64,000 bases of DNA from Chamaelirium japonicum (taxonomy: Eukaryota; Streptophyta; Magnoliopsida; Liliales; Melanthiaceae), in the NCBI GenBank assembly GCA_947650365.1, contig OX393549.1, positions 31,853,126 through 31,917,125 of the forward strand, in the 5' to 3' direction. Shown here in pieces: positions 1 to 64,000 of the stretch (positions are counted from its first letter, which is position 1; the number at the start of each line of letters is the position of its first letter). The notes beneath the pieces were generated by a model. It did not search any database. It was given only the letters and a program-made list of their open reading frames with translations, and was not told where the DNA came from. The position numbers and the translations under genes are program-made.

Positions 1-1680
1 GGCGTCGTCTGTGGGATCGCGATCCTATCGATCAACTTATATCTTTTAAGCTTTCCAACTCCTTCGGTAGCTGCTACCGGTTGCCCGAGCAATCCGTCTG
101 TCTCCATCGTTACACCTGAATGGCGAAGACTTCGATGGACCAACCGGAGGAAAGCAGCATGCACCCAGACGCTCAGTATCCAACGACTCACTCAATGAGT
201 CATTGGTTCGTGCCGATCCAACACCCAGAACAACAACTCGTTGTTAATTCAAAGAGTCGCCCGTTGGTTGATCACATCGCCAAGGCTCAACCTTGACAGT
301 CGTCTCAACTCGTCGACCTAACTCCTCAACGCTTGGGGGAAGCACACATCTCTCCCAGTGCCGATGCTCAAGCGATGTATCAGATCACGGCAGATGACTT
401 CCAATTTCTTACTCTCATGAAGAAGAACGTTGCTCTCATGTTCAAGAGAGACTCACTCCGACAAATCACCGTCAATGCAAGAGTCAACCCTCCGTGGTCA
501 GCTGTCGGCATCAACGACGGAGCAAACATCCACCGCCGGTCGGTCGACCAATCTTCCGCTCCTTCTAGACGATCCGTCGTCGACATCCCTCGACGGTCCC
601 TTGAATTCCTCTCAAGAAGACCCTCAACTATTCCACCTAAGCCAACGGTCTGGGAACGGCTTAATGAATCTGCTCGCCATCCTGAGCCTCTCGGTTCCGA
701 GTCATCCTTCGATCCCTGCATTGCAAGGGATATTCGGAATAATAGACACCACTTCAGAGTTCGACAACACTACAATAGCGATCGAGCCCCAGCCTGACAT
801 CGGACAACGAGATGGACTCTGACGCCCTCTTTTTCTCCTCCAAGATGCTTCTCCGACCAATGAGGCGATCGAAGGAAAGATCATACCTCTGAAGGCTTCT
901 CCGCACCCTGTTTCCTCGAAGAAACGATCATACCTCTGAAGGCTTCTCCGCACCCTGCTTCTCCGACCAATGAGGCTTCTCCGCACCCTGTTTCCTCGAA
1001 GGTGGAAAGCACCCGCTCTCCACAAGTTCAACTACCTGACTAGAGATCCGACGCTGCACGTCCTTGTCTTCAGGCAAGCGTTGACGTCACATGATAGCGA
1101 CAACTAGGTTCTATGCCGTACCTTTGCTGGCAGCCTGGACAATATGTCGCTCGATTGGTATCACCTCCCGACTGGTTCTGTGAGTTGGTTCGAGGATCTG
1201 GCAGACCTCTTTGTTCAACACTATCGACTGAACTTTAAGTCGATCGGAAAAGAAGCTGGACTCCCTTTACCAGCTCAGGGTGGAATCGGATGAAACCCTC
1301 CGAGAGTTCTCTTGGAGGTTCTAAATGAGCATGTTGCGCTCTACGGACACCACCTCGATGATAATGCCATCATACTTACATTCCAGAATGCCCTATGCTT
1401 TGACCTCCATATCTACAATGATCTCATTTGCAATCCTCCTGCCTCCCTCAGAGTGCTATTCGATCAAATTCAAAAGAAGATCGAGGTGGAGGACGATCAA
1501 GTCGCTCATAATAAATGTGACCTCGAGAAGCACCTTTCTGATAAGGAACCAACGAGACCAACAGCTCAAGCTCGCAACGCTCAGGCTGACGAAGTTGGAG
1601 CCTCCAAGAGGCCGAGGCAGGCAGACGATAGACCCATAGAGCCTCAAAAGACCACGAATACTAAAGGAAACTAACCCATC
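1..1680 (+). mobile_element. Ty3/gypsy Tat-like element, 5' internal part with gag relic
   Basis: The first 15 bases read GGCGTCGTCTGTGGG, which resembles the primer-binding and leader sequence that follows the 5' LTR in many plant Tat-lineage gypsy elements, so the window seems to open just inside such an element. From about 1,130 to 1,670 the plus strand encodes gag-like sequence: an LDWYHLP-type motif near 1,155 (compare DWYVDLP in the gypsy gags further on) and then a charged tail around 1,480-1,670. The region is a decayed relic. No protease, RT or integrase follows before the tandem arrays. The 5' LTR would lie outside the window. Family assignment rests on the leader and the gag motif only. 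Confidence 0.6.
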
Positions 1681-1843
1681 CACCGATCAGAGTAGAAGGC
1701 CGCCGGCAACTATCAACAACTCAAAATGTCGCTCATCTGAAATCCATGATGTAACATCTTTTGAGTTATCAATGAAATGACAATTGTTTCAAGTTATATA
1801 AAAAACTATCAGATTCTATCTCAACTTCTACTAAACATCACAA

Positions 1844-2402
1844 TTAGTTCGATTCGCGTTGCGACATGGCCGACTAATCTACAACGGTACAAAGCTACAT
1901 GTCCTGATACGTAGGTTCGACTGAAATGGCACTTCACTTAAGTCCAATTGATACAAAGAGCGCTACGCTGAGTACTCCGAATCATTGGCGTTGCACATAC
2001 TCCCGTTGTCCCATAAGGACACATACACTAGTGCCTCGTCATAGTTAGTTTGGTTCGTGTTGTGACACGGCCGACTAACCTGCAACGGTACAAAGCTACG
2101 TGTCCCAATACATAGGTTCGACTGAAATGACACTTCACCTAAGTCTAACTGATACAAGGGTGCTACGCTGAGTACTTTGAATCATTGACGTCACATATGC
2201 TATCGTTGTTACGTAAGGACACATGCATTAGTGCCTCGTCACAGTTAGTTCAGTTCGTGTTGCGACACGGCCGACTAACCTACAACGGTACAAAGCTACG
2301 TGTCTTGATACGTAGGTTCGACTGAAACGGCGCTTCGCCTAAATCCAACCGATACAAAGGCGCTACGCTGAGTACTCCGAATCATAGGCGTCGCACATGC
2401 TT
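1844..2402. repeat. ~200-bp tandem repeat array, left part
   Basis: Near-identical blocks containing GTTAGTTCGGTTCG-type starts recur at about 1,845, 2,045 and 2,243, a period of roughly 198-200 bp. Each block contains the landmarks 'gcgacacggccgactaac', 'acggtacaaagctac' and 'ctacgctgagtactccgaa'. The array is cut at 2,402 by a solo LTR and resumes at 6,006 in the same phase. Tandem repeats in untranslated regions are a known habit of Tat-lineage gypsy elements, so this is probably internal non-coding sequence of the element that starts at base 1. Confidence 0.85.
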
Positions 2403-2686
2403 TGTAACGACCCTTTTTATTATTATTATTTTTATTTTATTTTACTGGGGCGGGTCTATCAGAGCCGGCGAGGTTCGCGCGCCGGTGCGTCTCGACGTGA
2501 GTCGAGGTCGAGTCAGGTGCGGCGCGAGAAAAAACCAAAAAAAAAAAAAACTAACTAATAAACTAAAACCTAAAACTAAATAATAAACTAAAACCTAAAA
2601 CTAACCCACTACCCGAGCCCAACCCAACCCCCAAACCCACCAGCTCTATCCCGCTCTCTCTCCTCTCCCATCTCTTATCTATCTTT

Positions 2687-2751
<65 letters not shown>

Positions 2752-5700
2752 CCTCCCTATCTCGGATTTCTCTCAACCACTCACCCGAGCTCTCCCCTCT
2801 CTCTCGGATCCTCTCTCTCTCTTCCTCTCAGATCTTACCCCCCTCTCTCACCCAACCCTCTCTCTCTCTCTTGAACCCAAATCGAACCCGATCCGACCCG
2901 ATTTCCCCCCCCAAACTCGACGCTGTCCTACCCATCCCCTGCGACCTGCTCTTCCCTCATCGTCCCACCCCCTTGCACTGTCGCTCTCCCCTGTCCTCCA
3001 CTGTACTTCCCTCACCTCTCCCTCTCTTTCCCTGCGACCCCATTCCCCTTTGTACCGGCGCCCCTTTTCCCCATTTTAAAACCCAGATCCAGCCCGACCC
3101 CCTCAACACTTCTCCGATCGCCCTCTCTCTCTCTCTCTCTCTTTCCCTCTTTCAATCTCTCTCTCCCTCGTGGTGTGTGTGTGGGTGCGGCAGCCGGAGC
3201 GCAGCCGACCGGAGGAGAGCCGCGCCGATACCGGAGAAGGAGCCATCGGTCGGAAAAGGAGCTGTAACCTGAGCTGCCGCCGACTTTTTTCCTCGACTAA
3301 ACGGTCAGCCTTCCCTCCTCCTTGCGCTCTCTTTTTTTGTTTTGCGAAACAGACCGGCCCCCTCCCCTATTCCCTTTTTCTTCTTCTTTTTGTATGAATT
3401 TGGCCGACCCCAACCCCGGTGGGCTTCGCCCTGTTGCAACCATGGTTGCCGACGGTTTGGCTACCGGTGGTCAGGCACCCGGTGGCCGGCAGCTGTATAG
3501 TCGGTAAGACCCAATCTGACCAACTCAACCCCCTGTATTTTTCTTCTTTGAAGCGGCAATGGATGCCGACCATGTTGCTGGTGGCTATGCAACCGACAAG
3601 GGCCCACCTAGCGTCGGTTTTCCCTTTTTCCTTGTACCGTGCTGAGATGGCGGTCGGTAGCCTGACCACCGACGGCTAGGCGACAGGTAGCACCCGACCG
3701 CCCTCGGCTTGACACCAGCTCGCACCCCACCACCAACTTGCCGAGCCTCTTTTTTTTTCCTTGTAGTAGCCATCGTCGGTCTTTGATCAACGACGGAGCC
3801 TGATCAATGTCAGTTATCCTCCTTTATTTTCCCATTTATGTCGCGACTGTCATTGCCCGGCAGCCAGTTGATGTTTAGGTTGTTGATCATTGAAAACCGT
3901 GGAACCTTGGATCATGTTTAGGTTAGGATTCCTGCGACATTTGGTAGCCAATGGCGCATCTTCTATTGTCACCTTTTTCAGCTATCGTCCACAGAATGTC
4001 GTGCTACACACGACGACGCATCACTCAACGATCATTCGCCAAACCTAGAATCCGACCAGGTAAGGCAAAATAGTTATCGCCAACCCAAGCACATGCTTAG
4101 TAAGGCTTGTCAGATTGTCACCATGCCAAACCGACCAAATCCGCACCAAGTCCGAGATCGTCTCGGGTGGATGACGAATCAACCTCGACCATGATCTGAA
4201 CCCTATAGCAATTGCCTTTGTTCTAAATAATAGTCTAGTAATATGTGTGTGTGCACACTTGTCAGACTTTGTACGCGTTAATCGAGCGAAGGTGGATTAG
4301 GAGCAATCGACGGGAGTTCGAGCACACTTTCCAGGTGACACTGCATGCTGTTTAGCTAATTAATTGTGCTATTATAGAAATTAAGGGTAGGTGTCCATAA
4401 CGCTGCATGCGGGTCTCGCCGAACATCGTCGCATGTGGTCGAGTGGACCCACCGCCTTGCATGCGGAGTCGTAAGTCCGGCGACGCATGCTTAATAATAT
4501 AATTTAATAATAAAATTTCTGATTGCTTGGGCATCGTAAGTAGGAATTCCCCTTAATATTAAAAATTAATAATTAAATAATAATTATCGGGCTCACTCTC
4601 CTGGATGGAGTGTGGAGACCCAGGCACACGGGAATACGGGCGAGAGTAAATTCTATTGTTATTGTGGTGCATGAGTTGTGAGCGGGGTGCGAATCCCGGG
4701 GTAAAACATCGAAATTGCTTTATTATTATACTGGTGTGATATTCTAACCTGTGGAAAGATTCTGACCCCGTGCGCGCAAGGGCCGTGAACCAGCCTACGC
4801 GCACAGCCAAAGATTAGTAGGTCAGGGGGTCACGGGCATGAATTGTAGTAAAGCCAATAGGTGGTGCCCTCGAAGAGGGATTGGCCTAGCAATCTTGTCT
4901 CGGGATAGTTGAAGCCCCCAAGGAAAGCAAGTTGGGCGGTAGAGCTCCACCGTGAAAGACGGGAAACCCCTTATGATCATATGAGTGACTTTGACTTTGC
5001 GCATGGTGTCGGAGTATGCGCGGTGAGAGAGTTGGCCCTCTACATCGAAAGAAAAGGCCCTATAGTAATGCCCGACCGGGAGCAGGATGAACAAAATATC
5101 TGGAGTTCACATTGAGTGTGTTTAATTTTATTAATTGTAAAATGGTACTCTCGATAACTTAGTAATAGTAGGAATTGTATACAAATGTAGAAACTGCATG
5201 GACACTTACGACGTGATTAAAAACGTAGTTGGACAATTAGAATAATCAGTAAACTGTTTATAAAATACGGGCGTCATTAATTACCTAGGCAGTTAGCTTG
5301 TCACTAGCCATTTATTTGGCTAATCTCCCAATTAATTTTGAGGGCTACACATTCCCACGAGTAGACTCTTCTGCAGGTTCGGAGACTCAGGGGTAGCTGC
5401 AGCACGAGGCCAGCTGCGAAGTTAGGACGGTGGTAGAGTTTCGATTTCAGTCTGTCGTGTAGTAGTACTGTTTCTTTTTGGCATTGTAATCGAACTAAGT
5501 TTGGCTTAGTGTATGTTATTAATGGCAATGATACAACTGTGTTCTTTTTGGATAGGCTTCCCCTCAAGGCCCCAAGCCTAGGGTAGCTCACTATAAAAAA
5601 TATAAGATATAAAATGATCTAATTGACTAGTCCCATAGATAGGACCTTTAAACCAGTGCCCATGTGCTAGAGAGCGGGCGAGGCTACTCGGCTCGCCGTC

Positions 5701-6005
5701 AGAGGCTTGAGCCTCGTGCTCCCTTAAGAGGGACTTCTGTCGGCATGTGGGGCACCAGTAGGTCGCGCATGCTGAGAGGATAGCCCGTTTCAGGGTTGAG
5801 TATGATCATCTCTCTGTCGATAAAATTGTATCTCTATACTTTCGTTGAAAATAAAAATATTTTCGTAAGTGTTAAAATATTCCTTGAGAGAGTGGAAGCC
5901 CTGTGAGAAACCCTAATTGGAGTAGACAGTTGACCAAATCCTAAATCCCTTGGTTTTTCTCAATTCATACCTCAGAGATCGGTACCAGATTTCTAGGGCG
6001 TGACA
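2403..6005 (+). mobile_element. Solo LTR (3.6 kb) inserted in the ~200-bp array
   Basis: The insert runs from TGTAACGACCC to GGGCGTGACA, so it has the TG...CA ends of an LTR. It interrupts the ~200-bp array, and flanks of tgctt (2,398-2,402) and tgctc (6,006-6,010) look like a 5-bp target duplication with one later change. I see no internal copy of its ends and no gag or pol, so a solo LTR left by LTR-LTR recombination is the simplest reading. Positions 4,250-6,005 match the reverse complement of 45,860-47,800, which identifies a second member of the family. The 5' half (pyrimidine-rich, 2,640-3,400) does not match that second copy. Confidence 0.72.
2690..2745. repeat. (CT)n microsatellite
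   Basis: An uninterrupted CT dinucleotide run, followed to about 2,870 and again at 3,122-3,165 by imperfect CT-rich tracts, all inside the solo LTR. Confidence 0.97.
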
Positions 6006-6394
6006 TGCTCCCTTGTCACGTAAGGACACATGCACTAGTGTTTCGTCGCAGTTAGTTCGGTTCGCGTTGTGACACAGTCGACTAACCTGCAGTGGTACAA
6101 AGCTATATGTCCCGATACGTACGTTCGACTGAAACGGTGCTTCGCCTAAGTCCAACCGATACAAGGGCGCTACACTGAATACTCCGAATCATTGGTGTCG
6201 CACATGCTTCCGTTGTCACGTAAGGGCACATGCACTAGTGCCTCGCCACAGTTAGTCTGATTCGTGTTGCAATGCGGCCGACTAACCTGCAACGGTACAA
6301 AGCTACGTGAGCCTGACATAGGTTCGACTGAAATGACGCTTCACCTAAGTCAAACCGATACAAAGGCACCACGCTAAGTACTCCGAATTCTTAC
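6006..6394. repeat. ~200-bp tandem repeat array, right part
   Basis: The same landmarks as in 1,844-2,402 ('cgactaacctgca', 'gtacaaagctac', 'tccgaatcattggtgtcgc') recur here in two more units, starting at about 6,050 and 6,250. The array then gives way without a gap to the ~98-bp array. Confidence 0.85.
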
Positions 6395-8745
6395 CCCGAT
6401 CGACCAGTAAATCCAAGGTCCCGCCCTTGGCATTCAAAAGCAAACCCTGATGCAGGCTCCACCTCTTCTGCACCTACCAAAGCCCGAGATGGCAGTACCG
6501 TCTAGGCCCAAGGAGACAACCTTGGCTTTCAAAGACAAAGCCCGAGACGGTGACATCATCTTGACCCAAGGTGATAGCCTTGGCATTCAAAAGCAAAGTT
6601 CGAGGCAGGCTTCGCTGCCTAGGCACCTAACAAAGCCTGAGACATCGGCACCGTCTCGGCCCGAGGCAACCACAGCCTCGGCAACTAACGAAACCCGAGA
6701 TATCGACGTCGTCTCGGCCCGAGGCGACCTCCACCTCGGTATTCGAAGATAAAGTTCGAAGCAGGCTTCGCCGCCTCGGCACCTGACGAAGTCCAAGACG
6801 TATGCATTGTCTCGGCCCGATGCGACCTTTGCCTTGGAATTCGAAGCAAAGACCAAGGTAGGCTTCGCCGTCTCGGCACCAGGCATAGCCCGAGATAGCG
6901 ACATCGTCTCGGCCCAAGGTGATAGCCTTGGCATTCAAAGACAAAGCCCGAGGCAAGCTTCACTGCCTCGGCACCTGACAAAGCCCGAGACGTCGGCACC
7001 GTCTCGGCCCAAGGCGTCCTTTGCTTCGGCATTCGACGAAACTCATGGCGGCATCCACCTTGGCTGTTGACGAAGCTCAAGGCGGCCTTTGCCTCAGTAT
7101 ACGAAGAATCATAAAGCCCTGCCCTCGGCATTTCGATGACAAAACCCGAGATGGCCTATGCCTCGGCAATTAACAAGCCCAAGGCCCTGCCCTTGACACT
7201 CGATGATAAAGCTTGAGAAAGGCTTCACCGCCTCAGCACCTGACGAAGTCCAAGACGTCAATGTTGTCTCAGCCCAAGGTCGCCTTTGCCTCGGCATTCA
7301 ACGAAACTCATGGTGGCGTCCGCCTCGGCATTCGACGAAGCTCGAGGTAGCCTTTGCCTCGGTATTCGTCGAATCCCAAGGCCCTACCCTTGGCATTTGG
7401 ACGACGAAACCCGAGGTGGCATTCACCTCAGCATTTGATGAAGCCAAAGGCCCTGCCCTCGACATGCGACGATGAAGCTCAAATCCCCTCCTTGGCATTC
7501 GAAGACAAAGTCCGAGGCAGGCTTCGCCACCTCAGCACCTGACGAAGCCTGAGACGTCGATGCTGTCTTGGCCCGAGGCAACCTTCGCCTCGATATTCGA
7601 AGGCAAAGTTCGAGGCAGGCTTCGGCACCTGACGAACCCCGAGACGTCAGCACTGTCTTGACCAGAGGCGACCTTCGCCTCGGTATTCGAAGACAAAGTC
7701 CGAGGCAAGTTTCGCTACCTCAATACTTGACAAAGCTTGAGACGTCAATACCGTCTCGGACGGAGGCGACCTTCGCCTCGGCATTCAAAGACAAAGTCCG
7801 CGACAGGTTTCGCTGCCTTGGTACCTGACAAAGCCCGAGGCATCGACACCATCTCAGCCCGAGGAAACCTTTGCCTCGGCATTCGAAGACAAAGTCCGAG
7901 GTAGGCTTTATCGTCTCGGCACCTGACAAAACCTGAGACATCGGCACCGTCTCGGCTCGAGGTAACCTTCGCCTCAGTATTCGAAGACAAAGTTCGAGGC
8001 AGGCTTCGCCACCTGACAAAGCCCGAGACTTCAGCATCGTCTCGGCCCGAGGCAACCTTCTCCTCGACATTTGAAGACAAAGTTCGAGGCTGGTTTTGCT
8101 GCCTCGGCACCTGACGAAGTCCGAGACGTCGGCACCATCTCGGCCCGAGGCGACCTTCGCCTCAACATTCAAAGACAAAGTTTGAGGCAGGCTTCACCGC
8201 CTCGGCACCAGACAAAGCTCGAGACGTCAGGACTGTCTCGGCCCGAGGCGACCTTTGCCTCCTCGGCACCTTTCAAAGCCCAAGACGTCAACGTCGTCTC
8301 AGCCCGAGTAGACAGCCTCGACATTCGAAGACAAAGTCCGATCGAGGCAGTCTTCGCCGCCTCAACAACTTCCCTGAGATGTCAACACCATCTCGGCCCG
8401 AGGAGACAGCCTTGGTATTCAAAGACAAAGTTCGAGACAGGCTTCGCCTTCTCGGCACCTTCCAAAACCTGAGACTTCGACATTGTGTCGGCCCAAGGAT
8501 ACAACCTTGGGGTTCGAAGACAAAATCCGAGGTAGGCTTTGCCGCCTCGGCACCTTTCGAAAACCAAGACGTCGACACCTTCTCGACCCAACGAGATAGT
8601 CTGGGCGTTCGAAGACAAAGTCCAAGATAGGCTTTGCCACCTCGGCAGCTTCCAAAGTCCGAAACTGCCGTCTTGGCATTCGATCGAAAGTCGAAGCTTG
8701 CAACCTTGGCACGTGGCAGCAAAGTCTGAGACCTGATTCTCGGTA
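6395..8745. repeat. ~98-bp tandem array of inverted-repeat-rich units
   Basis: About twenty diverged units. The marker 'cacctgacaaagcccgagac' and its variants recur at about 6,976, 7,537, 7,627, 7,725, 7,823, 7,919, 8,008, 8,108 and 8,206, so the spacing is 89-100 bp in the regular part and looser before 7,500. Each unit contains three adjacent short inverted repeats of the forms CCGAGGC...GCCTCGG, CGAGACG...CGTCTCGG and CCGAGGCGA...TCGCCTCGG. Many overlapping open frames arise on both strands, but only because the repeat length and composition avoid stops; I do not call genes here. It is probably spacer sequence of the Tat-like element. Confidence 0.88.
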
Positions 8746-8862
8746 TTCGACCGAAGTCTTTGCTCATGACATCAACGTTGTTTAGTAGCATGTCAATCAA
8801 ATTTGATTCAAAACATCCAGACATCTAATTGCTTTCTGAAGGTATTTTGTGCAAGATGTTGC

Positions 8863-9274
8863 TGTTAGAATTGGTGAGGTCTACAGCTCGTAAAACCTAT
8901 AGTTTAGCTATGTATGGTTGATAGTATAAGATTGCATCTAGGTACGTACCTTAGTACGTGTTCTGATTACAGAACAGAGAGCCATGGCTACATGGTAATC
9001 CTCTTGAGTGGGAGACTCAAGGGACTGGTCCCATGTAACCAAAATACGTTCGCAGCTCTGATTAGGGTTGGTCGCCCTATCAGGTTAAGCTGTTGGGATG
9101 ACAGAGCGTGGGTGTCTCCACCAAGGTCATTACCAGGCACAGTGTCTGTGGCCGAACGGAACCAACACGGTGCACAGATCGATGAGCAGACATCGGTGCA
9201 CTAAACCGTGTTTCTGCTTAAGGGTAAAACGGTCCTAAACCCTGAGGAACCATGTCTGGTGGACTAACCAGTTG
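8863..9274 (+). repeat. Copia LTR, first part
   Basis: This stretch matches the reverse complement of about 44,640-45,080 over its whole length, for example 'gactggtcccatgtaacc' and 'ctacatggtaatcc'. The match continues up to the gypsy insertion near 9,274. Confidence 0.7.
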
Positions 9275-11131
9275 TGTGGTTGTGAGCGCGGAAAAAGATT
9301 CGGGTCGTCTTTATTGCGGATCACACGAGATTACAAATTTTCTTTGATCAGGAGATTGTGGGAGAGATCCTCTGGGGGGTCCCTTTGATCCGCGTCTCCA
9401 CGTGGTATTCGTGCGAGAGCTTTGAAGGGGTTGCCCAGGACAGGGGTCTTTACAGGGTGAGGATTTTTGAGAGGCTAAGGAGTTTCCGCCGTTGATTTTG
9501 TCCCGTCCGTGCTTCGCGCTTTCTCGGCTAGGGAGGCTTTGGGCTTCGTTCCTCGGTCTTCGTGTCTTCCTCGATCCTTGCTCGACCTCGGCGTCCTTGA
9601 TCGTCGGTTCGCGGCGTCGATCGTGTTTTTGGCGTCAGCTTTGGCTTTAGCTTTCGGCTTTGGCGTAGCTTTGGCGTTTGCTTTGCTTTGGCGCTTGCGC
9701 TTGAACGTAGGCGGGTAGAGACTTGCGATGCTTTAGTTCTTCCGGACTTCGCGTCGTATCGGCTAGAACGTGTGGTGCTTTGCTCGTGACCGTCGTAGTT
9801 GCTTGGCTTTGGCACGTGCGTTGCTTTAGCGCAGGCTTTACCGGTGCGTCTGCTTTGGTTTCTTGCGTTGGCTTTGGCTTTGGCTTTGGCTTTGACTCGA
9901 TCTTCTTTTCGAACGGTGAAGGCTACTTCTGCGAGGCTTCTTGATTCTTCCGGCTTCCTCGACGGTTGTGGCGTCGGCTTGGCTTCTCGGTGGGGGTAGC
10001 ACCGATCCTTGTGCGACGGTTATAGCGTCGGCTTTTGTTGATGAAGACGGCGGGTGTAGCACCGATCCCCGTGCGACGGTTGTAGCGCCGACTTTTGTTG
10101 ATGAAGACGGCGGGGGTAGCACCGATCTCCGCACGACGGTTGTTGCGTCGGCTTTTGTTGACGAAGACGACAGGGGTAGCACCGGCTTCAGGCCTTCTTC
10201 TCCAAGCTTTCTTCTTCGTGCGAGGAGTCGACGCCTTTGTTGAAGACGACGAGTGTTGTCGGCTTCGATCTTCTTCTCCGGCCTTTGCTTATGGCGTCTT
10301 CGGAGCTGATGAAGATCGTTGGAGCGATCGGGTGATGACGGCTCCGGGTCTTCTTCTCCACGCTTTTTTCTTCGTGCGAGGAGTCGAAGCTCTGATCTCC
10401 GAGTGCAAGGTCTTCACGTTGATGAGGACTTGAAGGGCCAAGGACTCCCGTAGGATATGCTTGCCGTGCCTCATGAAGCCTTCGGTCTTCAAGCGTTGGA
10501 GCTTCTTCGTAGCGCTCTTTCGTCTTCAGCTTTTCCGACCTGGCGACGGTTGTGACGTCGGCTTCTTCTCCGGGCGTGTTTGGCTTGATCGGAGTTGAAG
10601 GCTTCTTTTGGAGATGGCGGGTGTAACACCGATCTCTATGCGACGGTTGTAGCGTCGGATTTTGTTGATGAAGATGGCGGGGGTAGCACCGATCTCCGCA
10701 CGATGGTTGTAGCGTCGGCTTTTGTTGACGAAGACGGCAGGGGTAGCACCGGCTTCAGGCCTTCTTCTCCAAGCTTTCTTCTTCGTGCGAGGAGTCGATG
10801 CCTTTGTTGAAGACGACGGGTGTTGTCGGCTTCGATCTTCTTCTCCGGCCTTTGCTTATGGCTTCTTCGGAGTTGATGAAGATCGTTGGAGAAGTCGGGA
10901 TGACGACGACTCCGGGTCTTCTTCTCCAAACTTTCTTCTTCGTGCGAGGAGTCAAAGCTTTGATCTTCGAGTGCAAGGTCTTCACGTTGATGAGGACTTG
11001 AAGGGCCAAGGATTCCCGTAGGACGTGCTTGCCGTGCCTCGTGAAGCCTTTGGTCTTCGAGAGCGAGGCTCTTTCTTCGTAGAGCCTTCGCGTCTCTTGT
11101 TTTCGACCCTTTGTGCCTTCCCCCACCCCTT

Positions 11132-11140
11132 CTATTTATA
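11132..11140 (-). promoter_or_regulatory. TATA box in gypsy-derivative LTR
   Basis: The minus strand reads TATAAATAGAAGGGG, in the same setting as the TATA boxes in both LTRs of the 16.6-kb element (26,487 and 40,926). It would start the minus-strand (gag) transcript. Confidence 0.6.
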
Positions 11141-11639
11141 GGCAAAGGGGGGTGGTTGGGGGAGATATGGATGAAATCTTTTTTGTTTCCTCCAATATCT
11201 CCCCCAATAACCATCAAGATATTGTTTCCTTATTTGGGGAAACAAACCCGATCCCCTCCTTTTTAGTTGGGGTGGTTACGGGCTAGATGTGACTCGATCT
11301 TCAAAGATCGAGTTGTTATTTTTGTTGCACTTTTGGATCGGATGGCGACACAACGTCATCTTGTCCGTTGGATCGAGGGATCATCGCGGATCTACGGCTA
11401 CGTAGACGTCCACGCCACCTCCCCCCGCATCGAGGCGGTTTTGATTTCTTTTTCCTTTCTTTTCTTTTTCTTTTCTTTTTCTTTTTCCTTTTTGTTTTCT
11501 TTTTCTTTATGGCCGGCCCCACCTCCCCATGGGGAGGGGGGCACGGTTTTCTAGAGGGGGGGCCGGTGGGCCCCCCTTTTTGTGCTCGAGCTGCGGGTCG
11601 GGTGGACCCGTTTGCTTTGAGTTGGGCCGCGATGCGCGA

Positions 11640-11960
11640 ATTGGGTTTGCACGCGGGCCGAGTTCGCATGCGGGCCGTTGTGTGCGGGCCAGATTTCACA
11701 TGCGGGCCGTTGTGTACGGGCCAGATTTCCGCATGTGGGCCGTTGTGTATGGGCCAGGTTTCGTATGCGGGCCGTTGTGCGCGGGCCCAGTTTCGTATGC
11801 GGGCCGTTGTGTGCGGGCCAGGTTTCGCATGCGGGCCGTTGTGTATGGGCCAGGTTTCGCATGTGGGCCGTTGTGTATGGGCCAGGTTTCGCATGCGGGC
11901 CGTTGTGCACGGGCCCAGTTTCACATGCGGGCCGTTGTGTGTGGGCCTAATTTTCGCATG
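11640..11960. repeat. ~30-bp minisatellite in LTR
   Basis: About ten units built on 'gcgggccgttgtgtgcgggcc' variants with 'caggtttcgcatgc' joins. Long open frames on both strands here only reflect the repeat. Confidence 0.9.
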
Positions 11961-12079
11961 CGGGTCGGGTCCAATCTGTGGGCTAATTTCGGTGCCCACA
12001 AATGCCCCCTCAAGGTTGAGTGCGCCCGCGGGAAACGCGTAGCATTTGGCCTTGACTTGTGTGTTCGCTCAGAATTTAG

Positions 12080-15000
12080 GTCTTTACGAGGACCCCCGCC
12101 ATTTCGTTTCCCCCATCGTTTTGCTAGCGCGGGAGACGAAGGGCTTTGGCAGCTTGGAGACGAAGACGTCTTCTAGGGTTTTGTTCATCTTCCTTGTTGT
12201 CGCGGACTTCCTTTGAATTGAGGATGGTGCGAACATTGACGGCGGTCGCTGCGCGGAGTCCCAGGGCAGCAAGGCGACGGGAGCATGAGTACGACCGCGA
12301 TGCACCTCGGTGGAGGGTTGTTGCCCCTCTTCGGTGCTGGAGCGCAATGGTGGAAGCCGATTGTTGCAGTTGAAGGTGATGATGACGACGCGTCTGGCAC
12401 AGCGCAGGGAGAAGACAGTGTCGACGAGGTTTGGCCCCACTTTCTTCGTGTTTTTTTATTTTCCGTGGTTACATCGGATATTGATGCCCACCGGATAGAG
12501 ACCCCTAGATTCAGGGAATAAGAGATTTTCCTCGTCTTTATCCCAATAACCGATTGTTCCTATTTATAGGGTGTTCAATGAAAAATTAGATTCATTCTCT
12601 CTTTTTTTTTTTCCTTCGTCTTCTTCGTCTCTGCCGTCGGGTTCGCGGGGTCAGCGGCAGCGCAGGCGGCGGCGAGGTGCGGGCTGCAGCGCGCTCAGGC
12701 CGGCGCGGTGTAGGGGCGGCAGCAACAGCATCGGCGGCGTGCGGTGGCCGCTGCGGCGGCTCAAGCGGCGGCGCGGGGGCCAGCGGAGCAGCAGCGGCGC
12801 GGAGGTGGCGCGCGGGGGCCGGCGCAGCAGCGGCAGCGGCAGCGGTGGTGGCACGCGGGGGCCGGCGCAGCAGCGACAGCGGCAGCGGGGCGCGAGTGCC
12901 GGCGCAGCAGCGGCAACGGCAGCGGCGGTGGCGCGGTTGCACGGGCGGGGGCCGGCGCAGCAGCGGCAGCGGCGGTGGCGTGCGCGCTGGTGGCCGGCAC
13001 GGCGCGGCGTGGGTGCGGCAGGGTGCTGGTGGCCGGGTTGGTGCAGGCACGGCAGGGTGCCGGTGGCCGGGTTAGCCGAGGCCCATAGCCCCCCCCCCCC
13101 GCGGGTTTTAACAGGGGAGAGAGAGAGAGGGGGGGGGGCTGCAGCTTTTTGCTGTGGCCCCCCTCTCGGTTTTTCCATTTTGCACAAGGGGGCTGGGGCT
13201 GCGGCTTTTTGCTGTGGCCCCCCTCTCGGTTTTCCTTTCTGCAAAGAGGGGCTGCAGCAGGGTCGAGGTCGTGCGCAACAGTGGCGAATGGCGTCGGTTG
13301 CGGGTGAAGACGGCTGTGAGCGGGCGATCGGTGCACGGGCCGGGGTTGCGGCGGGCGCAGCGCGCGGGGCGGCTGCGAGGTGCGGAGGCGGGCTCGGCCG
13401 GGGGCTGCGGCCGGCGCGCGAGCCAGAGACGGGGCGCAGCCGGGGGCTGCGGTGTGCGGCCGGCGCGCGGGGTGCGGGAGGGCGCAGGCCGGAGGCGGGC
13501 TCGGCCGGGTTTTAGCAGGAGAGAGGGGGTGCTGCGGCTTTTTGCTGTGGCCCCCCTCTCAGTTTCCCATTTTGCAAACAGGGACTTTCTCTTTTTTTTT
13601 TTTTTTTTTTTGACTTCTGGACTTGATCTGTTTTTTTCTTCTGGAACTGATTGTGCATCTTGATTTGACTTGGACTTTTTGTTTCCTTGCAGGACTTGTC
13701 CCTTCGAGTGCTTTCTAAAGGCCGGCTGGATCATTGAGGAGGCCTATCGCGGGAGCAGAGCGACTAGCGAGGTTGCACCTGGGCAGGCTGAGTGAGGTAG
13801 ACTGGATCTTCCTCTAGACGACCATGGGTCGCTGGAGGCCTATGGAGAGAGCTTTTCTGGTGGTGACATCAGCTTGAAGGACGTCGAGACGGGCGTTTTG
13901 GAGTTCGACGAGGAGCAAGACAAAGCCACTAGCGTTGACAAGGAGCAGCCTGCTTTGGTCGTCTTTTGCTTACCGATCTTGACCTTGGTGACTACTCCAA
14001 CAACCCTTTTGGCTTCGTGGAGGTCACGAAGGATGCAGTCCTTGGCTCGGGACCCCCTTTTTTTTTTTGTGCCTTGACTTGATTTGTTTGTGTCCGTATG
14101 CGTGACTGATTCGTGCTTTTCTTCATTTCTTTCTTCAGGGCCTGCCGTTAAGAGAGCTTTCCAACTTCTGGATGGATCGTCGATGCGGTCTCCTACGGGA
14201 GTATGCATCTTCGTTTCCCTTTTGCGCAAGTCTTCTGTCATCGTTACGAGAGCTTTCGATTTCTGGATGGATCGTCGGTGCGGTCTCCCACGGGAGTACG
14301 CATCTTCGTTTCCCTTTTGCGCAAGTCTTCTGCCGCCGTACTTCAAAGCAAGAAACGTGTGTCGAAGTTGGACGAGTTCATTCTCACCGATGAGGGATCT
14401 TCATGGCAGATCGTTCGACCGAGTCCGGAGTTGCCATTCAGGAGTCAGTTCTGACGGATATTTTGGCCGCAGCTTCTTTGTCGGTTCCTGTGGCATCTTT
14501 GACAGCCGTCACGGCGATGGTCCAGGAGGCGGTTCCCGTGCTTGGGTCTTCAGGACAGGATCGCGCCTTGTTTCAGCACTTAGAGGCTTGCCATCGAAAG
14601 TGTAGATCGCAGAGCCTTCTTTCTAAGCTTCTTTTGGAGAGTTGTGCTGGAAGTTTATCCAGGCGACGCTTGCACCCTTCCAGGAGGAGGGCCTTGACGC
14701 TTTGAGTAGCTGGTGGGTTTTCCGGTGGATGGCTCCTTGTTTGAGGAGCGTATGTGCACCCTTTTGGTGGATAGCTAGGCTTATTGCTTGCAACGGGCTT
14801 CATTAGTGGAGGACGCTTCCTTGGCATTGGCAAAGGTTGAGGAAGAGAAACGTCGACTTGAGGGGCTTCTCACGTTGCTACTGCAGACTTGGTTCGGGTG
14901 CAGAAGAAGGTGGAGATTACTCGCGCGTCGCTTCAGAAGCTGGAATCCCTCCTTGCAAGGCAGCGTGCAAAGCTGGCGACGCGTTGAACTGGTAGATCGA

Positions 15001-15410
15001 TCGAGAAGGCTTCTGTAGCGAACCTTGCGAAGCAGCGTGCAGAGCTGGCGACGTGTCGGAAGCTGACGGCTTCTCTACCTATGGAGTTGCAGCGCGTGTA
15101 AGCTGCGGGAGGCGAGCCGCTTCGGTGCCTCTAGGACTTCAACTTGCTACTCATGCGTTGCTTCGAAAGCTGGAGTCCCGTTTGGAGAAAGCTCGAGCAA
15201 CCAAGAAGACTTTTGCAATGGAGCTTGCAAAGAAGCGGGAGGAGCTTACAAATCGCCGAGAGCTGGTGGTTTCTTGCCTTTCGGAGTTGCACTGCGTGGG
15301 TGCCTCGAGAGATGAGCTGTGGCAGCACCGGGAGCTGGTGGCTTAACGGAGGCTGACGGCTTCTCGATCCCCGGAGTGGAACTTGCGTCTTTTCTGGGCT
15401 CATTTTCTGG
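12080..15410 (+). pseudogene. Relic of the antisense gene of the gypsy derivative
   Basis: This stretch occupies the position and strand of the plant-mobile-domain gene of the 16.6-kb element. A TATA-like CTATTTATAGG lies at 12,562-12,572. GC-rich low-complexity sequence (12,640-13,090) and three copies of a 'tttttgctgtggccccc' block (13,146, 13,206, 13,538) follow. There is a ~97-bp tandem duplication at 14,150-14,334, and then frames rich in Leu, Glu, Ala and Arg (14,788-15,346) that look like the coiled-coil end of the intact version. The mobile domain itself is not recognised. It is broken and is part of a retroelement, not a host gene. Confidence 0.5.
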
Positions 15411-15444
15411 AATGGTGGTTTGTTTTTTTTTTTTTTTTTGTTTG

Positions 15445-15534
15445 GACTGAACCTTTACAGGCTGCCTACGTACCCTACTGAGAGGGATCAAGTCACACGT
15501 AGTTCCTTTTTTTTTTTTTTTTTTTTTTTTTTTT
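15445..15534. other. Conserved convergent 3' block (GCTGCCTACGTACCC plus poly-T)
   Basis: The block reads GGACTGAACC...GGCTGCCTACGTACCC...GGGATCAAGTC...GTAGTTC and runs into a long T tract. The same order is found at 31,649-31,734 in the intact relative. In both elements it sits between the end of the plus-strand antisense gene and the end of the minus-strand gag or gag-pol gene. Confidence 0.7.
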
Positions 15535-15557
15535 GGGGCAAGGGGGGTAACCTTGCG

Positions 15558-17990
15558 CTAGGCAAAGTACCTCTTGAGGGACTTGCCGCTGGTAGGCAGA
15601 GTCGCTGCTGGTTCGCAGTTGTCATCCGTCTTCTTCGCTTCAATGTAGTTAGAAGTAAAGATCCTCTTGATTGGAGTTTTGATGATTGCTGGAGTTTGAC
15701 TGGATCCGATGCCTCGACGATTTGGAAGAATTTGTTCGCTAATTTTGCGGAGGCGTGCTTGAGTCTTTGTCAGGTGATGTGGTATTGCAGCTGAGGGTAG
15801 TGAACCCATATGCACCGTGCTTTCTTTGTTGCAGCTGGATTTGAACATCAGCTCGGTGGAGTTTTGCCCCCGAGTGTTTCCTAGCTTGATTGCGAGTTGC
15901 TCGGAGCTGGTGTACTCGGAAGACTCGGTTGAGCTCGAGACATGCAACAGACCATGTAACGGTAGTGCCATCTCTTGCAAAGTGATGAAGTTGGCCTTGG
16001 AGAATCGTGACGATAGTTCCTTTGCTGGAGTGGAAGACGATCGTCCTGGCTTGCGAAGCCATTGAGGCGCGAGCCACAAGACTGTCGCATCTTGAGCAGG
16101 CAACGGAACGTGTGGCGTTGAGCTTGATTTGGAGTTGATATGGATTTTTCGTCTTGATGCTGGCGCTCCTTTAACTTTGTGCACCGTCTGGCTGGAGAAT
16201 GTCGCTAGTTTTGCAAGTGGAGAGGTTTTGTCTCTCGCAGCTGCTTTGACTTTCTGGGCTCGTGGAGCTTTTGCTGGAGGAACTTCTGCAATGGGGTCTT
16301 TGACCTGGTGGAACTCAACGTCAGCAAGGTGTGATTCAGCCTCGTTGCAGTGCTTGCCATTGGCGACGATGGTTCTCCCCATGCTTTCGATGTTGGTGCC
16401 GCTTTCTTCATTGAGCACTTGGTGAACTTCCCTCATGCAACAAGAGACCTTGAGGTTTTGATCAACTTCAAGGAAGCGGCTGGGGAAAAACTCCTGGAGT
16501 GTCGCCAGCTCTGGGCATGTTTGCTGGAGAAGATTTTTCGAACTTACTGGAGGTACTTTGGACGTCTTTCTTTCTGGAGCTTCACTCTTTTCCTTGAAGG
16601 TCTTTCTTTCGGGGAGTTTTGTTGTCGCCCGATCTTTCTCGTGGTTGGCCAGACGTGCTATCCTGTAGCTTGATCGTCGTGGTCTTCTCCTTCGAGGCGC
16701 CATAGCCCATGCATTTTCATCAGTAAGATCTTCTTCGTCAGGGTGAAGAATTGGTGCCGTGACCGAAGGCTCTTCTTTGATCGGAAGGACTTGCTCTTCT
16801 GGAGGCTTTACTGATTCATCTTCTGATCCCTAGCCGGTTGGCTTGATTTCTTTCATTGGGATCGAAGGAGGTTTGGAGTAGAAGACGTAGAAGTCGAACT
16901 TACCTGATGGCTGGCCTAGCAGGCTGACTTCAGGGTCTCTTTGCTCGTTTCTTACTTTGAGCACATACTGGGATGTAGCTTTGTTTGGAAGAGGGAGTGT
17001 TTGCGCGAGAGGCGGTTGCCCCCAAGGCAGTAAGGATTTGGCCCTGGGTACTGCAGGAGCATACCGTTGTCGTCTTCTTGGAGCTGGTTTCGCCATCGAT
17101 CTTTGACAGACGATGCGCAGCCTTGCTGAAGTGCGTTGTGGAGCGGTCAGTGCTGGCGGGAAGGAATCGAAGGTGATTGACGTCATATTTGACTCGACGA
17201 TATCACTAGAGTCGATCTCGATCATCCCTTGCTTGGCGAGTGTCATGATCTTATCTTTGAAGACAAAGCACTTCTCGATGGGATGGCTGACCATCCAGTG
17301 GTACTTGCAGAAGAGCGGATCGTTGACTCGATGTGCTTGTTCTGGCCTTTTTGGTGGCGGAAGTTCGATCATCTTTTCTTGCATCAACTGATCAAACATG
17401 GAGGAAACTTCCGAGTCTGGGAAGGGATACTCCTTAGCTTCAAGCTCCTCGAGGGTCATCCTTGGTGGCCGTTGAGGCTGAGGAGGTGGTATGGCGGCTC
17501 CTTTGCCTTTGTCCAGCTTGCCACCGATCTTGAGTGGTTTGGAAGTCGAAGCGAGGTCGGTGACATTAACTTGCTTTGATGCCGCCGGTTCGTCCTCCTC
17601 TTCCACCTTCTGGAAGGCTATGGCCTTTGAGTCCCCGCGATTTGCTAAGCTGAGCTCCATGTCGTGGGCTCGAGTCGCCAGTTCTTCGAAGGACCGAGGC
17701 TTGATCCCTTTGAGGATATAGAGCAAGCCCCAGTGCATGCCTTGGGTGCACAACTCAATAGCCGAGTCTTCAGACAAGCGATCTTGCGAGTTTAGCGCAA
17801 GGTTTCTCCAACGATCAATGTAGTCGATCACCGGCTCATCCTTCCTTTGCTTGGTAGCAGTAAGCTCGGTCATGCTGACGATGCGCCGAGTACTGCAGAA
17901 GCGGTTGAGGAACTCCCTCTCCATTTGATCCCAGCTGTCAATGGATCCTGGAGGAAGATCAACATACCAGTCAATTGATCCCAGCGTAGT
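15558..17990 (-). pseudogene. gag relic of the pol-less gypsy derivative
   Basis: The minus strand from about 17,980 leftwards encodes a Tat-type retrotransposon gag: SIDWYVDLPPG, then the conserved EREFLNRF, VIDYIDRWRNL and LCTQGMHWGLLYILKG motifs, and a zinc-knuckle-like CKYHWMVSHPIEKC. A second block (to about 15,558) matches the C-terminal part of the gag of the 16.6-kb element, including a SNYIEAKK motif. It is clearly homologous to that gag but lacks its start, because the element is truncated at about 17,990. Broken; part of a retroelement. Confidence 0.8.
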
Positions 17991-18138
17991 TGCCATGCTA
18001 GTTTCATACACGCGTATGTAGATCGTTTCGATGAAAATTTTGATATATAACGCACACCGCTCACGGTCCTCGGACCTTCACTTTGCTTCCGCTGCGGGCC
18101 TCTACCATGGATTTATTTCCAGCAATTGGTATCAGAGC
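17990..18138 (+). mobile_element. Copia LTR end and tRNA-iMet primer-binding site
   Basis: LTR sequence runs to about 18,124. TTGGTATCAGAGC (18,126-18,138) is the usual plant site complementary to the 3' end of initiator methionine tRNA. It fixes the copia element as plus-strand and as the host of the nested gypsy derivative. Confidence 0.75.
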
Positions 18139-21100
18139 ACGCTAGTGGTGTACGTTTCATGTTTTTCATGAAACCGTCATGTGCGCGCATGAATAGTATG
18201 TGCCGCCATCGGGGTTCTACGAGTAGATCATGCATAGTATATTTTTTGTGTGTTCTATGAATCGTTCTTGCAGGGCGCCGCTTCTAAATTTATTCTGGAT
18301 ATGTGATTGCTTGCTACCGGGGGTCGGACCCCATGTTAGCGATTTTGTCTGGATGTTTTTTCTTCTATGTGTGGATAGATTTTAGAGCCATAGTCGGGCA
18401 AGAGGTGAAGATTTATCACCCTTGATTCCCAGGCTTTTGCTAGGTTTGTTTTCCTTTTCTTTCTAGGAAATTGTGTACGAGCGAGCACTTGCTCGAAACG
18501 TACTAGATCTTTTTCGGTTACAGATTGAAGAGGAGGACTTGCCGTGGAGATCCACCACCGGGAAGATGAGCGGAACCTTAGAGGATGATGGCGATCCGGC
18601 GAAGCGTACACGATGACGGCAAAGGGCAGAAAGCGTCAGGAGATCGTATACAGAGGCTTGCACCGGATCGAGGACCTTGCGAAGGAGACAGAGAGCCTGC
18701 GCTGTGTCAGTCAGGTTCAGGGGTCGGACCCTGAACTTGATTTAGTTGTGTGCTTGTTTCTTTCAGAAGTTCTTTATATTTCTGTAGAGAACCCCGATGC
18801 AATAATTTGATTATCTGTATTAGAGGGATGCCCTTTCCCCTCGGGTCCTAGCGACCTTATTAGGATAGGATTCCACTAGTGACGCCTATTATTTAATTGA
18901 CCCTTGATGATAGCATGAATTCCTCACATTTGGTTATGCCCCCATTAGGTCAACACCCGATTAGTCGGGTGTGCCTATTTGGCAAGCATCGAAACCTAGA
19001 ATGAGTTGGAATTCTACTATGACATCATTCGTCAAATTTATAAGCGAGGCGCCATGGTAGTGGAAAACCTTTCCTGTCAGTCTGACCTTAGGCTAGGCTC
19101 CAGGGCATTAGCATAAAAGCCATGTTTGCAGAGCATCGATGTTCTTGGGATATGTAATGTGACCCTTGAGTGGAGAAATCCACTTGAGGTAGGGACTATG
19201 ATATTCCGAGATCGATTAATGCTTCGTGAAAGGCTTGAAATGCTAGTGGGAGCACGGTATGACCAGGGTCTAGTGTATAGGTTATCGTGACCTTAGTGTA
19301 CACTCATACTTGCATTAAATAACCCTCAACTATAATAAGGGATGCGAGAGAGGACTTTTAGAGATCCCCTGGCCTCCATGGCCAATCACTTCGTGCTCGG
19401 GTGGGAGGGCATAACTCAACAACCCCCTCGGGTGAGAGCTGTGTTTTTCCATGCCAAGCTACTTAGTGATCTCCCTCGGGATATGGCGGTTACGGCGCCA
19501 AGGGTTCAGGCTTTTACTCACCCTCGTGGGGGCCATTAGAACTTCTGTTCCGTAATTACCTAGGCTCGTGGTTAAGCATCCGAAGTACACGTGAGGTATT
19601 CGTTGCGAAGACAATGGTGATCACGTGGTACTGGCCAAAGATAACCATGGTCCATCAAAGCCCTTAGTTGGCAGATTTGGATAGGGTCAAGGGAAAGACC
19701 CGTGTAAGCGGATGACCTGCACACTGCCCCCTCGGACAGGTGCAGCCTATTCCGAGATCTTACATACATGGTTAAATTAATCCATAGAGGTGTCTTCGCT
19801 GTGAGGGTAGCGCTGACATTTAGATATAATTAGCTTATTTTTAAAATCCATAAAATAAGTTTTTTTTTGTGCATTCTTTTTCATTCAACCATATAGTTCC
19901 CCTATCCGCTATCCCATAAGAGAACCAGTTATCGGGTCCCTAACTACGTAGAGCGAAAGCGCTTTTCTTTAGCTTATGCATAGGGTAGTAAACGTACATT
20001 GGCATGTAATCTAAATATCTCTGTACTAGACCTAACGGGTCCAAATATCACTAGGGCACTAACTAGGGCATATGAAGACTAGCGAGAGTCTAAGGAGATG
20101 TGCAAGTGCTATGTTATAGCAGACTTGCGGACAACACTCCTTAGAAGTAAGCAAGAGATATGCCCGGTCTTCTCAAAATAAGTTTTACTTGCATAAGATG
20201 TTTGGAAGGCGGAGTCGGTAGACTCATCGCTTATCCACCAAGATACTTGTCGGTACCGAGATGTCAGTGGGTATGCTTGTTCGGGAACATATATTTGAGT
20301 TCCAGATCGAACTAGATTCCAAAGACATAGTACCAGATGACGAGGTGGTGGAAGACGTCTGTCTTGCATCCTTGTCTGGAACCTCGAAGGCGTTGTCAGA
20401 GATTTTAGCTTTAACAAGCTAGAGATGACAAACGCAGAATTTCTAAGGAGATTTCTAAGAGACAAAGGATGGGATCAAGATTAAAGGCAAAGCCTTTAGT
20501 GCTTAACCTATGTCTTCTTTAGAAGAACCTAAGGGAGTAACTTATAAGAGATCGAAAACTGTTCTAGTGCAGAAACTGGTGTGGACTCCTAAGTATGGTA
20601 ACGCTAAGGACGGAAGTGTTTCCGCTTTGGCGAGTGTAGGGGGTATTTGAAGATTGAGTATGGCCTCAGGATGTTAGGAGTTAAGTCGCTATCTAGTAGC
20701 AGTTCTTATACTTCTTGGAATGTAGACTCCGGGTCTACAGAGATTCAAGGAAAGCAGAAGGCTACTTTATAGTGAAGTAATCCTAACATAGGTACTGATG
20801 CCATAAGCCGCTGCGAAAGCTGTTAGATATGATTGTCTTAGTTTTTCCGAAACACGGATTTTGATTTTTAGAGATGTAATTCTGTTTCCTTTTTGATAAA
20901 TGAAGTTTTTTAGTTTTAGATAGCATCGTAGGTATGTATCCTAGACTAAATTGGTAGCTTCATAATTAGAGGAATAGATCAGAAAAATCTCTTTGTATTT
21001 AATCTGAATTTGGAAATAGAGTTCATGACAGCTGCAACGTCTAATTAAAATTCATCTAAATCCTTCGGAGAAGCTATCCCATTTGTGACCCCTCTGATTT

Positions 21101-21309
21101 AGATATTCTGCCTTAGATTAATTCAGAGATAACAGAAGGCCGAGTTTCTGTTCACAGATTCATCGGAGATCCTTCTAACCTCTGAATGTAATCTGGAAGG
21201 CATAATAACTAAAAGGGCCACAAAAGGTATGGGGGTTAGTTAATTTTGACGTCTATGGTTCCAAGAGTGTCTAGACGATAGAAGACTCTTCGATTTAATC
21301 GAAGGAATA

Positions 21310-21830
21310 AGTCACTATCAGACGAGTTCCATAGGATCCTGAGGGAGCATGGGATTAACTCCCAGTTAAATGCTCCAAGGATGACACGTCAGAATAAAGT
21401 CTCCGAGAGAAGGAATCAGACCCTGTTTGACATGGTCCGTAGTATGATGAATATTGCCAAGTGTACTACGTACCTTTTGGTGGGGATGTACCTTAAAACA
21501 GTAGCTTATATCTGAAACTATCTCTCATCTAGATCAGCACCTCAGACCTATAGAGAGCTATGGTCTAAGCGAAAGCTGACACTATAGTGTCTCGAGATAT
21601 AGGGTTGTCCTGCACTTGTGCAAAAGGACAAGAGGGATGAGATGGAGATATAGTTCCAGGTATATCTGTTTGTAGGTTACCCTTAGGAGGCATAAGGTGG
21701 ACTGTTCTATGATCTTGAGGTTTGGAAGGTAATTGTTTCTACGAACACCATCTACCTAGACCAGGATTATATTATAGACCATAAGTTTATCAGTAAGGTA
21801 GTTCTGGGTGAACTACTGGGTACTGGTAGA
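21310..21830 (+). pseudogene. Copia integrase and post-integrase relic
   Basis: The plus strand at about 21,330-21,490 reads as the C-terminal integrase region of Ty1/copia: HGINSQ, then ERRNQTLFDMVRSMMN, then a TVAYI tail. It is followed to about 21,800 by the typical VGYP and KVV...ELLG context before reverse transcriptase. It is broken in several places and stops at the junction near 21,838. RT and RNase H are not present. Confidence 0.72.
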
Positions 21831-21838
21831 GAGTGCGC

Positions 21839-22470
21839 ATCTGAAAAACTCCTGCCACCCAGAATCTTTGACCAAACCCACCTGCAACAAGTTTTTTGGT
21901 CGAACCCCCCTTCCCCTTGATTTTTTACACAAAACCCCCTTGCCCCATGAATTTTTTGCACAAAACCCCCCTACCTTTGATTTTTTGCACAAAACCCCCA
22001 TGCCCTAATGTTTTGCACATACCCTCCTGCCCTAATATTTTTTGACCGAAGTCCCCCCGAGGTTTTTAGGCCCGAACCGTCTTGCGCGTGGCTATTCTTG
22101 TGACCCCAGTCAACCAGGTTACCACCTACCCAATTGGGAGGGGGTAACATACACGCAATCAGCCCCGCGCAATGGGTCGGCAGACGCACAACGATCAGCT
22201 CTGGACAGGGGGTCGGCAGACAGATAGCAATCGGTCCCGGACAGGGGGTCGACAAACAGACAATGATCGACCCCACACAACGGGTCGACAAAAGCACACC
22301 CGACCGGACCCTAGTAGGGGGTCGACGGGCCCAACAGTCGGCCTCACGTAGCAGGTCGGTAGACAGACGACGACCAACCCCTGACAGAGGGTCGGCAGAC
22401 GAGCGATCAGCTTTGTACCAGAAAATCCTAGCCAGCTAGGTTAACACCTATCTAGCTGGGAGGGGGTAAC
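21839..22470 (+). repeat. Tat-style 3' tandem repeats and polypurine tract
   Basis: Degenerate ~31-bp units built on 'ttttttgcacaaaacccccc' fill 21,880-22,050. Degenerate ~43-bp units built on 'gggggtcggcagacaga' fill 22,160-22,420. A polypurine tract, GGGAGGGGGTAAC, at 22,458-22,470 abuts an LTR start, and a second copy of the tract motif lies near 22,135. Repeats ahead of the 3' LTR are usual for Tat-lineage elements. Confidence 0.75.
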
Positions 22471-22876
22471 TGTGGGTGCAAAATCTGGCTAACACCCAAC
22501 GGTGGGACCCGCAGCCCTGCCTGGGGCCCACGAGTCCAACGATGGGACCCGCAGCCCTACCTGGGGCTTACGAGTATGACAGTGGGACCCGCAACCCTGC
22601 TTGGGGTCCACTTGCACTATCTGGGGTCTGATAAATTGCCCCGGGTATTTATCAAATCCCGAATATTCCTAGGAATATTCCTAGAATATTTCTCAGATAA
22701 ACTAAGCCCTTATAAATAGCAAACTCCTTCTCTACCCTCGGATTACTTGTAAGGAGCACTCCTCGGCCTTTCGAGAGTAGCTCTACTGTTTACTCAGAGA
22801 TAGTGGATTCAAAGGTTGCGTCTTACCGCATGGAGACGTAGGCTTCGGTCGAATTCCGTCACCACATCTAGTGTCA
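22471..22876 (+). mobile_element. 3' LTR of a Tat-like gypsy element
   Basis: It starts with TGTGGGTGCAAAATCTGG directly after the polypurine tract and ends at about 22,876 (…CTAGTGTCA). A ~52-bp unit ('gtgggacccgcagccctgcc' variants) is repeated three times at 22,482-22,615. A TATA box (TATAAATAG, 22,711-22,719) would start plus-strand transcription. It may be the 3' LTR of the element whose leader starts at base 1, with everything between being nested insertions; the 5' LTR lies outside the window. Confidence 0.65.
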
Positions 22877-22904
22877 ACTCTCTCTCTATATATTTTGTCA
22901 CCTT

Positions 22905-23037
22905 CAATTCAATTCTGATAAGATAAAAATTACCAAGATGAGAAAATTAAATTGTTGACAAAAGGGTTTATTGTGCTAACATTTAAACTTCAGGGGGAGA
23001 TTTGGAACTAAACTTGAGGGGGGTAAAGTATAATTTA
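22905..23037. mobile_element. MITE fragment of the 'gggggcaaagtgtaattta' family
   Basis: One arm ends in 'gaggggggtaaagtataatttac' (read in two parts: gaggggggtaaag, then tataatttac), and the interior 'agataaaaattaccaa' is shared with 52,150-52,200. The opposite arm is missing. Confidence 0.55.
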
Positions 23038-23189
23038 CTCTAATAAATAACTTTGAGTCTAAAGTGGTAATATAGGCCCCCACATGATAGGCTATACAGT
23101 GACAGACCCGGAAGGTAATAAAGTGGAAATGATCCGATCATAGTTTGCCATGATAGCCCGTTGCTCCAACAGCTGTTGTAGTCAAGTAT

Positions 23190-23395
23190 CACCCACCAGG
23201 GGATAGGAGAGTTGGCAAAGCAACTGATGCTTTGGTGATGAGGTTGTGGGTTCAACTCTTCCTCCCCTCGATTTACCCAGGAGTGAAGTGGGAATTGCCG
23301 AGTGGGTCGGGCTTCACTCCCAGAGGGATTAGTCCGAGCCTTAAGTGGGCCATTGCCCGAAAGGTTTCGGGACACCCGCCGATCTCAAAAAAAAA
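23190..23395 (+). mobile_element. tRNA-derived SINE with poly-A tail
   Basis: This is a ~206-bp unit with a tRNA-like head: an A-box-like gagagttggcaaagcaac at about 23,207 and a B-box-like gggttcaactcttcc at about 23,249. A GC-rich body and a terminal run of 11 A follow. AAGTAT occurs exactly on both sides (23,184-23,189 and 23,396-23,401) as a target duplication. Head, tail and duplication together support a SINE rather than a tRNA gene, since no cloverleaf closes. Confidence 0.85.
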
Positions 23396-23530
23396 AAGTA
23401 TTGTTCATATCCTTCAATACGTTGAGGGGAAATTTTCAGTACAATAGTTGTACCATACATGCAACCGTGGGGCCCACTATGATTCAAGAAACCTGGGGTT
23501 GCGGCCCCGGCACTTGGGGATAGTGGTTCA

Positions 23531-24340
23531 TGTTGAAGATATGATTCCAAACAAGCCACATACAAACTTCAAGATTTGTGCACGAAGAAATGATAGAAGA
23601 CAGAGCACCAAGGGGAGAAGGGTCAGCCAAGAAGAGTCATGCGCACGACTGGTCCAAGTCGTGCGCTTGACTGGCATCGGCATAATTGTCGACCGAGAAG
23701 ACGATTGTCAGACGAGAAAATGGGTCGGTTCGTACGCACGACTTGGGAAGCATAATTGTCGGATGAGAAGACGATTGTCAGACAAGAGGACGGGTCAGTT
23801 CGTGCGCACGACCTTCCCAGGTAATGCGCACAGCTGTGGCTGTTGGCAGAACATGGGTGACGTGTTTTGGCCTGCGTTTTCTCGTGGGACTCATTCTCCA
23901 AGTCGGATACGAATTTAACCTTATAAAGGGGAGGTCCTAGGACGAACACAGGGCACCGTGGATTATCTTAGAGGCACAAGAGATGCCTAAGGGAGAGATT
24001 AGAAGGTATCCATCAGCAAGGGAGAGGGAGAGGGTGAGGAAACCATTGGAGATCAGTGAGGTTTCGGAAAGGGTTTCTTCTTGTTCCAAGGGGTGTAGGG
24101 CTGCGGGTTCTCTTCTCTCAATGTGAGATCTCTTTGTAGGTGTATGAGGGATTGGGTAGAGGCAATTATAATTGTACTCGGGTTTTTTCCATACTAGTGA
24201 ATCCATCGATCGGTCGTTGCCGGAACTTCTTGGGTGTTTTGCTTGCACTATCTATTTTCTAGGTCTTGTCGGTGGTTATATCCGCCGTGGTGCTTCCACG
24301 CACGTCGTGTTTCGCTGTGCGAGGGCCTCAGATCTCAACA
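23531..24340 (+). repeat. 5' LTR of the non-autonomous copia-type element
   Basis: An 810-bp LTR. It is longer than its partner because of an internal duplication of the 'cataattgtcg...gagaagacgattgtcagac' segment at about 23,680-23,800. A plant-type promoter may lie at about 23,920 (CTTATAAAGGGGAG). Confidence 0.85.
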
Positions 24341-24342
24341 AA

Positions 24343-24355
24343 TTGGTATCAAAGT
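24343..24355 (+). other. Primer-binding site (tRNA-iMet type)
   Basis: TTGGTATCAAAGT lies two bases beyond the LTR end. It differs at one position from the common TGGTATCAGAGC. Downstream, 'ggtgataccaac' at about 24,367 is a partial inverted copy. Confidence 0.7.
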
Positions 24356-24994
24356 TTAGGTTCGGGGTGATACCAACAAATTGATATCAAAGCTATTGTT
24401 GGGGGATCCAGGGAGGCTTTAGTTCGATGGCATAAAGCAAGGCAGACCAAGGAAAGGAGGCCGAGACGCATGCGCGGCACGTGGTGTGATGGAGGACCCG
24501 AGAACGGCACTCAAGAAGGAAGCTGGAGGATCAGGGAAAGGTTGCGATCTAGCACCTTCTCTCCCGGAAGGCTTGTTAGCGACGACTGTCGGCGCCCTAG
24601 GTGAAGGGCATGGCGGGGAGAGGCACGATCCAGTACTCTCCGGGAGGTTCGGGTCTTTAGAGGAGACTTCGAGCTGGAGCTTGCGGTTGAGCACGTCCTC
24701 CCTCGGGGCGGTTCGAGACACCGAAGGTGTTGGCCAGGAGGCGGGTGCGATCAATGCACCTACTCCTCAGCTTGACGGATCGCCGCGGTAAGTTATGATG
24801 GCACGGTATGTGCGGGTGCTTGTATCGAGGGGGAGCACCTTGATGGCATGGGAGTCGCCGACGGCATCATGTTCAACCGCCGACGAGAGACTGGTGGACG
24901 TGTCAACGGACACCGGTGCGGATCGTTGACGGGCAATATGGGCGCTGACGGGAGCGGTTGCGGCAGGCACAGTCGCTGGCATACCTGCGGTTTA

Positions 24995-24999
24995 GCAGG
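24995..24999. repeat. Target-site duplication, left (GCAGG)
   Basis: GCAGG lies directly before the gypsy LTR and is repeated exactly at 41,609-41,613 after the other LTR. Confidence 0.9.
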
Positions 25000-27154
25000 T
25001 GTGGCGTCGGAAAAAAGCACGGGTCGTCTTTATTGCGAATCACACGAGATTACAAGTGTGGCCGGGACCCGGGTGGCTCGGGTGTAGCGAGTCCGGGTTG
25101 CGGCATGTTTTGATCAGGGGATTGTGGGAAAGATCTTCTGGGGGATCCCTTTGATCCGCGTCTCCACGTGGTGTTCGTGCGAGAGCTCTGAAGGGGTTGC
25201 CCAGGACAGGGGTCTTTACAGGGAGAGGGTTTTGGAGAGGCTAAGGAATGTCCACCGTTGCTTTGTCCCTTCCGTGCTTCGCGCTTTCTCGGCTAGGGGG
25301 TTTTCGGCTTCGTTCCTCGGTCTTCGCATCTTCCTCGTTCCTTGCTTGACCTCGGTGTCCTTGATCGTTGGTTCGCGGCGTCGATCGAGCTTTTGGCGTT
25401 GACTTTGGCTTTGGCTTTTTGGCTTTGGCTTGGCTCCGGCGTGGCTCTGGCTTTTGCTTTGCTTTGGCGCTTGCACTTGGACCTAGCTGGGAGAGACTTG
25501 CGATGCTTTCGTTCTTCCGGACTTCGCGTCGTATCGGCTAGAACGTGCGGTGCTTTTGCTCGTGGCCGGCGTAGTTGCTTGGCTTTGGCACTTGCGTTGC
25601 TTTGGCGCGGGCTTTACTGGGGCTTTGCTTTGGCTTCTTGCGTTGGCTTTAGCTTCAGCGTCAACTCGATCTTCTTCTTCGAACGACGTGGGCTACTTCT
25701 TCGGTGCTTCGACGGTTTGTGTGTCGACTAGATTTCTCTTCTTCTCCGGGCTTCTTTGGCGTGATCGGAGTCGAAGAATGCTTTCGAAGATAGTGGGGGT
25801 AGCACCGATCTCCGTGCGACGGTTGTGGCGTCGGCTTTTGTTGATGAAGACGATGAGGGTAGCGACAGTCTCCGTGCGACGGTTGTAGCGTCGGCTTTTG
25901 TTGATGAAGACGACGGGGTAGCGACGCTTCAGACAATCTGCTCCAGGCTTTCTTCTTCGTGGATGGGGCAGGCGTTTGTCGAAGACGACGGGGTGATGAC
26001 GCTTCGCTTCTCTCCTCCGGGCTTTGGGGCTTGATCGGGATCGAGGATTTGTTGGAGACGACGGGGTAGTGCCGCTCCTCTTCTTCTCCGGGCTTTTGGG
26101 CTTGATCGGAGTCGAAGGCTTGTTGGAGACGACGGGGTAGTGCCGCTCCTCTTCTTCTTCGGGCTTTTGGGCTTGATCAGAGTCGAAGGCTTGTTGGAGA
26201 CGACGGGGTAGTGCCGCTCCTCTTCTTCTCCGGCCTTTGCTTCTGGCGTCTTCGGAGTCGAAGGGTTCTTCTTCTCCGAGCTTTCTTCTTCGTGCACGGA
26301 GTCGAAGGGATGATCTTCGTGTGCAAGGGTCTTCACGTTGATGAGGACTTTCAGTAAGCCGATCCCTCGGGACAGGCTTGACTGTGCCTCGTGAAGCCTT
26401 GGGTTGATGAAGAAGCGTCTCCTCTTCTGCAGAGCTCCGGCGTTTCGTCTTCAATTTTTCGACCATTTTTTCCTTCCCCCACCCCCTCTATTTATAGGCA
26501 AAGGGGAGGGGAGAGAGATATGAGAACTTTTAATTTTAAATCCCTTTTGTATCTCTCTCATAATTACCCAGGATTTATTCATCCATTGATGAGGGGAATA
26601 ACATTTAGTTGTTTTCCTTTTCTGGCGGGTGCAATTATGGCTGGATTTCGCACACGAAATCGATGGCGATCGGGCGCTTCTTCTTGTGCGTCGGATCGAG
26701 GGATCGGCGCAGATCCGCGTGTGTGCAGACGTCATACGCAACCTCCCCCCGCGCATGGCGGTATTTTCTTCCTTTTCTTTCTTTTCTTTCCTTTTCTTTT
26801 CTTTCCTTTCTTTTCTTTCTTTTTCTTTTCTTTCTTTTCTTTTCTTTCCTTTTCTTCCCTTTCCTTGCAGGACCGGCCGACCCCTCCATGGGGTTCGGGT
26901 CCCAATAGAGCCAGCCCCCATGGGGTTCGGGTCCTAGTAGGGGCCGGCCCCATGGGGTTCGGACCCTAGTAGGGGCCGGCCCCTCTTGAAGTGGGGTCCG
27001 CTCCTCTTTTGCTAGGCGCGAGTCGGGTCCGAGTCGTCGGGTTTGCATCCACGTCGGCACGCGTAAGTCGGGTCCGGGTCCGAGCGCGTCGAGTTTGCGT
27101 CCACGTCGGCACACGTAAGTCGGGTCCGGGTCCGATGAAATCCGTGTGTCTACA
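25000..27154 (-). repeat. LTR (3' in element sense) of the Tat element
   Basis: 2,155 bp. In element sense it runs TGTAGACACACGG...CGACGCCACA. It contains a TATA box (minus, 26,487-26,499), a CTTTT-rich tract (26,760-26,870), three ~37-bp units with 'ccatggggttcgggtcc' (26,880-26,985) and two ~60-bp units with 'gtcgggtccgggtccgag' (27,010-27,135). Long open frames here (for example 25,693-26,466) follow from composition and repeats and are not called. Confidence 0.93.
26487..26499 (-). promoter_or_regulatory. TATA box in left LTR
   Basis: The minus strand reads CCTATAAATAGAGGG, a textbook plant TATA box. In this LTR copy, transcription would run leftwards out of the element. Confidence 0.65.
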
Positions 27155-27169
27155 AATGCCCCCTCAAGG
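27155..27169 (-). other. Polypurine tract of the Tat element
   Basis: The minus strand reads CCTTGAGGGGGCATT immediately before the LTR start TGTAGACAC. The same tract lies next to the LTR of the derivative at 12,001-12,016. It primes plus-strand DNA synthesis in this class of element. Confidence 0.8.
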
Positions 27170-27260
27170 ACGAGTGCGTCGATGAGAGCGTGTAGGGTTT
27201 GGACACATAGGAATCGTAGAGCGCTTGTCCTTGATTCCTTTTGTGGGCGGGGTCGGAGGT

Positions 27261-27270
27261 CTATTTAAGG
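27261..27270 (+). promoter_or_regulatory. Possible TATA box of the antisense gene
   Basis: CTATTTAAGG lies about 105 bp inside the element on the plus strand, upstream of the antisense gene and on the opposite strand from the LTR promoter. A comparable CTATTTATAGG lies at 12,562 in the derivative, though not at the same distance from the LTR. Inference from position and sequence only. Confidence 0.4.
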
Positions 27271-27283
27271 ACCCCTACTCCCT

Positions 27284-27511
27284 TCATTCGTCATCGTGCT
27301 TCTTTGCGAAGGTTCTGCCGGCTTCTGAAGACCGTTGTCGGAAGAGAGCTGCCTGGGGTTGCACGAGACTTGCTCCGTCTTCCCGGTGTCGCCTCTTTCG
27401 TCAGCGTTGTGTTTCTTCGCGAAGGTTCTGCCGGCTTCTGGAGACCGTTGTCGGAAGAGAGATGCCTGGGGTTGCACGAGACTTGCTCCGTCTTCCCGGT
27501 GTCGCCTCTTT
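27284..27511. repeat. 113-bp tandem duplication
   Basis: Two copies of a block with 'gaaggttctgccggcttctg' (27,308 and 27,421), differing at a few positions, in the presumed leader of the antisense gene. Confidence 0.88.
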
Positions 27512-27847
27512 CATCGGCGACGATGGTGCGCGATTTTGCGGTCGTTGCGAAGGCGGGTTCGAAACGGCGTTGTGGCGATGACCGAGGCGGGGAGGATGTA
27601 GGAGCGCGGCTGAGGTGCGGGTCGCCTTCGCCGCCTCTCTCTTCCTCCTTCTTCTTCTTCTTCTTCTTTTCTTTTTTTTTTTTCTTTCTTTCTTTCTTCT
27701 TCTTCTTCGGCTCCGGGCTGCATGGGCAGCAGCGGCAGCAGCGCCGGACGCACGCGGGGGCTGCGCGCGGGTGGCGCGAGGCCAGAGGCGGCGCGGGCGC
27801 AGGCGGCCGGCGGTGCAGCGGTGCGGGGTGCGCACGGGGCTGCGCGC

Positions 27848-27990
27848 GGCGGTCGGGGTCGCGGGCGGCGCGCGGAAGCCGGGGCCCGAGCGGGTCGGGG
27901 TCGCGGGCGGCGCGCGGAGGCCGGGGCCCGAGCGGGTCGGGGTCGCGGGTGGCGCTCGGAATCCAGGGCCCGAGCAGGTCGAGGTCGCGG
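27848..27990. repeat. ~48-bp GC-rich tandem repeat (3 units)
   Basis: Three units of 'gtcggggtcgcgggcggcgc' followed by 'ggggcccgagcgg'. The repeat keeps several frames open on both strands; none is called as a gene. Confidence 0.88.
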
Positions 27991-28299
27991 GCCGGCGAAG
28001 AAGAAGGAGAAGAAGGGGGGCCGCGGGCCCCCCCCCTTTTCTCTTTGGCTATCGGGTTCCCATTGGAGGAGGGTCGCGGGCCCCAGCGGCTGCTGTGTGG
28101 CGCGCGTGGCTTTTTTTTTTTTTTTTGACTCCGAAGGCTCCGACGGTAGCTGTAGATTTGCGGAGCATAGGTGGTGTGTGCGCCCGCGGGGGCGCATTGC
28201 GACCGCTCGAGCGCTGACGGTGGCGTGACCACAAGTCGGGTGGTCCTCTGGACAGGGGTGCAGGCCCCCTTAGTGTTTTTTTTTTTTTTGCACACACTT

Positions 28300-31200
28300 G
28301 TCTTGACTTGCCTCCCTTCATGGTCCTCCAGGGCTCGCGTCTTCGAGAGTTTGACTTCTCCGGGATGGATAGCCGAGGATTTCTTCGACGGGAGGAGGTG
28401 TCTTTGTTTTCCCCACACTCGCGTGCGCCGTCACCGCAACTCAAGGCGGGAAGACCTTCTGTCGTTGCTCCGTGTCTTTGTGCACGAGCGCATCACGGAA
28501 GATGGAGTCGCGGATGCGACTTGTGGGATGCCAAAATTAAGCGAGAAGATTCACACTGACGAAGGGATCTCTATGAGGCTTCTTCGGCCGAGTTTGAGTC
28601 TTCCGTTCCACCACTGTGATGAAGATTTCATGCCTACGCCAGTTGTTGCCTCGAAGATATGCGCCAGGCTGACCCGATGGGGCACCGATTCTTGGCCTCG
28701 GGGAGATGTCCAGTACCTTTGTGGCTTTCGCGAATGGATGGACGAGCTCTACGAGGTCTTTGGCGCAGAACCTGAGATGAACTTATTGGCCAAATTTTTG
28801 GCGCCGGCTCGTCGAGAGTACAGTCGTCCTGAGGGGATGTACCACGCGCTTTGTGAGCTTTGGTGTCCGGAAACTAACACCTTCCTTACTGGGGCGAGGG
28901 AGATAGGCATCTCGCTTCGCGATGTCCATATCGTTTTCGGGTGCCCCGAGGTACGGAATTACTACCAAGAGGAGGTGCCAGCCTTGAAGGATCTGTTGGA
29001 CAGCAGCTACGCTCCGAGCTCTTGCCTTCTTCTGTTCAAGGCACATGCTATCATTGCGGCGCGAGATCAATCAGATCGAGTGCGTCCCTCTTCTTGGGTC
29101 GACTTTTGGTTCAGAGGCGAGTATAGGTCTCCAGCGCCTTCAGCTCACCCAATGTGGAAGATCGCTCAGATGCAGAGGCCTCCGCTTCGCTCTTTTGTGA
29201 GGCCTATCGACTCCTTGGCCCGAGAGAAGCATTCAATGGAGGGGAAGCCGTGCCCCTGGGAAATCCTTGGCTTGAAACGCGACAGCGAGGAGTGGCGTTC
29301 GGTTTACCGAGCTGCCGGGCTGGTCATCTTCCTCTGCCGGTTCGTGATTCCGTGTTCTGGGGAGGTTATTCCTCCGGGGACCTTCCTTGCTGCTTCCAGG
29401 ATGGAGAGGGGCGAGCTCTTCGATCTAGCCCCGGCCATACTATGCGCCTTGTATCGGGCTCTCAGCGGGACTTACTGGGACTTGTCTGGCTCAGATAAGG
29501 CCAAGGAGGAGCTTGGCCGGTCGACTGCGTTCGGACCCTTGCATTATTTGTACGGCTGGATAGCTCTGCATTTCCCAAAGGGGATCTTTGCCAGACGCGG
29601 GCATCCAGCCGAGCTGCCTTTCCTGCCCGGGGTAGGAGGGATCTTAAACGCCTTTATCAGTTGGGAGCGTCCGAGAGAGTGTGCTCGCACCCTTTTGAGG
29701 AGGATAGGGAGCGTCGATTTTGAATTTCTGTCGGAGCATTCGGTGCTGCCCTTGGAGAGGTCGACTGTGTATGATAACGAGGAGCTCCCGGACAGCCTTT
29801 ACTGGAACATGGTCAGCTGCCGTCCTGGCTACTTGGTCTGGCGCAAAGGGGATGTGGTGGAGGTGGAGCAGTACTCCCCCTATCGCTTTGCTCGCCAACA
29901 GGGGTTTCGACAGGAAGTGCCTGGCATGCCTCTGCAGTTGCAGGGGCGCATCAGTCCGCAGGAGGGTTACCGTCTGTGGGCTTCTCTCTACGCTCGCTTG
30001 ACTGGCAGCAGTTTCTTCCCTGGGGCCAAATCCGGGTTTCGGGACGCCGCCACTCCGGAATACTGCAAGTGGGTTGAAGGGCGAGTTTCCCCTTTACTTG
30101 TGAATTTTCCGGTCGACGTCTTGGCGAGTAGCGGGTTCAGGAATTTCTGCTTCAATCATTCTGCGGGAGTGGAGGACCGCCGCCTCCGACTGGGGCTTCA
30201 AAGAGCGCAGAGGAGCTGTAGTCGCCTTTCCAGTGCTCGTCGGGTCCCTTCTTCCGTTCCGGTGTTGGATGCCGAGCTTACTAGTGTCCCTGGGGCATCT
30301 TGCTTCCCGAAGGCCGAAGTTGAGGGCACCCCTCCCAAGAGAAGAAAAGTTTGCATTCCCCGCGGGATGGTCCCAAGGGTCCCTTGTCTGGTGGAAGATG
30401 CCGAGGAGCCTGGACTTCTGAAGGATGAAGTGATTCCCCCGTCTAGGGGCGCTTCATCTGACCACACAGGTATGGAGTTCTCTTTATTTTATTTGCCCTC
30501 TATGTTCAGGAAGTTTTATCACGCTGAGTATCGGATATTCCTTTTGACCAGATTCCGTTGTAGTGGTAGAGCACAAGGCGAACTCTCCAGAGGCGCCTCT
30601 TGGGCACTCGTCCACTGGCGCTGCGCAGGAAGTGCCTGAAGCCTGTGGGCTAGACATCCCTCCGGATGATCTGGATCTCCTTGGGCTTTGCGGGGAGAAT
30701 TTCCCCAGTGGTGACATTGACCTGGACGACATTGACGTTGATGCTTTGTCCTTCCACGAGGAAGCTGAAGTCTCTAGCGTCGATAAGCGGCACTCCCCAG
30801 TTACTGTACCCTCGTGCCCATTGGAGGAGACGGTGGTTGCAGCGGTAGCGGCGGTTTCTCCGGTCCTACCATCCTCGTTGGCGCAGGCGGCTCCTGTGGC
30901 AGTTGCAGCGGCAGGGAAGGTCTTGCCTACCTACTCCGAGGCACCTCGCCTGGTTTTAAGGCCGAGGAGCAGGGTCTCAGAGTTCCTTCTTTCGAGCTGC
31001 CGGCAGTATATCAAGTCGACGTTGGAGCCTTTCCAAACTGCCGGCCTTGGCGCCCTCTAGGACTGGTGGTCGACGGACGGTGCGGAGTTTTGCGCGAGCC
31101 TGGGGGAGTTCAAAGTTGACAGCTCTCTTTTCGTCGCTCAGATGAACCTGCTTGTGACTGATAGCGAGGCTTATCGATCCCGGCGGGCTTTGCTGGAGGG

Positions 31201-31515
31201 GAGCTCCCTTTCTGAGCTGGAGGCTGCTGAGGCGAGTCTAAGTCAGTCCGAGCATCAACTTGCGGAGGCTACGTCCAGCCTATCGAAGGCTCAGAGGAAG
31301 ATAGAGTCTGTGCGTGCCTCGCTTCGAAAGGCGGAGTCTCGTCTGGAGCGGGCCGATGCCGCGGAGAGCGCTTTGAAGGCGAGTTTCTTAAGGTAGCAGT
31401 CGGACTTGGCGACCCTTCGTGAGCTTCTGGCCGCTCGTCCCGAGGAGCTTCAGTGGGTGGAGGCGACTAGGGAGGAGCTGCTGCGCCGTCTTCAAGCTCT
31501 GGACACCTTCTTTTA
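28300..31515 (+). CDS. Antisense gene of the Tat element: plant mobile domain protein
   Basis: One long open stretch on the plus strand (28,171-30,639) runs opposite to gag-pol. The part from about 28,560 to 30,190 reads as a plant mobile domain (PMD, aminotransferase-like; related to 'gypsy-type transposase' domains): FREWMDELYEVFG, then LWCPETNTFLTGAREIGISL followed by DVHIVFGCP, the usual motif pair of that domain. A Lys/Arg-rich PPKRRKV patch near 30,325 could be a nuclear localisation signal. A serine- and acid-rich linker and a Leu/Glu/Ala coiled coil (about 31,140-31,400) follow, ending near 31,515. An acceptor-like tract at 28,326 and a donor-acceptor pair around 30,470-30,560 suggest splicing, as known for such extra ORFs in Tat elements. 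Its role is unknown. Part of a retroelement; a few breaks possible. Confidence 0.75.
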
Positions 31516-31648
31516 GTTGTTCCTTGTTTCATTGTGGCTTTCTTTTCGGGACTTATCCAATGTACTGGCTTTTCTTCATTATCTAATAATATCGCCTCGT
31601 TTTGCCACATCCTTTTCATGGAACTTTGTTGTCTTTTTCTTTTGGTCG

Positions 31649-31734
31649 GACTGAACCTGAAGTAACTTCTCAGGCTGCCTACGTACCCCCCTAAGGGGGA
31701 TCAAGTCGCATGTAGTTCATTTTTTTTTTTTTTT
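31649..31734. other. Conserved convergent 3' block between antisense gene and pol
   Basis: GGACTGAACCTG...GGCTGCCTACGTACCC, a short hairpin CCCCCTAAGGGGG (31,687-31,699), then GATCAAGTC...GTAGTTC and a T tract. It matches 15,445-15,534. It sits where two opposite transcripts converge, so it may mark 3'-end formation on one or both strands. Confidence 0.7.
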
Positions 31735-31756
31735 GAACAAGGGGTGTGGCCTTGCT

Positions 31757-32752
31757 TTAGGCATAGTACCTTTTGAGGTACTTGCCGTTGATAGGGCCGA
31801 GTGTCAGCCCTTCTGGCGTGGTGAGGAGATAGGCGCCGTTGGAGTAGACTTCCTTAACGGAATGCGGGCCATCCCACTTGGCATCAAATTTCTTCCCTCC
31901 TCGATGCGAGAGAATGATGGGGCGTTTGACCGCCAGCACCAGTTCTCCTATCTGGAATGATCGAGGGCGAATCTTCTTGTTGAAGGCGCAAGAGAGCCTG
32001 GCCTGATAACATTCCAGACGTTGTTGAGCTTCGAGGCGTCTTTCATCCAGTGCTTCCAATTCTGCTAGACGAAGCTGGGCGTTGTCGTCGCTGGTGAGGC
32101 CTTCCGGGATGGCTATCCTGAGTGACGGGATCTGGAGCTCGAGCGGAAGAACGGCTTCCACACCATAGACAAGGGAATACGGCGTTGCTTGCGTCGACGT
32201 GCGGAAGGACGTCCGGTAAGCCCATAGTGCTTCGCCCATGCATTCGTGCCAATCTTTCCTTGTTTTCGAGACGGTTTTCTCCAGCAGCTTGCATAGAGTC
32301 TTGTTGAAGGCTTCTGCTAGGCAGTTGACCGGAGCGTTGTACATCATCGAATAATTCTGCTTAATGTCGTACAATGCGCAGAATTGGCTGACGGCAGCAT
32401 TTTTGAACTGCTTCCCGTTATCTGTTACGATGTAGCGGGGGACTCCATAGCGGAAGATGATGTCATTCTGGATAAAGTTGATGACAGAGTACTTTGTAAC
32501 TTCCCGCAACGGTATTGCTTCAGCCCACTTGGAGAAGTAGTCCGTTGCCGCCAAAATATAGAGATGTTGCTTGGATGACTTGGGCAGGGGACCGACGATA
32601 TCGAGACCCCATCCGTCGAAGGGCCAAGACGTGATTGTTGGGTGTAAAGGCTCCGGAGGTTGACGGATGTAGTCCCCGTGCATCTGGCAAGCTTGACATC
32701 TTCTCGCGTAATCCAAGCTGTCTTTGATCATGGTAGGCCAGTAGTATCCCAT
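31757..32752 (-). CDS. Tat element integrase
   Basis: About 330 residues on the minus strand. The end of the zinc-binding domain is visible as RRCQACQMHG. The catalytic core carries D in GLDIVGPLP (about 32,602), D in VTDNGKQF (about 32,422) and E in LAEAFNKTL (about 32,314). The last two are separated by 35 residues, the DD35E spacing of retroviral-type integrases. The C-terminal part (LSHRGGKKFDAKWDGP) and the terminal NGKYLKRYYA are typical of the Tat pol end. It inserts the element's DNA. Part of the nearly whole retroelement. Confidence 0.93.
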   Translation of the reverse strand: MGYYWPTMIKDSLDYARRCQACQMHGDYIRQPPEPLHPTITSWPFDGWGLDIVGPLPKSSKQHLYILAATDYFSKWAEAIPLREVTKYSVINFIQNDIIFRYGVPRYIVTDNGKQFKNAAVSQFCALYDIKQNYSMMYNAPVNCLAEAFNKTLCKLLEKTVSKTRKDWHECMGEALWAYRTSFRTSTQATPYSLVYGVEAVLPLELQIPSLRIAIPEGLTSDDNAQLRLAELEALDERRLEAQQRLECYQARLSCAFNKKIRPRSFQIGELVLAVKRPIILSHRGGKKFDAKWDGPHSVKEVYSNGAYLLTTPEGLTLGPINGKYLKRYYA

Positions 32753-32920
32753 CCTCCTGACGCGAAAGTGAAGCTTCGGACCAGACTGGTGCGATCCACA
32801 GATTCCAGCGTGTACTTCTTCGAGCGCGGTTTCTGCTTCCTCTTTCGCGAGGCACCTCAGGAATGTGCCGTCATAGTTTCGTCGGTACAGCTCGCCATTG
32901 AAGTGGTAGAACCTTAGAGA

Positions 32921-33538
32921 TCATCGACGGATGTCACTTTTGCGCTTCGGATCTTCAGGGAGTTTACCGTGAACGAGATACTCCACAAACGGTTGCCTCC
33001 AGTCTTGTTCTTTAATCTCGAGGACATGCACCGCATTGGTTTGAACCGGTACTTCGGGCGGACCCTCTTCTTCGGTGATCACGAATCTCCTGCAGACGGG
33101 GACGACGAGCGAACGTTCATCTGGAAACGGGAGTGTAGCCGCCAGATTTGCGAGTGCGTCAGCCTGCTGGTTGAGGTTTCGGGAAACGTGCTGAATGGAA
33201 GCGGCCTTGAGTCTGCCGAGGAGCTCCACGGCCCGCGCATGCAACGACACCAGGTCTTCTTTGTTGACTTCGTATGCCCCCAGGACTTGCTGGATCACGA
33301 GCTGAGAGTCGCCAAAGATCTCTAGTCCTTGAAGCTTCATTTTGTCGACCAGCTCGAGACCGATGAGTAGGGCTTGATATTCTGCCACGTTGTTGGAACA
33401 TGATTCTGAGAGCAGGAATGAGAAGGGGAGTATTTCGTTGTCCGGGGTGACGAAGATGACTCCGGCTCCCGCTATGTCTTGCCTAGCTGCGCCGTCGAAG
33501 AACATTTTCCAGGATGGGGCGACGTCGACGGAGAACAC
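32921..33538 (-). CDS. Tat element second (archaeal-type) RNase H
   Basis: About 205 residues. FFDGAARQDIAGAG, NVAEYQALLIGLE, FGDSQLVIQQ and QQADALANLA supply the expected acidic residues (D, E, D, D). This extra RNase H, after the ordinary one fused to RT, is diagnostic of the Tat lineage among plant Ty3/gypsy elements. It is thought to help remove RNA during reverse transcription. Part of the retroelement. Confidence 0.93.
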   Translation of the reverse strand: MFSVDVAPSWKMFFDGAARQDIAGAGVIFVTPDNEILPFSFLLSESCSNNVAEYQALLIGLELVDKMKLQGLEIFGDSQLVIQQVLGAYEVNKEDLVSLHARAVELLGRLKAASIQHVSRNLNQQADALANLAATLPFPDERSLVVPVCRRFVITEEEGPPEVPVQTNAVHVLEIKEQDWRQPFVEYLVHGKLPEDPKRKSDIRR

Positions 33539-33568
33539 TTCTTCATCTGGGAGATCTTCTGATAACTC

Positions 33569-35062
33569 CTATTCTGCCGGGAGAGGGTACTCTACGAGGA
33601 AGTCAGCGAGGGCCTGCCCTTTAACCGCTTTCTGTGGCACGAAGGTGATGTCGAATTCAAGTAGCAGCAGGGCCCACTTGGCCAGACGTCCGGAAAGCAC
33701 TGGTCTCGACATGATGTACTTGAGTGGGTCAGCCTTCGAGACGAGTCTGATGGTGTGAGCGAGCATGTAGTGTCGCAGCTTTTTCGTGGCGAAGATGAGC
33801 GCTAAGCAGACCTTCTCGATTGGGGAGTAATTCAGCTCTGCGCCAACGAGAGTGCGACTTAAGTAGTAGCAAGCTGTTTCCACGCCAAGTTCATTGTTCT
33901 GGGCCAGGAGTGCCCCCAAGGATTGCTCCTGGGCGGCGATGTAGAGGATGAGCGGCCTCCCTTGAACCGGTGCTGATAGGACTGGCGGCTTCAGTAGATA
34001 TGCTTTGATGTTTTGGAGTGCTTCTTGGCACGCTTCATCCCATTTGAACGACGCTCCTTTCTTCATGAGGCGACTAAAAGGGTGGCACTTTCCGGCCAGG
34101 TTGGCGATGAATCTTCGGATATACGCCAAGTGCCCCTGGAGGCCTCTGAGGTCTCGCACTATCTTTGGTGTGGGCATATTGACGATAGCATCAATTTTGG
34201 ATTGATCTATCTCAATGCCACGATGTCGGACGACGAAGCCGAGGAACTTGCCCGAGGAGACTCCGAACGCGCACTTGAGCGGATTCATGCGGAGTTGGTA
34301 CCTTCGAAGTCGTTTGAAGATTAGCTCGAGATCTTGTAGATGTGCCGACTTCTTCTTGGATTTCACCACGAGGTCGTCGATATAACACTCCACGTTTTGA
34401 TGAAGAATGTCGTCGAAGATTTTCTGCATAGCTCGCTGGTAGGTGGCTCCCGCGTTCTTCAAGCCGAACGGCATTACCTTATAGCAGTAGATTCCTTTCG
34501 GTGTGCGGAATGCCGTGAGCTCCTCGTCCTTGGGTGCCATCCGAATCTGATTGTAGCCCGATGATCCGTCCATGAAAGTGAGCACCTCGTGACCTGTCGT
34601 CGCATCCACCATTAGTTCCGTGATCGGCAAGGGGAAGTCGTCCTTCGGACATGCGTTGTTCAAGTCTCTAAAGTCCACACACACTCGGATTTGGCCGTTC
34701 TTCTTTTTGACTGGGATGACACTAGAGATCCATGTCGGGTACTTGACTTCTTGAATGAAGCCGGCTTCGATCAATTTGTTGACTTCGCCTTCTATTTGGG
34801 GTACCAGTTCTGGCCGGTAGCGCCTTTGTCCTTGCTTGATAGCGCTGGCTCCGTGTTTGACGCTGAGCTGGTGGACTGCGATTTTGGGATCGAGGCCCGG
34901 CATTTCCTTATAGGACCATGCGAAGATGTCTCTGTACTCTCTAAGCAGTTTGGTGTATGCTGCTTCCTCCTCAGTAGTCAAGAGTGTGCTGACGAATGTA
35001 GGCCGAGGCTCCGTCTCCGTGCCCAAGTTGATTTCCTTCAAGTCATCAACGGTGAACTGCAC
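33569..35062 (-). CDS. Tat element reverse transcriptase and RNase H
   Basis: About 497 residues. RT motifs occur in order: IRVCVDFRDLNNACPKDDFP, TFMDGSSGYNQI, FRTPKGIYCYKVMPFGLKNA, and the catalytic CYIDDLVV (about 34,371-34,390). The ordinary Ty3/gypsy RNase H region follows (SLGALLAQ, ACYYLSRTL, RLAKWALLLLEFDI). It copies the element RNA into DNA. It is encoded with gag and integrase on the minus strand. Confidence 0.95.
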   Translation of the reverse strand: MQFTVDDLKEINLGTETEPRPTFVSTLLTTEEEAAYTKLLREYRDIFAWSYKEMPGLDPKIAVHQLSVKHGASAIKQGQRRYRPELVPQIEGEVNKLIEAGFIQEVKYPTWISSVIPVKKKNGQIRVCVDFRDLNNACPKDDFPLPITELMVDATTGHEVLTFMDGSSGYNQIRMAPKDEELTAFRTPKGIYCYKVMPFGLKNAGATYQRAMQKIFDDILHQNVECYIDDLVVKSKKKSAHLQDLELIFKRLRRYQLRMNPLKCAFGVSSGKFLGFVVRHRGIEIDQSKIDAIVNMPTPKIVRDLRGLQGHLAYIRRFIANLAGKCHPFSRLMKKGASFKWDEACQEALQNIKAYLLKPPVLSAPVQGRPLILYIAAQEQSLGALLAQNNELGVETACYYLSRTLVGAELNYSPIEKVCLALIFATKKLRHYMLAHTIRLVSKADPLKYIMSRPVLSGRLAKWALLLLEFDITFVPQKAVKGQALADFLVEYPLPAE

Positions 35063-35286
35063 CCCTTCTTCGAGGACTGGAGGGCGTCGGGCAACTCGTC
35101 ATCCGAAGTAGAAGTGTCACCGTTGCCGGGATCCGTAATGGAGATATGATGGACGGCCGCCATGGGTGGGTGGGTGGGTGTTGAGACGAAGTCCTTGATT
35201 GGCATTTCCAGGCGATCGAACACTGACTTCTTTGATTATTTGACTGGCCCGAGCCTCTCGAACACGGATGTGCGTTTTTGATTCGA

Positions 35287-38200
35287 CTAGTCTTTACCGC
35301 CTCTGGTTTGCTTCCGGAACAAGGCTTGGCATCGAGCCCGTCGTCGTCTTCTCCTGCTGTCTGGATGGCTGAGGTAGGTAGAGAGTGCATCGGAGATTGT
35401 CGATCCTTCAACTGTTTCATCTACCATTCTCGCCTCGATGTAGTTCAAGGTGAAGGTCTTCTTTGCTGCGGTTCTGATGACCAGCGGAGCTTGACTGGAG
35501 CCGATGTCTCGGCGGTTCGGGGGAATTTGTTCTCCATTTTGAAACAGCCGAGCTTGAGTTCTCGTCATCCCATGTGGAGTTGCTGCTGGCGGAAGTGTGC
35601 CCATGGTGCTTTCTTCGTTGTAGCCGGCTTTGAACAGCAACTTGGCACCGTTTTGCCCCCAACTCCCTTTTGGCTTGAATCCGAGTTGCTCGAGGTCTGC
35701 CGATTCGACAGGTCTGCTCGGGTTCGGAGCTTGCGTCAGACTAGGTAGTGGGACCGTCATTTCTTGCAGAGTGATGACATTGGCCTGAGATAACGACGGG
35801 GCCTGCTTCCTTGTCGGAGTAGAAGGTGATCGCTCGGATTTACGGAGCCACTGCGGCGCGAGACGCAGGATAGGTGCCGTTTGGACTGGCAAAGGGGTAT
35901 GTTGCATTGTTCTTGGCTCAAAGCTGATGCGCATCCTTTGCCCAGGTTTCGGCGTTCTTTGGACCTTGAGTCTTGCCTCGTCAGAGGGTGGCGCCGGATT
36001 TGCGGGAAGAGGAGTCTTGTCCTTCTTTACTTCTTCAATCTTTTGGACTCGAGGGGCTTTAACTGGAAGAACTTCCGCGACCAGGCCCTTTGCTTGGTAG
36101 AACTTAGCGTCGGCCAAGTGTGCCTCGGCCTCGTTGAATGGCTTGTCGTCCGCAACTATGCACCTCTCCACGCCTTCTTCGTAGTACTTGAGGCACTGGT
36201 GCCAGGTGGATACCACGATGCCGTTCTCGTGCAGCCATGGTCTTCCTAATAGGAGACGATATGATGTCTGGCAGTCGATGATGTGGAAGAGGACCGTTGT
36301 ATCCAGCGGGCCGATGGAAAGCTTCAAACGAATGATTCCGACGGTGGACTGTCCGCCCTGGTTGAAGCCTTGAATGACCAACTGACTTGGCGAGAGCTGG
36401 TCGTCGGTGATGCCGAGTTGCCGCATCGTCTGGGTAGGCATGATGTTGACAGCGGAGCCACAGTCCAACAAGATTCGGTTCACTGGCTTCTCCTTGATGT
36501 ATCCCGAGACGTAAAGAGGCCGGTTATGCAGTCGCGTTCCGAGTTGCAGGTCCTCATCCGAAAAGGTTATCGTTGCATCACACGAGGCCACAGCTTTGCG
36601 CCTTTGATCGTCCTTCCTCTTCCTTTTGTAGCTATCCGGATCGGCCAAGGCCGCCGCCATTGCCAGGCGAGCCTTCTTCGGAAGATGCAAAGCCTCTACG
36701 AGCGGCATGTGCAAGATTGCTTCGTCGTGAGAGGCAGTGCCCCCTTCGTCGGAATCGTCTCCCTCATCTGTGGAGTCGCCTTCTCCAGAAGTTTCGCTTT
36801 CGTTCTTTCCTTCCGACGCCTCATGGACTTCGACCATGCAACAAGACACCTTGATGTGTTGGTCCGCTGGGAGGAAGTGATCTGGGAAGAACTCTTGCAA
36901 AGTTGTCGGCTCTGGAAGACTCTGCTGAAGGATATCGTCTTGGCTTGCTGGCGGCACTTTGAACGCCTTCCTCCCCGGAGTCTTGCTTTTCTTCTTGTAG
37001 GTCTTCCGCTTGGTGAATCCCCTCATCACACGGTCTTGTTTGAGCTTCTTTTCTTGCCATGGCTTTCGCCGCCGCGGTAGCATGACCCATGCTTCTTCGT
37101 CGGTGGATTCCCCTTCGCTAGGATGATGGTCGACAGCAGCAACTGGTTCCCTCGAAGGCACTTGTTCTTCCTGAGGCTCTACTGGCTCGTCTTTCGATCC
37201 CCAGCCGGTGGGCTTGATTTCGTCGATTGGAACGGACGGAGGCCTTGAGTAGAGGACGTAATAGTCGAACTTCCCTGAAGGCTGGCCCAGCAGACCGACT
37301 TCTGGATCTCCTTGCTCGTATCTCCTTTGGAGCGCTCGTTGGGATGCAGTATTGCTTGGAAGAGGCGCTGGTGTGAGCGATGGTTGCCCCCAGGGCAGCG
37401 GCGTTTCATCCTCGGTGAACGCAGGAATACGTTGACGTCGCTTCGAGACTTTCGGCTGGGAAATTGACTTAGCGATTGGAGCTTGACAGTTGATGCGCAA
37501 TTTGGGCATGCTTCGCCGAGCAGCAACGAGCACCGACGAGAAGGAGCCGAAGGTGATGGACGTTATGTTGGCTGTAGCAACCTCTTCGGAGTTGATCTCT
37601 ATCTTCCCTTGCTTAGCGAGCGCCATGATTCTTTCCTTGAAGACGAAGCATCTTTCAATGGGATGACTCACCACCCGGTGGTATTTGCAGAAGAGAGGGT
37701 CGTCGACGCGATGCATCTGCTCGGGCCTCTTCGAAGGAGGGAGTTCTATCATCTTCTCTTGCAGCAGTTGGTCGAACATAGAGGAGACTTCCGAGTCTGG
37801 GAAGGGGTATTCCTTGGCTTCGAGCTCTTCTAGAGTCATCCTCTGTCTCGGAGGCGGCGGTACGGCGATGCCCTTCTTCTGATCTAGCTTGCCACCGATC
37901 TTGAGCGGCTTGGAGGTTGGAGCGACATCAGCAACATTAACTTGCTTTGGTTTTGGTGCCGGTGGCTTGTCCTTCTTCTCCACCTTCAAGAAGTCCTTGT
38001 TCTTCGAGTCCCCGCGGTTTGCTAGGCTGAGTTCCATGTCATGAGCCCGAGTTGCGAGTTCTTCGAAAGACCGAGGCTTGATACCTTTGAGGATGTAGAG
38101 CAGGCCCCAATGCATGCCTTGGGTGCACATCTCGATGGCCGAGTCTTCAGACAAGCGGTCTCGTGAATTCAATGCGAGGTTCCTCCATCTGTCGATGTAG

Positions 38201-39378
38201 TCGATCACCGGCTCGTCCTTCCTTTGCTTGACGGCGGTAAGCTCGGTCATGCTGACGGTTCGTTTGGTGCTGTAGAAGCGATTGAGGAACTCTCTCTCCA
38301 TCTGATCCCAACTATCGATGGTCCCTGCAGGAAGATCAACGTACCAGTCGAACGCGTTGCCTTTGAGGGTGCGAACGAATTGCTTCACCATCTCGTCGCC
38401 ATATGTGCCGGCATTATTGCAGGTCTCGATGAAGTGGGCGACGTGCTGTCTCGGATTTCCCTTTTCGTCGAAGTGCTGGAACTTTGGTGGCTGGAATCCG
38501 AATGGGAAGCGTAGCTGCTGGATCCTCGCAGTGTAGGGCTTCGAGTACGCCGCCGTGATCGGAGGAAGGCTACTGCCGTGGGAACACATCATGTCGGCTA
38601 TCAACGCTTGGACTTGCTGAGCATTCATCGTTGCCGTTGTCGGAGGTTGTGTGGCCACCGAGGCTGGCGCTGGGGAGACGACTTCCAATAGGACGGGAGC
38701 CGAGGAGAGCGCTGGAGTAACTGCTTGAACCATCGGAGCAACTTCTGCAGGAGCGGGAGTTGAAGACGGAACTGGAGCGGCTACTGGAGAAGCGACGGGT
38801 TGGCCGACTACTGCAGCATCCTTCGCGCTTAGCTTTTGGAGCAGAGTGTTGATGTGGCGATCCTTCTCCTCCATCAGCCGAGTAATCTACGCCATGTGCT
38901 CGTTCATCTGCATGACTTGGAGCTGAAGAGAGGACAGAGGGTGGTGACGGAGAACGTCTCGGTGTTGCATATTCGTATCCTCGCCGTCATCATCGGAGAC
39001 GTAGTTACGCCGACTTGCTTCTGGCTGATGATTGATGTTTGCCCCCTGCAGAGGAGGTGCAACGTCTGCTGGAGAACCCGAACGGGCTCGGGGCTGGGGC
39101 TGGTCCTCCCCAAACTTCTGGACATGGACTCCAGGATCGAGGCTCGTTTCTTCATGCACCAGGGCCTCGTCGGCGCTTTGGCGAGCATCTTCGGTAGTAG
39201 CTTCCGGCACGAAGACGTCCGCAAGAGTCCGAGTACGCCGAGTGTAGACGCGCACCATCGGTGGAGGATCACCCTCCGGATTTACTGGATCACCGTGTCG
39301 GAGTAGAGGAGACTCGGCGATTGGTGAGAGGCTTGGAGCAAACGCATCGTTGTTTGTTCCGGCCATTGCAAACTTCAA
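35287..39378 (-). CDS. Tat element gag and protease region
   Basis: It starts near MAGTNNDAF (about 39,365), shortly after the primer site. The gag core lies around 38,100-38,350 (FDWYVDLPAGTIDSWDQ, EREFLNRFYSTKR, VIDYIDRWRNLAL). A zinc-knuckle-like CKYHRVVSHPIERC lies near 37,690. The aspartic-protease signature LLDCGSAVNIMP is at about 36,440-36,475, with the usual LLGRPWLHENG near 36,230. A proline-rich linker extends to about 35,300. The polyprotein forms the particle and releases the mature enzymes. It is nearly whole; about four breaks are spread over gag-pol. Confidence 0.9.
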
Positions 39379-39404
39379 GCAGCTTCTTCAGTCGTACGGA
39401 TGAA

Positions 39405-39438
39405 AGGAGAAGAGGTCCCACCGGGCGTGCCAGAAATC
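39405..39438 (-). other. Primer-binding site region of the Tat element
   Basis: Directly inside the 5' LTR the minus strand reads GATTTCTGGCACGCCCGG, followed by TGGGACC. TGGCACGCCCGG is placed where a tRNA-complementary site is expected. I do not assign the tRNA. Confidence 0.55.
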
Positions 39439-41608
39439 TGTGGCGTCGGAAAAAAGCGCGGGTCGTCTTTATTGCGAATCACACGAGATTACAAGTGTGG
39501 CCGGGACCCGGGTGGCTCGGGTGTAGCGAGTCCGGGTTGCGGCGTGTTTTGATCAGGGGATTGTGGGAAAGATCTTCTGGGGGATCCCTTTGATCCGTGT
39601 CTCCACGTGGTGTTCGTGCGAGAGCTCTGAAGGGGCTGCCCAGGACAGGGGTCTTTACAGGGAGAGGGTTTTGGAGAGGCTAAGGAATGTCCACCGTTGC
39701 TTTGTCCCTTCCGTGCTTCGCACTTTCTCGGCTAAGGGGTTTTCGGCTTCGTTCCTCGGTCTTCGTGTCTTCCTCGTTCCTTGCTTGACCTCGGTGTCCT
39801 TGATCGTCGGTTCGCGACGTCGATCGAGCTTTTGGCGTTGGCTTTGGCTTTTGCTTTTTGGCTTTGGCTTGGCTCCGGCATGGCTCTGGCTTTCGCTTCG
39901 CTTTGGCACTTGCACTTGGACGTAGCTGGGAGAGACTTGCGATGCTTTCATTCTTCCGGACTTCGCGTCGTATCGGCTAGAACGTGCGGTGCTTTTGCTC
40001 GTGGCCGGCGTAGTCGCTTGGCTTTGGCACTTGCGTTGCTTTGGCGCGGGCTTTATTGGGGCTTTGCTTTGGCTTCTTGCGTTGGCTTTAGCTTCAGCTT
40101 CAACTCAATCTTCTTCTTCGAACGACGTGGGCTACTTCTTCGGTGCTTCGACGGTTTGCGTGTCGACTGGACTTCTCTTCTTCTCCGGGCTTCTTTGGTG
40201 TGATCGGAGTCGAAGAATGCTTTCGAAGATAGTGGGGGTAGCACCGATCTCCGTGCGACGGTTGTGGCGTCGGCTTTTGTTGATGAAGACGACGAGGGTA
40301 GCGACGGTCTCCGTGCGACGGTTGTAGCATCGGCTTTTGTTGATGAAGACGACGGGGTAGCGACGCTTCAGACGATCTGCTCCAGGCTTTCTTCTTCGTG
40401 GATGGGGCAGGCGTTTGTCGAAGACGACGGGGTGATGACGCTTCGCTTCACTCCTCCGGGCTTTGGGGCTTGATCGGGATCGAGGATTTGTTGGAGACGA
40501 CGGGGTAGTGCCGCTCCTCTTTTTCTCCGGGCTTTTGGGCTTGATCGGAGTCGAAGGCTTGTTGGAGACGACGGGGTAGTGCCGCTCCTCTTCTTCTTCG
40601 GGCTTTTGGGCTTGATCAGAGTCGAAGGCTTGTTGGAGACGACGGGGTAGTGCCGCTCCTCTTCTTCTCCGGCCTTTGCTTCTGGCGTCTTCGGAGTCGA
40701 AGGGTTCTTCTTCTCCGAGCTTTCTTCTTCGTGCACGGAGTCGAAGGGATGATCTTCGTGTGCAAGGGTTTTCACGTTGATGAGGACTTTCAGTAAGCCG
40801 ATCCCTCGGGACAGGCTTGACTGTGCCTCGTGAAGCCTTGGGTCGATGAAGAAGCGTCTCCTCTTCTGCAGAGCTCCGGCGTTTCGTCTTCAATTTTTTG
40901 ACCATTTTTTCCTTCCCCCACCCCCTCTATTTATAGGCAAAGGGGAGGGGAGAGAGATATGGGAACTTTTAATTTTAAATCCCTTTTGTATCTCTCTCAT
41001 AATTACCCGGGATTTATTCATCCATTGATGAGGGGAATAACATTTAGTTGTTTTCCTTTTCTGGCGGGTGCAATTATGGCTGGATTTCGCACACGAAATC
41101 GATGGCGATCGGGCGCTTCTTCTTGTGCGTCGGATCGAGGGATCGGCGCAGATCCGCGTGTGTGCAGACGTCATACGCAACCTCCCCCCGCGCATGGCGG
41201 TATTTTCTTCCTTTTCTTTCTTTTCTTTCCTTTTCTTTTCTTTCCTTTTCTTTTCTTTCCTTTCTTTCCTTTCTTTTTCTTTTCTTTCTTTTCTTTTCTT
41301 TCCTTTTCTTCCCTTTCCTTGCAGGACCGGCCGGCCCCTCCATGGGGTTCGGGTCCCAATAGGGCCGGCCCCCATGGGGTTCGGGTCCTAGTAGGGGCCG
41401 ACCCCATGGGGTTCGGACCCTAGTAGGGGCCGGCCCCTCTTGAAGTGGGGTCCGCTCCTCTTTTGCTAGGCGCGAGTCAGGTCCGAGTCGTCGGGTTTGC
41501 ATCCACGTCGGCACGCGTAAGTCGGGTCCGGGTCCGAGCGCGTCGGGTTTGCGTCCACGTCGGCACACGTAAGTCGGGTCCGGGTCCGATGAAATTCGTG
41601 TGTCTACA
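39439..41608 (-). repeat. LTR (5' in element sense) of the Tat element
   Basis: 2,170 bp, colinear with 25,000-27,154 and about 98% identical by eye. The pyrimidine tract (41,207-41,325) is longer here by roughly 15 bp. Confidence 0.93.
40926..40938 (-). promoter_or_regulatory. TATA box of the Tat element promoter
   Basis: The minus strand reads CCTATAAATAGAGGG. A start about 30 bp further left (near 40,895) would give U3 of about 0.7 kb and drive the gag-pol RNA. Confidence 0.7.
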
Positions 41609-41613
41609 GCAGG
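41609..41613. repeat. Target-site duplication, right (GCAGG)
   Basis: An exact copy of 24,995-24,999. Confidence 0.9.
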
Positions 41614-42096
41614 GTACGGTGGCTGTCAACGGATGGTGGAAAAAAGGCGATGACGGTCGTAGTGGTAGTGTACTTAGCTGCAGGCACACCTGTGGTACAA
41701 CAGGGTGCAAAAGATATTCGAGCATTGGCTGACGAGCAACGTCTCGGGAGCGATGGGCACGGGTAGCGTCATACAACGAATCAAGTGCCATTGTTTACGG
41801 TAGAGTCATCAACGGGCGATGGTTGGAGCTTCCTTGATCATGACAATAGACGGGAGAGCGGCGGCACATGCACAGTGTTCAGTGAAGAACAAGGGTGCAA
41901 GTGGAGCACGCTCAGGGACAAGGTTGATCAGGAGGTCGGCCAAGTCAAAAGACTTGGGCAATCAACAAGTTTGGTGATTGGGCTCCTGGCGTGAGAGCAA
42001 AGGTGGCGATGACAATTAGGAGATGGATTTACGGTGCAAAGATGGTGATTGGTTTATAGAGATGCTCACGTCTTGTTATAATGCCAATGTGGAGAT

Positions 42097-42802
42097 TGTT
42101 AAAGATATGGCTCCAAACAAGCCGCATACAATCTCCATGGTTCGTGCGCGAAAAAACGGCGGAAGACAGAGCACCAAGGGGAGAAGGGTCGGCCAGGAAG
42201 GGTCATACGCACGACTGGTCCAGGTTGTGCGCAAGACTGGCATCGACATAATTGTCGGGCGAGAAGACGGGTCGGTTCGTGCGCACGACTGTGGCTGGCA
42301 GAACGCGAGTGATGCGTTTTGGCCTGCGTTTTCTCGTGGGACTCCTTCTCCAAGTCGGATACGAATGTAACCCTATAAAGGGGAAGTCCTAGGATGAACC
42401 TAGGGTATCATGGATCATCTCTAAAGCATAAGAGAGACCTAAGGGAGAGATTAGAAGGTAGCCATCATCAAGGGAAAGGAAGAGGAAACCATTGGAGATC
42501 GGTGGAGTTTCAAGAAGGGTTTATTCTTGTTCTAAGGGTGTAAGGCTGCAGGTTCTCTTCTCTCAAAGTGGGATCTCTTTGTGGGTGTATTAGGGATTGG
42601 GTAGAGGCAATTATAATTGTACTCAGGTTTTTTCCATACTAGTGAATCCATCGATCGGTCGTTGCCAAAATTTTCTTGGGTGTTCTACTTGTTCTTCTTT
42701 ATTGCTCGGTCTTATTCGTCTCTGCCGTGGGTCTTATTCGTCTCTGTCGTGGTGCTTCCATGCTCGTCGTGTTCTACTGTGCGAGGGCCTCGGATCTCAA
42801 CA
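42097..42802 (+). repeat. 3' LTR of the non-autonomous copia-type element
   Basis: 706 bp, colinear with 23,531-24,340 but with many substitutions and lacking the internal duplication of the left copy. The TTATTCGTCTCTGCCGTGGG segment near 42,715 is doubled here only. Confidence 0.85.
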
Positions 42803-43284
42803 GTCTCTACTCCCTAGCACTCAGAGCGTGCTGATAGGATATGGTGGCAATGGGTACAGGGGTTGTTTGGTAACAACAATTGTCCTGAAAGTTTTCCCGT
42901 TGAGAAGAGCACTGGGGCCAAAGATGATATTAGGGGATTTACGACCTCATCCCTTAACTTTCAATAATTCACAAGTATATAAGATGGAATTACTATTCAT
43001 ACCCCAAAATTACTTCATATATCCCGTTTATCCAAAGAAACTTGGCTTCCCACCTCATACCTAATTCATACCCCCATACCCTGAAAAGAAAAACCTCAAA
43101 CTACCATTGCATGCTTCCTTCCTTTCATTCCGCACCGCCAGAGCCGTCACCATTGAAGGTTTTCATCTTCCTCTTTCCTTCCTCCTCCTTCCCCATCACA
43201 ATCAGAGCCGCCTCCATTGTCGGAGTCGAAGGGGAGAGTTCGTGCAGAACCCTCCGTCTTAAATTAGCCAAAGATTGATGCGAT
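42803..43284. other. No gene recognised
   Basis: AT-rich sequence with pyrimidine-rich stretches. An open frame at 43,109-43,278 resembles no family I know and is not called. Confidence 0.5.
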
Positions 43285-43372
43285 GTAGGGCCGGCAATTT
43301 TGGACCCGACACGAAGTTAGCGGGTCTGGGTCAGGGTTAAACGGGCTCGGGTTGTAAGCGGGTCGACACGAG
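43285..43372 (+). mobile_element. Truncated hAT-type MITE (GGGTCGGGTC family), one end
   Basis: TAGGGCCGGCAATTTTGGACC begins a copy colinear with 63,090-63,175 (TAGGGCGGGCAATTTCGGACC). The copy stops after 'gtaagcgggtcgacacga'. Confidence 0.65.
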
Positions 43373-43986
43373 GCCTATGAAGAAAGATAAATTCCTCTTT
43401 TCTCCGGTTGCATCGCATCGTGCCGCGTGTCACCACGACCTTACCAATCTGGCATTCTCTTTCCAGCTGTGGAGTTGGCTTTTTTTTTTATTGATTGCTT
43501 TGGATCCTAAAAGAAATGAGAGAAAAATCTGGACCCTATTCAATGTTGGAGACAATGAAGTAGCAGCTGGACCACATGGGGGTAGTGGGCCCTACTGCTT
43601 AACACGTGACACATGCTCTCACGATGAGCACGCTCAATACGAACTGTCCATCAAAACCCCTTGTGTGGCTTCTTCAATGCCTATGAGCTGCATTCTAGCA
43701 CATGATGATATTTTGATTTTTCAAAATATCTCTATATCACTAGTTGGTTGTCTCTTTGTTTGGGAACTCTCATGACGCACTTACTTGAGTCATGACTAGT
43801 GATTCCATTATTACCGGGATGCCTTTAGTAAACGCATAGGGTGTCCATAGTAAAGTCAATTTGCAACATGAACCAGTGCATTGCACCCGTGTAGCAAAGT
43901 CCACTAAGGTAGGGAGATGACTACGTGTGTCTTTGTATTATTCCGGGATTTTCCATAGCTCACACACACCTACGCATCTACCATTA
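43373..43986. other. No gene recognised
   Basis: Contains an open frame of 132 codons (43,377-43,775) with no recognisable domain and no coding features beyond length. Not called. Confidence 0.4.
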
Positions 43987-44372
43987 GGGGTGGCTATGGG
44001 TCGTGTTGGGTCTAGTTTTGGGTCGTGTCCAAAACCCCTAGACCCGGACCCGACTCGTTTAACTAATCGTGGCTATATACCCGTACCCGACCCGCTTATA
44101 AACGGGTAGACCCGATAAGACTTGTTTACCACAACAGGTCTATTCAGTTGACCCAATCCGACCCAATCCAACTCGACCCGAATTGACCTAATAGGCCCGC
44201 TGATACTATATATTACAGTATCGGATTGCGGGTAGACCCGACCCGACACGAATCGTTGAATTTTAAATAGGTCTTCATGGGTCTACCATGTCCAGACCCT
44301 AAACCCGGACCCGACCCGTTTATTAAACAGGTCTATCGTGTCGACCCGTTTACAACCCAACGGGTCCAATTC
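43987..44372 (-). mobile_element. hAT-type MITE (GGGTCGGGTC family), second fragment
   Basis: It opens TAGGGGTGGCTATGGGTCGTG and follows the same succession of motifs as 60,952-61,350: aaccccTAGACCCGGACCCG, then actatatattacagtatcgg and ttacaaccc. The opposite end is missing. Confidence 0.7.
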
Positions 44373-44399
44373 CCCTGGACTTACTATGTTCTCTCACAT

Positions 44400-45080
44400 A
44401 CCCTTGTTTTTCGCTTATTGTTGTAAACCCGTTGCCCTCCACTTGGTGTCATGATGCAACTCGAGTGGTGGAGAATAACGTCAGACTTGAGTGTTCATAT
44501 TACTCGGTTTCTTCCAGGTTGACCACATACGTCATACCTCTGAATATCCTAACGAGTAAACGGATTCGGTCAACAATCCAACTGATGACCACCTGGTTAG
44601 GGTTTAATACGACGTAAGTCAAGCCAAGGAACACACCTCCCTTTTAGGGGTGTGGATGACCCACAACTAGTAGCCCACCAGACATGGTTCCTCAGGGTTT
44701 ATGATCGTTTTACCCTGAGCAGAAACACGGCTTATTTAGTGCACCAGTGTCTGTTGACCGATTTGTGCACCGTGTTGGTACCGTTCAGCTACAGATATTA
44801 TGCCTAGTAATGACCGTGGTGGAGACACCCACGCACTGTCATCCCAAAAGCTTATCCTGATAGAACGGCCAACCCTAGTCAAAGCTGCGAACGTATTTAG
44901 GTTACATGGGACCAGTCCATTGAGTCTCCCACTCAAGTGGATTACCATGTAGTCATGGCTCTCTATTCTGTAATCAGAACACGTACTAAGGTACGTACCG
45001 AGGTGCAATCCTAAGCTATTAACCATATATAACTAAACTATAGATTTTTACGAGCTGTAGATCTACCAATTCTAAAATCA
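44400..45080 (-). mobile_element. Inverted fragment of the copia LTR family seen at 8,863
   Basis: The reverse complement of about 44,640-45,080 matches 8,866-9,274 along its length ('accatgtctggtgg', 'gggtgtctccacca', 'ctacatggtaatcc'). The part from 44,400 to 44,640 continues beyond the point where the other copy is interrupted, so it probably shows LTR sequence hidden by that insertion. It is an isolated fragment without coding sequence. Confidence 0.65.
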
Positions 45081-45082
45081 GT

Positions 45083-45840
45083 GCCGAACGTCACCGGTTA
45101 CATGCATGGAGCAGCCGGTCGAGCTCTGCATTGGACATTATCGGTTACGCACAAGGAGCAACCACCCAGGATCCGCGCCGGACACTACCTGGCGTGTGGG
45201 TTGCTGCCGGTAGTGCAAGCTGATGCCGCCGGTCATGCGGGCTACTGACGCCGGTCGCGCAGTCCAACATCGCCTTCGTCGAGAGTGGTCGTCGTTGTTT
45301 TGTCGCTGACTGCCGTTGGTTCGCGCTCCAGTCGAGTGCGTTGCGACTGCTGTGTCATACGTGGGGTCGTCTGATATTGATGCTGGGTACGGGCTGATGC
45401 CGGCTGCCTACGATATCGATCAAAATCTTGTGTCTCCGGTGGCGAGTGTGGCTAAGTACAAGCCACCGATCGTGTCCCCTAGTCATGGCGGCATGCGATC
45501 ATGCTCGAATGGCCACCGAGATCAAAATCTCTCGGGTCATGACCAGGTGGTGCTAATCCGAAAATGGGAACAAAAGCAATCATGCGGATCTCCGACGTAA
45601 TCCAATCTCATCGGAGTCGAAGAGCAATCATTGGTGCACCAGGGGAGGAGGATTAACGCTGCTTTGGTTCGTCCCGCTCTATCTTGCGACGTGGGATCGA
45701 CCAGGCTTGAAGGCGTCGTGTGAGATCGACCAAGCTCGATAAGATCGTGCTGATAACGTGTTATGAGACGAAAGAGAAGAGATAGACTGATATAGTACCC
45801 CCACCATTGGGGTCGTATATTATTTATAGAGTGAATAAAC
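45083..45840 (-). mobile_element. Copia-type fragment: LTR end, primer site and leader
   Basis: The minus strand at 45,735-45,775 reads CATAACACGTTATCAGCACGA, the leader/primer-site wording common in one group of plant copia elements. It is preceded by an LTR-like stretch with CTATAAATAATA (about 45,825). Beyond the leader (to 45,083) a Gly/Arg-rich sequence resembles no intact gag. Short and broken; assigned by this motif only. Confidence 0.45.
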
Positions 45841-48800
45841 TTAGCGTCCAAGTAATCACTGTCACGCCCCAGAAATCTGAATACCGATCCCTGGGGTGTG
45901 AGGTAAGAAAGGATGGGATTTTGGGTCTGGTCAATTATTTACACCAATTTGGGTTCTCACGGGACTTCTTCTACGCTCTCTAATATGAAAAACAAGAAGA
46001 AGGGAGAAACAAGAGGGGAATATTTTAAATTTGATTTTTCGAAAAACATTTTTATTAAAAAACAAAGAAAGAGAAATTATCAACAACGAGAAGATATTAT
46101 CTAGTCAAGCTCAACCTTCAAAAGTCATATCCTCTCAGTATGAGTGACCTGTCGGTGCCACTACATACTGACAGGAGTCTATCTGAGGGAGCATAAGGCT
46201 CAAGCCTCCTACGGCTAGCCAAGTGGTCTCATCCATGCCCTAACACTCAGGTGCACCAGTCTAGAGTTCCTATCTACAGGGTTAATCAATTTAGTCATTT
46301 ATATGCACTTATATTTTCATCATGATCTATCCTAGGCTTGGGGCCTTGAGGAGAGGCCTACCCAAAAGAATTCAGCTGGAACCATTGCAACTACAATCAT
46401 AGAATACTAACTAACCGATAAAAACACTTATTCCAATACAATTACAATGTCTGAAGAGAAAAGACTACAAGATTAACGTACTAAGCAGAAAGGTAACACT
46501 GCAACTCTAACTCCGCCTCTGGACTCCTACTGCTACTCCTGAGCCTCTGGACCTGCAACTGAGCCTACTCGTGGGAAAGAGTAGCCCCCAATAGGAAATT
46601 GGGAGATTAGCCAAATTAATGGCTAGTGACATCCTAATAGTCTTTAATAATATGAGACAACTAATCTTAATAAATTAAGATAAGATCAATCAGTTCTAGT
46701 AGGATCAATGTTTGCAGAATGATACCTAAACCTATCAGTAGTCTATATTCACATGCAATTCCTACTGTCACTAGGTTATCTAACCTAAAGTCCATTCAAT
46801 GTTCTACAGCATTAAAGAATAAACTAAATAAGACATTCATCTAAAGTCACGAGATCATCATGTGAACAGTCATACAATTCTAAATTCATGTACAGATAAA
46901 ACTCACACTATCAAAATGTGAACCCCGGATATTTTGTTCATCCGGCCCCCGGTCGGGCATTACTATAGGGCCTTTTATTTCGATGTAGAGGGCCAACTCT
47001 CTCGCCGTGCATCCACCAACACCATGCACTAGTCACCCAGATGATCATAAGGGGTTTCCCGTCTTTCACGGTGGAGCTCTACCGCCCAACTTGCTTTACT
47101 ATAGGGACTTCAACTCCCCGGGACAGGGTTGCTAGGCCAATCCCTACTCGGGGGCACCACCTATTGGCTTTACCACAACCCTTGCCCGTGACCCCTAACC
47201 TACTTAACTTCGGCTGTACGCGCAGGGTGGTTCACGGCCCTTGCGCGCACGGGGTCCCTACCTTCTAACCAGGTAGATTCTCATATAACATCTTTCAACA
47301 TATATACTGAAGCTACAAAAGGTATATTTAATGCTTAACAATTTCCAACAATTTACCCCTGGTCCCGTACTCCTCTCGCAACCCATGCGACATAATAAAT
47401 GAATAAAGTAAGACACTCATCCCAGTGACCCGTGTGCTAGGGTTGCCATACTCCTCTCAGGAGGGTGGGTCTCGATAATTATTAGTTATTCAATTTATTG
47501 TTTAATTTAAGGGAATCCTAATTACGGTGTCCATACAATCAAAAGCAATCATTATTATTATTATTATTAATATTTTAAGCATGCGTCGCCGAACTCGCGA
47601 CTCCGCATGCAAAGCGGTGGTCCACTTGACCACATGCGACGATGCCCGGCGGGGCCCGCATGCAGTGTCTTGAATACCTACCCTTAGTCATTCTCATTTC
47701 CCACTATTAAAGACCACGCAAGGGTAGTAGATGTCACCTGGTTGTCGATCGCACACGACTCCGGCTTGCTAGTTGCTTCTGATCCGTCTCCGCTGGATCA
47801 CCACGATCAAGGTCTGATAATAACCACAGCTCCGTATCACAACTCTATCGATTAAAACAAAAGAATCTACGATGAGGGTTCTATGCCAAGGATAATCGGG
47901 CACCCTCGATAGGGGACCAATATTGAGTCGATAGCACGCAAATCCGTGCGACTGAAGAACTCGAACCTAAACAATACTAGGTCAATCAAGTAATTAGAAG
48001 CAAAACCTACTCATCGAATCGGGCTCGAAGAACCCTTTCCGATGGTTCCGGTTTCGTTGGAATCCGACTTCGGTCGGATGGTTTCGGGTCAAACCAGACA
48101 GAACTGGTGAAAACCAGTCGCATGGATGGGTCGCTAGGGTAGAAGGGGTTATAGGGTTATATTCTAGGTTTAAAAGGTAGGACTCAAAGTTCTAAGCACG
48201 ATGCCGCTGGTTTCGTCCGAATCCGAGTTCGGACGATGAAACAACGGTCAAACCACGGTACCGCAATAATATCGGGTCAAAGGATAAAGCAAGGGATTAA
48301 ACAGTATAATTACTATGATAAACTATGGCCAACAGGTAGTTTTTTCCGAGCCGGTCGAAATGGCGCTAGTTTCGTCAATTCCGAGTTCGGACGGAGAAAT
48401 GGCAGTCGAACCAAAATTGACAGGTTCACGGGTCTGGTTCAGGTGAACCAGACCGGTTCACTATGTGGGTTGGGGCGGGTCTGCGAGGTTGGAGAGCTGG
48501 GTCGAGTTCAGGGTTAAACGGGTCGGGTCTGGGTGTAATGCAATATCGGGTCGGGTTCAGGGTTAAATAATAACCTGGAAATTACAGATCTACCCCCCCC
48601 CCCATGATCATCTTCTCCACGAGTTCACGAGACCAGCCGGGCCAGTTCCTGCGCGTCGGCGGCCGACGGGAGGGGCGGCCTGGAGCGCCGACGAGCGCTC
48701 GATCGGCCTCTCCCGCACCACCCCCACAGAGGAGGCGCGGGGGGAGGCGGCCGGAGCGGCCGTCGGAGCCCGAGAGCTCGGCCGGAGGGGGCTTCACGAG

Positions 48801-49019
48801 GGTTGGTCGGATCGGAGGTCGGTGGTCGCCGGGGAGGCTAGGGGTTCGGTGCGGCGGCGGTGTCCGCCCGTGCGGGCCGCGGCAAGAGAGGAGGAAGGGG
48901 GTCGCGGGGTTGGGTCGGGGAGGAGGATGGGAGGAGGAGGGTGGCTGACCTGGGGGTCTCGGCGTGCTCGCCGGTGCTCCGGCGAGGGGCTGGTGGGGTG
49001 CTCCGATCTTCCTCGATCT

Positions 49020-49086
49020 CTTCTCCTTCCCTCTCTCTGTCTCGTTCTCTCTCTCTCTCTCTCCCGTTCTCTCTCTCTATTTCTCC

Positions 49087-49117
<31 letters not shown>

Positions 49118-49140
49118 CCGTTCTCTCTCTCTCTCTCTAT
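49020..49140. repeat. CT-rich microsatellite tract in solo LTR
   Basis: CT runs separated by 'cccgtt' spacers, just downstream (minus strand) of the LTR TATA box, so they would be transcribed as GA repeats in the leader. Confidence 0.9.
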
Positions 49141-49145
49141 TTATA
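49137..49145 (-). promoter_or_regulatory. TATA box of the 4.1-kb solo LTR
   Basis: The minus strand reads TGTATAAATAGAGAGAG. A promoter left in a solo LTR could still fire leftwards. Confidence 0.5.
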
Positions 49146-49989
49146 CATGTATATAGGTCGGTAAAGAGATGGGGTGGGGGGATAGGGTCAGTTAAGGCCT
49201 TCCTAATAAGGGGGAGGGGATAAAGGTATGGAAGATATGGGTTTATCATCCCCAAATCTTGCCCAATCATTCTCATCCGAATTTTGGATTTTAAATAACT
49301 GGGGAGGGAGGTCAAGAGAGCTTAAACTATGCTAGGAGACCGAGAGGTAGGCTCTAGGGCTAGTCGGGCTCGGTCCCGATCCCTGAACCGGGCTCGGTTG
49401 GAATCCGGGTGCGATTCGCCCACTAACCGAGCTGAAAAGAATAATAAGTCGTAACTATCAAACCAGAAGTTGGAATAGGGCCCGAGAGGATTCCTTGGAA
49501 AGGTCTCGTCAACGTGAACACGTCAGCGCTTGGTACATAATTTTCTGACTTCTGGATCTCCCGAAAAGAAAGAAAGATTCCAAAACTCAAAATAACAATA
49601 ACTATTCACCCGGGGGTCGGATCTACCCTAACTCAGGCTCATTGGAAGGCTCTCTCAGAGCCTCACCTAATGTATCCTGTTTCGTTATGATCCGATCACC
49701 CAATCTCTTGTGGAAAACAAAACGGCTACAACTATCGACCAATTATCGTTTTTCTAGGGTTTATCTGTCGGGCTGCCGAAACTGGCTGCGCATACACATG
49801 ATCGTTGCACGGAACGCACCATCGTGACATGCTCGAAGTTACGGAGAATGTAAACGTAAAACATCCCATAGGTTTACGATCCATTTATTGGGAAAAAGCC
49901 CAAAGAAAAAGTCTGGCGGCAAAAAGACGAAACTAGCCATTGATGATTTCTATTATTCTCAAATCTAACACCACAGGTGTTACAATCAC

Positions 49990-50336
49990 CATATAAAATC
50001 TTAATTCCATGAAGATTGGACGGTGGATAGCCATACGATCCAATGATATCATAACATCTCCTCTATTTTCTATAATTTTTTCTAAGTTTAACAAAAATAT
50101 TTTCTATAATTTGTATAAGGTTAACAAAAATGACTAATTGATCCATATAGAACAAAGATTGATGCAAAAAGATCATGCTAAAGGATCAACGAAAGAAGTT
50201 AAAAGGTCTGACCAACAATTTCATTTTTTTTCCCCTCTTAATTCCTTCTCCTATTTTCTACACATATGACGCATTGTTTCTAGGTATATTTTTTTTCTCT
50301 ATATATTTTCACAATTCTTTGCATATGTTTTTAGTG
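49990..50336. other. No gene recognised
   Basis: AT-rich intergenic sequence with a short internal repeat ('ttttctataattt' at 50,070 and 50,100). Nothing else seen. Confidence 0.6.
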
Positions 50337-50513
50337 TAAGTTACGCTTTGCCCCCTTGAATTGTAGCTCAATAACAACACTTAGCCCCCTTGTTGTTTAT
50401 TTTGTTCCAAATTGCACCTCATTATCAAAACAGAATTGAAGGAGATAAAATGCAGTTTTTAAACTATTGGAAGTGTTTTTGAGCTAAATTGCAGGGGGCA
50501 AAGTGTAATTTAT
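50337..50513. mobile_element. MITE with inverted ends (TAAGTTACGCTTTGCCCCC)
   Basis: The left end TAAGTTACGCTTTGCCCCC and the right end GGGGGCAAAGTGTAATTTA are inverted repeats, and the adjoining GTAGCTCA / TGAGCTAA pair too. Total about 177 bp. Same family as 22,905-23,037, 52,084-52,226 and 61,848-62,137. Confidence 0.75.
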
Positions 50514-50530
50514 CCATATTTATATGGAAA

Positions 50531-51138
50531 TTTTATGCATATCCCATAAATCTGTAATTAGCCCCCATTTCCAACAAACTTGTACACACTCCTCTTTTTT
50601 TTTCTTACCCTATTGCTATCCCAAAAATGCCCTTCCTTACACCGGACCTTCAATACACCCCAGTTAAATAGCCCGCCCCAACTTGATTATACACCAATCA
50701 AACACATACCCCCTTAAATATATCTCAATTATATGCACTCTTGAATACACCCCTCTTAAATAAACCCCATGCAGTTGGCTGGTACTTGAAGGCACAAGTA
50801 GCGCTGCAACTTGGGCGGGCCAACCCGAGTCCAACCCAGATTTGGGTGGGCTAACCCGCGCCCAACCCGAATTATTTTTTCTCTACCATATTGAAGCCGA
50901 TCAACCCACCCCGCACTGCCCAATCAACCCGGCCAACCCGACGGGTTGGGGTTGGGCTTGGACTAAGGAAGTTCAAAGAGACCTTGGGTTGGGGGTACAA
51001 AAGAGGTTGAGTTAGGACTTTGGGGTTTGGGGTACAAAAGAAAAGGGCATTGTTGGTATTAAAGAATTGTTGAGTAAGATATTGAGAAACGATAGGGAGC
51101 CGGTGGCTAATTACAGATTTCTGGGGTACGAATAAAAT
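50531..51138. mobile_element. Fold-back element with nested repeat
   Basis: The left arm 'cccataaatctgtaattagc' (from about 50,542) pairs with the right arm 'gctaattacagatttctggg' (about 51,105). The interior at 50,800-50,960 holds its own inverted motif (caacccgag...cgacgggttgggg), perhaps an older insertion. No coding sequence. Confidence 0.55.
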
Positions 51139-51184
51139 GTCTCTATTTAAATTGTAAACCATATAAAATGTATAATAAAACTAG

Positions 51185-51209
51185 TAAAAACGCCGTGCCC
51201 AAGGTCACG
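51185..51209 (-). other. Helitron 3' terminal hairpin
   Basis: An imperfect 18-nt palindrome, CCGTGCCCAAGGTCACGG (plus, 51,192-51,209), separated from the terminal CTAG by seven to eight bases. Confidence 0.7.
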
Positions 51210-51740
51210 GAAAAGATTTCTAGGACGACGAAAATATTTCGAGGGCGGGGATAATTTTTAGAGGGTGGCGGCAACATTTTGGGGGCGGCAAAAGATTAAT
51301 TTTGAGGACGTGAAAATTTTTTAAGGGAGGGGTCAATATTTTAAGGATGGTAACAATAATTTAAAAGTGGTAATAATTTAAAAGAGATGATAATATTTCC
51401 ATAAAAGCATTTTGGCAAGGACACATACATTAGTTGGGGGCGACAAAATTCAATAATAACATAACTGCACTAATATTTTGTGTGAATGGACTCACGGAGT
51501 ACGTCGTATGCTCACAATATTTTGATGTAGGTGGGCCCCACTGATGAATCGGGAAACATTTTGAGGGCGGTGATAATATTTAGAGGATGACAGCAATATT
51601 TCAAGGGAGGCAATGATAGTTCATGGGCAATGATATTATTTCAAAGGGGGGCATAATATTTCGAGGGTGGCAACGAAACATTTCAAGAGCGGTAACAATA
51701 TTATTAGGGGGTCCAATAATTCGAGGGTGACAATAATTCA
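51210..51740. repeat. Degenerate short repeats (aatatttcgagggtgg)
   Basis: The phrase 'atttcgagggtggcaacaat' and variants recur at irregular 20-60 bp spacing next to the Helitron 3' end. Two similar phrases (gacaatatttcgaggcgagg) lie at 54,809-54,830 and 54,990-55,030, on the other side of the captured genes. Confidence 0.65.
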
Positions 51741-51870
51741 AGAAGGGGGCGCACAGTGGGTGCAGAGAGAGAGGGGGCACAACGGGCAGGGTGGGTTTCG
51801 ATTTTCAAGAGAGTCACGGGGTGGGTATTGAACAGAGGTCTGGCGGCAGCCAGAGGAGGCTACGATGGGG

Positions 51871-51877
<7 letters not shown>

Positions 51878-51932
<55 letters not shown>
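51878..51932. repeat. (GA)n microsatellite
   Basis: An uninterrupted GA run of about 54 bp; shorter runs follow at 51,980-52,018. Confidence 0.97.
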
Positions 51933-51933
<1 letters not shown>

Positions 51934-52083
51934 ACCTGCGGGGCGAACAGAGGTTGGGCTGGGGCACACAACGGGTGCAAAGAGAGAAAGAAAGAGAGAC
52001 AGAGAGAGAGAGAAAGAGATTATATTTTGGGATGTCTCAGCTAGCATCTTCAGCAAAATTCCCACATAGGAAATATTTTTGGA

Positions 52084-52226
52084 TAAATTATGCTTTGCCC
52101 CCCTGAAGTTTAGCTCAAAAACACTTGATCCCCCTATAGTTAAAAAACTACATTTTGCACCCCTTCAATTCAATTTCGATTAGATAAAAATTACCAAATG
52201 AAGAAATACATTTTGCCCCCCTATGT
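52084..52226. mobile_element. MITE piece inside the Helitron
   Basis: 'taaattatgctttgcccccc' (from about 52,084) and 'agtttagctcaaaaacactt' match the left arm of the MITE at 61,848. The right side ends in 'ttttgcccccctatg' rather than the expected inverted arm, so it is incomplete or rearranged. Confidence 0.6.
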
Positions 52227-52336
52227 TACTTATGTTTGTTCATTCTCGGCACTCGTTTTTCTAATCCAGAAAGTATTCTGTGCGGGATCTTTCGAGTGAA
52301 TTACCAATGGAGATTTTGTTGTGTAAACCAATGCAG

Positions 52337-52441
52337 GTTCGCATCTTGTGTAACGACTGTGGAGCAAACTCTGAAGTACAGTATCATGTGGTTGCTCGGA
52401 AATGCCCCAACTGCAGGTCCTATAATACTCGCCAGAAATGA
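52337..52441 (+). pseudogene. Captured last exon of a MIEL1/RCHY1-type E3 ligase
   Basis: After an acceptor-like ATGCAG, 34 codons and a stop read VRILCNDCGANSEV, then QYHVVARKCPNCRSYNTRQK. This is the zinc-ribbon end of plant CHY/RING-type ubiquitin ligases (MIEL1/RZFP34 group): two CxxC pairs and the SYNTR tail are all kept. The upstream CHY and RING exons are absent, so it cannot be a working ligase. It lies within the Helitron and is best read as a captured gene fragment. Confidence 0.8.
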
Positions 52442-52511
52442 AGGCACAGATGAGATGAAATCGTCCACCACGACTCATACTTGTTGGTGCACTGTATGGT
52501 GTCAGCCCATA

Positions 52512-52625
52512 CCAGACTTGACGAAGTATATGATGCAAATGTATCACAGCTGCTTCCTCTCCTGGAACCCTATGATGCTGCCTGCCAAACTGAGACTGGA
52601 GCAATCACAGCTGTCCGCATCAAAG
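52512..52625 (+). pseudogene. Unidentified exon-like fragment
   Basis: An acceptor-like TGTCAG is followed by an open frame encoding AHTRLDEVYDANVSQLL, then PLLEPYDAACQTETG and AITAVRIKG. Its composition looks like real globular protein rather than chance, but I cannot name the family. It overlaps slightly, on the other strand, the coiled-coil fragment. Confidence 0.35.
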
Positions 52626-52905
52626 GCACTTTTCCTCTCCAAAGATGACTTCAGATCACTATACTCGCCAATAAGATCATTCAATTTTCTCTCGGTCTTA
52701 TTTTTTTCTGCATGTAATGACCTGATTTTATCATTCAGATCCTCACTTGAAGATTCCTTTGAATGTAATTCTCCTCTAGCATTGAAGATTTAATTTTCGA
52801 CTGTTCGACAATCGAATTTGCTTCTGCGAGATCTGCTTTAGTTTGGTCAAAAATAGAGATCAAGTTCTTATATTCTGATTCGTTATCCAGATCTGTCGGC
52901 ACTGC
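52617..52905 (-). pseudogene. Captured coiled-coil protein fragment
   Basis: The minus strand encodes DLDNESEYKNLISIFDQTK, then ADLAEANSIVEQSK with heptad-like spacing, and after a frame change DLNDKIRSLHAEKNKTERKL. It reads like a long coiled coil of a cytoskeletal or kinesin-type protein, but the gene is not identified. It is open over parts only and so is a fragment. Confidence 0.5.
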
Positions 52906-53677
52906 AGCAGGCCGCCTTCGGCGGCAACACAGCTGTCGGCAAAAAAGCGGACCGCCTTCGAAAGGTACACACAAAAACAGATTCTCTCACTACAAAACTT
53001 CACAAATAGATGTCTACAGAGACAGCTTAAGGAAACAGATCCAAGCCTCATTCGTCACCCTTCCCAACTTAAAGAGAGGAAAAAGGATCCACACCCAACT
53101 CAAAAAATACACAAAAAGAAAGAAAATCCTCAAAAACATTGCCTCACTTTTGGAAAGTACTGTACAATTTTTAAAAAAACTCTTCTAACTCCTAGCACAA
53201 CCACCTAAATCTTAAAATCTTCGTACATCGCCAACCTCAATTACAGACTTGGTGTATGTAAAACCAGAAAAATTGAAGCCCCCGCATCCAAAACTTCAGG
53301 CTTTGTAGCTATTTCTCCAAGCTGTAGATATCAGAAAAACAAAATTGATGGTAAAACTGGAGCAAATGCTATACAGGTCAGAGGCCCGTGAAAACGGCTG
53401 GGGTCATTCAGATTCCTGAGTCGTCCGGTGCGTTGGAGGATTCCTCTACATTTAGGTAATCAATGCTTCTTGTTAATCTTTATTTCTTTCTACTTTATTG
53501 ACCAAGCAAGTCAGAAAATCAAGATACAAAATTTTGAATAGAAAACACAGAGTTAGTGTTTCATGATACGTCTCTTCCCCGAAATTATTCAGTGTCACGG
53601 AAGATATAACTGACTCCTACTTAGCTGTATTTATAGTACGAAGAAAACATAGAGTAACTCAAAATGTTATCTTTCAG
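52906..53677. other. Helitron interior, mostly unresolved
   Basis: AT-rich sequence. A possible exon at 53,390-53,453 encodes KTAGVIQIPESSGALEDSST and is followed by a GTAAT donor-like sequence, but I cannot name it. Nothing else is supported. Confidence 0.35.
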
Positions 53678-53869
53678 GTTCTTGCGGAGATAAGACCATA
53701 CCTCGAAGGCACAGGAGGTGGAGTGCTCGAGCTTGTTCAGATCAATGGTTATGTCGTGAGGGTCCGACTCAGTGGACCTGCAGCCGAGGTGATGACGGTT
53801 CATGTAGCTCTAACCCAGAAACCGAAGGAAAAAATACCTTCCATTGCAGCCGTCCAGTTGGTGGAATAG
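53678..53869 (+). pseudogene. Captured last exon of a plastid NFU (NifU-like) protein
   Basis: After an acceptor (CTTTCAG at 53,677) 63 codons and a stop read [20 protein letters not shown], then [20 protein letters not shown] and [18 protein letters not shown]. This is the C-terminal NifU-like domain of chloroplast NFU1-3, the one that has lost the CxxC iron-sulphur motif (GPAA takes its place). The N-terminal plastid signal and the active NFU domain are absent here, so it is a gene fragment. The original gene takes part in plastid Fe-S cluster delivery. Confidence 0.85.
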
Positions 53870-54093
53870 TCAGGCTCAAGCTACTAATCTTATAATTGTT
53901 TGTATTGAATCAGAATCAGTGCTAAAAAACACAGCATATGATCTTACAGAGGTTAACTTTTTTAACAAAACAGTATTATCCCATCAGATGGGGTCGCCCA
54001 TGGATCACAACTCTAATAAAAAAGGATTCATAACATACATAAACAGTATTTTACAGTGAGGTTGCAAAAAAGTTGTACCATTCTGGTGCTTAA

Positions 54094-54735
54094 TTAATCA
54101 GATAACCCAATATCTCGAACACCAACATGAATCTGCAATCTGTTCATCATCTTCCGCAGCTCCTCCAACCTCTTGCACTCCCCATATCGGGTTAGAAAGC
54201 CCTCCAACACCCGAAATCCCCTCTCGGAAGGAACCCTCCCTCTCTCGACCATCTGTTTGAAACACCGGTAGGCCTCCGCCACCTTCCCGCTGTAGCACAA
54301 CCCTATCACCAACATATCCAATGTGTGTTGATGAGGGCAGCAGCCCTTCTCCACCAAGTAATCCCATAGCTCCAGACCCAGATCGGACCGTCGGTCCTCG
54401 CAGAAATGCTTCATCAGCAGCATCACCATCCGTGTCCTCGGGACGAAGTTCCTCTCCACCATTGTCTGGTAGACCTTGTAAACATCCTCCGACCATCCAA
54501 ACCTCTTCAATCCGCAGAACAGGGTATTGTAGGTCACATCGTCCACCCCGATTTCCTTCGTCTCCATCTCCTCCATCAGCTCCATTGCAGACTTGAGATC
54601 TCCGGTCCTCATCAGCGCACCCATCAGGGCATTGTAAGCTCCCCTATCCGGCGTCAGCCCTCTCTCACACATTTCATCAAACAGACTGCGGGCACGAAAT
54701 GGGTTCCGGGCGATGCCAGCCCCATGAACCAATGT
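54094..54735 (-). pseudogene. Captured 3' end of a PPR protein gene
   Basis: About 210 codons open to a stop on the minus strand encode at least five pentatricopeptide repeats. Examples are RARSLFDEMCERGLTPD, YNALMGALMRTGDLKSAMEL, VTYNTLFCGLKRFGWSEDV and EAYRCFKQMVERGRVPSE. P-type spacing (35 residues) fits an organelle RNA-binding protein. The N-terminal repeats and targeting signal are missing; upstream of about 54,735 the frame passes into Helitron repeat sequence. The reading frame is intact over the captured part, which suggests recent capture. Confidence 0.85.
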
Positions 54736-54779
54736 TTGTCCATTTTGGGGATGAGTGCAATTCATGGATTGGATATGGT

Positions 54780-55240
54780 TACAACAGACAACTGCGATCA
54801 TCAAGGTAGATGACAATATTTCGAGGCGAGGACAATATTTGTGTATTAAAAATCTGTACAACAGACAACTGCGATCATCAAGGTATGGTTGAAGCATTGT
54901 ATGGTAACAAAATTGCACTCTGTTTTTTTTTTCCTTCCATGTATGGTTGAAGCATTATACAACAGACAACTGCGATCATCAAGGTAGATGACAATATTTC
55001 GAGGCGAGGACAATATTTCGAGGCGAGGACAATCAGTTAATAATTGTGTATTAAAAATATGTGGACATTAATATCATCTTTCCACATTTCTACAAATCAA
55101 CCATACATGGAAGGAAAAAAAAAACCCATATTAAAAGATTTCGAGATTTCGAGATCGACGAAAATATCATCTTTCCACATGTCCGCAGCTCACTTTCCAC
55201 CCCGGCTGCCATATTTTCGTCGTTCTCGAAATCTTTTTTA
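54780..55240. repeat. Short direct and inverted repeats
   Basis: 'acaacagacaactgcgatca' occurs at 54,780, 54,857 and 54,960. 'ccttccatgtatggttga' (54,935) is inverted at 55,098. 'gatttcgagatcgacgaaaa' (55,147) is inverted at 55,207-55,230. Confidence 0.8.
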
Positions 55241-55870
55241 ATACGGGCATTCAATGCCTTGTATCAACATGTTCACATAGATGGGATGACCTTATATCAA
55301 TGTCTCAACCAGACCAAAACAGAAGATCAACTAAAAGCAAAATAATTAAAAAATGAGACGGGAAAACAATATGGATGAAGAAAAGATGGACGAAAAAATA
55401 CATTTTTTTGCATAGGCAATAATATGTATGCAAAAAAAAAAAAAACAGAGGATCAAATTTTTGCATCCATATTTTTGGAAAATATGGATGCACACTTCGG
55501 GCTCAGAGAATTCATAGGCAAAATCATTCAAAAATCAGATTGGTAAAAAAAATGTATGATTTTTTGCATTTAAAATGGCTGATTTTTTCTATGAAAACTC
55601 CGAGCCCGCAATGAGTCCATAGCCCGGAAAAAAATCAACACACTTCGGGCTTGGAGTATTCCTAGGCAAAATCAGTGATTTTAAATGCAAAATCATTCAA
55701 AAATAAGACAAAAAAAAATATGGATGCACCATATTTGACCGCCTTAACCGTAACCAAAAATCTAATTTGGAATATATGTTATCGAAAATTTCAAATCCTT
55801 GAAACAACAGTCAATAGTCTCATTCTAACCAAATGAATCCATATGAACCTAAATTCAAGACGGGTAAAAT

Positions 55871-56850
55871 ATCTGGATGTACACTTCGGGCTCAGTATTC
55901 ATAGGCAAAATCATTAAAAAATAAGACGTGTACAAAATATGTATAATTTTTTGTATTTAAAATGACTGATTTTGTCTATGATGCAACAGTCTCATTCTAG
56001 CCAAAATTTTACAACATTGTACTATAATGTTATAAAAATAATACAACTCAAGGGACAGAGGCCCCTCTTCAGCGATGGAATGTAAAGGAATCTCACCTCG
56101 TATTGGTCCGCACCTTGGTGGTGTGCGGTGAAGTCTCCGCTGATTGCCAAAAAAAAAAAACAAATGATCAACGTTTTTTTAAAAAACAGAAGATCAATTT
56201 GCGAGAGAGTGAGAGGTAGAGATGGTACCTGGGGGTGTGAATTGGGTTTTGTCCAGTCAGGATCAAGTCTCTCTATTCAATGAGCCTAACATTCCATGAT
56301 GCTACGACTGCAGAAACACAAAATCAGGGATTAAAATCAAAACCAGCAATGAAAAATCTGGATGTACACTTCGGGCTCAGAGTATTCATAGGCAAAATCA
56401 TTAAAAAATAAGACAGGTAAAAAATATATATGATTTTTTACATTTAAAATGATTGATTTTGTCTATGAAGCAACAGTCTCATTCTAGCCAAAATTTCACA
56501 ACATTGTACTATAATGCTAAAAAAATAATGCAACTCAAGGGACAGAGGCCCCTCCTCAGTGATGGAATGTAAAGGAATCTCACCTCATATTGGTCCGCGC
56601 CTTGGTGGTGTGCGGTGAAGCCTCCGCTGACTGCCAAAAAAAAAAAAACAAATGATCAACTTTTTCTGAAAAAATAGAAAATCAATTTGCGAGAGAGTGA
56701 GGTAGAGATGGCACCTGGGGGCGTGAGCTGGGTTTTGTCCATTCAGGATCAAGTCTCTCTATTCAATGAGCCTAACATTCCATGATGCTACGACTGCAGA
56801 AACACAAAATCAGGAATTAAAATCAAAATCAGCAATGAAAAATCTGATTG
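55871..56850. repeat. ~485-bp tandem duplication
   Basis: Two units (55,871-56,355 and 56,356-56,850) share 'ggatgtacacttcgggctca', 'ggacagaggcccctc', 'ccttggtggtgtgcggtgaa' and 'aatgagcctaacattcc'. A weaker third copy of the first part lies at 55,485-55,700. No gene recognised. Confidence 0.88.
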
Positions 56851-57150
56851 TGTAAGGGTTAAAAAAGTTTCACTGATTAGCACAATACAACTGTTTTGGT
56901 AGAGAGAGATTAGAAGACATTATCTGCATGAAAGGGTTAAAAAAATGAAAGAGTAATTGACAGCACCGTACCTGGGCGATGGGCAATGGTCATTCGAGGG
57001 AGAGAGGTAGAGAGATAGTGATTTCGTGTTATAAAGGGTAATGATCAACATAATATTGGGAGAGGAGGTGCTCGATCCCTCCCCCTTCGTCTTCTTCCTC
57101 GACCGTTGCTGCAGATCCCCGTGCCCAAGGGCACGAAAAATCCCGTGCCC

Positions 57151-57516
57151 AAATATAATTCGATCATGGATAAGCATGATATTATTGCATTATCTGTAAC
57201 TGATATATCAGAATAGCACGATAGAGAATTAAACATTAGAACCCTAAAAAAAAAGGCTTACTCAAATCAGGTTTATATAAGCATAAGGTCGGCGCCCCGG
57301 TGATGAGCTCCAGCAGCAGCAGACTGAAGTTGTACAAATATAATTCGATCATGGATAAGCATGATATTATTGCATTATCTGTAACTGATATATCAGAATA
57401 GCACGATAGAGAATTAAACATTAGAACCCTAAAAAAAAGGCTTACTCAAATCAGGTTTAAGCATAAGGTCGGCGCCCTGGTGATGAGCTCTAGAAGCAGC
57501 AGACTGAAGCTGTACA
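57151..57516 (-). pseudogene. Duplicated receptor-like kinase fragment
   Basis: A 181-185 bp block is present twice in tandem (57,151-57,335 and 57,336-57,516). On the minus strand each copy contains FSLLLLELITGAPTLCL or its variant, and the right-hand copy extends upstream to KKCDVYSFSLLLLELITRAP. This is kinase subdomain IX of plant receptor-like kinases (usual form SDVYSFGVLLLELLTGKAP). The remainder of the kinase is absent. The piece lies within the Helitron. Confidence 0.65.
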
Positions 57517-57554
57517 CATCGCACTTCTTCAACGCCATCCCTGTCCGGAGGTAG

Positions 57555-57591
<37 letters not shown>

Positions 57592-57929
57592 AAAAGAAGA
57601 AAAAATGGATCTGAAACAGAGAGAGGAAAAAAAAAGAAAAAATCGATCTGAAATCATGGGCTGTCGTCAGCCGTTGGAGAGCCTCCCTCCCGGATGCCAT
57701 TCCGCCGACAACCTCGACCTCTAGAGCCTGAAATAGAGAAGGAAGTGGGGAAAAAAAAAGTAGAGAGAGAGAGGACCTGTTGCTGCCTAGGGTTTTAGCA
57801 TTGAGTGGGGAAGAGAGTGTGCAGGAGCTCCGTGCGATGGATCACAACCTCACAGAAGAAAAAAAACAGAGACCAGAGGACCTGAAACCACAGATCAGAA
57901 GTTCCATGTGTGTGTATGTATGTGTGTGT

Positions 57930-57976
<47 letters not shown>
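57930..57976. repeat. (GA)n microsatellite
   Basis: A GA run of about 46 bp next to a (TG)n-like 'tgtgtgtatgtatgtgtgtg'. Another GA run lies at 57,555-57,584. Confidence 0.95.
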
Positions 57977-57978
<2 letters not shown>

Positions 57979-58139
57979 GAGACTGTGTGCCACCCCGAAG
58001 AGGGACTTAAGGGAAAAGAGTTTGGAGAGGAAGCAGAGAGGGTAGGAGCCTGGATCCACCGCTTCCACCACCAACGTCCCCGTCCTCTCTGCGATCAACG
58101 GGAGGAAGGGACCGGCCACCCTAGTTAACCCCACCCCTC

Positions 58140-58265
58140 CGATCTACGCATCTTGGCCCCGATCGGCACCGCCCCACCTCCGATCTACGCATCTCGGCCC
58201 CGATCGGCACCGCCCCACCTCCGATCTACGCATCTCGGCCCCGATCGGCACCGCCCTGCCTTAAT
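58140..58265. repeat. ~41-bp tandem repeat (3 units)
   Basis: Units of 'cgatctacgcatctcggccc' followed by 'cgatcggcaccgccccacct'. Confidence 0.9.
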
Positions 58266-58379
58266 TCTTCCTCCTTCCTCCTGTGAGAGAGAGAGAGAGA
58301 GAGAGAGGAATCGACAGAGAGGGGAACCGACTGCGGGTGGAGGGCGTGGGGCTTCGACTTCCAAGAGAGAGAGAGACGG

Positions 58380-58595
58380 GGCGGCTCCGACTTCTGAGAG
58401 AGAGAGAAGCGAGAGGGGGGGCGCACAACCGGCAGGCTTCCAAAATATAGAGGGTTTACAGGGCGAGAGGGGCGGCGGCTCCGACTTCCGAGAGAGAGAG
58501 AAGCGAGAGGGGGGGCGCACAGCCGGCAGGCTTCCAAAATATAGAGGGTTTACAGGGCGAGAGGGGCGCGGGCTCCGACTTCCGAGAGGGAGAGA
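58380..58595. repeat. ~110-bp tandem duplication
   Basis: The block with 'gggggcgcacaaccggcagg' and 'atatagagggtttacagggc' is present twice (from about 58,395 and 58,500), with purine-rich joins. Frames open here on both strands are repeat-driven. Confidence 0.85.
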
Positions 58596-58946
58596 GAGCG
58601 AGAGATTTATGAGAGGATTTAATAGTTTGAGTGGGATTCAATGGTTAGGATTAGAAAATGAACGAATGTGATCGAGTCGGAATTAAATAGACTGAGTAAG
58701 ATTCACTTAGCTCTGGATGAAACGGACGACTGTGATCGAGTCTCCAAGTTTATCCTCCTCCTCTAGATAAATCTGAGCCGCTCCTTTGTCTCAGTTCATT
58801 TGTCCCCCCACAACCGTCGTCCCTTATTATATAGATGTATGTAAACTTTACAAAACTTATTTTTTAGACGAAATACAAAGCATAGCCACTCAGCACGCGA
58901 CACGTACACCAAGTACCATGTACACTGAAAAGTCCCAACATCCGTT

Positions 58947-60368
58947 TCATTCCGTGTGCTTCTCTTGCTCGCGCCTTTCCGGTTCCTGATGGGCCCCCTC
59001 CACCACTTCCCCTCCCTTCGCCTGCGCGCTGGTGACCGGCGAAGCACTCGACCCCGCGCCTCCGCCGATCAGAGAGGTGACCACCCCTCTGATCTTCTCC
59101 ACCATCCCCTTCCCGTCGCTCCCCTCGCCGGATCCCGTCGCCGGAGCCCTCTCCGCCGCCGCCACCTCCTCATCCTTCGTCTTGTGGACCGACCCCGATA
59201 TCACCTCGGACAGAGCCCTGTCCTCCTCCCCCGGCCTCAGCTTCTCCGCCAAGTACTCCCTCACCGAGACCCCCTTATCGACCTGCCCCGCTTTTCCATC
59301 GCCGCCACTAGCTCCGGTGGCCCCGCTCTGCTGCGCCTTCCCCACCCCCGGCCCCGCCACCTTCCCATACACCGTCGACACCGCGGACACCGCCGTGTCT
59401 TTCACCGCGTAGACGGTGGAGGAGAGCTTCTCGGTGTAACTCTGTTGCTTCGCGGCCGGTTCGGCACTCTCTCCGGGTTTCTTTTCAGGACCGGGCCGGG
59501 TTTTTTCTGGAGGAGATAACTGGTCGACGCGGTCGTGGGTCCCCGTAGGCGGAGACCGCTCTCCTCCTTGCTTTCCCTCGGGTCCGTCCGAGACTTTCAG
59601 AGCCTGGAAAGAGCCGACAACAGTCGACATCGTCGCCTCATCACCACCTGTTAGACACGTCAGCAAAAACATGTTAGTCGGTGCATCACGTGCAATACAC
59701 GCACGGCTCAACGCTAGGTCGATTCTGGTCACCTGCAGTGAACTTCTCCGACCTGGACTCCGGTACAGGGGGGTACTCCTCTTCCAGACTCCCCTTGCTG
59801 ATCCCCGAAGTGCCCCTCTCTCGCTCCAAACCGTCGTCTTGGCCTCCAACTACGTGTGGGCCAGCGGGGGTCCCGGACTCTGCAGCCACAGAGATCGATA
59901 AGAGGGTAACGGGAGGATCACGCCGTAGGACCATATCGGGAAGAAAAATTTTAGAGAGAGAGAGAGAGGAACATACTAGGGCCACCGTGGGCTTGAGGGT
60001 CCACTTCGACCTCTTCGTCGTCCTCTTCACATCCTTCCTCTTCTTCCACGTGGCCGTTAGCTTGATCGTGGCCGTCATCGCCATGGCCGTGCTTCACCTT
60101 GCTGCTGAAGGTGTCCTTGAACCTCTTCACCTTGTCCTTCATCTTCTTCATGACCGGCTTCTTCTCGTGGTGCACTTCTTCACCCGCGGTATCTGCATGG
60201 ATAACAGAAGGGACATAACAGTAATATCACAGTGTCCGGACGTACGGGGATATATAGGAGCCATGGCTTGTAGGTTGAGCCGAACCCTTTACCTGTATGC
60301 GGACCCACAGCGTGCGGGCGTTCTTCTTCGTAAATACGGCCATGCGGAGGGGCAATTGCGGGATCCAT
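58947..60368 (-). CDS. LTI65/RD29/CAP160-family stress-response protein
   Basis: Four exons read on the minus strand: 60,368-60,293, 60,192-59,977, 59,879-59,733 and 59,647-58,947, all with GT-AG introns of 100, 97 and 85 nt. They give 379 residues with consistent phases. The start MDPAIAPPHG, the basic HHEKKPVMKKMKDKVKRFKD, the His/acidic stretch and the VDPQAHGGP end of exon 2 match the LTI65 N-terminus. Exon 4 has YTEKLSSTVYAVKDTAVSAV (CAP160-type repeat) and the signature VREYLAEKLRPGEEDRALSE. The family is hydrophilic, induced by ABA, cold and drought, and thought to protect cells during dehydration. It is shorter than the Arabidopsis members (over 600 residues) but looks complete. No breaks seen. 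Confidence 0.9.
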
Positions 60369-60439
60369 CTCAAAGCAGATCGAAGCAGTGGAGAAAGGGC
60401 AAGAGACGAGGGTCGACAAGAGGGGATCGACAGAGGGGG

Positions 60440-60448
60440 ATTATAAAG
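60440..60448 (-). promoter_or_regulatory. Possible TATA box of the LTI65-like gene
   Basis: The minus strand reads CTTTATAAT about 75 bp upstream of the ATG and about 40 bp downstream of the ABRE pair. Confidence 0.45.
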
Positions 60449-60484
60449 AGGGGGAAAGGGATAATCTTAGAAAGATATTTTGAG

Positions 60485-60503
60485 CCACGTGTACAACACG
60501 TGG
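60485..60503 (-). promoter_or_regulatory. Palindromic ABRE/G-box pair
   Basis: CCACGTGTACAACACGTGG holds two ACGTG cores in inverted orientation, three bases apart. bZIP factors of the ABF/AREB group bind such sites in ABA-responsive promoters, and RD29-type genes are classic targets. A third, weaker site (GCCACGTTG) lies at about 60,555. The site is about 120 bp upstream of the ATG, which fits regulation by ABA, drought or cold. Confidence 0.75.
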
Positions 60504-60680
60504 ACGTCGCAGAGTGAAGGCATCAACTGAGTGCCATGTGGCACATTGTTGACGGCCACGTTGTGTAGGACGAACCAAGTGCTTACACCGGCCCAATACT
60601 TGGCTCCAACAGTTGTTGGAGCAACAGGGTACTACTGCTAATGTGGCTATCAATGATTGGACCACATGGCAGTAAATTTT

Positions 60681-60945
60681 GGGTTATTTTAACTTTGCCC
60701 CCAAATTTTACCTTGAATTAGACTTTACCCCCCATGTTTTCATTAATTAAACTTTAATTACCCCCAAAACTAACTGTTCCGTCAGCTCACCCCCAAAACT
60801 TTTTTCTTTTCCGTCAGCTCACCCTTTCCCTTAGATGGTGAGGTAACGGAACAGTTAGTTTTGGGGGGTAAAGTCTAATTAATGAAAACATTGGGGATAA
60901 AATCTAATTCAAGGGTAAATTTTGGGGGCAAAGTCAAAATAACCC
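60681..60945. mobile_element. Fold-back MITE with ~100-bp arms
   Basis: The left arm from GGGTTATTTTAACTTTGCCC is mirrored by the right arm ending GGGCAAAGTCAAAATAACCC. Pairing continues inward through 'ttaccttgaattagacttta' and 'aactaactgttccgt' with few mismatches, leaving a short loop near 60,780-60,840. It lies about 310 bp upstream of the LTI65-like ATG. The RNA would form a long hairpin. Confidence 0.85.
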
Positions 60946-60951
60946 TAAAAT

Positions 60952-61350
60952 TAGGGGTGGCAATGGCTCGTGTCGGGTCGGGTTCGTGTCGTGTCTAGTT
61001 TCGGATCGTGTCCAAAACCCCTAGACCTGGACCCGACCCGTTTAACTAATCGTGTCTAGACCCTAAACCCGTACCCGACCCGATAAGACCCGTTTACCAC
61101 CCGGGTCTATTCAGTTGACCCGATTCGACTCGACCCGATCTGACCCGAAAGACCCGCTGGTATTATATATTACAGTATCGGATTGCGGGTAGGCCCAACC
61201 CGACCCGACACGATCCGTTGAATACTAAACGGGTCTTTCCGGGTCTACAAACCTTAAACCTGGACCCGACCCGTTTATTAAACGGATCCATCGTGTCGAC
61301 CCGTTTACAACCCGAACCCGTTTAGCCCAGACCCAGACCTGCTAACCCTT
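60952..61350 (-). mobile_element. hAT-type MITE (GGGTCGGGTC family), one end missing
   Basis: It starts TAGGGGTGGCAATGGCTCGTG, directly beside the fold-back MITE, and is colinear with the reverse complement of 63,090-63,558. The far terminus is not recognised (about 61,350). Confidence 0.75.
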
Positions 61351-61359
61351 TTAATCTGA

Positions 61360-61770
61360 AGTGGGAATATAGACCCCACATGATAGGCGCTCCAAGCCTC
61401 CAACGGTTGATGGAGCCAATATTGTTCTTAGCGAATACACATCATCCTCCCCACTGCAATGCAACATATATAATAAGCAGTAATGTCTGTACGTGTCTGT
61501 CGGCACTCGGATTGTTGCTTTCAATGGCCCAACACTTTCGATGAAGGTGCCCACATTCTCCCACATTTATTGGGGTGGTGTCAACCTTTAATTGTTCGAC
61601 GAAGCCCACTTCTGTGTTGGGTTTAGTGGCATGACAGAAAACGCAAAATATTGTTCTTTCAAGAGTCAATTTGTTGAGCAATAAAAGGACATCCACTCAA
61701 GAAAGTACTAAATCGATTGATCACTGAGTGTAATGCATTGTTCGGTATGGGTGCAACAGCTAGAAGATTG
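61360..61770. other. No gene recognised
   Basis: The stretch 'atagaccccacatgatagg' at about 61,370 is shared with 23,070. 61,686-61,729 is repeated at 63,957-64,000. No coding sequence is supported. Confidence 0.55.
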
Positions 61771-61778
61771 TGCAGTGC

Positions 61779-62529
61779 CAGAGGCGGAGCCAACTAAGGC
61801 CTAGTGGGGGCACCTGCCCCCACTGGGATTTGAAATGTTAAAAGCCAAATTACCCTTTGCCCCCCTAAAGTTTAGCTCAAAAATATTTAACCCCCTTATA
61901 GTTAATTTTTTTCTAAATCGTTTCCCAAAGTTTGAAATATTAGCACATTACCCCTTTTGTCATCTACTTAATTTCCATAGTTGGTAGCACTCATTTGGTA
62001 CCACTAAAAAAAAAACCCTAATTTGGTAATGTTTATGTGATCAAAACCTGAATTGAATGGTGAAAAATATAGTTTTTTATATTATAGATGGGATAAGTTT
62101 TTTTGAGCTAAACTTTAGGGGGCAAAGTGTAATTTATTCAAATTTTATATCCCTTAAAGGTATGTATCAGTCCAGCCCTATGGAACCCCCACCCCACTAA
62201 AATCTAAAACCAAGAATGGCCACCAAATACAATTAGTGCATCTGAAGAAAAAAATAATAATTCATCTCCAGTAACCAACCTCGACGACCTTGAAGTGCTT
62301 GCTGCTCACACGTTGCAGCCTCACAGGGTCACACCGGCTCACCACACAGCCTGCTACTTTGATAGACTGACTCCTGAACATCGATTCCCCCTGCTTGACT
62401 GCATCCAGTGTCCATTAAAACAATAGCTTGTTTAGTTCTACCCACGATTGCACTATCATGAAAAGAGATAACTTTTAGGGTTTTAAATTTTCTTGCCCCC
62501 ACTGGAGTGAAATCCTGGCTCCGCCACTG
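61779..62529. mobile_element. Non-autonomous hAT transposon with nested MITE
   Basis: The termini CAGAGGCGGAGCCA and TGGCTCCGCCACTG are inverted repeats of the common plant hAT type. An exact 8-bp duplication, TGCAGTGC, flanks them (61,771-61,778 and 62,530-62,537). Both ends also carry a 'gcccccact' motif. The body encodes no transposase. A second MITE is nested at 61,848-62,137, so the hAT copy was about 460 bp when it arrived. Confidence 0.88.
61848..62137. mobile_element. MITE nested in the hAT element
   Basis: The ends AAATTACCCTTTGCCCCCC and GGGGGCAAAGTGTAATTTA are inverted repeats, as are the inner AAAGTTTAGCTCAAAA and TTTTGAGCTAAACTTT. Length about 290 bp. Same family as 50,337-50,513. 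Confidence 0.85.
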
Positions 62530-62539
62530 TGCAGTGCTA

Positions 62540-63081
62540 AGAATGACAGTGGTCGTGGGGTTCAGATGATGGAGAAAAGAAAGTAAGTAGAAGATTTGGT
62601 TTGCAATGGCTCTCTCTTAGGGTCCCAACTACATGCATGAACCAACGGGATCTTGATGATGCTTTCTTTCTTTCATTTTTTTTTTTTTTTTTTTTTAGAG
62701 TAATCCCTCTTGTGTGTGGAGGAGGGGCCGGTTTGGCGTCTAAAATACTAAATTTACAGAAGAACTAAAACTTCAAAAAAAAAATTATAGTTGTTCAACA
62801 ATGGAAAGTAAGGAACTCAAGAAGAAAGTTGCCTAGGACTTCAGCAGCTCAAGAAAAATTCTTTCTTCCATGTTGGAGTGGTTCCTTGTTCGACTCTTGG
62901 CAAACACCGTGGAGTGAACTTTTTCTCAAAGGGTGGTTGTGCTTTGTTTGCATGTGTGAATCCAAATTTGTTGATGCCATACATGCTCACGGGGTTATGA
63001 AAATAATAAATTACAGCTGTTGTTTGCCGCCCACTATTTCGATCTCCGAACTTAATTGAGCTCTTGCTATAATGCTCTGTC
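62540..63081. other. No gene recognised
   Basis: Contains poly-T (62,676-62,696) and two overlapping opposite frames around 62,829-63,116 without a recognisable domain. Not called. Confidence 0.5.
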
Positions 63082-63089
63082 ATCTGACT

Positions 63090-63558
63090 TAGGGCGGGCA
63101 ATTTCGGACCCGACACGGCAGACTCGACACGAAGTTAGTGGGTCTGGGTTAGGGTTAAACAGGTTCGGGTCGTAAACGGGTCGACACGATAGACCCGTTT
63201 AATAAACGGGTCGGGTCCGGGTTTAGGGTCTGGACACGGTAGACCCGGGAAGACCAGTTTAGTATTCAACAAGTCGGGTCGGGTCGGGTCGGGTCTACCC
63301 GCAATCCGATACTATAATATATAATACCAGCGGGTCTTTCGGGTAAGGTCGGGTCGAGTCGGATTTGGTCGGATCGGGTCAACTGAATAGTCCAGAGTGG
63401 TAAACGGGTCTTACTGGGTCTTATCGGATCTACCCGTTTATTAGCGGGTCGGGTACGGGTTTAGGATCTAGACACATTAGTTAAACGGGTCAGGTCCGAG
63501 TCTGGGGGTTTTAGACACGACACGAAACTAGACACGACCCGGCCCATTGCCACCCTTA
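63090..63558 (+). mobile_element. Complete hAT-type MITE (GGGTCGGGTC family)
   Basis: The termini TAGGGCGGGCAAT and ATTGCCACCCTTA are inverted repeats. An exact 8-bp duplication, ATCTGACT (63,082-63,089 and 63,559-63,566), marks it as hAT-like. The 469-bp body is filled with GGGTCGGGTC and ACCCGACC motifs. It is the reference copy for fragments at 43,285, 43,987 and 60,952. Confidence 0.88.
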
Positions 63559-63607
63559 ATCTGACTGCCTGCAGGTCCTACAATAAAAAAAATAAAAAAT
63601 TGCATGC

Positions 63608-63632
63608 TCTCTCTCTCTCTCTCTCTCTCTAA
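63608..63632. repeat. (CT)n microsatellite
   Basis: A short CT run; another lies at 63,828-63,845. Confidence 0.9.
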
Positions 63633-63884
63633 TTATTCCTAATTTTTATCGATATATGTGAGAAATCACTATGCAACCAGATGTGTGACATAGTATTGTG
63701 CCAACCCCTTTGTTTATCCTTTGTACTTAGGCTTTTTTTTTTACCTGTTTTTTTTATAATATACTTTTCTAAGTATTTCTTGTTGGAGATAGAAATTGGC
63801 ATGATAGATAATCTTCCATTATTATCCTCTCTCTCTCTCTCTCTCAAATGGCTATACATGTTGACCCTGTTGGAGGGTTTTACT

Positions 63885-64000
63885 AGGGGCGGAACGAAGG
63901 GGGGCCGTGGCCCCCCCAAAGTTGGCAAAATTCTTAGAGGGCTCCTTTGAGATTTTGAAAGGACATCCACTCAAAAAAGTACATAATCGATTGACCACTT
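63885..64000. mobile_element. Possible end of a hAT-type element at the window edge
   Basis: AGGGGCGGAACGAAGGGGGG followed by a short GC-rich inverted motif resembles the start of another plant hAT MITE group. The last 44 bases (63,957-64,000) repeat 61,686-61,729. The window ends before it can be resolved. Confidence 0.4.

What the first reader, a model, noticed from the sequence alone, without database searches (positions are those of the whole stretch)
51181..58835. A 7.65-kb Helitron that has gathered pieces of at least five host genes
Between an A|TC start and a hairpin-CTAG|T end on the minus strand lie a MIEL1-type zinc-ribbon exon (+), an NFU last exon (+), a PPR 3' end (-), a receptor-kinase piece (-, duplicated) and a coiled-coil piece (-). 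Several are last exons that begin exactly at splice acceptors and keep their stop codons, so they could give chimeric transcripts if read through. The family pattern (Helitron gene capture) is established; this particular set is read from the sequence.
Basis: partly seen in the sequence, partly recalled or inferred. Interest (0 to 1): 0.82.

Follow-up and report, generated by a model that had tools for sequence, protein, structure and literature searches.

The report
Helitron assembled from host gene ends
A 7.7-kb plant rolling-circle transposon (Helitron) has picked up the tail ends of several host genes step by step and has copied the whole collection to other places in the genome; this is a well-documented example of something Helitrons are already known to do.

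Summary
Window 51181-58835 (minus strand) is one Helitron. It starts with TC after a host A, and ends with a hairpin plus CTAG before a host T. In 40 of 40 scored hits (of 595 candidates) the 3' boundary falls on 51181. A second complete copy on another contig is 98.2% identical over 7,274 aligned columns. A third copy is read only in part.

The captures need correcting. The NFU exon and PPR end are one capture from a tail-to-tail gene pair at C7, where the PPR frame is intact (498 aa). MIEL1 and the coiled-coil piece map to one contig (C1080) in the same convergent order. The kinase piece is weakly supported and repetitive.

Other loci carry nested subsets of these pieces, and an internal 3' hairpin without CTAG lies at 57117-57140. 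Both point to stepwise capture and fusion of two lineages. The captured codons look neutral. Transcription was not tested. An empty site was not found (inconclusive). Known kind.

The parts
51181..58835 (-). whole composite Helitron (5' end at 58835, 3' end at 51181)
   Evidence: boundaries by family copies; full second copy L017 = C2:35583755-35591309, whose first two bases read TA, not TC
58801..58835 (-). 5' terminus, TCTATATAATAAGGGACG..., preceded by host A at 58836
51181..51214 (-). 3' terminus: hairpin then GTTTTTACTAG, followed by host T at 51180
57117..57140 (-). internal pseudo-3' terminus: 24 of 24 bases of the relatives' 3' hairpin motif, followed by ATCTGC instead of TTTTTACTAG
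   Evidence: motif taken from relatives listed; 0 matches with up to 3 mismatches in 200 block shuffles of the element
57275..57560 (-). kinase subdomain-like piece (DVYSFSLLLLELITRAPT), duplicated with a spacing of 180-185 bp
   Evidence: no Pfam match; parent not resolved
55863..56851 (.). two tandem copies of a ~487-bp unit without a recognised gene
53455..54735 (.). single captured segment of a convergent NFU/PPR gene pair; source C7 = L043 2254-3621 (97.4% and 98.4% in its two parts), with ~83 bp of the source missing at 53869-53873
53677..53868 (+). NFU (chloroplast NifU-like) last exon, AG before it, stop kept
54094..54735 (-). 3' end of PPR gene (214 codons with the stop; the parent frame has 498 aa), stop kept
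53083..53455 (-). gene end: last 15 codons (LNVEESSNAPDDSGI*) and 3' UTR; same segment at C5:37230778-37231494 and in a Rep-bearing Helitron at C4:32476321-32481208
52545..52960 (-). coiled-coil coding piece (the reading frame changes between about 52735 and 52790); source candidate C1080:3090-3364 matches 52614-52887 at 96%
52221..52560 (+). MIEL1/RCHY1-type gene 3' part; zinc-ribbon exon 52337-52441; source candidate C1080:9080-9416 (94%) with a zf-CHY exon 5.7 kb upstream on the same strand
58947..60226 (-). host LTI65/RD29-like gene whose stop lies about 110 bp upstream of the element's 5' end (neighbour, not part of the element)

Best explanation
A non-autonomous Helitron, presumably moved in trans by the genome's Rep-helicase Helitrons, that was built in steps. 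Step A: an element with this 5' end passed its own 3' terminator (its CTAG-less hairpin survives at 57117-57140). It went on to carry a 1.47-kb segment of a tail-to-tail NFU/PPR gene pair, and that founder was amplified. Step B: a second Helitron line gathered a MIEL1/coiled-coil segment, then the 3' end of another gene. Step C: the two lines were joined at 53455 (2-bp CC overlap). The joined element transposed as one unit to at least two further sites. The gene pieces are passengers. SHOWN here: one unit with both ends, a second full copy, the NFU/PPR source with an intact PPR frame, and capture edges shared by many copies. SHOWN BY COORDINATES ONLY: nested subsets of pieces at loci that were not read. 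INFERRED: trans-mobilisation, terminator bypass as the capture step, nesting plus deletion as the joining step, and that A and B were separate lines before the join.
For: Second full copy L017, 98.24% over 7,274 aligned columns; identity by 500-bp bins 0.974-0.994. Third copy at C1: 5' end, kinase piece, PPR and NFU read in L019, with MIEL1, coiled-coil and gene-end at C1:46681317-46682523 by search; its 3' terminus was not read. NFU/PPR source L043: 498-aa PPR frame convergent with the NFU exon. Eight other copies with the segment start at L043 2156 and the 3 composites at 2254 (the short partial match L047, which starts at 2598, is left out). 11 sites differ from L043 and are alike in every one of the 8-11 copies that cover them. 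Subset ladder by coordinates: MIEL1+coiled-coil at 5 loci (C413, C287, C3:51.586, C1:8.739, C7:50.317); gene end as well at C6, C12 (coiled-coil 84%), L030 (degenerate coiled-coil) and C11 (no coiled-coil hit); NFU/PPR as well in the 3 composites. Pseudo-terminus. Rep domains: 150 of 315 candidates scored, all 150 above cut-off. Precedents, passages seen: Helraiser terminator bypass; stepwise capture and nested termini in maize.
Against: The A/B join at 53455 is at no Helitron end on either side, so it needs an added deletion, template switch or end-joining. C12 has PPR, gene-end, coiled-coil and MIEL1 pieces but no NFU hit, with a Rep domain (3 stops) 5.5 kb away, so the order of steps may differ. 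Only 40 of 1,061 candidates were scored. Adjacency at loci that were not fetched is inferred from coordinates. No empty site was found. MIEL1 and coiled-coil are 5.7 kb apart on C1080 but about 55 bp apart in the element, and C1080 was not read. C5 was not read, so the direction of transfer for that piece is inferred from what it lacks. Tree support for the three composites as a group is only 0.75.
Confidence: 0.86

Rival explanations
1. Several separate or nested insertions and pseudogene scraps happen to lie between a 5' end and a 3' end that do not belong together.
For: The element is a mosaic with a pseudo-terminus and internal repeats.
Against: L017 carries the same mosaic in the same order between the same ends at a different site, at 0.974-0.994 identity in every 500-bp bin.
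Confidence: 0.03
2. The pieces were captured as filler during double-strand-break repair inside an existing Helitron, not by terminator bypass.
For: 2-bp overlap at the 53455 join and 2-bp overlap at a 131-bp deletion in L030 (read). Capture edges are not at Helitron ends.
Against: The CTAG-less hairpin at 57117-57140 and two variants of 3' terminus behind one kind of 5' end fit bypass. A long contiguous segment with intron fits read-through of neighbouring DNA.
Confidence: 0.35
3. The element carries a working chimeric gene or exon-shuffled transcript kept by selection, perhaps driven by read-through from the LTI65-like gene next to it.
For: Stops and acceptors are kept. The element lies in sense about 110 bp after the stop of a likely stress gene.
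Against: PPR 9 non-synonymous: 4 synonymous and NFU 5:2 against the parent, where neutral expectation is 3.46 and 2.76 (small counts). The coiled-coil frame changes. Pieces point both ways. No expression data.
Confidence: 0.05

Closest known systems
Maize Helitrons with stepwise gene capture (Dong et al. 2011, PMC3288121; passages seen)
   Same: Several gene pieces per element, related elements with shared pieces in different combinations, extra 3' termini of which only one keeps CTAG, a nesting model for multiple termini.
   Different: Other genome and other genes. Here one source locus (NFU/PPR) is read with an intact PPR frame, and most ends of the family that were read border TA arrays.
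Helraiser/Helibat (PMC4778049; passages seen, part of the abstract among them)
   Same: 3' hairpin as terminator; bypass carries along flanking DNA; AT target.
   Different: Bat element shown by experiment; here bypass is only inferred from anatomy.
Head-to-tail Helitrons of maize (PMC2267711; passages seen)
   Same: CTAG of one element directly followed by the start of another, as in L018 and L024.
   Different: In maize the two elements differed strongly; here the adjoining ends are alike, and what lies inside the neighbours was not compared.
MuTAnT, Mutator-like elements aimed at TA microsatellites in Medicago (PMC4486113; listing with start of abstract only)
   Same: Insertion into TA arrays.
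   Different: Mutator-like DNA transposon, not a Helitron.

Membership tests
Helitron (plant, RepHel-type) | 5' TC and 3' CTAG | tested here: met
   many relatives in TA arrays read TA in place of TC
Helitron (plant, RepHel-type) | short hairpin just before the 3' end | tested here: met
Helitron (plant, RepHel-type) | inserted between host A and T, no target duplication | tested here: met
   A at 58836 and T at 51180 on the element strand; no duplication seen in the flanks printed
Helitron (plant, RepHel-type) | copies sharing both ends at other sites | tested here: met
Helitron (plant, RepHel-type) | empty site without the element | tested here: inconclusive
   of 43 rows only the window's own crosses the join; 40 of 1,916 candidates were scored, and the left flank is itself a high-copy repeat
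Helitron (plant, RepHel-type) | Rep-helicase available in the genome | tested here: met
   PF14214, 150 of 315 candidates scored, all 150 over cut-off; a partner with these exact ends was not shown
Helitron (plant, RepHel-type) | no terminal inverted repeats | tested here: met
   none of the 9 inverted pairs of at least 22 bp joins the two ends; shorter ones were not searched for
Pack-MULE / Pack-CACTA | terminal inverted repeats and target-site duplication | tested here: not met
   (inverted repeats of 22 bp or more only)
Composite element with a selected chimeric gene | purifying selection on captured codons | tested here: not met
   no signal for the NFU and PPR pieces (small counts); other pieces not tested
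Composite element with a selected chimeric gene | chimeric transcript | not testable with these tools
   no expression data

The most novel reading that the evidence does not exclude
This family uses TA microsatellites as landing pads and as a substitute 5' end. Of the ends read, 15 of 20 5' ends and 20 of 27 3' ends border a TA run, and many 5' ends read TA for TC. That lets elements stack head to tail and fuse. Because copies can land beside gene 3' ends, as the window copy did, they repeatedly carry off the tails of convergent gene pairs.
Probability: 0.3. Interest if true: 0.55.

Novelty: new member of a known kind. Interest (0 to 1): 0.36.

Why it matters
It gives one genome in which a source locus, partial collectors, Rep-bearing relatives and the final composite can be lined up, so the order of Helitron gene capture can be tested by comparison rather than guessed. 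It also cautions that neighbouring pieces in a Helitron may be one capture of a convergent gene pair, not several. The TA-array habit of the family may explain how elements come to lie end to end and merge.

Tried and rejected
Independent capture of NFU and PPR: rejected, because one contiguous source segment covers both. L019's 3' end at its CTAGT near 53367: rejected, because MIEL1, coiled-coil and gene-end pieces follow about 4 kb further on; the CTAGT belongs to an inserted sequence starting CACTAGTG. The ORF LGEIATK...: first taken as a last exon, then found to lie beyond the stop of the C4/C5 gene end; no PDB match. C4 as the host source of that piece: rejected, because its upstream part is a Rep-Helitron 3' region, found about 3.7 kb after a Rep domain at seven loci compared; C5 is the better candidate but was not read. 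Kinase parent: not resolved; one 100-bp part recurs in many places, often in pairs about 275 bp apart. Empty site: inconclusive. L030 as a Rep-bearing relative: no Rep-like ORF recognised by eye in the listing; no profile search was run on it.
Full report
WHAT WAS CHECKED. The window lies at G000:C1:31853126-31917125 of a 1.52-Gb genome of 3,253 contigs, unnamed here. Its genes (LTI65-like, chloroplast NFU-like, PPR) mark it as a plant. On the minus strand the element begins TCTATATAATAAGGGACG at 58835 after a host A and ends ...CACGGCGTTTTTACTAG at 51181 before a host T. The 3' 120 bp gave 40 scored matches of 595 candidates. All 40 begin at the first base, and apart from the window itself they are 97-99% identical. 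The 5' 136 bp gave 40 scored of 1,018 candidates at 91-100%, all ending at base 131-136 of the query.

ONE MOBILE UNIT. L017 (C2:35583755-35591309) holds everything from 51181 to 58833 in the same order; its first two bases read TA, not TC. Aligned over the whole length the two copies differ at 128 of 7,274 columns, with 0.974-0.994 identity in each 500-bp bin. Eight gaps reach 15 bp: in the window losses of 22, 42, 87 (after the NFU stop), 41, 18 and 42 bp, and in L017 losses of 250 and 91 bp. Their flanks differ: the window copy lies in sequence without a TA array, L017 in TA/GATA repeats. A third composite lies at C1:46.68-46.69 Mb. L019 shows its 5' end, kinase piece, PPR and NFU; MIEL1, coiled-coil and gene-end pieces follow at C1:46681317-46682523. 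Between them is about 4.1 kb of inserted DNA that begins CACTAGTG after TAG, CACTA-like by that motif alone (recalled).

WHERE THE PIECES COME FROM. (a) NFU and PPR. Both match L043 (C7:24616000-24621000), where a 498-aa PPR frame without stops (Pfam and PDB PPR matches) runs toward an NFU last exon. The captured stretch starts at L043 2254 in the three composites and at 2156 in eight other copies: L018, L020, L021, L041, L042, L044, L045, L046. L047, a 355-bp match, was left out of that count. Several of the eight have internal losses. Eleven sites differ from L043 and are alike in every one of the 8-11 copies that cover them; this fits one founding capture, though some changes may have occurred in L043. 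A FastTree tree groups window, L017 and L019 with support of 0.75. Earlier exons of the NFU gene were not reached; a Copia-type retrotransposon takes up much of the region read upstream.

(b) MIEL1 and coiled-coil. The best candidate outside the element copies is contig C1080. It has the zinc-ribbon region at 9080-9416 (94%), a zf-CHY exon at 15069-15173 on the same strand (one of 5 places from 6 candidates) and the coiled-coil stretch at 3090-3364 (96%; one of 13 places, 13 of 13 candidates). Order and relative orientation equal those in the element. The spacing does not: 5.7 kb there, about 55 bp here. The coiled-coil stretch has an equal match at C1:101171325-101171599, without a MIEL1 hit near it.

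L049 (C4) shows it as an exon ending ...LNVEESSNAPDDSGI* with sequence beyond the stop. The first 293 bp of L049 recur elsewhere, and at seven loci that I compared they lie about 3.7 kb after a Rep domain on the same strand; C4 itself has a Rep domain 3.9 kb upstream. So C4 is a Rep-bearing Helitron that carries the gene end. C5:37230778-37231494 has the gene segment without the Rep-Helitron part, and none of the 150 scored Rep domains lies there. It is the likelier host source; it was not read.

(d) The kinase piece is short, without a Pfam match, with weak PDB matches (best E 0.078), and repetitive (54 rows from 40 scored of 47 candidates). I treat it as kinase-like only.

LADDER OF COPIES. 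From coordinates: MIEL1+coiled-coil at C413, C287, C3:51.586, C1:8.739 and C7:50.317. With the gene end as well at C6:16.370, at C12:4.023 (coiled-coil 84%), and with a degenerate coiled-coil in L030 (C2:12.996). C11:41.757 has MIEL1 and the gene end but no coiled-coil hit. NFU/PPR are added in the three composites. C12 also carries a 78-bp PPR piece but no NFU hit, and a Rep domain with three stops lies 5.5 kb away on the fitting strand. One search scored 40 of 1,061 candidates, many drawn by a short repeat at its start, so its list is a lower bound.

MECHANISM. The internal 24-base match to the relatives' 3' hairpin at 57117-57140, on the element's own strand and without CTAG, is what a bypassed terminator would leave. 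Bypass has been shown for Helraiser, and extra CTAG-less 3' termini are described for maize together with a nesting model. The A/B join at 53455 has a 2-bp overlap and lies at no terminus, so nesting must have been followed by a deletion, or the join came from repair or template switching. Candidate partner enzymes exist: 150 of 315 Rep candidates were scored, all 150 above cut-off, some in frames over 1,200 aa without stops. Which of them moves this family is not shown.

FUNCTION OF THE PIECES. Against the parent, the window's PPR piece has 9 non-synonymous and 4 synonymous changes in 214 codons (neutral ratio 3.46); NFU has 5 and 2 in 64 (2.76). These small numbers fit drift. The other pieces were not tested. 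The element lies in sense about 110 bp after the stop of an LTI65-like gene, so read-through is conceivable but untested.

TARGET. Among ends found by approximate search in 29 sequences (window, L017-L036, L041-L048), 15 of 20 5' ends have a TA run of at least 16 bp in the 30 bp before the motif and 20 of 27 3' ends one of at least 12 bp in the 30 bp after CTAG. The window has no TA run of six or more units. Some loci have like flanks (L027/L029), so they are not all independent. Where the flank is ordinary sequence (window, L036) TC is present. Behind another element's CTAG it is present in L024 but not at either place in L018. In TA arrays most copies read TA, but L032 and L011 keep TC. In three literature searches I saw no listing of a plant Helitron in TA arrays; I saw a Mutator-like family, MITEs of pineapple linked to microsatellites, and, in a reference list, a lepidopteran Helitron-like element in GAAA repeats. 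Papers not in the library were not seen.

VERDICT. It is a new member of a known kind, with an unusually long trail of sources and intermediates, part of which rests on coordinates of loci that were not read.

Noticed in passing
ends listed (loci L017-L036, L041-L048): 15 of 20 5' ends and 20 of 27 3' ends of this Helitron family border (TA)n runs, and most 5' ends there read TA instead of TC.
   Followed up: partly
L018 199 and 6317; L024 153: Head-to-tail Helitrons: CTAG of one copy directly followed by the 5' end of the next, with small variation at the joint (TTATA, TATA, TCTATA).
   Followed up: partly
window 58947-60226 (-): LTI65/RD29-like gene (PF23403 and PF23399) whose stop lies about 110 bp from the element's 5' end; the insertion may lie in its 3' UTR.
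   Followed up: partly
window 51000-51155: The left host flank is itself part of a very high-copy repeat (1,916 candidates, 40 scored) whose matches stop about 25-40 bp before the Helitron.
   Followed up: no
L019 up to 3128 (C1:46.6825-46.6866 Mb): About 4.1 kb inserted inside the third composite copy, starting CACTAGTG after TAG (CACTA-like by motif, recalled).
   Followed up: no
L043 1-672 and L048: Copia-type retrotransposon with a long open frame upstream of the NFU last exon at the source locus.
   Followed up: no
C38:1.826 and 1.833 Mb, C2:78.678 Mb, C6:58.647 Mb, C40:1.333 Mb, C61:1.193 Mb: The kinase-like 100-bp stretch occurs in pairs about 275 bp apart at several loci, as if it were part of another repeat family.
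   Followed up: no
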